A DNA stretch of 33,204 nt from Halieaceae bacterium. Lineage in GTDB: Bacteria; Pseudomonadota; Gammaproteobacteria; Pseudomonadales; Halieaceae. Both the position numbers and the translations under genes were made by a program. Numbering within the stretch: the stretch's first letter is position 1; each line of letters begins with the position of its first letter. The notes beneath the pieces are model-generated. The model saw only the letters and a list, made by a program, of their open reading frames with translations, made no database searches and was not told the origin of the DNA. Below, piece by piece: positions 1 through 33,204 of the stretch. Where the stretch lies: contig JANQGK010000154.1 of the NCBI GenBank assembly GCA_028277365.1, positions 1 to 33,204 on the forward strand, read 5' to 3'.

Positions 1-276
1 AACGACATTCACCCGATGACACCCGTACACGTGCTGGTGATTCCCCGCAAGCCGATCCCCAAGCTGAGCGACGCCGCCGAGGACGACCAGGCGCTGCTCG
101 GGCACCTGATGCTGGCGGTGGGTAAGATTACCCGCCAGTTGGGCGTCGCCGACGCCTTCCGAGTGGTGGTGAATAACGGTGAGGGCGGCGGCCAGACCGT
201 GTTCCACCTGCACCTGCACATTCTGGCGGGACGCGATTTCGACGAGGCAAGCCTGGCTCGCGGTATTCAGGGATAG
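1..276 (+). CDS. HIT family protein (HinT-like), 5'-truncated by window edge
   Basis: Frame +1 is open from base 1; translation [19 protein letters not shown]...[17 protein letters not shown] contains the HxHxH histidine-triad motif (HLHLHIL). Confidence 0.9.
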
Positions 277-293
277 CAGAGAACCAGAGAGCC

Positions 294-2887
<2,594 letters not shown>

Positions 2888-2891
<4 letters not shown>

Positions 2892-4129
2892 GCCTGCTGG
2901 TACAGAAATTCGGCGGTACCTCGGTGGGTACCGTTGAGAAGATCGAACAGGTGGCCGACAAGATCGCGCGCTTTCGCCGCGACGGCCACGGCCTGGTGGT
3001 GGTGGTCTCGGCCATGGCCGGGGAGACCAACCGCCTGATCCATCTTGCCCACCAGGTGCAGGATGCGCCGCTGCCGCGCGAGATGGACGTGCTGGTTTCC
3101 ACCGGCGAGCAGGTCACGACGGCGCTGCTGGCCATGGCGCTCAACAAGCGCGGCGTGAAGGCCAAGTCCTACAACGGCAGCCAGGTGCGTATTCTCACCG
3201 ACGACGCCCACACCAAGGCCCGCATTCGCGAGATCGACGACGCCCGCCTGCACGCCGACCTCGATGCCGGCTACGTGCTGGTGGTGGCCGGTTTTCAGGG
3301 TGTGGATGAGCGGGGCAATATCACCACCCTCGGCCGCGGCGGTTCCGACACCACGGCGGTGGCCCTGGCGGCGGCGCTGAAGGCCGATGAATGCCAGATC
3401 TATACCGACGTCGACGGCGTGTATACCACCGATCCACGCATGGTGGATGGCGCCAAGCGTCTCGATACCATTACCTTTGAGGAAATGCTGGAAATGGCCA
3501 GCATGGGCTCCAAGGTATTGCAGATTCGTGCCGTGGAGTTTGCCGGCAAGTACAGCGTACCCCTGCGGGTGCTGCACAGTTTCGAAGACGGACCAGGCAC
3601 CCTGATCCGACTGGAGGAAGAAAGCGACATGGAAAACCCGACGATTGCGGGCATTGCCTTCAACCGCGACGAGGCCAAGATCACCGTGCTGGGGGTGCCC
3701 GATACGCCCGGGGTGGCCTACCGTATTCTCGGGCCGGTGGGCGAGGCCAATATCGAAGTTGATGTGATCGTGCAGAACGTGGCCGAAGACGGCAGCACCG
3801 ACTTCACCTTTACCGTACACCGCAACGAGATGGACAAGGCCGAGGCCATTATCCGCCGGGTGGCCGACGAACTGGGCGCGCGCCTGGTGACGGCGGACAA
3901 CAAGATTGCCAAGGTCTCCCTGGTGGGTGTGGGCATGCGCTCCCACGCCGGTGTCGCCAGCCAGATGTTCAAGACGCTCTCCGAGGTGGGCATCAACATC
4001 CAGATGATCAGCACCTCGGAAATCAAGATCTCGGTGATCATCGACGAGAAGTTTATCGAACTGGCCGTGCGGGCTTTGCACTCCGCCTTCGGCCTCGATC
4101 AGGAATCTTCGGCCTCCGCCGAGGTCTGA
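2888..4129 (+). CDS. lysC: aspartate kinase
   Basis: [29 protein letters not shown]-domain C-terminus; ATG at 2888 overlaps the alaS stop. Confidence 0.97.
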
Positions 4130-4232
4130 TAACTGGCAAATGCTGCAAACTCGACGATACTAAGGACTACGGTGCAGTGTTTTTGCGCCGGGCGGCCGTG
4201 GTACCGCAAAACATGGATAGGAGTACCAGGAC

Positions 4233-4424
4233 ATGCTAATTCTCACCCGCAGAATCGGGGAAACGCTCATGGTGGGCGATAACGTTACCGTCACAGTGCT
4301 GGGGGTGAAGGGGAATCAGGTACGGCTCGGGGTCAATGCCCCCAAAGACGTGGCCGTTCACCGCGAAGAGATCTACAACCGCATCCAGCACGAAGAAAAG
4401 AAGCCCGCTGATTCCAAGGAGTAG
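4233..4424 (+). CDS. csrA: carbon storage regulator CsrA
   Basis: [48 protein letters not shown]; upstream AGGAG ribosome-binding site. Confidence 0.99.
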
Positions 4425-4487
4425 TGCTCCTTATATAACGTCACCAGCAAATGGGGCGGAAATCCCCGTGAATACTCCGCCAAGCAT

Positions 4488-4515
4488 TTGATTTGATAGC
4501 GGTTGTTGGTATGAT
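4488..4515 (+). promoter_or_regulatory. putative sigma70 promoter of tRNA-Ser (TTGATT-16-TATGAT, GC-rich discriminator)
   Basis: TTGATT at 4488-4493 and TATGAT at 4510-4515, followed by GCCGCGC just upstream of the tRNA. Confidence 0.55.
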
Positions 4516-4526
4516 GCCGCGCTTCC

Positions 4527-4617
4527 GGAGAAGTGGCCGAGTGGTCGAAGGCGCTCCCCTGCTAAGGGAGTATACGTTAATAGCGTATCGAGGGTTCGAA
4601 TCCCTCCTTCTCCGCCA
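4527..4617 (+). tRNA. tRNA-Ser (GCT anticodon)
   Basis: GGAGAAGTGGCCGAGTGG...CTCCC-CTGCTAA-GGGAG...long variable arm...GGGTTCGAATCCCTCCTTCTCCGCCA; encoded CCA. Confidence 0.97.
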
Positions 4618-4620
4618 GTT

Positions 4621-4663
4621 AAACCAAGAAGCCCCCGCCCGAAAGGCGGGGGCTTCTTGGTTT
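4621..4663 (+). terminator. 19-bp perfect stem-loop directly after tRNA-Ser
   Basis: AAACCAAGAAGCCCCCGCC-CGAAA-GGCGGGGGCTTCTTGGTTT; flanking TT/AA extends pairing. Confidence 0.8.
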
Positions 4664-4671
4664 AAAAGGGG

Positions 4672-4698
4672 GGAGAAGGCGGATTTGATTCGAACCCT
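4672..4698 (-). repeat. inverted partial copy of the tRNA-Ser 3' end (T-arm plus acceptor strand)
   Basis: GGAGAAGG-CGGATTT-GATTCGAACCCT versus the reverse complement of the tRNA 3' end, TGGCGGAGAAGGAGGGATTCGAACCCT. Confidence 0.75.
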
Positions 4699-4699
4699 T

Positions 4700-4813
4700 G
4701 TTCGACAAAACGCGACCACAGGAGCGTTTTGGACGCCCGCAGCGCGCTCGCGCGCGAGGACGCCCCGAAGGGGTGATTGCAGCCCTTAGGCTGCAATCAT
4801 CAATCCCTCCTTC
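4700..4813 (+). other. tRNA-associated structured element, copy A, ending in a copy of the tRNA-Ser 3' sequence (AATCCCTCCTTC)
   Basis: Hairpins CAAAACGC/GCGTTTTG, GCGCG/CGCGC, CCCC/GGGG and TGATTGCAGCC/GGCTGCAATCA; homologous to copy B at 10166-10277. Confidence 0.8.
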
Positions 4814-4945
4814 AGGCGCCCCAGCGGGGCGCCCGCTACCGGACGAAAAATCACACTCTCCTTCATACGCCCCCAGCGGGGCGCCCGCTACCAGACGAAG
4901 AACCACCCCCTCCATCAGCCACCCCAAAGATCACTCTCTCACCAG
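4807..4945 (+). repeat. degenerate ~51-bp tandem repeat (about 2.5 copies), each starting CTCCTTC/CTCCATC
   Basis: Units begin near 4807, 4858 and 4910; the first two share CGCCCCnAGCGGGGCGCCCGCTACCnGACGAA. Confidence 0.7.
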
Positions 4946-4961
4946 CCCCAGTCTTCACCCC

Positions 4962-5996
4962 TCAACGCACAACCCACCAATCACCCTCATGCTTGCGCAG
5001 TACCAACTTTGCCTCCGCCGGGCGGGCATCGTCCAGATTGGTATACATGGCGTAGCGGACCACGACTTCAACTTCGTCGAGGCTATAACGGGTAGTTTGG
5101 TACCTTAACTCGGCATGATCGATCCTGGCGCCGGGACGGGTTGGCTTGACGAGCGCATCTATTCTGTCGGGCAGGGACTGCTCTTCCCACACTCTCCTCC
5201 GGGTGCGAACCTCGTCACCCCGTTCACGCGTTTCGATAAAGGCCACTGCCGCCGCTTGTGGTGAGCCTTCGAGGGGGCTCACGTCCAGATAGTAGGTCGC
5301 CTTGGCATCGGGTTCGGGCGGCCTGTTTCGGCTCAGGAGCCATTTCAGGCGCTCCGGATGCTCGACACCTTTTGCCTTGACCACCTGGCCGTCATCCACG
5401 TCCAGGTAGATGCCCTCGAGCAATTGCTCGCCAAGGCAAAACTTACGGGCAAAAACGTAGCGCTGCTGGCTTGCAGATTTGCGTTCGTGGACAACGGTGG
5501 GTTCGCCCAGCAGCGCAATGTTTTCGCTGATATTGCTGCCGACGGCGGTTAACCGCGGGATTGTGTAGCGCTGCAGTTCGTCCGGCTTTTGACGGGTGAG
5601 GTCGACGCTGTCGGCGTTGAGCATCAGGCTGGTGGATACCGATCTCCGTTCGGGGCCTTGAATTGCCTTGTAGATGTACTCACTGACCAGTGAGTCTTCG
5701 GCGTTTTTGTCCTCCACGAAAGGCCCGGCAAAGTAAACGAATCGGGTCTCCGGGTCGAGGTCCCAACCCAGCACCGCGACCGGGTGGCCCAGTCGGCAAA
5801 CGCTTTCAAACACATCTCCGGGAAGCCACTTGAACTCAAACGCTTCACGCTCGGGAGGGGCTGGGAGAACGTCCAGCGCCTGCACAGTAGTCTGTGCAGG
5901 TCCTGAGCCCGGTGTTTCTGCCGCCTGATCGCTACACGCGACAAGGAATGCCAGCAAGGCGATTGGAGCATAACAGCGTGCGCGAATCTCCCGCAT
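4962..5996 (-). CDS. hypothetical lipoprotein
   Basis: MREIRARCYAPIALLAFLVACSDQAAE: signal peptide with lipobox (LVAC). ATG at 5996 with AGAGG upstream; the 6011 start in the track is TTG. Confidence 0.7.
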   Translation of the reverse strand: MREIRARCYAPIALLAFLVACSDQAAETPGSGPAQTTVQALDVLPAPPEREAFEFKWLPGDVFESVCRLGHPVAVLGWDLDPETRFVYFAGPFVEDKNAEDSLVSEYIYKAIQGPERRSVSTSLMLNADSVDLTRQKPDELQRYTIPRLTAVGSNISENIALLGEPTVVHERKSASQQRYVFARKFCLGEQLLEGIYLDVDDGQVVKAKGVEHPERLKWLLSRNRPPEPDAKATYYLDVSPLEGSPQAAAVAFIETRERGDEVRTRRRVWEEQSLPDRIDALVKPTRPGARIDHAELRYQTTRYSLDEVEVVVRYAMYTNLDDARPAEAKLVLRKHEGDWWVVR

Positions 5997-6068
5997 ACGC
6001 AACCTCTGCAACGTGATGGTGGTGCGCGTGATTATAGCGGCTGAGAGCCCGCACGCCGTTAGCCGCTC

Positions 6069-6953
6069 TCAGGCAGCGTATACCTCGAACAGCTCCAGGG
6101 TATGCCGCGCCTGCTTCAAATGCGGAATGTCGTACATCTTCCCATCGATCCCCACGGTGCCCACATCCGGCTCCGCCTCGAAGGCCGCGATAATCTTGCG
6201 CGCCATCTCGACTTGTTCCGCCGAGGGCAGGTAGCTCTCGTTGATTACCGCCACCTGCGCCGGGTGGATCGCCAGCCGGCCACTGAAACCTTCTGCCCGG
6301 GATTGCCGTGAGTCCGCCGCCAGGCCCTCGCTATCACGGAAATCGGCGTACAGGGTATCGATGGCGTGCACACCGGCGGCATGAGCCGCCAACAGGGTCT
6401 CGGAGCGCGCCATCTGGTAGGTGAAATGCCACTGCCCGTTCTCGTCCTTGTTGCCGGTGGCGCCCACCGCGGAACTCAAGTCCTCGGCGCCCCAGGTCAG
6501 CCCGGTGAGCCGAGTCAGCGAAAAGTCGGTGTAATCCGCCAGCCGCAGTGCGGCGCCCGGCGTTTCGGTCACCAGCGGCAACAGCCGAATCGAACCCAGA
6601 TCGATCCCGGCCGCGGTTTCCAGCGCCTCCAGGTAGTTGTTGAGCTGCACCAGATCTTCCGGCCCCTCAGCCTTGGGCAGCATAATGCCATCGGGCCTGG
6701 CCGGCACCACGGCGGCCAGGTCGTTAAGCGCCATGGGCGTGTCCAGCGGGTTGATGCGCACCCACAGTTGCGCGGAACGCTCAGCGGGACGGGCCCCGAG
6801 GAACTCCCCGAGCATCTCCCGCGCTACCGGCTTGCGGGCCGGGGCCACGGCATCTTCCAGGTCGAGGATGACCGCATCGGCGCCGCAGTCATCGGCTTTG
6901 CCGAGCTTCTTCTCACTGTCGGCAGGAATGAACAGCCAGGAGCGGGGTGTCAT
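6069..6953 (-). CDS. HpcH/HpaI aldolase / citrate lyase beta-like CoA ester lyase
   Basis: [44 protein letters not shown] at 6953 overlaps the stop of the next gene. Confidence 0.88.
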
Positions 6954-7408
6954 TCTGCGGGCCTCTTGCGTTGCAGGCCGCTGCGTTTGCACTGGCCCAC
7001 CAGGTCGCCGTGCTGGTTATAGGCCCGGTGCTGAAAGGTGACGATGCCCTGGTCGGGCCGCGACTTGCTCTCGCGCAGCTCCAGCACCTCGGTTTCCACC
7101 CGGATGGTGTCACCGTGAAACAGCGGCTTGGGAAAACGCACCTCGTCCCAGCCCAGGTTGGCCACCGCGGTACCCAGGGTGGTGTCGCCCACCGAGATGC
7201 CCACCATCAGGCCCAGGGTCAGGCAGCTGTTGACCAGCCGCTGGCCGAACTCGGTGTTTTCCTTGCAGTACTCCTCGTCCAGGTGCAGCAGCGCCGGGTT
7301 GTGGGTGAGGGCGGTGAAGAAGACGTTGTCCGCTTCGGTGATGGTGCGGGTGAGGGCGTGCTTGAATAGCTGCCCCACCTCCAGCTCATCAAAGTATAGG
7401 CCAGCCAT
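6950..7408 (-). CDS. MaoC family dehydratase
   Basis: 152 aa; [42 protein letters not shown]...[14 protein letters not shown]. Confidence 0.88.
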
Positions 7409-7546
7409 GGTGTGCTCCCGTGCGTAAAAGACGTAAGGTTAAAGCATCCGCGAGCGGGCGGGTACCGCTGTCGGACGCGGGAATTTACAGTAGCGGCTGT
7501 GGTCAGAGAGTTCGCATTCCCCGGGTAAAACAACAAGGAAAACAGG

Positions 7547-8203
7547 ATGAAGAAGTTTCTGCTGATTGCCGGTGTCGCGCTGGTGCTGGTGGCCGCGACG
7601 GTCTTTGTGATGCGCGAACCGCTCAAGGAAGCCGCCTATGACAAGGCCACTGAGGGCATGTTCACCGAGGCGGACGGCGACGCCTTCGACGTGGGGCCAG
7701 CACTTGGATCCCACTTCCCTGGCGTAAACGCACTCTACCAGGGAGAGCAGATCGGCCTGATTGAGCCCTTGGCCGGCCCGCGGGGTACGGTGTTTATGGC
7801 CAGCCGCTCCTTCGACTGGTGCCCCTACTGCATGAAGCAGATGATTCAACTGAACGAGGCTGCAGCGCAGTTCGAGGCGGCCGGCATCGGTCTTGTGGCC
7901 ATCACCTACGATGCGCCCGAGCTACTCGACGCCTTTGGTGATAAGCATGGCATTACTATCCCCATGCTGTCGGATATCGATGCGCTGACCTTCAAGACTT
8001 TGGGTATTCTCAACCCCAAGTATGCGGAAGGCGACGATCGCTACGGCCTGCCGCATCCCGGTACCCTCATCATCGCCCCGGACGGGACGGTGGTCGGCAA
8101 GCTGTTCCTGGAAAGCTATCGCCAGCGGGTCAGTGCCGAAGCGGTGTTGGCGTTAGCGGACGAGTTGCTGACGGCAGCTTCAGCCGAACAGGTCGCTGAC
8201 TAG
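7547..8203 (+). CDS. membrane-anchored peroxiredoxin/AhpC-TSA-like thioredoxin-fold protein
   Basis: N-terminal hydrophobic anchor MKKFLLIAGVALVLVAATVFV; DWCPYCMKQ redox motif; PHPGTLIIAPDGTVVGKLF. Confidence 0.8.
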   Translation: MKKFLLIAGVALVLVAATVFVMREPLKEAAYDKATEGMFTEADGDAFDVGPALGSHFPGVNALYQGEQIGLIEPLAGPRGTVFMASRSFDWCPYCMKQMIQLNEAAAQFEAAGIGLVAITYDAPELLDAFGDKHGITIPMLSDIDALTFKTLGILNPKYAEGDDRYGLPHPGTLIIAPDGTVVGKLFLESYRQRVSAEAVLALADELLTAASAEQVAD

Positions 8204-9211
8204 CTCGGCAACGGGCGCTTCACGGCAGGTCTCCGGGCGAGTGCCGCTCCACACCGGCGTGAAATCGAATTCGCCAGCGGCTTCGGCGGCTGCCCGCAGT
8301 GGGGCGAGGGCCTGACTGGCGGCGGGGAAGGGCGGTGCCAGCGCGCTGATTGGCCCCAGTCGATCGGTGAGCGCGGTGGCAATGCTCCGAGCCGGCCGAC
8401 CGGAATAAACGTTGGTGACCACTGTTCCCCTGGCTGGCGCCTCGCTCAGAGCCCGCCGGTGCAGCTCACTCGTGTTGCACTCGGGGCACAGCATCAGCGC
8501 GGTGCCTACCTGCACCGCGTCGGCGCCAACATCTAGCGCCGCGCGCACCGAGGCCCGGTCGCCAATGCCGCCGGCAGCAATCACCGGCAGGCTTACCGCG
8601 TCCAATATCTCTGAGAGCAGTTCCATGGTCGGCAACTGGTCATCCAGGGTGTCGCGTAGAAACATGCCGCGATGCCCACCGGCCTCAATACCCTGGGCGA
8701 TGACGGCGTCGGTGCCGTGCGCCTCCAGCCACAGCGCCTCATCGACCGTGTTGGCACTGGAGAGCACCAGGGCGCCGGTGGCCTTTACCGCATCCAGCAA
8801 TTCAGCCGCGGGCAACCCGAAGTGAAAGCTGACGACGGCGGGTTTCAAGGCAGTGACGAGCTCGGCCTGGTCGGCGCTGAAACTACGGCGAACGGGTCCT
8901 GCGGGAGCATCGGCTGCCTGAACGTCCCATTCCTCGTAGAACGGTGCCAGTGCCTCGCGCCAGCGCTGCTGGATGTTGTCGTCCGGCGCAGGTACGGCAT
9001 GACAGAAGAAATTGAGATTAAAGGGTGCATTCGATACGGCCCGTAGTTGCCGCACCTGCTTTGTTGTCTGCTCGTCGTTGAGGAAAGCGCAGGGCAGTGA
9101 GCCCAGCCCGCCAAGCTCACAGATTGCCGCTGCCAGTTGTACATCGGACACGCCGGCCATGGGTGCTTGTATCAAGGGGTAGCGCAGCCCCAGGCTGGTG
9201 AAAACACTCAT
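8180..9211 (-). CDS. nitronate monooxygenase / 2-nitropropane dioxygenase family
   Basis: LGLRYPLIQAPMAGVSDVQLAAAICELGGLGSL...GIEAGGHRG...PVIAAGGIGDRASVRAALDVGADAVQVGTALMLCPE. Confidence 0.9.
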   Translation of the reverse strand: MSVFTSLGLRYPLIQAPMAGVSDVQLAAAICELGGLGSLPCAFLNDEQTTKQVRQLRAVSNAPFNLNFFCHAVPAPDDNIQQRWREALAPFYEEWDVQAADAPAGPVRRSFSADQAELVTALKPAVVSFHFGLPAAELLDAVKATGALVLSSANTVDEALWLEAHGTDAVIAQGIEAGGHRGMFLRDTLDDQLPTMELLSEILDAVSLPVIAAGGIGDRASVRAALDVGADAVQVGTALMLCPECNTSELHRRALSEAPARGTVVTNVYSGRPARSIATALTDRLGPISALAPPFPAASQALAPLRAAAEAAGEFDFTPVWSGTRPETCREAPVAELVSDLFG

Positions 9212-9615
9212 TTGCCTGAAGTCTTCTGGTTGGCAGGTTTTTCCAGGATGGCGTCTTTGCGCTTAACCAGCTTAGGTTTATCCAGCAGCTCATCCAGTGG
9301 CCCCGGCGTGTTGTCGGGCGCCTCGGGTGAAGCCGCGGGGGCAGGGGATTTGTCGGCCTTCGCTTCAGCCCAACTGCCCGGCCGCAACTGCCAGAAGGCG
9401 TAGACCAAGGCGCCATAGACCACCAGCGTCTTGATGATCAGTGCCGGGCCCAGCCACTCGGGCTTTTGGCTATCCAGGTATAGGGCGATATCGTCGAACA
9501 CCCAGGCGGTAACCAATGCCACCGCCACGGCAATAAACAGCTTGAAGAGCTTGGTCCGGTAGCGCCCCGCCAGGGTCAGCAGGGCAGTGGTACGGGCAAA
9601 GCGGTATAAAGACAC
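9208..9615 (-). CDS. hypothetical membrane protein
   Basis: GTG start at 9615: VSLYRFARTTALLTLAGRYRTKLFKLFIAVAVALVTAWVF..., with two hydrophobic segments; upstream part of track ORF 9208-9990 overlaps another gene. Confidence 0.6.
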   Translation of the reverse strand: MSLYRFARTTALLTLAGRYRTKLFKLFIAVAVALVTAWVFDDIALYLDSQKPEWLGPALIIKTLVVYGALVYAFWQLRPGSWAEAKADKSPAPAASPEAPDNTPGPLDELLDKPKLVKRKDAILEKPANQKTSGK

Positions 9616-9626
9616 GCTGCGATCCC

Positions 9627-9863
9627 TTACAGGCCGCCCAGGCCCAGCAGGGCCAGGGCGCCGAGCAGGCCGGCCTTCTGCAGGTCGCTTTTTACGTCGG
9701 TTTCCGCGTCGGCCACCAGGTATTCGAGCTCGTCCTTCGAGAAATCGTGTTCTGACTTGCCGTGCAGGATTAAATCCTTGCGCACCCGCCGAATGGCGGC
9801 CTTGCGCACGCGGCGGTTGAAGACTTTGTGGGGCAGCAGGGCCTGTAATCGCTCGAGATCCAT
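9627..9863 (-). CDS. small hypothetical protein
   Basis: MDLERLQALLPHKVFNRRVRKAAIRRVRKDLILHGKSEHDFSKDELEYLVADAETDV...; coherent amphipathic composition, adjacent to 9208-9615. Confidence 0.6.
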   Translation of the reverse strand: MDLERLQALLPHKVFNRRVRKAAIRRVRKDLILHGKSEHDFSKDELEYLVADAETDVKSDLQKAGLLGALALLGLGGL

Positions 9864-9903
9864 GGCGCTGTTGTAGCAGACGCCCCGATTCGTGTCCAAG
9901 CCC

Positions 9904-9932
9904 TTGACTCATATGAACTCGGCCCCTATAGT
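9904..9932 (+). promoter_or_regulatory. putative sigma70 promoter of tRNA-Arg (TTGACT-17-TATAGT)
   Basis: TTGACT at 9904-9909 and TATAGT at 9927-9932 with 17-bp spacing and GC-rich ACGCGGCC following. Confidence 0.7.
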
Positions 9933-9998
9933 ACGCGGCCTTCTCGCCCCCTGGGTGAGATGGTATGCTTCGCTCCACAGCGGTATACAACAGTTTTA

Positions 9999-10075
9999 GC
10001 GCCTGTAGCTCAGCTGGATAGAGTACCTGGCTACGAACGAGGCGGTCGCACGTTCGAATCGTGCCAGGCGCGCCA
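9999..10075 (+). tRNA. tRNA-Arg (ACG anticodon)
   Basis: GCGCCTG TA GCTC AGCTGGATA GAGT A CCTGG CTACGAA CGAGG CGGTC GCACG TTCGAAT CGTGC CAGGCGC GCCA; 77 nt. Confidence 0.95.
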
Positions 10076-10076
10076 T

Positions 10077-10120
10077 ATAAAAGAAAAGGCCCCCTCCTCG
10101 GAGGGGGCCTTTTCTTTTAT
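10077..10120 (+). terminator. 20-bp perfect stem-loop directly after tRNA-Arg
   Basis: ATAAAAGAAAAGGCCCCCTC-CTCG-GAGGGGGCCTTTTCTTTTAT. Confidence 0.85.
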
Positions 10121-10139
10121 GGGGTGTCCTCCGCGAGTG

Positions 10140-10168
10140 AACGTCGCGAAGCGACGCTTCGCAACGTT
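10140..10168 (+). repeat. inverted repeat preceding element copy B
   Basis: AACGT-C-GCGAAGC-GAC-GCTTCGC-A-ACGTT, one internal mismatch. Confidence 0.6.
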
Positions 10169-10277
10169 CGACAAACTGCGACGAATAGGAGCAGTTTGGA
10201 CGCCCGCAGCGCCAAAGGCGCGAGGACGCCCGGAGGGTCAGAACAGCCCAAAGGCTGTTCTGATCAATCGTGCCAGT
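10166..10277 (+). other. tRNA-associated structured element, copy B, ending in a copy of the tRNA-Arg 3' sequence (AATCGTGCCAG)
   Basis: Hairpins CAAACTGC/GCAGTTTG, GCGCC/GGCGC, CCC/GGG and TCAGAACAGCC/GGCTGTTCTGA; conserved GGACGCCCGCAGCGC...GCGCGAGGACGCCC and terminal ATCAATC shared with copy A. Confidence 0.8.
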
Positions 10278-10439
10278 CAACTCGGTCCCCAATCGTGCCA
10301 GTCAACTCGGTCCCCAATCGTGCCAGGCAACTCGGTCCCCAATCGTGCCAGGCAACTCTGCCCCCAATCGTGCCAGGCAACTCTGCCCCCAATCGTGCCA
10401 GGCAACTCGGTCTCCAATCGTGCCAGGCAACTCGACCCC
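10265..10439 (+). repeat. 7 x 25-bp tandem repeat carrying the tRNA-Arg 3'-end fragment
   Basis: Unit CAATCGTGCCAGGCAACTCGGTCCC; starts at 10265, 10290, 10315, 10340, 10365, 10390 and 10415; AATCGTGCCAGGC is identical to the tRNA-Arg T-arm/acceptor 3' strand. Confidence 0.95.
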
Positions 10440-10540
10440 CACCTTGCTCGGCAATTTCGAGCGCCCCATAATCGAGTGCGCGCGGTTTCAACGCTTTCTA
10501 ACCATCCTCTTACTACTATCAACACGCTGCGAGACAGCTC

Positions 10541-11311
10541 TTGAAGACATCTTCGCTCCTTAAACACATAGAAAAACTGCAGGGCAGTCAGCCCTGGGGC
10601 CATATACTTGATGCCGGCACTGGACCGAAGTCCTTGCCCTGGATCGCCGCACTGCCGAGTGAGCGTTGGACTGCCGTCACCGCTCAGGCCAGCATGGCCG
10701 ATAGCGCGCGGCGGGCGCTCACATCCCCGCACAGGAAATGCGACAGGATTGTTATCGGCAACTGGGCCGACGGGGGCCTGCTGCCCGGCGAACGCTTCGA
10801 CACCGTGTTGCTGGACTACCTGATCGGTGCGGTCGACGCCTTTGCGCCGTATTTCCAGGAGGCGCTGTTGCATCAGCTGGCGGCCCGCACGCGGGGCAGT
10901 TTCTATGTCATCGGGCTCGAGCCCTACGTGCCCGTCGTTGCCGATGAGGAGGTCGGTGCATTCGTCGGTGACCTGGGCAGGCTCCGAGACGCCTGCCAGC
11001 TGTTGGCCAGAGACCGGCCCTACCGTGAATATCCGGCGCAGTGGGTTGTGGCGCAGCTGCAACAGGCGGGCATGACGGTGACCGATACCAAGTACTTTCG
11101 CATTCGCTACCGCCAACAGTTCCTCGCCGGCCAATTGGACATCTGTGAAAGCCGCGTGGGGCAATTCGCAGACCCCGCGCTCGCTGCTGCCCTGCTTGAG
11201 CACATCGCCCAGATGCGGCGGCGTGGCGAGGCGCTTATCGATCAACATGACGGGCTTGCCTACGGCCGTGACTACGTGATTCGTGCTCAACCCTTAAATG
11301 ATATGTTGTAA
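10541..11311 (+). CDS. class I SAM-dependent methyltransferase-like protein
   Basis: 256 aa; GHILDAGTGPKSLPWIAAL (motif I-like), FDTVLLDYLIGAVDAF; TTG start in the track, so start uncertain. Confidence 0.65.
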   Translation: MKTSSLLKHIEKLQGSQPWGHILDAGTGPKSLPWIAALPSERWTAVTAQASMADSARRALTSPHRKCDRIVIGNWADGGLLPGERFDTVLLDYLIGAVDAFAPYFQEALLHQLAARTRGSFYVIGLEPYVPVVADEEVGAFVGDLGRLRDACQLLARDRPYREYPAQWVVAQLQQAGMTVTDTKYFRIRYRQQFLAGQLDICESRVGQFADPALAAALLEHIAQMRRRGEALIDQHDGLAYGRDYVIRAQPLNDML

Positions 11312-11318
11312 CATTACA
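11299..11318. promoter_or_regulatory. candidate Zur-like operator upstream of the small Cys/His protein and TonB receptor
   Basis: TGATATGTTGTAACATTACA; imperfect palindrome with ATGTT-GT-AACAT core. Confidence 0.4.
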
Positions 11319-11404
11319 CAATGCTGTTAAGCTATCGGGCTGACAACAGGGCGCCCTCAAGCGGCCTGGTTCAGCCCCGACAGCACGCCACAACGGCACT
11401 CTCA

Positions 11405-11704
11405 ATGACAAACAGTTACAGGATCTCAAGGCTGCTTTCCCCGCGGCGTCGCCTGCGGCTGGCCGCCTGCCTCATATTCCTGTTGCTGGCTGCATCCCTG
11501 GCAGAGCTGACGCATGCCGATCATTGCGAAGCCGACGTCTGCCAGGTCTGCTCGTCTTCCACAGGCGAAGGCATTAGCCACTCGGTGTCTTGCACAGCGA
11601 CGGCGATTGACGCCGGCGCCGGCGACACGAGTGAATCCACCCTGACCCTCAGCCGGGTCTTGTCCCGCCCCTACGATGTACGAGGGCCGCCCTCACTCTC
11701 CTGA
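11405..11704 (+). CDS. small exported Cys/His-containing protein, possible metal-handling partner of the TonB receptor
   Basis: MTNSYRISRLLSPRRRLRLAACLIFLLLAASLAELTHADHCEADVCQVCSSSTGEGISHSVSC...; signal-like segment followed by HCEADVCQVC. Confidence 0.55.
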   Translation: MTNSYRISRLLSPRRRLRLAACLIFLLLAASLAELTHADHCEADVCQVCSSSTGEGISHSVSCTATAIDAGAGDTSESTLTLSRVLSRPYDVRGPPSLS

Positions 11705-11745
11705 TACCCAGCCTTATCTGTTGTTATTGATTCCAGGAGAGAAGC

Positions 11746-13863
11746 ATGAAACGCATACTGAGCATCGCGGTCGCCATGGCGTCCGCGCAAATGGCATCGT
11801 CGGCGTCGGCGCAAGAGGACCGCATGGAACACGTCCTCGTCACGACGCCCATTCAACGGCGGGAAGCCGACACCGCATTGCCGGTCACGATCCTGACCGG
11901 GGAGGATTTGCGGCGTGCCGCCGCCACCACTATCGGTGAAACACTGGGCAACCGGGCCGGCATCGCCAACGCTACCTTTGGGCCCGGTGTCGGGCGGCCG
12001 GTCATTCGCGGCCAGCAGGGCCCGAGGGCGATTACCCTGCAGAACAATATCCTGTCTGCGGATGTCTCCAGTTTCAGCCCCGATCACTCGGTGACCGTGG
12101 AGGCACTGCTGGCAGACAGCGTCGAGGTGCTGAGAGGGCCCTCAACCCTGTTGTACGGCGGCGGTGCCATCGGCGGCGTGGTCAACGTGATCGACAATCG
12201 CATCCCGCGGGAAGCTATCGATGGCATTGAAGGCGCGGTCGAGTACCGCTACGACGAAGCATCGGACATGGACGCCGGCGTGGGGCGCCTGGAAGGCGGC
12301 AACGGCAAGTTTTCCTTCCACCTGAGTGGCACCACGCGGGAAACGGACGATCTTGATATTCCCGGCTTTGCCATTGACGAGCAAGCGGTCGAGGAGCAGG
12401 AGGAACTGCTCGGCGGTCACGACGAGGGGGAGCATGACGAGGAAGAAACCGAGAACACCGACGGTTTCATCGCCAACACGGACAGCGAAACTGATGTCAT
12501 AAATGCCGGCTTCAGCTTCCACTTTGGCGAAGGCAGCTTCGCGGGCTTCTCGGTCAGCCACCTGGAGAGTGAGTATGGTCTCCCGCCCGGCGCTCACGCC
12601 CATCATGAACACGAAGATGAGCATGAAGAAGAACACGATGAGGATCACGAGGAGGAAGAAGAAGTCGTTCGCCTCGACATGGAGCAGACCCGCTACGACG
12701 CCATGCTGCACCTGCAAAACCCCACTGAGTGGGCTGAGGCGGTCCGTGGCTTCCTGACCTACACCGATTATTCCCACGACGAGTTGGAAGGCAGTGAAGT
12801 GGGTACGCAGTTCAACCGGGAAACCTGGGAAACACGTCTTGAACTCGTGCACGGCGCGTTCCTCGGCGACCACGGTGTGATCGGATTGCAGGCGCGGGCC
12901 GATGAATTCGAGGCCGTCGGTGAAGAGGGCTACGTGCCTCGTACCGACAGCACCGAGCTCGGCCTGTTTGTCCTGGAAGATTGGCACCGTGGCGATTGGA
13001 TCTATGAGGTCGGCGCGCGGGTGGATTACGTCGAACGTGATCCCGACACAGTGGCTTCCTCCGAAGAAGACTTCACCGCCTTCAGCCTCTCGGGCTCCGC
13101 GCTGTGGCAAATCAATGATACCTGGCAGGCAGGTATCGCCCTGTCGCGCTCGGAACGCGCCCCGTCCACGGAGGAACTGTTCTCCAACGTCGAGGCCACA
13201 AACGAAGAGGAGCTCGTGACTCACCCGGCGACGGGCGCGATCGAGATCGGTGACACCGACCTCGACGAAGAGGTATCGCTGAACTTCGACATCTCCCTGC
13301 ACTGGCACGGCGAGCGTTCCTGGGCGGAGCTCTCGGTGTTCTACAACAGCTTCGAAGACTACATTTTCCTGCTAAACAGCGGCGAAGAGGTCGACGAGAC
13401 GCCGGTCTACCTCTATGAGCAGGACGATGCGGAGTTCTATGGCGTTGAGCTGGAGAGCAGCTTTCACATCATGGACATCGGCCCCGGCTCGGTGGATCTG
13501 GGTGTGCGTGGTGACGTTATCTCCGGCGAATTCGATGACGCCGGCGATGTGCCCCGTCTGCCCCCGGTCCGCGTCGGTGGACAGCTGAGCTGGAGTGGAG
13601 AGAACTTCCACACCTACGTCAGCGTGCTCAACGCCGCGGATCAGGACGATCCCGGTGACTTCGAAACCGAGACCGACGGCTGGACCCGCTGGGATATCGG
13701 CGCGGACTACCGCTTCCAGGTCGCTGACAGCAGCGAAGCGCAGCTGTTCGTGAAGTGGAAGAACATCGGCGACGATCAGATCCGTTTGAGCACCTCATTC
13801 CTGCGCAATTTCGCGCCGGAAGCGGGTGAATCGATCGAAGCCGGGGTTCGTTTCATCTTCTAG
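11746..13863 (+). CDS. TonB-dependent receptor, ZnuD-like (zinc/metal)
   Basis: 705 aa; plug domain (LPVTILTGEDLRRAAATTIGETLGNRAGI...VEVLRGPSTLLYGGGAIGGVVNVID), His/Asp/Glu-rich loop HAHHEHEDEHEEEHDEDHEEEEE, C-terminal beta strand ending RFIF. Confidence 0.88.
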   Translation: MKRILSIAVAMASAQMASSASAQEDRMEHVLVTTPIQRREADTALPVTILTGEDLRRAAATTIGETLGNRAGIANATFGPGVGRPVIRGQQGPRAITLQNNILSADVSSFSPDHSVTVEALLADSVEVLRGPSTLLYGGGAIGGVVNVIDNRIPREAIDGIEGAVEYRYDEASDMDAGVGRLEGGNGKFSFHLSGTTRETDDLDIPGFAIDEQAVEEQEELLGGHDEGEHDEEETENTDGFIANTDSETDVINAGFSFHFGEGSFAGFSVSHLESEYGLPPGAHAHHEHEDEHEEEHDEDHEEEEEVVRLDMEQTRYDAMLHLQNPTEWAEAVRGFLTYTDYSHDELEGSEVGTQFNRETWETRLELVHGAFLGDHGVIGLQARADEFEAVGEEGYVPRTDSTELGLFVLEDWHRGDWIYEVGARVDYVERDPDTVASSEEDFTAFSLSGSALWQINDTWQAGIALSRSERAPSTEELFSNVEATNEEELVTHPATGAIEIGDTDLDEEVSLNFDISLHWHGERSWAELSVFYNSFEDYIFLLNSGEEVDETPVYLYEQDDAEFYGVELESSFHIMDIGPGSVDLGVRGDVISGEFDDAGDVPRLPPVRVGGQLSWSGENFHTYVSVLNAADQDDPGDFETETDGWTRWDIGADYRFQVADSSEAQLFVKWKNIGDDQIRLSTSFLRNFAPEAGESIEAGVRFIF

Positions 13864-13936
13864 TCCCATCCAGGTAATACCCGGGCATGGCAAACGCCTA
13901 CGCCCGGGCTACTTTCCGGTTTGCCTCCGGACCGGA

Positions 13937-13974
13937 GGGCGGCCGCGCCAAACAGCGCAGTCGCCCTTTTTTTT
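13937..13974 (+). terminator. Rho-independent-type terminator after the TonB receptor
   Basis: GGGCGGCCGCGCCAAACAGCGCAGTCGCCC (imperfect stem) followed by TTTTTTTT. Confidence 0.65.
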
Positions 13975-14036
13975 GCCCGGATGTCCTGTAATACGCAGCA
14001 TGCCTCGCCGAGCGTATGCGTGTAAGCTGCAGCCCC

Positions 14037-14624
14037 ATGAGTGATGCCGATCGCGACAAATGGAACCAACGCTATGCGGAGGGTGCCTACGCGGAGCGCA
14101 CACATTCCAGCGTCTTGCTGGAATCCTGGATCGACAAGATCGCGCCGTGCCGGGCGCTGGATGTGGCCTGCGGCGCCGGCCGCAACACCCTGTGGCTGGC
14201 CGAACGTGGGTTTACCGTAGATGGCGTCGATATTGCCACGAGCGGGCTGGCGAGAATCCGGCAGGCGGCCGATGAGCGCGGACTGTCAATCAAGCTGATC
14301 GAGCACGACCTGGATAAGCCCCTCGAGTTGGCCGCTGATTACCAGCTCATCCTTATGATCCGCTATGTGGACCTGCCATTGTTGCAGCAACTCGGCAAGC
14401 ACCTGGCGCCCGGTGGTTGGCTGATCTGCGAAGAGCACATGGTCAGTGATGCCGACGTGATTGGCCCCGGCAATCCCGCGTTCCGGGTCGCCCCCGGCGC
14501 GCTGGCTGCCGCTGCACAGGGACTGGAAATCCTGTCGGTGGAGGAGGGGGTGTTCACCGAGCCTGACGGGCGCCCGGCGGCCCTCTCACGGTTGGTGGCC
14601 AGACGCCCGGCGATTCCTGGGTAG
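14037..14624 (+). CDS. class I SAM-dependent methyltransferase (TehB-like)
   Basis: MSDADRDKWNQRYAEGAYAERTHSSVLLESWIDKIAPCRALDVACGAGRNTLWLAERGFTVDGVDIA. Confidence 0.85.
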   Translation: MSDADRDKWNQRYAEGAYAERTHSSVLLESWIDKIAPCRALDVACGAGRNTLWLAERGFTVDGVDIATSGLARIRQAADERGLSIKLIEHDLDKPLELAADYQLILMIRYVDLPLLQQLGKHLAPGGWLICEEHMVSDADVIGPGNPAFRVAPGALAAAAQGLEILSVEEGVFTEPDGRPAALSRLVARRPAIPG

Positions 14625-14718
14625 CGGCTGGCCGGCGCTATAATCGCGCAGCACTCCATTGAGTGTTCGCCCTGTAACGAGTCGGGAAGGGCCGGGTTCC
14701 GCGAATCGGAGTACTGGA

Positions 14719-15624
14719 ATGATGAATCACAAGTTTATCCCGGCGGTGCTGTTCGCTCTCTGCGCCGCGGCGTCTTTCGGCCAGCCAAACCCGGCGGAGA
14801 AACCCGCTGGCGCGGTTCTGAAAGCGGTCGGTTCGAGAGGCTGGTTTACCACCGTAGGACCGTATGCCGAATTCGATCCCAAGAATGCACTGGTCGAGAT
14901 CTGGACGCCGCGCGAAGCACCCAGGGCACCCGTGATGGTCTATGCGCATGGCGGCGCCGGGTATCGCGAGGATGATCGTGCTCGAGTCGAAATGTTCCGT
15001 CGAAACGGCTTTGCCACCATATCCTTTGACGCCTATGAGATGAATGGGCTCGACGATTGGCAGTTCGTTACTCGCAGGGTGACAAACCGCGGCAAGCAAA
15101 ACATGATCTGGAGCGTGTTCAAGGGCGCCGTCGATCACGCCGCGACAAACAACGGTTGGGACAATCGAAACATTGTTCTGTACGGTGGTTCAAATGGCGG
15201 TCGGGTAGTGTTGTTCGCCGGGTCCGAGATCGCCAACGGTCGTATCAGAGCGATTGTCTCAGAAGCGCCCGCCGCCACCGGCTTTACGCTTGGCGACTAC
15301 AACGTTCCCACCCTCATTCCCTTTGGTAAGCTGGACAATTGGGCAGGGAAATCCGAAACCGATTATGTGTGGACGAGAACCTACCCCAACTCGCCCGTTT
15401 CGATCGAAGACTGGGTGACGTCGCGTCAGGAAGCCGGCCGGCCTGTGAGATTTGTTTTCTACGAAAACGCCGGGCACCTGTTGTTTGAGGGGCCCCTTAA
15501 GGAAGTCAGCGTACGCAGAGGCGACGCCATCGCGTTCACGGGGTATCAGGGAGCAGGCGAGGGCGTGCTGGAACAGTACGAACAGGATGTCATTTCCTTC
15601 GTGAACACCCATCTGGTGCCGTAA
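14719..15624 (+). CDS. secreted alpha/beta hydrolase (dienelactone hydrolase-like)
   Basis: Signal peptide MMNHKFIPAVLFALCAAASFGQ; YAHGGAGYREDD; nucleophile elbow YGGSNGGR; C-terminal ENAGHLLFEG. Confidence 0.8.
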   Translation: MMNHKFIPAVLFALCAAASFGQPNPAEKPAGAVLKAVGSRGWFTTVGPYAEFDPKNALVEIWTPREAPRAPVMVYAHGGAGYREDDRARVEMFRRNGFATISFDAYEMNGLDDWQFVTRRVTNRGKQNMIWSVFKGAVDHAATNNGWDNRNIVLYGGSNGGRVVLFAGSEIANGRIRAIVSEAPAATGFTLGDYNVPTLIPFGKLDNWAGKSETDYVWTRTYPNSPVSIEDWVTSRQEAGRPVRFVFYENAGHLLFEGPLKEVSVRRGDAIAFTGYQGAGEGVLEQYEQDVISFVNTHLVP

Positions 15625-15687
15625 ATCGCGCAAAACTGCGGCCTGCATCTCATGTTTTCCATGCCGCTTGTTGAATAGTACACATAA

Positions 15688-15708
15688 CTTACATTTTTAT
15701 GATGTAAG
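15688..15708. promoter_or_regulatory. inverted repeat upstream of the GGDEF gene
   Basis: CTTACAT-TTTTATG-ATGTAAG, perfect 7-bp arms. Confidence 0.4.
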
Positions 15709-15769
15709 CCGCGCGGCACTACTCTACTGTGTTTCCCAAATACAGGCATATTTGGGCACCGCAAGCGCG

Positions 15770-17215
15770 ATGACGGGCGAACAGACGCAGGAACACCCCA
15801 GGGAACAGGTGATCAACCGACTGGTTGATGGGCTCGTGTCCAAGTTCCTGCGCCTGACCATTGCGAAAAAGCTGCTGCTGGGCTTCAGCTCCCTGTTGGC
15901 GCTGCTGATCCTTATTTCCGCTTATGCGCTCACCAACCTCAATCGCCTCAACTCGATTAACGACAGTATCCTGCTCACCGACCTGCCGGTAATTCTCGCC
16001 TCCGACGAGATGGTCGACCTGATCTTCAGCCAGGAGTTGTACAGCCGGCGCTATGCAGTGTTTGGCACCGATGAAGTGATGGAACTGTTCCAGGAGCGGG
16101 GCGCAGAATTCAGAATCCAACTGGAGCGCATCCGCGCGGTGCCCGAGGAGCGAGACTTCCCGGTGGAACAGATTGCCGGCATGCACGAGCAGTACGTGCA
16201 GGTATTGCTGGAGGCCACCGCGTCCACCACCTCCGCGTCTTCCACCGAGTTCGCGGCGAGCTACGACGAGCAGATCAAGACGCAGCAGGAGGAGCTGATT
16301 GTCGTTATCCGCGACATGGCGGCAGAGGCCCGCCGTGACCAGGACGAGAAGACCAACACCACTGCCAGTATCGGTTCACTGGCCTTCAAGGCCGCCGCCG
16401 TGCTGTGTGGGGCGGGACTGGTGCTGTCGCTGGCGGCCGCTGGCCTGATTACCCGCAATATCTCAGGCGCCATCAACAAGCTGCGCGCCGCGACGGAGAT
16501 GATTGCCCGCGGTGAGTTCGACATCAAACCCGACATCAGCAATGCCGATGAACTCGGCGACCTGGCCGATGCCTTCGTGTCCATGGCGGAGCGCCTCAAG
16601 CATCTGGAAGAAACCAACCTGGACACCAGCCCGCTCACCCGTCTGCCCGGCGGCACCACCATCGAGGCGCTGATGAAAAAGCGCATCGAGGCTGAGGCGG
16701 AGCTGGCCTTCTGCCTGATGGATATCGACAACTTCAAGGCCTACAACGATCATTACGGTTATGCGCGGGGCAATGAGCTGATCCAGGCCACGGCGGATAT
16801 TGTCAGCCAGGCGGTGGCCGAGCACGGTGGTGAAGAAGACTTCATCGGCCACATCGGCGGTGACGATTTCGTAGTGATCACCATGCCGGAGGCCTATGAG
16901 GCCATCTGCCAGGCGGTGGTGGATAACTTTGATGAGACCGTTCCCGGCTTCTACAATAGCAGCGATAAGAAGCGCGGTTACATCGTTGGGGAAAACCGTC
17001 AGGGCGACGAGGTGCAGTTCCCTCTGGCGACCATCTCCATCGCGGTGGTCACCAACAAAGACAACAAATCGCTAAACCATATCCAGTTTGCTGAGGTCGC
17101 CGCTGAGATGAAAGAACACGCGAAAGCCAAGACCGGCAGTGTGTTCATGGTGGAGCGCCGCAAGTCCCGTGGTGGCAGCCGGAAAGACCGCAAACCCAAG
17201 GTGAAAAGTGTGTAG
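15770..17215 (+). CDS. membrane sensor with HAMP and variant GGDEF domain (GGDDF)
   Basis: Two TM segments, HAMP-like ITRNISGAINKLRAATEMIARGEFDIKPDISNADELGDLADAFVSM, then LMDIDNFKAYNDHYGYARGNELI...HIGGDDFVVI. Confidence 0.85.
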   Translation: MTGEQTQEHPREQVINRLVDGLVSKFLRLTIAKKLLLGFSSLLALLILISAYALTNLNRLNSINDSILLTDLPVILASDEMVDLIFSQELYSRRYAVFGTDEVMELFQERGAEFRIQLERIRAVPEERDFPVEQIAGMHEQYVQVLLEATASTTSASSTEFAASYDEQIKTQQEELIVVIRDMAAEARRDQDEKTNTTASIGSLAFKAAAVLCGAGLVLSLAAAGLITRNISGAINKLRAATEMIARGEFDIKPDISNADELGDLADAFVSMAERLKHLEETNLDTSPLTRLPGGTTIEALMKKRIEAEAELAFCLMDIDNFKAYNDHYGYARGNELIQATADIVSQAVAEHGGEEDFIGHIGGDDFVVITMPEAYEAICQAVVDNFDETVPGFYNSSDKKRGYIVGENRQGDEVQFPLATISIAVVTNKDNKSLNHIQFAEVAAEMKEHAKAKTGSVFMVERRKSRGGSRKDRKPKVKSV

Positions 17216-17228
17216 GCGGGGCATCCCA

Positions 17229-17510
17229 ATGCATTACTCCAAACTAACGACAGGCCTGCTCCCGATAATCCTTCTGTGCGGCTGTGCGCAGATAGGTGAT
17301 GAACCGGCCACCATATCGATGGAGGAACACTCGGCGGAAACCTTGCGCCTGAAAGGGCGCATATCCGACCTGGAAGCCAGGCTGGCCGCATCTGAGACAG
17401 CCAATGCCAGCCTCAAAAAAGAGAACGACGAGCTGTCAACGCGCATCGAGATGCTGAAGGTGCTGGACCAGGCGGTAGAGGAAAAGCGTAAGAGCCTGGG
17501 CTCTAAGTAA
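17229..17510 (+). CDS. small coiled-coil lipoprotein
   Basis: MHYSKLTTGLLPIILLCGCAQIGDE (lipobox LCGC) followed by a heptad-like helix. Confidence 0.65.
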   Translation: MHYSKLTTGLLPIILLCGCAQIGDEPATISMEEHSAETLRLKGRISDLEARLAASETANASLKKENDELSTRIEMLKVLDQAVEEKRKSLGSK

Positions 17511-17819
17511 GCCGCCGACCGGCGTGTCAGTCGGCTACCGTCAATCCATACGGCACCGCATAGAGCTTCAAGCCGCAGCCTGACCCTTCCTTGTGCTCGC
17601 TATGACGGAGCGCATGCAAAACCCTTGCCAGCCCAGCGTGACTCCAGCAGCAGGGAGGTAATGTGGCGGGCAGACACTGATGACAACCTTATGTAGTGTC
17701 GACAGGCGCGTGGAGAAAACGCGTGCCGCTGGCGGGCGCAGCGCTCGAAAAGCTATTCATCTATACGCCGCGGACTCGACACAGCCACACTACGGGGCCA
17801 CACTTATAGTATTCACTAG

Positions 17820-17842
17820 CGATTCACGCACCGATTCACGCA
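17820..17842 (+). repeat. direct repeat upstream of the iorA-like gene
   Basis: CGATTCACGCA-c-CGATTCACGCA; a third ATTCAC at 17811-17816 gives 11-12-bp phasing. Confidence 0.5.
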
Positions 17843-17879
17843 TCTCTTCATGAAAAGACGTCGCGAGGTTTGACGAGGC

Positions 17880-18332
17880 ATGAAAAAACTCAAGGTTAAC
17901 GGCAAGCGCATCAAAGTCGATGCCGACGAGGGCACCCCGCTGCTGTGGGTGATCCGCGAGCAACTGGGTATGACCGGCACCAAGTTTGGCTGTGGCATTG
18001 CCCAGTGCGGCGCCTGCACCATCCATATCGACGGCCGGGCAGTGCGCTCCTGCGTCTACCCCCTGAGCGCGGTGACTGACAAGAACGAGATCACCACAAT
18101 TGAGGGCCTATCGGAAAACGGCGACCACCCGGTACAGCAGGCCTGGGCCGAACTCGACACGCCCCAGTGCGGCTACTGCCAGCCCGGTATGATCATGGCG
18201 GTAGCGGGCATGCTCAACGACACGCCCAATCCCACCGACGCGCAGATCGACGAGCAGATCACCAATATCTGTCGCTGCGGCACCTTCCAGCGCGTGCGCA
18301 AGGGCATTCACCTTGCCGCCAAAAAGTCGTGA
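17880..18332 (+). CDS. (2Fe-2S)-binding subunit of xanthine oxidase-family molybdoenzyme (IorA-like)
   Basis: CGIAQCGACTIHIDGRAVRSC and CGYCQPGMIMAVAGML...CRCGTFQRVRKGI iron-sulfur motifs. Confidence 0.92.
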   Translation: MKKLKVNGKRIKVDADEGTPLLWVIREQLGMTGTKFGCGIAQCGACTIHIDGRAVRSCVYPLSAVTDKNEITTIEGLSENGDHPVQQAWAELDTPQCGYCQPGMIMAVAGMLNDTPNPTDAQIDEQITNICRCGTFQRVRKGIHLAAKKS

Positions 18333-18343
18333 GGGGGTGCGAT

Positions 18344-20539
18344 ATGAATAACGTGGTCAATGGAATTGAAATTTCGCGCCGCAAGTTTATTGTCGGCGCC
18401 TCGGTGGCCGGCGCAGGCCTGTCGCTGGGAATCCTGCCGGCGAGCCGGGCTTCGGCTGACGGGCATCTGGACGAGGTCAACGCCTGGGTAGTCATCGCCC
18501 CAGACGATACCGTTACTGTGCGCATCGCCCGCTCGGAGATGGGGCAGGGCACCCTCACCGGTCTGGCCCAGCTAGTGGCCGAGGAGCTGGAATGCGACTG
18601 GGAGAAAGTGACCTGGGAATTCCCAACCCCGGGCGAAAACCTGGCCCGTGAGCGGGTGTGGAAGGACTTCTCCACCGGTGGCAGCCGCGGCCTGCGCGGC
18701 AGCCAGCAATATATGCGCGAGGGCGGTGCCGCCGCCCGCATGATGCTGATTGAGGCCGCCGCCGGGCAGTGGGGCGTACCGGCGGCCGAATGTGTCGCCG
18801 AGAACAGCGTCATCCGCCACAGCAAATCAGGTCGCAAGACCACCTATGGCAAGGTCGCTGATGCCGCCAGCAAGGTCGCGCCGCCCACCGAGGTGAAGCT
18901 TAAGAGCGAATCCGAGTGGACCGTGGCGGGCAAGCCGGTCAAACGGCTGGATACGGCTGAAAAGCTTACCGGCAAGCTGGTTTACGGCGCCGACATCCAG
19001 CTCGACGGCATGCTGCTGGCCAGCATCAAAGACTGCCCCGTGATGGGCGGCACGCTGAAAAGCTACGACGAGGCCGCCGTCAAGAACATGCCCGGCGTGC
19101 GCGGTGTCGTGAAAGTGGAAACCACCGTGGGCACCAGCGGCGTGGCCGTGGTAGCCGATACCTGGTGGCGGGCCAACCAGGCCCTGGAGAGGCTGCCCAT
19201 CGAGTGGGATCTGGGTCCGAATGTCGATTTCGACGACGACGCCCTGACCGCGCTTTTGGAAGACGGGCTGGAGGCGGACGAGGCCTTCAAGGGCAACTGG
19301 GCCGGGGATATCGACGGCGCCTTCAACAGCGCCGATCAGATGGTCGAAGCCGTCTACAAGGTGCCCTCCCAGAACCATGCCCCTATGGAGCCTATGAATG
19401 CGACCGCGGTGTGGAGCGAAGACCGCTGCGAGGTCTGGTGTCCCACCCAAAACGGCGAATCGGCCCTGGCAGCGGCCTCCGACGCGGCGGGCCTGCCTAT
19501 CGAACAGTGCGAAGTGTACAAGACCATCCTCGGCGGCGGCTTCGGCCGGCGCGGCGCCCCTGACTACGTGCACCAGGTGGTGGCCATTGCCAAGGCCTTC
19601 CCGGGTACGCCGATCAAGTTGCAGTGGTCGCGTGAGGAGGATCAGAAACACGGCTTCTTCCACCCCACGACCATGGCGAAAATGCGCGGCAGCCTCGACA
19701 AAGACGGTAACCTTACCGGCTTGCATCTGCGCATCTCCGGCCAGTCGATTCTCGCCGGCTTGATGCCGCACGCGCTACAGGACGGTATGGACCCGCTGGC
19801 GTTTCAGACCCTGTTCAAAGGCGGTGTTAGCCCGCAAATGGACGATCACCAGATCAGTTACGACTTCGACAACCTGCTGGTGGATCACGCCATGCGCAAC
19901 CCGCCGATCCGGCCCGGGTTCTGGCGCGGTGTGAACATGAACCAGAACGCCATCTACATGGAATGCTTCATGGAAGAGCTGGCCTACGCCGCGGGCCGCG
20001 ACCCGCTGGAGTTCCGGCTGGCGCATATGAAGAACAATCCTAAAGGCGCCGCTGTACTCAAAGCGGTGGCGGAGCGTTCCGGCTGGGGGGCGAAGGATGG
20101 CAAGCACCGCGGCCTGGCGGTAACTTATGGCTTTGGCAGCTATGTGGCCGCCTGTGCCGATGTCACAGTCAGCGACGACGGCGAGCTGAAGATTGACCGC
20201 ATCGTGGCGGCCACCGACTGTGGCACCGCGGTCAACCCGCAGCAGATCGAGGCCCAGGTGGAAGGCTCCTTCGTGTACGGTCTGTCGGCAGCGCTATACC
20301 AGGAGATCACCTATGCTGACGGTGTAGTGCAGCAGCAGAATTTCCACACCTATCCGTCTATGCGCATCAAGGACATGCCGGAGGTGGAAACCGTCGTCAT
20401 GCCCTCGGGCGGTTTCTACGGCGGGGTGGGGGAACCCACCATCGGTGTGGCCGCACCCGCGGTGTTGAACGCCATCCATGCCGCCACCGGCAAGCGCATT
20501 CGTCGCCTGCCGCTGAAAGACCAATTACAGAAGGCTTGA
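18344..20539 (+). CDS. molybdopterin-binding large subunit of xanthine oxidase family (IorB-like), Tat signal
   Basis: SRRKFIVGASVAGAGLSLGI twin-arginine signal; GQGTLTGLAQLVAEELE; GGGFGRRG; FWRGVNMNQNAIYMECFMEELA; GVGEPTIGVAAPAVLNAIHAATGKRIRRLPL. Confidence 0.92.
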   Translation: MNNVVNGIEISRRKFIVGASVAGAGLSLGILPASRASADGHLDEVNAWVVIAPDDTVTVRIARSEMGQGTLTGLAQLVAEELECDWEKVTWEFPTPGENLARERVWKDFSTGGSRGLRGSQQYMREGGAAARMMLIEAAAGQWGVPAAECVAENSVIRHSKSGRKTTYGKVADAASKVAPPTEVKLKSESEWTVAGKPVKRLDTAEKLTGKLVYGADIQLDGMLLASIKDCPVMGGTLKSYDEAAVKNMPGVRGVVKVETTVGTSGVAVVADTWWRANQALERLPIEWDLGPNVDFDDDALTALLEDGLEADEAFKGNWAGDIDGAFNSADQMVEAVYKVPSQNHAPMEPMNATAVWSEDRCEVWCPTQNGESALAAASDAAGLPIEQCEVYKTILGGGFGRRGAPDYVHQVVAIAKAFPGTPIKLQWSREEDQKHGFFHPTTMAKMRGSLDKDGNLTGLHLRISGQSILAGLMPHALQDGMDPLAFQTLFKGGVSPQMDDHQISYDFDNLLVDHAMRNPPIRPGFWRGVNMNQNAIYMECFMEELAYAAGRDPLEFRLAHMKNNPKGAAVLKAVAERSGWGAKDGKHRGLAVTYGFGSYVAACADVTVSDDGELKIDRIVAATDCGTAVNPQQIEAQVEGSFVYGLSAALYQEITYADGVVQQQNFHTYPSMRIKDMPEVETVVMPSGGFYGGVGEPTIGVAAPAVLNAIHAATGKRIRRLPLKDQLQKA

Positions 20540-20545
20540 GTCGCG

Positions 20546-20848
20546 GTGCGCTACCGCCTGGCGCTGGCTCTCTCCCTGCCGTGGCTTGCAGGCTGCGGCG
20601 GGCTAGTGCAGGCACCGATGGCCCTTGACCAGGCGGCCCTGCTGACCGCGAGCTGTTCCGGCTGCCACGCGGCGGGAGGCCGGGCCATTGTTTCCCTGGA
20701 CGGCATGGCCGCCTCGGAACTGGAAGCCAAACTGCTGGCCTATCGCAACGATGCCGATGGCGGGTCTGCCATGCACCGCATGGCACGAGGGTACAGCGAT
20801 GAACAGATTGCCCTGATAGCGAGTACCCTAGGTGAAAGAGCTGAGTAA
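20546..20848 (+). CDS. c-type cytochrome lipoprotein, FccA-like
   Basis: GTG start; lipobox LAGC; CSGCH; C-terminal MHRMARGYSDEQIALIAS resembles flavocytochrome c small subunit. Confidence 0.75.
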   Translation: MRYRLALALSLPWLAGCGGLVQAPMALDQAALLTASCSGCHAAGGRAIVSLDGMAASELEAKLLAYRNDADGGSAMHRMARGYSDEQIALIASTLGERAE

Positions 20849-22130
20849 GCTGACGTCGCCACCAGTTTCGCGCCGGCAACTATTGGCGGCGCTATCAGCC
20901 CTGGGACTGGGCACGCTGCTGTCGCCCGCACTCCGGGCACAGACCGCCAGCGCCCGCCTGGTGGTCGTGGGGGGCGGCTTCGGCGGTGCCACCGCCGCCC
21001 GTGCGCTGACACGCCTGCTGCCGGAGGCGTCCGTCACCCTGGTGGAAGTCTCCCGCGAATACATCGCCTGTCCGTTCAGCAATCTGGTGGTGGCCGGGCT
21101 GCGGGATATGAGCGCCCAGACGTTTCAATACCGGGCCCTGCGGCGCGAGGGCATCACCGTGGCCCACGCCCGGGCCACTGCGGTAGATACTGCAAAGCGC
21201 AGCGTTTCTCTGGATTCTGGCAGCAAGCTGTCCTACGACCGGCTGATCCTGGCGCCGGGCATCGACCTGCGCTGGGGTGCGCTGGAAGGCTACACGCCGA
21301 GGGCTGCAGAGCGCATGCCCCACGCCTGGAAGGCGGGCCTGCAAACCATGCTTTTGAAAGAACAGCTCGAAGGCATGCCCGAGGGGGGTACCGTGCTGAT
21401 ATCGGTGACGGCGGCCCCGTTCCGGTGCCCGCCGGGGCCTTACGAGCGCGCCAGCCTCGTGGCCGGCTACCTCAAGCGCCGCAATCCCCGCGCCAAGCTG
21501 ATCATCCTCGACAGCAATGACGGTTTCTCCAAGCAGGCCCTGTTCCAGGCAGCCTGGCGACAACACTACGGCACTATGATCGAGTGGCGCGGCGCTGCGG
21601 ATTTCGGCCGGGTGATACGCGCCGATGCCAACGCCATGCGCCTGCATACCGACTTTGACTCCGAGGTGGGCGACGTGATCAACGTGGTGCCGCCCCAGCA
21701 GGCCGGCAAGATCGCCCGGCTGGCAGGTGCGGTGGACGCCACCGGTTGGTGCCCCATCGATGCCACCAGCTTTGCTTCTACGCTGGTGCCCAACGTGCAC
21801 GTCATCGGCGATGCCACCATCGCCGCACCCATGCCCAAGAGCGCATTCTCCGCCAACCAGCAGGCCAAGGTCTGCGCCATTCAGGTGGCGCGCCTGCTGA
21901 GCGGCCTGGCACCGGAGCCCACCACCCTGGCCAACACCTGCTATTCCTACACCACGCCGGAGTCGGCTATCTCGGTCTCCGGTGTGTATGCCAGTACCAA
22001 CGGCCAGTTCAGCAACGTTCCGGGGGCGGGCGGCGTCAGCCCTGCGGACGCCAGTCTCGAGTTCCGCCGGCGGGAAGGCCGGCAGGCGGCAGACTGGTTT
22101 ACCGCCGTCACCCGTGAGGCCTTCCTGTAG
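20832..22130 (+). CDS. fccB: FAD-dependent sulfide dehydrogenase flavoprotein subunit (FccB-like), Tat signal
   Basis: GTG start overlapping the cytochrome gene; SRRQLLAALSALGLG; ARLVVVGGGFGGATAARALTRLLPEASVTLVEVSREYIACPFSN. Confidence 0.88.
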   Translation: MKELSKLTSPPVSRRQLLAALSALGLGTLLSPALRAQTASARLVVVGGGFGGATAARALTRLLPEASVTLVEVSREYIACPFSNLVVAGLRDMSAQTFQYRALRREGITVAHARATAVDTAKRSVSLDSGSKLSYDRLILAPGIDLRWGALEGYTPRAAERMPHAWKAGLQTMLLKEQLEGMPEGGTVLISVTAAPFRCPPGPYERASLVAGYLKRRNPRAKLIILDSNDGFSKQALFQAAWRQHYGTMIEWRGAADFGRVIRADANAMRLHTDFDSEVGDVINVVPPQQAGKIARLAGAVDATGWCPIDATSFASTLVPNVHVIGDATIAAPMPKSAFSANQQAKVCAIQVARLLSGLAPEPTTLANTCYSYTTPESAISVSGVYASTNGQFSNVPGAGGVSPADASLEFRRREGRQAADWFTAVTREAFL

Positions 22131-22550
22131 ATGGAGAAGCTTGCTGTCTTGGCCCTGCTCTTTGCCGGCCGGTTCGCGGTGGCCGCGGACAGCTTGCCAC
22201 CGCTGGTGGCGCTGACGGCCAGCCCCGCCGAGGGAAAGCGCATCTTTGCTGAGCGCGAAGCCGGTCACTGCGTGCTTTGCCACCGGGTGGCGGGTCTCGA
22301 TGCGCCGTTCCAGGGGAACCTCGGTCCGGCCCTGACGGGCATAGGCTCGCGCCTGACACCGGCACAGATTCGCCTGCGCATCGCTGATGCCTCGCGCCTC
22401 AACCCCGACACCATTATGCCGCCCTACTACCGTCGCGAGGGGCTGGAGCAGGTGGCAAAACCCTATCGCGATGCCACCGTGCTGGGCGCCGAGCAGATCG
22501 AACATCTGGTGGCCTGGCTCGCGAGCCTGGAACAAGCCGATGGCGAATAG
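22131..22550 (+). CDS. soxX: SoxX-like c-type cytochrome
   Basis: CVLCHRV, GNLGPALTGIGSRLTPAQIRLRIADASRLNPDTIMPPYYR; starts immediately after fccB. Confidence 0.88.
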   Translation: MEKLAVLALLFAGRFAVAADSLPPLVALTASPAEGKRIFAEREAGHCVLCHRVAGLDAPFQGNLGPALTGIGSRLTPAQIRLRIADASRLNPDTIMPPYYRREGLEQVAKPYRDATVLGAEQIEHLVAWLASLEQADGE

Positions 22551-22992
22551 GATCGACCGCCGCCAGTTCCTGGCCCGGGGCGCCGCCCTGGCGAGCGTCA
22601 GTCTGGCACCGGCAGTGTTTGCCAGCCCCGCGGAGGTGGAGCTGGAACTGGCGGGCCTGTTCGGCGACCGGCCGATCCAGGAAGGCCGCGTTACTCTCAA
22701 GGTGCCGCCGATCGTGGAGAACGGTTATTCGGTACCGCTCACCGTGGAAGTCGACAGCCCCATGACGGCGGAGGAGCATGTGCGCCGAATTGTGCTGTTC
22801 GCCGAGGAGAACCCGCAACCCAACATTGCTCGCTTTACTCTCGGCCCGCGCGCCGGGCGAGCCAGCATCCAGACCCGCATCCGCATGGGCGGCTCGCAGA
22901 AAATCCGTGCCGTTGCAGAGCTGAGTGACGGCTCCCTGTGGTCCACCGAGACCTTCAGCATCGTCACGCTGGCGGCCTGCGTTATTCAGTAG
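22540..22992 (+). CDS. soxY: SoxY-like sulfur carrier with non-canonical C-terminus
   Basis: MANRIDRRQFLARGAALASVSLAPAVFA (Tat); PIVENGYSVPLTVEVDSPM; ends TLAACVIQ. Confidence 0.85.
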   Translation: MANRIDRRQFLARGAALASVSLAPAVFASPAEVELELAGLFGDRPIQEGRVTLKVPPIVENGYSVPLTVEVDSPMTAEEHVRRIVLFAEENPQPNIARFTLGPRAGRASIQTRIRMGGSQKIRAVAELSDGSLWSTETFSIVTLAACVIQ

Positions 22993-23007
22993 CGGGGGGC
23001 ACGCGGC

Positions 23008-23331
23008 ATGAGCAACACCATTCGCATCAAGGCCCCGGGCCAGGCCCGCCGTGGCGAGGTCATGGAACTGAAGGCCATGATTCGCCACCCCATGGAGACC
23101 GGCTACCGCCGCGATCTCTACGGCAAGCAGATCCCCGAGGACATCCTCGACCGCTTCGAATGTCGCTATAACGGCGAGGTGGTGTTCAGCGCCGAGTTCT
23201 TCCGCGCCACCGCGGCCGATCCGTTTCTCACCTTTTACACGGTGGCCACTGAATCCGGTACGCTGGAATTCCGCTGGCTGGGACAGGATGAGAGCGTCTA
23301 CAGAGAATCGGTGCAGCTGGAGGTGAAGTGA
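23008..23331 (+). CDS. soxZ: SoxZ
   Basis: RIKAPGQARRGEVMELKAMIRHPMETGYRRDLYGKQIPEDILDRFECRYNGEVVF. Confidence 0.9.
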   Translation: MSNTIRIKAPGQARRGEVMELKAMIRHPMETGYRRDLYGKQIPEDILDRFECRYNGEVVFSAEFFRATAADPFLTFYTVATESGTLEFRWLGQDESVYRESVQLEVK

Positions 23332-24107
23332 GGCTCTGGCTGCTGGTGGTGCTGGTGGTGAACCAGGCGAGCGCCGAGACCCGCAGCTTCGCCGACCGTC
23401 CCGACCTGTCCGCCGACGCCGTGCAATCCGGCCGCCTCTTTCTTACCGAAGAGACACGCGCCCTGCAGGCCGACGATTTCGCCAACCCGGGTTACCTGTG
23501 GGTGGAGCGGGGTGGTGAGCTCTTCAGTGAAGGTGAGAAAAGCTGCGCAGGCTGTCACGCCGCAGCCGGTGACCGCAGCCTGGCCGGTGCGGCGACCCGC
23601 TATCCCCAGTACGACGCCGGGGCCGGCACCCTGATCAATCTGGAAGGCCGTATCAACCGGTGCCGGCAGCGCTACCAGGACCAGCCGGCGCTGACCTACG
23701 AATCTCAGGATCTGCTGGCCCTGACAGCTTATGTGGCCAGTCTGTCCCAGGGACTGGCTATGGATGTGCCCATAGACGCTGAGGCGGCGGCGTATTTCCA
23801 GCAGGGACGGGCTTACTACTTCCAACGTCGCGGCCAGCTCAACCTCGCCTGCAACCAGTGCCACGACGATAACTGGGGCAAGAGGCTGCGTGGCGACACC
23901 ATCAGCCAGGGCCACCCCAACGCCTGGCCGGCCTACCGGCTGGAGTGGCAGACCTTTGGCTCCCTGCACCGCCGTATCCGCGACTGCGACGCGGGTGTGC
24001 GTGCTGAACCTCACGAGCCCGGATCCGAGATCTACATCAGCCTGGAGCTGTACCTGGCCTGGCGGGCGCGCGGTCTCGGGATGGAGTCACCGGGCATCCG
24101 TCGCTAG
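23328..24107 (+). CDS. soxA: SoxA diheme-type cytochrome
   Basis: GTG start overlapping soxZ; CAGCH and CNQCH heme motifs; RLEWQTFGSLHRRIRDCDAGVRAEP catalytic-Cys region. Confidence 0.9.
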   Translation: MRLWLLVVLVVNQASAETRSFADRPDLSADAVQSGRLFLTEETRALQADDFANPGYLWVERGGELFSEGEKSCAGCHAAAGDRSLAGAATRYPQYDAGAGTLINLEGRINRCRQRYQDQPALTYESQDLLALTAYVASLSQGLAMDVPIDAEAAAYFQQGRAYYFQRRGQLNLACNQCHDDNWGKRLRGDTISQGHPNAWPAYRLEWQTFGSLHRRIRDCDAGVRAEPHEPGSEIYISLELYLAWRARGLGMESPGIRR

Positions 24108-24191
24108 TCTCCTGACACTGATCAAGGCGCTGCAGCATTTTGGTCTGGTACCGTAACTGGACAGTGTTCATGCGCGTTGGAGGTATTTGTC

Positions 24192-25205
24192 ATGAAGATG
24201 AAAGCTGCAGTTGCCCGTGCGTTCGGCGAGCCGCTGGATGTATCTGAAGTCGAAAAACCTGAAGTATCCCCCGGAAAAATCGTAGTAAAAGTCGAGGCCA
24301 GCGGTGTCTGTCACACCGACCTGCACGCCGTGCAGGGAGACTGGCCGGTCAAGCCGGAACCGCCGTTTATTCCTGGACACGAAGGTGTCGGGGTGGTGGC
24401 GGACGTAGGCGCGGGTGTCACCGCAGTCAAGGAAGGCGACCGGGTGGGCATGCCCTGGTTGCACACTGCCTGTGGACACTGCCGCCACTGCGTCGGGGGT
24501 TGGGAGACGCTTTGCGAATCCCAGGAGAACACCGGCTACAGCGTGAACGGCGGCTTTGCTGAGTATGTGCTGGCGGATCCGAACTTTGTCGGCCACCTGC
24601 CCGATCAACTCGGGTTCGCTCCCGCCGCCCCGATTCTTTGCGCTGGGGTGACGGTCTACAAAGGTCTCAAGGAGACCGAGGTAAAGCCCGGGCAGACGGT
24701 GGTGGTATCGGGAATCGGCGGGCTCGGTCACCTGGCGGTGCAGTACGCGCGCGCGATGGGGATGCACGTGATCGCCGTGGATATCGATGACGCCAAGCTG
24801 GATCTGGCCCGTGAGCTGGGTGCGGACATCGTGCTCAACGCCGCCAATACGGATGTCGTGGCCGAGGTTCAGGCCGGCGGCGGTGCAGAGGGTGTGCTGG
24901 TGACGGCTGTTGGCAATGCATCCTTTTCCCAGGGTGTGGGCATGCTGGCCCGCGGTGGCACCATGAGTCTATGTGGTTTGCCCCCTGGCGACTTCCCCCT
25001 GCCAATCTTCGATACCGTCCTCAGCCGCAAGACGATTCGAGGGTCCATCGTTGGCACTCGCCTGGATCTGCAGGAGGCTCTGAGTTTTGCAGCCGAAGGC
25101 AAGGTCGGTGCACATTTCAGCATGGACAGCCTCGATAACATCAACCACATCTTCGACGCCATGCGTGCCAACACCATTACCGGGCGTATCGTGATGGAGA
25201 TCTGA
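24192..25205 (+). CDS. zinc-dependent alcohol dehydrogenase
   Basis: VCHTDLHAVQGDWPVKPEPPFIPGHEGVGVVADVGAGV; CGHCRHCVGGWETLC; GIGGLGHLAVQYAR; GGAGG upstream of ATG 24192. Confidence 0.93.
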   Translation: MKMKAAVARAFGEPLDVSEVEKPEVSPGKIVVKVEASGVCHTDLHAVQGDWPVKPEPPFIPGHEGVGVVADVGAGVTAVKEGDRVGMPWLHTACGHCRHCVGGWETLCESQENTGYSVNGGFAEYVLADPNFVGHLPDQLGFAPAAPILCAGVTVYKGLKETEVKPGQTVVVSGIGGLGHLAVQYARAMGMHVIAVDIDDAKLDLARELGADIVLNAANTDVVAEVQAGGGAEGVLVTAVGNASFSQGVGMLARGGTMSLCGLPPGDFPLPIFDTVLSRKTIRGSIVGTRLDLQEALSFAAEGKVGAHFSMDSLDNINHIFDAMRANTITGRIVMEI

Positions 25206-25298
25206 ACGGCCTGGCCTGGTCGCGCATGGGGCTTGCCAGCCCAGGGACCGCATCGGTTACTCTAGGGAGCTGTGTTGCTGTTCCCGTAAGGAAGCCCC

Positions 25299-26885
25299 AT
25301 GTTGCATCGACTGTTCTGTGTTCTGACCTTTTGCGCCCTGGCCGGCTGCGCCCAGGAGGGCAGTGCGCCGACGCCGGCCAAGGTTGAGTCCGCCGCAGCC
25401 GCCACCATTGAGCGTCCCCGCTACCAGATCACCACCGAGGCGGTGTTCAGCGCCGCGGATATTCCCGCCTACGCCGGCTCACATGATGCGATCTATGCAC
25501 ATATCGACGAGCATATCGACTACCACGTGGCCGAGTTGCAGCGCTGGCTGCGCCAGCCCTCGGTGAGCGCCCAGAACATCGGCGTGCGGGACATGGCGGA
25601 GATGGTGCGTCAGGATTTCGTCGACCTCGGCTTCCAGGAGGCGGAGCTGGTGGAGACCGACGGCCACCCGGGGGTGTGGGGCTACTACGACGCCGGTGCC
25701 GACAAGACCCTGGCGGTGTACATGATGTATGACGTGCAGCCGGTGGATCCGGAGGATTGGTTGTCGCCGCCCTTTGAGGCCAATATCGTGGAGCACAAGG
25801 CGGGCCGCGCCATCATGGCCAGAGGTGCCACCAACCAGAAAGGCCCCCAGCGCGCCTTCCTGAATGCCCTGGCCTCAATCATCGCCATCGAGGGCAAACT
25901 GCCGGTCAACCTCATGATCACCGCCGAGGGCGAGGAAGAGCTGGGCTCGCCCAACTACCCGCAGATTGTCGATAAGTACGAGGAGCGCCTGAAAACCGCG
26001 GACGGCGTGCTGTTCCCCATGTCCGGCCAGAACCTGGCGGGCAAGACCACCCTGATGCTGGGCGTGAAAGGTATTGTCTACTTCGAGGCACAGGCCACTG
26101 GCGGCGACTGGGGCGGTCCGCGCACGGCGGAGATTCACGGCTCCAATAAGGTGATTGTTGACTCACCGGTCTGGCGCCTGGTCAAGGCGCTCTCCACCCT
26201 GGTCAGTGAGGACGGCAACACGGTGCTGGTGCCGGGCTTCTACGACGACGTGCGCGCACCCACCGAAGAAGAAATGACCCTGATCAACGGCCTGGCGGCC
26301 AGTTGGGACGACGAGATGCGCCTGGGCCTGTACGACGTGGACCACTGGATCGACAATCTTGAGGGCCGCGACGCCATTGTCGAGGCGATTTACACGCCCT
26401 CGCTCAATATCGACGGCATCTGGGGTGGTTACACCGGCCCCGGCACCAAGACCATCCTGCCGCACACTGCGACCGCCAAGATCGACACCCGCATGCCCTA
26501 CGGCCAGGACCCACAGAAACAGCTCGCCAAGATTCGCGCCCACCTGGATGCCCAGGGCTATGAGGACATCGAGCTGCGCATGCTAGGTGGCTACCCGGCG
26601 GCGCAAACCTCGGTGGACACCGAGCTGGTGCAATCGGTAATCCAGGTGGCCAACAAGTACGGCGACCCACCCACGGTCAACCCGCGCATTTTTGGGAGCG
26701 CGCCGTTCTACCAGTTCACCGAGCGCCTGGGCCTGCCCATGTTGCCGGCGGGCTTGGGCCATGGCAGCGGCGCCCATGCGCCCAATGAGTACTTCGTGGT
26801 CGAGCCGAACGAGGGCAGCGATATTGCCGGCCTGGCAGAGATCGAGAAGGCCTACGTAGATGTTCTTTACGCTCTGTCACTATAG
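25299..26885 (+). CDS. M20 family metallopeptidase, lipoprotein
   Basis: Lipobox LAGCAQ; YMMYDVQPVDPEDWLSPPFEA; ARGATNQKGP; TAEGEEELGSPN. Confidence 0.88.
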   Translation: MLHRLFCVLTFCALAGCAQEGSAPTPAKVESAAAATIERPRYQITTEAVFSAADIPAYAGSHDAIYAHIDEHIDYHVAELQRWLRQPSVSAQNIGVRDMAEMVRQDFVDLGFQEAELVETDGHPGVWGYYDAGADKTLAVYMMYDVQPVDPEDWLSPPFEANIVEHKAGRAIMARGATNQKGPQRAFLNALASIIAIEGKLPVNLMITAEGEEELGSPNYPQIVDKYEERLKTADGVLFPMSGQNLAGKTTLMLGVKGIVYFEAQATGGDWGGPRTAEIHGSNKVIVDSPVWRLVKALSTLVSEDGNTVLVPGFYDDVRAPTEEEMTLINGLAASWDDEMRLGLYDVDHWIDNLEGRDAIVEAIYTPSLNIDGIWGGYTGPGTKTILPHTATAKIDTRMPYGQDPQKQLAKIRAHLDAQGYEDIELRMLGGYPAAQTSVDTELVQSVIQVANKYGDPPTVNPRIFGSAPFYQFTERLGLPMLPAGLGHGSGAHAPNEYFVVEPNEGSDIAGLAEIEKAYVDVLYALSL

Positions 26886-26899
26886 GAGTGCATCCGGCT

Positions 26900-28366
26900 A
26901 TGAGTGAGCTGCTGACGGCGGGCACTGCCGCCCAACTCTTTGCGAGCCGCGCGCCCGAGGAGGTAGTGGTGATCTGCGCCCGGGAGGACGGTGGCGCGGA
27001 CACTCTCACCCGCCGGCAGTTCGATACCTGGGCCAACCGCCTGGCCCATCGGCTGCTGGAGGCGGGCGTGCGCCCCGGAGACTTCGTGGCTGTGATCCTA
27101 CCCAACTGCGTGGAACACCTGGTGGCCACGCTGGCGGCCTACAAGGCCGGTGGCACGCCCATGCCGGTGAGTGTCAGCATGCCGCCGGAGGAGCGTGACG
27201 GCCTGCTGGCCCTGGCCACACCCCGGTGCATTATCGGCGACATGGACGACCTGGACGCCATCAGCCGCGCCGATATGCAGGCATTGGGAACCTACCCGGA
27301 CACCCCGCCGGAAGCCGGTGTGCCAAACCCCATCAAGGCGCTGGGCTCCGGTGGTTCCACCGGCAAGCCGAAGCTGATCGTCACCCCGGGGCCATTCCAG
27401 TTTCCCGAGGGTGAGCATCCTACCGCCAAACTGCTGCGCTTCGAACCTGGCGACCTGCTGTATTCACCGGGGCCGCTATATCACAACGGGCCGTTTTTCT
27501 TTACCCAGGTGATGCTGTTCCACGGTGGCCGCATCCTCATCAACGAGCGCTTTCGGGCCGCCCACATGCTGGACCTGATCGAGGAATACCGGCCCACGGC
27601 ACTCAACCTGGTCCCGACCATGATGCAGCGCCTGCTGCGCGAACCCGGCGTCGAGTCGCGGGACCTGAGCTCGGTGCGCCTGCTTTGGCACTACGCCGCC
27701 GCCTGCCCGGACTGGGCCAAGCGCGGCTGCATCGGCTTGTTTGGTGCGGAGAAGGTGCTGGAGTTATGGGCCGCCACCGAGGCCACCGGCATCACGGTGA
27801 TCGACGGGGTCGAGTGGCTGGAGCACCCCGGCAGCGTCGGTCGCGGCGTGCTTACCGAGTTCCGCGTTGTCGATGAGAACCGCAAAGCGCTGCCGCCGGG
27901 TGAGGTGGGGGAGATCTTCAGCCGCTTTGGGGACGGCACGCCGGCCTACCAATACCTGGGAGCCAAGCAACTGGAGACCGTGGGCGACGGTTTTGTCAGC
28001 GTCGGTGACCTGGGCTACCTGGACGAGGAGGGTTACCTGTACCTGGCCGACCGGCGCACCGACATGATCATCTCCGGCGGCGCCAATATCTTCCCCGCCG
28101 AAGTAGAAGCAGTGATCAGCAGTCATCCCGGGGTGCAGGATGTGGCGGTGGTGGGGCTTAAGGACGATGATCTGGGGCGCCGGGTACATGCCATTGTCGA
28201 GCCGCGCGAGGCGGCCGGGCTGGACGCCGCGGAGTTAGAGGCCCTGTGTCTGAAGGAGCTGACGCGCTATAAGGTGCCCCGCGCCTTCGAGATCGTAAAC
28301 AGCCTGCCCCGCAACGAGGCCGGCAAGATTCGCCGCCTGGCCCTGCGCGAGGAGCGCGGCGGTTAG
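26900..28366 (+). CDS. AMP-dependent acyl-CoA synthetase/ligase
   Basis: GSGGSTGKPKLIV; DGFVSVGDLGYLDEEGYLYLADRRTDMIISGGANIFPAEVEAVI. Confidence 0.93.
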   Translation: MSELLTAGTAAQLFASRAPEEVVVICAREDGGADTLTRRQFDTWANRLAHRLLEAGVRPGDFVAVILPNCVEHLVATLAAYKAGGTPMPVSVSMPPEERDGLLALATPRCIIGDMDDLDAISRADMQALGTYPDTPPEAGVPNPIKALGSGGSTGKPKLIVTPGPFQFPEGEHPTAKLLRFEPGDLLYSPGPLYHNGPFFFTQVMLFHGGRILINERFRAAHMLDLIEEYRPTALNLVPTMMQRLLREPGVESRDLSSVRLLWHYAAACPDWAKRGCIGLFGAEKVLELWAATEATGITVIDGVEWLEHPGSVGRGVLTEFRVVDENRKALPPGEVGEIFSRFGDGTPAYQYLGAKQLETVGDGFVSVGDLGYLDEEGYLYLADRRTDMIISGGANIFPAEVEAVISSHPGVQDVAVVGLKDDDLGRRVHAIVEPREAAGLDAAELEALCLKELTRYKVPRAFEIVNSLPRNEAGKIRRLALREERGG

Positions 28367-28369
28367 GCG

Positions 28370-29101
28370 CTACTCGCGAGCAATGCTTTCGTTGGAGGCA
28401 ATAGTCGCGCCGCCGCGGGCGTAGCGCTTTTTGGTCTCCTCGCTCCACTGGTCGATTTCTTCCTGCTCGAAGCCGTAGGCCAGGCCGCGCTCCACCGCCG
28501 GCCGGGCGCGCACCCGGTCCACCCAGGCCACCACGTTGACGTGGCCGGTGATATCAATCTTGCTCCACTTCCAACCCCGTACCCAGGGGTAGCAGGCGAT
28601 GTCGGCGATGGTGAAGCTGTCACCGCACAGGTAGTCACGGCCCTCGAGCTGCTGGTCCATTACCCGCAACAGGCGCTGGGCCTCGTTATTGAAGCGCTCA
28701 AGCGGGTGGCTCTTCTGCTCTGTCGGCACATCGTCCATGTAGCGCGTGTAGCTCAGCTTGTTGCCGAACACCGGGCCGATATTGGCGGCCTGCCAGATCA
28801 GCCACTGGATCACGTTCCAGCGGCGGTCATCCTGGGGCAGTAGGGGGGAGGGGAACTGCTCGGCCAGGTACAGCAGTATGGCGCAGCTCTCCATCAGCGT
28901 GGTGTCGCCGTGGCGCAGCCCGGGGATCTTCTGGTTGGGATTGATGCTGGTGAAGGGCTCCTCGAACTGGTCGCCGCGCATGAGGTTCACCGTGACGACT
29001 TCCACCTCGGGCAGCTCGATGCCGGCCTCGATCAGCTCCTCCAGCATGATAGTAACCTTCCAGCCGTTGGGTGTGGCGAAGGTCCACAGCTCCAGTGCCA
29101 A
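28370..29101 (-). CDS. glutathione S-transferase family protein
   Basis: LELWTFATPNGWKVTIMLEELIEAGIELPEVEVV...FTSINPNQKIPGLRHGDTTLMESCAILLYLAEQF. Confidence 0.92.
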   Translation of the reverse strand: MALELWTFATPNGWKVTIMLEELIEAGIELPEVEVVTVNLMRGDQFEEPFTSINPNQKIPGLRHGDTTLMESCAILLYLAEQFPSPLLPQDDRRWNVIQWLIWQAANIGPVFGNKLSYTRYMDDVPTEQKSHPLERFNNEAQRLLRVMDQQLEGRDYLCGDSFTIADIACYPWVRGWKWSKIDITGHVNVVAWVDRVRARPAVERGLAYGFEQEEIDQWSEETKKRYARGGATIASNESIARE

Positions 29102-29104
29102 GGT

Positions 29105-29635
29105 TCAGCCTCCGGCCACGCGCAGGCGGCCCAGGTAATCCATCTTGCCCAGGGGTGTGCCATGGATGCGCAGGATGTCGTAGAGGGTGGCGGCGTGGAA
29201 ATAAAAATTTGGTAGGGAGAAGGAAAGGACGAAGTCGCTATTGGTAAAGGGGATATCGTTGCCGCCGATGCGGAACACCATGGACGCTTCGCCGAGCGCA
29301 TTGATCTCACCCTCGGCTTCCCCTTCGAGGTAGGCGGTAGCTTCAGCCACCAGGTCTTTGCACCTGTCCCAGGTCATGTCGGACATCTTGGGGGGTGGTT
29401 CAAACAACCCCGCCTTAAGGCCCTGGATGGCACCCATGGAGTGGTGCCACACCGAGACCACCTGGAAACTGAAGGGCGCCATGTCGTCACGCAGCTTGTA
29501 GCCCACCAGTTCTTCCAGGGACAGGTTGCCCGCTGCGGCGTGGGCCTCGCCCTTGGCCATCACGTTGGCCACACCGCCCAGGGTTTGCAGGTAGCTGGCT
29601 ACGGTAGTGTCGTAGAAAGTCAGTGCCATGATCAT
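29105..29635 (-). CDS. DUF1993-family protein
   Basis: MALTFYDTTVASYLQTLGGVANVMAKGEAHAAA...FVLSFSLPNFYFHAATLYDILRIHGTPLGKMDYLG. Confidence 0.8.
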   Translation of the reverse strand: MIMALTFYDTTVASYLQTLGGVANVMAKGEAHAAAGNLSLEELVGYKLRDDMAPFSFQVVSVWHHSMGAIQGLKAGLFEPPPKMSDMTWDRCKDLVAEATAYLEGEAEGEINALGEASMVFRIGGNDIPFTNSDFVLSFSLPNFYFHAATLYDILRIHGTPLGKMDYLGRLRVAGG

Positions 29636-29810
29636 GCTCCTTGTCGAGTCGGCGGATTCCGAGTGTCAACGGTAGGTGCTTCCAGGAGATTTGGCCAGCA
29701 CTCGATCCGGATAGAATACCGTCAGCTCAGATTGTTTTTGTCCGGACCCTTTGCTAGGTTACCCCTTCGATGCCGGAACGGTCTTAGCTGGGACCGGGGA
29801 GATAACAACA

Positions 29811-31982
29811 ATGGCTGTCGAGACAAAGAAGACATTTTGCCGTTTCTGCCACGTGTTCTGCGGCATGGAAGTAGATGTGGAAGGCGACAAGGTCGTCGAC
29901 GTCCGCGGCGACTACGACAACCCCATCTCCGAGGGTTACACCTGCCCCAAGGGTCGCAGCGAAGTCGACCGCATTAATCACCCCGAGCGTCTGCTGGGCT
30001 GCCAGAAGCGGGTGGAGGGGCGGCTGCAGCCGGTAGACACCACCCGGGCCCTGGATGACATCGGCGAACGCCTGCAGGCTATCGTCGCCGAGCATGGCCC
30101 CCACGCCGTGGCGGTCTATTCCGGCTGCGGCGGGCACCGCACCGCCGCCGGCGGCCCCTGGTTTGTCGGTAAGTGGCTGGAGGCGCTGGGTTCCCGGGGC
30201 ATGTATACCTCCTACACCATCGATTCACCGGCCCTGTCGATTGCCACCGGCTGGCTATTCGGTGCGCCGATGCCCTTCGGCTCGCCGGACATCGAGAATT
30301 CCGAGGTGGCCATGTACGTGGCCACCAACCCGACCGTCTCCCACCTGTGGACCATGCCGCAGTCGAACCCGTCCACCCGCCTCAAGAATGTGCTGAAACG
30401 CGGCATGAAGCTGGTGGTGATCGACCCGCGCAAATGCGACGTGGCGCGCCGCGCCGATGTGCACCTGCAGGTAAAGCCCGGCGAGGACGCCACTCTGCTG
30501 GCGGCGATGATCAAGGTGATCATCGACAACGACTGGTATGACCGCGAGTACGTGGCGGCCTACTGCTCAGGCTTCGAAGAACTCAAGGCGGCGGTGGCCG
30601 ATTTCGATCTCGACTATGCGACAGCCCGCACCACGGTGCCGAAAGAAAGCATTGTCGAAGGCGCGAAAGTGTTCGCCACCGCCGGCAGCGGCGCCGCGCA
30701 GACCGGCACCGGCCTGCACATGGCGGCGCACCAGAATCTGTGTGTGTTCCTGGTATGGGTGATCAATGCCATCTGCGGCCGCTACGACCGCCGCGGTGGC
30801 ATGACGCGCATCACCGGCGCCCTGTCGCAGCCGCTGCAGGAGAACATGGGTCCGCTGCCGATACCCACCTTCAGCGGTGAGGTGTCACGGATTCGCGGCA
30901 TTCGCGGCATGTCCGGACTGTTTGGCTATAACGAGATGCCCACCAATACCCTCACCGATGAAATCCTCACGCCCGGTGAGGGCCAGGTAAGGGCGTTGAT
31001 CGTTAACGGCGGCAACCCGGCGCTGGTGTTCAGCAACACCGAGCGCACGGTAGAAGCGCTCAAGAGCCTGGACCTGCTGGTGTGCCTGGACCTGTTCGAG
31101 TCGGCCACGGCGCGCTACGCCGACTACATCATGGCGGTGAAGCACCCTTTCGAGCGCAACGACATTCCGCACATGATGAACATGTTCTACCCGCAGCCGT
31201 TCATGCAGTACACCGACAAGCTGGTGGAGCCACCGGCGGGCACCATCGAGGAGTGGGATTTCTTCTGGGAGATCGGCGAGCGGCTCGGGTTCCGGGCGAA
31301 TATCAAGGGCCTGCCCGAGGACCGCAAGCCCGAGGCCGAAGAAATCATGCAGGCGCTCAACGCCAATTCGCGTACGCCCTTCGAGGACCTGAAGGAAAGC
31401 CCCAGCGGCAAGCTGTACGGCGACCGCGAGACCGAGGTCGGCGGTGTGATTCCCAATATGATCGGCCACGCCGACCGGCGTATCGCCGTGGGCAACCCGC
31501 AGCCGATGGCGGAGCTGCGCGAGGTGCGCGCCGAGCCCATACCGGTGGCGGGCAGCTACAGCCCCGATGGGGACTTCCAGTTCCGCGCCATTACCTACCG
31601 CATGCCGGAGGTGTACTGCACCACCGGGCACAACCTGCCAAGAGCCGAGAAGAAGCGGCCTTACAACCCGGTGCTGATTTCTCCCGACGACCTCGCGGCC
31701 CACGGCTTTGCCGATGGCGAGTGCGTAATCGTAGATTCCGGCTACGGCCAGCAGGAAGGCATCCTGGAAGCCTCGGAGGATGTGGCCTCAGGCACCCTCG
31801 GTATCGCCCACGGTTGGGGAGATCCCGCCGACGAGCGGCCGGTGGAGGAAAAAGGCACCAACGTGCAGGCCTTGATTCCCGCTCACGAGCGCTACGACCG
31901 CATTACCGGTCTCGCCCAGCAAAGCGCCTACCCGGTCAACCTTCGCAAGCATGAGGGGCGGATTATCGCGCGGGGAGTCTAG
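29811..31982 (+). CDS. molybdopterin-dependent oxidoreductase (DMSO reductase superfamily)
   Basis: FCRFCHVFCGMEVDVEGDKVVDVRGD...GYTCPKGR [4Fe-4S] motif; molybdopterin-binding and C-terminal Molydop_binding-like region. Confidence 0.9.
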   Translation: MAVETKKTFCRFCHVFCGMEVDVEGDKVVDVRGDYDNPISEGYTCPKGRSEVDRINHPERLLGCQKRVEGRLQPVDTTRALDDIGERLQAIVAEHGPHAVAVYSGCGGHRTAAGGPWFVGKWLEALGSRGMYTSYTIDSPALSIATGWLFGAPMPFGSPDIENSEVAMYVATNPTVSHLWTMPQSNPSTRLKNVLKRGMKLVVIDPRKCDVARRADVHLQVKPGEDATLLAAMIKVIIDNDWYDREYVAAYCSGFEELKAAVADFDLDYATARTTVPKESIVEGAKVFATAGSGAAQTGTGLHMAAHQNLCVFLVWVINAICGRYDRRGGMTRITGALSQPLQENMGPLPIPTFSGEVSRIRGIRGMSGLFGYNEMPTNTLTDEILTPGEGQVRALIVNGGNPALVFSNTERTVEALKSLDLLVCLDLFESATARYADYIMAVKHPFERNDIPHMMNMFYPQPFMQYTDKLVEPPAGTIEEWDFFWEIGERLGFRANIKGLPEDRKPEAEEIMQALNANSRTPFEDLKESPSGKLYGDRETEVGGVIPNMIGHADRRIAVGNPQPMAELREVRAEPIPVAGSYSPDGDFQFRAITYRMPEVYCTTGHNLPRAEKKRPYNPVLISPDDLAAHGFADGECVIVDSGYGQQEGILEASEDVASGTLGIAHGWGDPADERPVEEKGTNVQALIPAHERYDRITGLAQQSAYPVNLRKHEGRIIARGV

Positions 31983-32032
31983 CGCGGGACGGTCGCCCTG
32001 TGGCGCACCGCCCCGGTCGATAATCGCTATCG

Positions 32033-32395
32033 TCATGTCTCTACGATGGTAGGTGCACCCTGGCTGATTGCCACCACCAGTACCACACCGCCGCCCATGA
32101 CCAGGAAGTAGGCTTGCGCAATGCCCTTAAGCCCCAGGAGGAAGGGTAGGGCGAGAAAGGCGGCTGCGGCGATGCCGTCCAACAGTAGATGAACCCTGAA
32201 AGACAGCAGTCTGGCCGCGCTGAAGCGGTAGTCGGTCAGCAGACTGTACAGGATGAGGCCGGCGCCGCCGGCCACCGAAAACCAGTGGGCGACGACAGAT
32301 TCTGCGGTGAGATCCAGTACGAATGGTGCAGTGATGAGTACCAGGGCGGCGGCGTAGTCGCCAACCCCGTGCAGGGTGGGGGTCAGAAATTTCAT
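32033..32395 (-). CDS. small membrane protein, SPW-repeat-like
   Basis: MKFLTPTLHGVGDYAAALVLITAPFVLDL...; about four hydrophobic helices; ATG at 32395. Confidence 0.6.
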   Translation of the reverse strand: MKFLTPTLHGVGDYAAALVLITAPFVLDLTAESVVAHWFSVAGGAGLILYSLLTDYRFSAARLLSFRVHLLLDGIAAAAFLALPFLLGLKGIAQAYFLVMGGGVVLVVAISQGAPTIVET

Positions 32396-32584
32396 TATCA
32401 GTCTCCGTGTAGGCGTGGGTTTCCGGTCTTCCCGGATATCGCAGCGCAGTCTATGGAGATCGCTCCTGCGGCACTTGACCGTCGGTACCGAGGTTTTGAC
32501 TGCGCGTACCAATCATCACCGTAAGCACGTTTCTCATAATAATTTGAGCTATAAATAGGCTCTTTGCTTAGCCTGGAGTACCAC

Positions 32585-33204
32585 TTGGACGTTCTCAGTG
32601 ACATTCTCGATCTAATCAGCCTGCGCGGCAGCCTGTACTTTCGCACCCAGTTCTCGCCGCCCTGGGCCGTGCAGGTCCCGGCCTTCGAGCAAGTGGCGCG
32701 TTTTCACTTTGTCACCCGCGGCGAGTGTTGGGTACAGGTTCAAGGCCACATCAGCAGCCTGCAGTTAGGCCCCGGTGACCTGGTGGTCATCCCCCGCGGT
32801 GCGGCGCACGTCCTCAAGGACGACCCGAAGCGCGCGCCGGCGGCGCTGGACGACGTGATTCAGAAGAGCGGATTTCGCGGCGAGGGTGCACTGGTGTACG
32901 GCGGCGGAGAGGGCGGCGCTGCCTGTAAGCTGGTGTGCGGACATTTCGCGTTTGACGCTGATGTCCAGCACCCGCTGCTGGACAGCCTGCCCGAAGTCCT
33001 TCACATACCTGCTGCCGAGGGCGTCGACTACTCCTGGTTGGAAAGCGCACTGCGCTTCGTCGCCCACGAGGCAGAAAGCGGCCAGCCGGGCAGCGACGCG
33101 ATCCTCAGGCGGCTTGCCGAGATCATCTTCGTGCAGACGCTGCGCTCGCTGGACGCGGAGAGAAATCCGGCGCTGCGGTCCATTGCCGGCCTGACGGACA
33201 GGCG
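32585..33204 (+). CDS. AraC-family regulator N-terminal cupin domain, 3'-truncated by window edge; TTG start
   Basis: Open frame missing from the ORF track: LDVLSDILDLISLRGSLYFRTQFSPPWAVQVPAFEQVARFHFVTRGECWVQVQG...LGPGDLVVIPRGAAHVL...; GGAG upstream of TTG. Confidence 0.82.
   Translation, partial: MDVLSDILDLISLRGSLYFRTQFSPPWAVQVPAFEQVARFHFVTRGECWVQVQGHISSLQLGPGDLVVIPRGAAHVLKDDPKRAPAALDDVIQKSGFRGEGALVYGGGEGGAACKLVCGHFAFDADVQHPLLDSLPEVLHIPAAEGVDYSWLESALRFVAHEAESGQPGSDAILRRLAEIIFVQTLRSLDAERNPALRSIAGLTDR

Follow-up and report, generated by a model that had tools for sequence, protein, structure and literature searches.

The tRNA-linked repeats (TLRs) of Escherichia coli K-12 were reportedly described by Egan and Landy in 1978 and by Rudd in 1999. 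E. coli K-12 contains 22 TLRs at ten loci, each recognised by 18-19 bp at its 3' end that repeat the 3' end of the preceding tRNA or rRNA. Although the class dates from 1978, no function is known for the members in tRNA operons, and an early claim of a stringent-response role for tyrT was later withdrawn (PMC8144298). The TLRs behind 5S rRNA (rrA, rrB and rrF) are produced by transcription through a terminator, and CsrA and Hfq bind to them (PMC8144298). The repeats of the E. coli tyrT operon are represented in Rfam by RtT RNA (RF00391), which covers several E. coli TLRs. RtT-like small RNAs of the Pasteurellaceae, Arrc20 and Arrc21, are structured RNAs adjoining tRNA genes, and their expression in A. 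pleuropneumoniae was detected by Northern blot (PMC4986893). The same tRNA 3' ends are also targeted and duplicated by tRNA-integrating genomic islands, which have an integrase of their own and measure at least about 25 kb.

We analysed a stretch of 33,204 nucleotides from a Halieaceae bacterium, denoted here as the window, in which short elements lie behind tRNA-Ser(gct) and tRNA-Arg(acg). These elements are best read as belonging to the TLR type, with the same parts, order and junction and partly the same loci, but with a diverged sequence. The new findings are the breadth of occurrence in Gammaproteobacteria, the inverted tRNA copy, of which we found no mention in the accounts of TLRs that we consulted, the junction at T-loop positions 58/59 and the covariation of the stems.

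Two tRNA-linked elements in the window

A preliminary description of the window held that each element ends in the 3' end of its own tRNA, and both loci bear this out, the range 4527-4813 comprising tRNA, terminator, inverted copy, core and flank (Table 1). AATCCCTCCTTC occurs exactly twice in the window, at 4599 within tRNA-Ser and at 4802 on the 3' side of the element (chance expectation ~0.004), and AATCGTGCCAG occurs at 10057 in tRNA-Arg and seven times from 10266 (chance expectation ~0.016). Both elements start with GTTCGAC, at 4700 and 10166, and end in ...ATC|AATC. Each element has a core of ~95 bp and ends in the 3'-end copy of its own tRNA with the junction at T-loop 58/59. The neighbouring tRNA is thus partly present a second time, and the core separates position 58 from position 59 in the T-loop of this extra copy. 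The first core comprises HP1 (CAAAACGC/GCGTTTTG), a GC-rich hairpin, a CCCC-GAA-GGGG hairpin and HP3 (TGATTGCAGCC/GGCTGCAATCA). The tRNA-end copies in the window are partial, with 12 nt for tRNA-Ser and 11 nt for tRNA-Arg, and the sister copy behind tRNA-Arg(tct) in the same genome has the full 19 nt of the tRNA 3' end. The inverted copy, the terminator and tRNA-Ser form a single long imperfect palindrome (4596-4688), and a self-comparison of the tRNA-Ser locus gives a minus-strand match of 80% across some 92 bp. A second terminator was looked for 3' of the window elements and not found. The preliminary description had thus recovered the tRNA 3'-end copy and the boundaries; the inverted left flank and the partial extent of the copying had escaped it, and the TLR class had gone unrecognised.

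Table 1. Positions of the features at the tRNA-Ser and tRNA-Arg loci of the window.
Feature	Position	Strand	Basis or remark
tRNA-Ser(gct), parent tRNA of first element	4527..4617	+	ARAGORN
T-loop GTTCGA of tRNA-Ser	4594-4599	+	Sequence; copied block begins at 4599/4600
Terminator-like palindromic hairpin in the gap between tRNA-Ser and element, AAACCAAGAAGCCCCCGCC / GGCGGGGGCTTCTTGGTTT	4618..4663	+	Inverted repeat I2
Degenerate inverted copy of tRNA-Ser 3' half, GAAGGCGGATT..GATTCGAACCC	4664..4699	+	44-nt arms, 77% complementary
GTTCGA preceding first core, 5' part of T-loop (53-58)	4700..4705	+	Sequence
First element core	4706..4801	+	Covariance model R1 match 4692-4805, 112 bits; covariation
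Direct copy of tRNA-Ser 3' end from A58/59, AATCCCTCCTTC	4802..4813	+	Diverged beyond
Two 52-bp direct repeats 3' of first element, CTCCTTC/CTCCATC remnant in each	4819..4922	+	Family D6
tRNA-Arg(acg), parent tRNA of second element	9999..10075	+	ARAGORN
Terminator-like hairpin, perfect 21-bp palindrome	10077..10120	+	I10
Degenerate inverted copy of tRNA-Arg and hairpin GAACGT..ACGTTC	10121..10165	+	Sequence, alignment
GTTCGA preceding second core	10166..10171	+	Sequence
Second element core, hairpins as in first	10172..10265	+	Covariance model R1 match 10158-10269, 110 bits
Copy of tRNA-Arg 3' end, AATCGTGCCAG, followed by 25-bp tandem array	10266..10441	+	D1

The 25-bp units of the array at the tRNA-Arg locus (10265-10441) are coreless, and each begins with AATCGTGCCAG at the same T-loop boundary, which shows that this boundary recurs independently of the core.

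The order csrA-tRNA-Ser-tRNA-Arg in the window is syntenic with alaS-csrA-serV-argVYZQ of E. coli, and the window ORFs upstream of csrA are presumably alaS and a lysC-type aspartokinase, judging from a reading of the sequence. Like the TLRs of E. coli, the elements lie on the same strand 3' of tRNA genes, with one to several per locus, and combine a tRNA 3'-end copy starting at A59 with a hairpin core containing CCC-GAA-GGG. On reading the E. coli loci directly, we found the tRNA copy joined at A59 in the repeats of tyrT/tyrV, argV/Z/Q, lysT/W/Y/Z and lysV/lysQ. A terminator followed by an inverted T-arm copy (GATTCGAACCTGC) is present at lysV and lysQ, and the csrA-serV-arg locus is common to both systems. 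The elements studied here differ in their diverged core, their often shortened tRNA-end copy and the tRNAs involved, and in the window a terminator separates the tRNA from the element. When covariance model R1, built from 21 copies, was run on 35 kb of E. coli tRNA loci, the top matches were the lysV and lysQ TLRs (E 4e-4 and 0.002); the other E. coli TLRs were at noise level, and E. coli TLRs scored 18 bits or less.

RtT RNA has the same order of parts, GGGTGAGAACC..GGTTCGA - hairpins - AATCCTTCCCCCACCACCA, and the same closed fold, but E. coli tyrT is without such a hairpin terminator before the repeat. Even with the E-value limit set at 1, the Rfam RtT model did not match the window, and on a tRNA-Ser array of a relative (L109) it scored 36.9 bits, just under the Rfam gathering score of 45; at gathering score, no Rfam family except tRNA was found in the window. 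The rrA, rrB and rrF RNAs are similar in their position behind a terminator, in being read-through-made and in having a 3' repeat of the upstream RNA, but they bind CsrA and Hfq, whereas the present elements show no GGA enrichment. Arrc20 and Arrc21 differ in that they were reported upstream of tRNA genes (PMC4986893), which resembles the T-loop-lodged arrangement described below.

We favour, with some reserve, the reading that the elements are divergent TLRs and probably RNA released from tRNA primary transcripts. The region would be transcribed along with the tRNA, in the window by read-through of the intervening terminator, and the core would fold into a multi-hairpin RNA that is closed by pairing between the inverted copy and the copy of the tRNA end. 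The tRNA 3'-processing enzymes could then recognise the tRNA-end copy and release a small RNA. The core may have spread among tRNA loci within lineages while recombination or conversion with the tRNA at each locus renewed its flanks, and the tandem arrays may have arisen by unequal exchange between tRNA ends. It should be noted that the tRNA matches of 12 and 11 nt in the window, compared with the 18-19 nt that define E. coli TLRs, count against this reading, as do the lack of an RtT match and of a second terminator in the window.

Occurrence, copied tRNA ends and possible spread of the core

Copies in the source genome (3.88 Mb, 383 contigs) were counted by blastn and covariance model searches, and blastn located further copies behind tRNA-Arg(tct), tRNA-Lys and tRNA-Val. 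A pattern search of named genomes returned Halieaceae MAGs and Candidatus Litorirhabdus singularis, with every real match adjoining a tRNA or tRNA remnant; the exact-pattern matches L045 and L048, from other phyla, were apparently chance matches in coding DNA. R1 matched 82 of 140 genomes of the family (Halieaceae); the order yielded 103 of 392 genomes and the class 26 of 369. These counts are lower bounds because the filters were strict.

The linkage to tRNA genes claimed for the window extended to the other copies, 143 of 186 lying behind an intact CCA-ended tRNA. The first copy was usually located 54-85 bp past the tRNA 3' end, and the parent tRNAs included Ser, Arg, Lys, Val, Phe, Leu, Met, Glu, Asp and Pro. 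Loci contained one to five tandem copies, with units of about 172-218 bp composed of tRNA end, terminator, inverted copy and core. Copies without an intact upstream tRNA might be taken as counter-examples; on inspection, most were behind tRNA 3' halves that were eroded or had been displaced by islands, were cut at contig ends or were lodged in a T-loop. L142/L143 (G342, G418), L059 and L068 had no clear local tRNA. The element arrays in L142 and L143 have the flank CTTCCGCCATGCGAAAGGC and extra hairpins in each unit, with no tRNA in the stretch examined.

The 3' flanks of the 186 copies, compared with the neighbouring tRNA as the preliminary description had proposed, tracked that tRNA. At 93 tRNA loci, the right flank had a mean score of 12.2 against its own tRNA and 5.4 against other tRNAs (p ~3e-16), and the own tRNA was the best match in 71% of them. 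Counted from position 59, the first five bases had ~90% identity or higher to the tRNA and the next three 0.83-0.89, and identity dropped to about one half in the acceptor part. In the first copies at these loci, the match ran to the tRNA 3' end in about a third and continued past it in a minority.

The suggestion of a fixed T-loop position in a duplicated tRNA 3' end was borne out by L117 (Arg), L108 (Ser) and L166 (Val), where the element lies within the T-loop of a near-complete extra tRNA copy and in silico removal of the core yielded a recognisable tRNA; L124 and L127 are eroded examples. Genomic islands account for several loci whose upstream tRNA is not intact. In G131 (L221/L130), the intact tRNA-Val is found with an integrase at 750.7-751.7 kb, and the element follows a displaced tRNA 3' half at 776 kb; the same arrangement is found at tRNA-Ser in G056 (L222/L141). 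These ~25 kb integrase islands between tRNA and repeat, which leave attR-like tRNA 3' halves before the repeat, integrated at the tRNA that the element adjoins and moved the element ~25 kb away, displacing it rather than containing it. Duplications of tRNA 3' ends are not always integrase scars.

Core similarity was 0.673 across tRNA loci within one genome and, between genomes, 0.616 for the same tRNA and 0.605 for different tRNAs, figures that represent a tendency and no proof because the pairs are phylogenetically non-independent. Since the flanks follow tRNA identity and the core does not, the core resembles an insert whose flanks are renewed at each locus, in line with the earlier alternative of a module carrying the cognate tRNA 3' end. 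Comparison of occupied with unoccupied orthologous tRNA-Ser loci showed that those without a core (L188, L193, L194, L198, L199, L203, L206 and L208) were also without the inverted copy, which is therefore part of the module.

An alternative is a mobile element that is non-autonomous, targets tRNA T-loops site-specifically through an integrase, Y1 transposase or other recombinase, and survives only in redundant tRNA copies. It would account for the precise 58/59 insertion and the near-complete tRNA copies with a core in the T-loop. The higher core similarity within a genome across tRNAs than between genomes at the same tRNA, the tandem arrays and the patchy occurrence at orthologous tRNA-Ser loci also fit such an element. 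We nevertheless consider it unlikely. The ~95 bp element neither encodes nor adjoins an integrase of its own, as the preliminary description had noted, the integrase islands being separate, and a search for a recombinase candidate found none. Searches for phage, plasmid and viral copies were also negative. Y1 transposase (PF01797) was present in 9 of 20 carrier genomes and 9 of 20 non-carrier genomes, and the complete genome G038, with 13 element copies, has none. Furthermore, at most loci the left and right flanks are both derived from the tRNA next to them, an outcome not expected of simple insertion. The hint of integrase-type insertion in the preliminary description was accordingly not supported: an integrase-type mini-element was rejected for the lack of a recombinase and of phage, plasmid or viral copies, and a REP/RAYT or IS200/IS605-derived hairpin element for the lack of Y1 association.

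Several cores in the genus of the window (L003, L004, L018, L033 and L038) have an extra AGGAGGGCCTGCCCC..CGGGTACGCCC segment in the second hairpin region. This segment is common to tRNA-Lys, tRNA-Arg and tRNA-Val loci and appears to be a sign of exchange between copies.

Inverted copy, fold and possible roles

The left flank, from terminator to core, repeats the tRNA 3' half in inverted orientation, scoring 10.3 against the own tRNA, 6.7 against others and 5.8 against shuffled sequences (p ~3e-14). A frequent form is GGATGA-GAACCnnn...GG|TTCGA, in which the complement of the T-loop is often altered to GATGA-GAAC. The inverted copy of tRNA-Phe has CCACC, which complements the 5' strand of the T-stem (GGTGG) and is not a copy of the 3' strand (CCGCC). 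At the 54 loci where flank and tRNA have diverged, the inverted copy agrees with the tRNA in 46 and with the flank in two, which contradicts the closed fold as the sole reason for the inverted copy. L191 and L141 retain an inverted copy without mismatches as far as the acceptor end (GCTCTCCGCCA / TGGCGGAGAGC), which suggests that the palindrome arose recently or is being actively maintained.

Among 137 distinct sequences, 96.3% of stem cells were paired, and double changes were found in 634 stem cells compared with 146 in shuffles; the covariation signal was lost when partner columns were shifted by one to three. Of about 2,600 stem cells, 40 were G-U and 17 A-C. This excess points modestly to selection acting on the RNA strand, but because G-U pairs are rare there is also room for palindrome upkeep at the DNA level. 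A closed multibranch RNA fold was predicted for most units, E. coli tyrT included, and the predicted folds of L034 and of the tRNA-Arg unit in the window differ from the closed form. We favour the processed-RNA reading because of the structure, the covariation and the E. coli precedent; the agreement of the inverted copy with the tRNA counts against it, as the closed fold alone does not explain it.

A CsrA sponge of the CsrB/RsmZ type was suggested by the neighbouring csrA and by AGGA loops, AGGA occurring in the HP1 loop region of 72% of Halieaceae copies and 31% elsewhere. It was rejected because GGA motifs are not enriched (2.15 per element, 2.19 when shuffled).

The inverted copy could alternatively serve a cis-acting switch based on strand exchange, pairing in read-through RNA either with the tRNA 3' half, which would be spoiled, or with the downstream copy, which would free the tRNA, while the core sets the balance. 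The agreement with the tRNA at diverged loci speaks for such a switch, as do the retention of CCACC in the tRNA-Phe copy despite a wobble pair in the T-stem, the frequent GATGA-GAAC complement, and the preservation of the T-stem part of the copy at about 90% or more with decay beyond. However, the terminator precedes the inverted copy, which would therefore be usable by read-through RNA only; there is no known ligand or regulated state; and a recently made palindrome would show equal complementarity. Because the inverted strand complements the tRNA itself, we leave a tRNA-directed switch open, doubtful as it appears. Similarly doubtful is the wider conjecture that TLRs are tRNA-coupled RNA switches throughout Gammaproteobacteria, in which tRNA 3'-half antisense, T-stem decoy and structured core would jointly control functional tRNA from read-through transcripts.

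Improbable, in our view, is a neutral by-product in which template switching at the terminator palindrome left functionless inverted and direct duplications of tRNA 3' ends. This would fit the single palindrome of tRNA end, terminator and inverted copy, which in L191 and L141 has no mismatch as far as the acceptor end, and the coreless 25-bp repeats that begin at the same boundary, but fails to explain a conserved, covarying core at the same position across tRNA classes and many families.

The covariance model, junction, inverted copy, covariation and distribution together make TLR function and movement between tRNAs testable. The class may also include an orphan small RNA: the Aggregatibacter sRNA 22 family (AaHKsRNA22, RF02902) gave weak matches to the cores at 513-618, 731-836 and 949-1054 of L124 (minus strand), with a score of 35.5 bits against a cut-off of 39.8, and it possibly belongs with the RtT-like small RNAs of the Pasteurellaceae.

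Follow-up and report, generated by a model that had tools for sequence, protein, structure and literature searches.

A structured, non-coding element of about 100 nt occurs twice in the window (the whole stretch of DNA analysed here, 33,204 nt of contig JANQGK010000154.1 from a Halieaceae bacterium), and we put at about 93% the probability that it is a divergent tRNA-linked repeat (TLR), of the family that comprises the E. coli tyrT/RtT repeats and the segment between the rrnB terminators T1 and T2. The observation made in the initial annotation, of one element behind two different tRNA genes, is real, and both copies are present; what it concerns is not new but a divergent representative of an already known family, so the suggestion that the element might be undescribed does not stand. 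With ends set by covariance model, copy A spans 4700-4806 and copy B 10166-10270, starting 83 nt and 91 nt, respectively, past the host tRNA. The extent first proposed for copy A, 4700-4813, was nearly right, the model end being 4806 and 4802-4813 being flank derived from tRNA-Ser. The element consists of GTTCGA, hairpin S1, the block GACGCCCGCAG, hairpin S2, GAGGACGCCC leading into hairpin S2b (CCC-GNA-GGG), hairpin S3, and TCA followed by AATC.

Two covariance models were used. R1 was built from ten copies, and the first row of its alignment (A2), window copy A, was edited such that one S2b C-G pair was removed. R2 was built from 20 copies from other gammaproteobacterial genomes, with window copy A and E. 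coli rrnB and tyrT left out; its automatic structure lacks S2, and the E-values of both models are rough. The parts of the two loci are as follows.

4527..4617, + strand: tRNA-Ser(GCT), host gene of copy A (ARAGORN, Rfam RF00005)
4618..4664, + strand: palindromic terminator-like hairpin in the T1 position, core of a 44-nt inverted repeat
4665..4699, + strand: inverted copy of the tRNA-Ser 3' end/T-arm (repeat search; own-tRNA test)
4700..4806, + strand: TLR element copy A, GTTCGA ... AATCC (R1 107.1 bits, with an edited form of copy A in the R1 training set; R2 40.4 bits, E=4.7e-9)
4700..4705, + strand: GTTCGA, direct copy of the T-loop left flank (sequence; invariant in alignment A2)
4706..4731, + strand: copy A hairpin S1, CAAAACGC / GCGTTTTG, loop GACCACAGGA (double changes in 6/8 pairs)
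4742..4755, + strand: copy A hairpin S2, GCGCGC-TC-GCGCGC (fold, covariation)
4763..4773, + strand: copy A hairpin S2b, CCCC-GAA-GGGG, with a GNA triloop (GNA census)
4774..4799, + strand: copy A hairpin S3, TGATTGCAGCC / GGCTGCAATCA (double changes in 9/11 pairs)
4802..4813, + strand: AATCCCTCCTTC, direct copy of 4599-4610, the tRNA-Ser T-arm 3' half and start of the acceptor strand (100%, repeat search)
9999..10075, + strand: tRNA-Arg(ACG), host gene of copy B (ARAGORN)
10077..10120, + strand: perfect 21-bp terminator palindrome in the T1 position (repeat search)
10121..10165, + strand: stretch in the inverted-copy position, including hairpin S0 (10139-10153 / 10155-10169, 93%; repeat search)
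10166..10270, + strand: TLR element copy B (R1 110.9 bits; R2 38.3 bits, E=1.7e-8)
10172..10198, + strand: copy B hairpin S1, CAAACTGC / GCAGTTTG (fold, covariation)
10209..10221, + strand: copy B hairpin S2, GCGCC-AAA-GGCGC (fold)
10229..10237, + strand: copy B hairpin S2b, CCC-GGA-GGG (sequence; GNA census)
10238..10263, + strand: copy B hairpin S3, TCAGAACAGCC / GGCTGTTCTGA (repeat search, covariation)
10266..10276, + strand: AATCGTGCCAG, direct copy of the tRNA-Arg T-arm 3' half (repeat search)

At the copy A locus, a repeat search found an inverted repeat (4596-4639 / 4645-4688, 77% complementary, 5 nt between the arms) that reaches the tRNA T-loop, and 4687-4698 is the exact 12-nt reverse complement of 4591-4602, an inversion of the tRNA-Ser T-arm; at the copy B locus, the likeness of 10121-10165 to an inverted tRNA-Arg 3' end is weak, as judged by eye. 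Tandem repeats stand directly after both copies: a 52-bp repeat of 2.4 copies at 4805-4926, starting in the tRNA-Ser-derived CCCTCCTTC, and seven 25-bp repeats (CAATCGTGCCAGGCAACTCGGTCCC) at 10265-10441, each unit of which opens with the tRNA-Arg T-arm 3' half. A csrA ORF (63 aa, 4233-4424) lies immediately upstream of tRNA-Ser and copy A.

Both copies fold well, the fold energy of each lying 5.4-5.8 s.d. under that of dinucleotide shuffles, and the compensatory changes that the initial annotation quoted for three stems were borne out on inspection. Across ten sequences, 17 of 26 pairs carry double changes (0/500 shuffles), and the covariation score is 0.55, compared with 0.02-0.07 for slid controls. 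Covariation in a larger alignment, a condition that had been set beforehand, is present among 87 distinct rows: this alignment, which was fitted to the structure, contains 522 double-change cells (142 in shuffles), is 95.6% paired, and scores 0.574, where shuffles reach 0.138 and slid controls about 0.05-0.07. These results support a structured, covarying, tRNA-linked element rather than a protein, and we agree that the overlapping ORFs look spurious. Read off the sequence, the S1 loop of the window copies (GC-GA-C-CANA-G-GA-GC) could form a tandem GA motif, such as has been inferred in RtT by covariation (PMC7657543).

On one side of the element stands the terminator of a stable-RNA gene, on the other a partial duplicate of that gene's 3' end, and the insertion point is precisely the T-loop position of this duplicate (GTTCGA / element / AATC...). 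The right flank of the element directly repeats the 3' portion of the same tRNA, beginning exactly where the T-loop would continue; this repeat is 12 nt long for copy A and 11 nt for copy B, shorter than the E. coli definition of a TLR, and in 36% of 107 related loci it extends over the full length to CCA, as it does in the same genome at L001. The tRNA link had been recognised correctly at the outset; overlooked were the duplicated end of the tRNA, the T-loop as the place of insertion, and the T-arm copy in inverted orientation. A same-strand tRNA is found upstream of 107 of the 149 collected copies, at a distance that is mostly 65-91 nt; in 60% of cases the right flank shares 8 nt or more with this tRNA, compared with 0.05% for tRNAs of other amino acids; the inverted stretch, too, best matches the own tRNA (82 loci, p=1e-27). 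Copies lacking an upstream tRNA lie mostly at contig ends, behind tRNA fragments or within a tRNA copy. A tRNA-like closing stem, in which the right 3' copy pairs with the inverted copy, fits tyrT and is included in the RF00391 structure; as a general feature of the RNA it was rejected, being eroded in many loci.

Further copies were expected beforehand in the genome and in relatives, and were found in the same genome and in other genera. The genome holds at least seven more, nearly all shown to be behind tRNA genes: tRNA-Arg(TCT), tRNA-Lys (two in tandem) and tRNA-Val (three), plus one on contig C160. R1 matches 78 of 140 genomes of the family, while in the class R2 (E<=1e-4) matches 176 genomes out of 369, representing 135 of 272 sampled genera, in support of the earlier surmise that the element is widespread in gammaproteobacteria; since this survey limited scoring to 12 candidates per genome, it gives minimum copy numbers. 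A phylum-wide sample gave R2 matches in 82 of 299 genomes, including families outside the class, only some of the non-gammaproteobacterial matches having been inspected. Exact-pattern scanning of all genomes returned mostly chance matches in coding DNA. The Rfam check proposed in the initial annotation found no family matching the element in the window directly: RF00391 (gathering threshold 45 bits) finds nothing in the window, even with E<=5 allowed, and nothing in its genome. At the same time, RF00391 matches 33 of 185 sampled gammaproteobacterial genomes, and in several genomes it and R1 fall on the same places.

The link to E. coli comes from R2, which, trained elsewhere, finds rrnB (58.1 bits, E=9e-14), tyrT (31 bits, E=1.6e-6) and both window copies (40.4 and 38.3 bits), and therefore identifies the element as a divergent member of the known family. 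TLRs were described by Egan and Landy 1978 and Rudd 1999 (reviewed in PMC8144298). According to that review K-12 has 22 of them in ten loci, the last 18-19 bp being a repeat of the upstream gene's 3' end (tRNA or rRNA), rRNA-linked TLRs are conserved within Enterobacteriales, and no function is known. With these the element has in common a stable-RNA gene directly upstream, a repeat of that gene's 3' end, and homology in sequence and structure.

At E. coli tyrT (178-bp repeats; RttR/RtT; RF00391), the repeat likewise lies behind a tRNA, with GTTCGA on its left and the tRNA 3' end on its right, a GATGAGAA-type inverted T-arm upstream, the hairpins S1, S2, CCC-GNA-GGG and S3, and tandem copies whose number varies among strains; the right flank is the tRNA-Tyr 3' end to CCA, and the RttR 3' terminus falls exactly at this tRNA-derived CCA. 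The tyrT locus differs in having shorter stems and no strong terminator palindrome between tyrV and the repeat; moreover, the window copies are below the reach of RF00391, and R1 scores tyrT unconvincingly. One R2 match in another genome (L345) stands behind a 5S rRNA gene and is followed by a copy of the 5S 3' end, and E. coli rrnB was examined for this reason. In K-12 the rrnB order is 5S 3' end, T1, inverted copy (35-nt arms, 80%, fused to T1), GAGTAGGA (a copy of the left flank GAGTAGGGA), element, AACTGCCAGGCATCAAAT copy, T2. The T1-T2 segments of rrnB, rrnA and rrnD (TLRs rrA, rrB and rrF) have the same order of parts as the window loci, and that of rrnB is, of the compared sequences, the closest to the gamma-wide model. 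They differ in that the host gene is 5S rRNA, whose 3' end is duplicated in place of a tRNA 3' end, and in that they are experimentally established as small RNAs (RrA/B/F) binding CsrA and Hfq (PMC8144298). REP/BIME elements, which are associated with RAYT transposases, are also short extragenic hairpins with many copies per genome in some species, whereas the TLR is larger, has four hairpins and is tied to RNA gene 3' ends, and RAYT is absent from many of its carriers.

As to function, we give even odds to the explanation we favour, that this divergent TLR is expressed as a structured RNA by terminator read-through, with CsrA (together with Hfq) as its best candidate partner. RNA polymerase would read through the first terminator and so produce a small structured RNA, the level of which would track tRNA/rRNA transcription and which would be trimmed like the RNA upstream; its GGA-bearing loops make CsrA (with Hfq) the likeliest candidate, by analogy with E. 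coli RrB. RrA/B/F arise by read-through of T1, which is 87% efficient, are processed and bind Hfq and CsrA, binding by the rRNA-linked RrB having been shown in vitro (PMC8144298), and RtT RNAs gave Northern signals in Actinobacillus (PMC4986893). GGA is present in the S1 or S3 loop in 58/106 cases in Halieaceae (22.6 expected from shuffled loops) and 24/42 in other genomes (12.9 expected), although the enrichment is partly one shared loop motif and hence not independent evidence. We counted against read-through that T1 is a strong palindrome in the window. In E. coli, the CsrA-like binding scores of tRNA-linked TLRs are <0.01, deleting rrA/B/F has modest consequences, and a 1991 claim of an RtT phenotype was withdrawn (all as stated in PMC8144298); many strains are without the rrnB copy, which is therefore dispensable.

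Rather less probable, in our estimate, is that the TLR is mainly a small insertion element, whose core (C...GTCA) enters GA/A sites, chiefly in stable-RNA gene loops, and is retained wherever partial duplication has kept one copy of the gene intact. At L168 the core splits one anticodon loop (TCTCGA / core / AAAACCG) adjoining an intact tRNA-Ser(CGA), and at L160 it lies inverted in the T-loop of a tRNA-Lys copy beside the intact gene. Only these two loci were counted, because the other T-loop cases can arise by deletion between two GTTCGA repeats; L123, L145, L158, L163 and L189, with T-loop insertions and an intact tRNA downstream, were accordingly rejected as proof of insertion. In genome G282 the core also sits in the middle of a dispersed ~310-bp MITE that has 23-bp terminal inverted repeats (CTAGCCCGGATATTGCACCAAGG), as seen at seven inspected places (L326-L332), although these copies were possibly moved by the MITE alone, and outside the class it is borne by dispersed near-identical repeats with no tRNA nearby (L333-L337 in G535, L338-L340 in G585). 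Very similar cores, with identity up to 0.91, occur at different tRNAs of different genera; against mobility, copies of the same genome are only slightly more alike than unrelated ones (0.725 vs 0.682), and copies at the same tRNA in sister species look inherited. A precise 168-bp unit is present or absent at rrnB among E. coli strains: 31 of an evenly spaced list of 60 records give the element-free type of match, and the B95 allele equals the K-12 flanks joined at the insertion point, identical over 135 bp. Deletion between 18-bp direct repeats would explain this difference equally well. No transposase or integrase travels with the element, and Y1/RAYT transposases (PF01797) are absent from many element-rich genomes; the element is found in 23 of 33 genomes with RAYT and 55 of 107 without, and a RAYT/Y1 mobiliser is not required, none being found in the copy-rich G001, G003, G058, G063 and G015 (one is present in G002 and in the genome of the window). 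Transport by a phage or virus was rejected as well: among 15 pattern matches in viral contigs, L251 is the one clear element, and L252 is a partial one at the end of its contig. In the window's genus, no clean empty site was obtained at the tRNA-Arg(TCT) locus, the flanking gene of which was not found in three sister genomes; in another Halieaceae genus element-free tRNA-Ser loci exist, which may be decayed. An extension of the insertion reading, equally tentative, would make TLRs one ancient insertion family at GA/A sites, gammaproteobacteria-wide and wider still in the phylum sample, doubling terminators and supplying growth-rate-coupled small RNAs; if so, the rrnB T1-T2 cassette of countless plasmids would be one TLR insertion, formed through a partial duplication that includes an inverted arm.

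The inverted copy beside the terminator suggests that a template switch took part in forming the loci: the replicating polymerase would pass over the element, turn back at the terminator, synthesise an inverted copy of the RNA gene's 3' end, and then come back to copy the element. This one step explains the order of intact gene, terminator, inverted copy, left flank, element and right copy, at tRNAs as well as at rrnB, and also the tandem arrays of ~160-215-bp units. That the loci are nothing but by-products of such switching at the terminator palindrome, with the structure kept for promoting these events and not for its product, seems unlikely to us, as it leaves unexplained the first arrival of the element at a new gene and fails to explain stems that are 98% Watson-Crick with many compensatory changes. 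Still further down we place a single-stranded-DNA element like REP/RAYT or integron attC, recognised by a recombinase as folded DNA, which we regard as very improbable. The S2b triloop is GNA, closed as C(GNA)G, in 124 of the 136 unique copies with a CCC(NNN)GGG hairpin; such triloops suit DNA hairpins, but occur in RNA too. G.T is rarer in the element's stems than in tRNA stems (0.9% vs 2.7%), and A.C less rare (0.4%, 12 against 0). On the other side, RAYT is not required, and G.T outnumbers A.C in S1 and S3 (27 to 6), which favours the tRNA-sense strand. Compensatory changes were also considered as a sign of symmetric mutation at the DNA level, two-sided changes outnumbering one-sided ones 83:14 (at 85-93% identity); this argument was dropped because the ratio is no different in tRNA stems (159:32).

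E. coli TLRs were first reported almost 50 years ago (1978), with function and origin still not agreed; new here are the breadth of the family, the joint model of tRNA- and rRNA-linked repeats, the inverted-copy architecture and the atypical insertion sites. Since one model joins both kinds across about half of the sampled gammaproteobacterial genera, comparative tests become possible, and E. coli strains with and without the rrnB copy are natural matched alleles. The rrnB T1-T2 cassette is among the terminators most used in vectors (PMC8144298), and a cargo small RNA there matters in practice because of this heavy use. The presence or absence of the rrnB unit is also covered by loci L347, L348 and L349, besides L346 (250-442). 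Four further TLRs (L130, L133, L207 and L218) come with tRNA-Ser 3' fragments missing the 5' part of the tRNA, and their flanks resemble the attachment-site arms of integrated islands.
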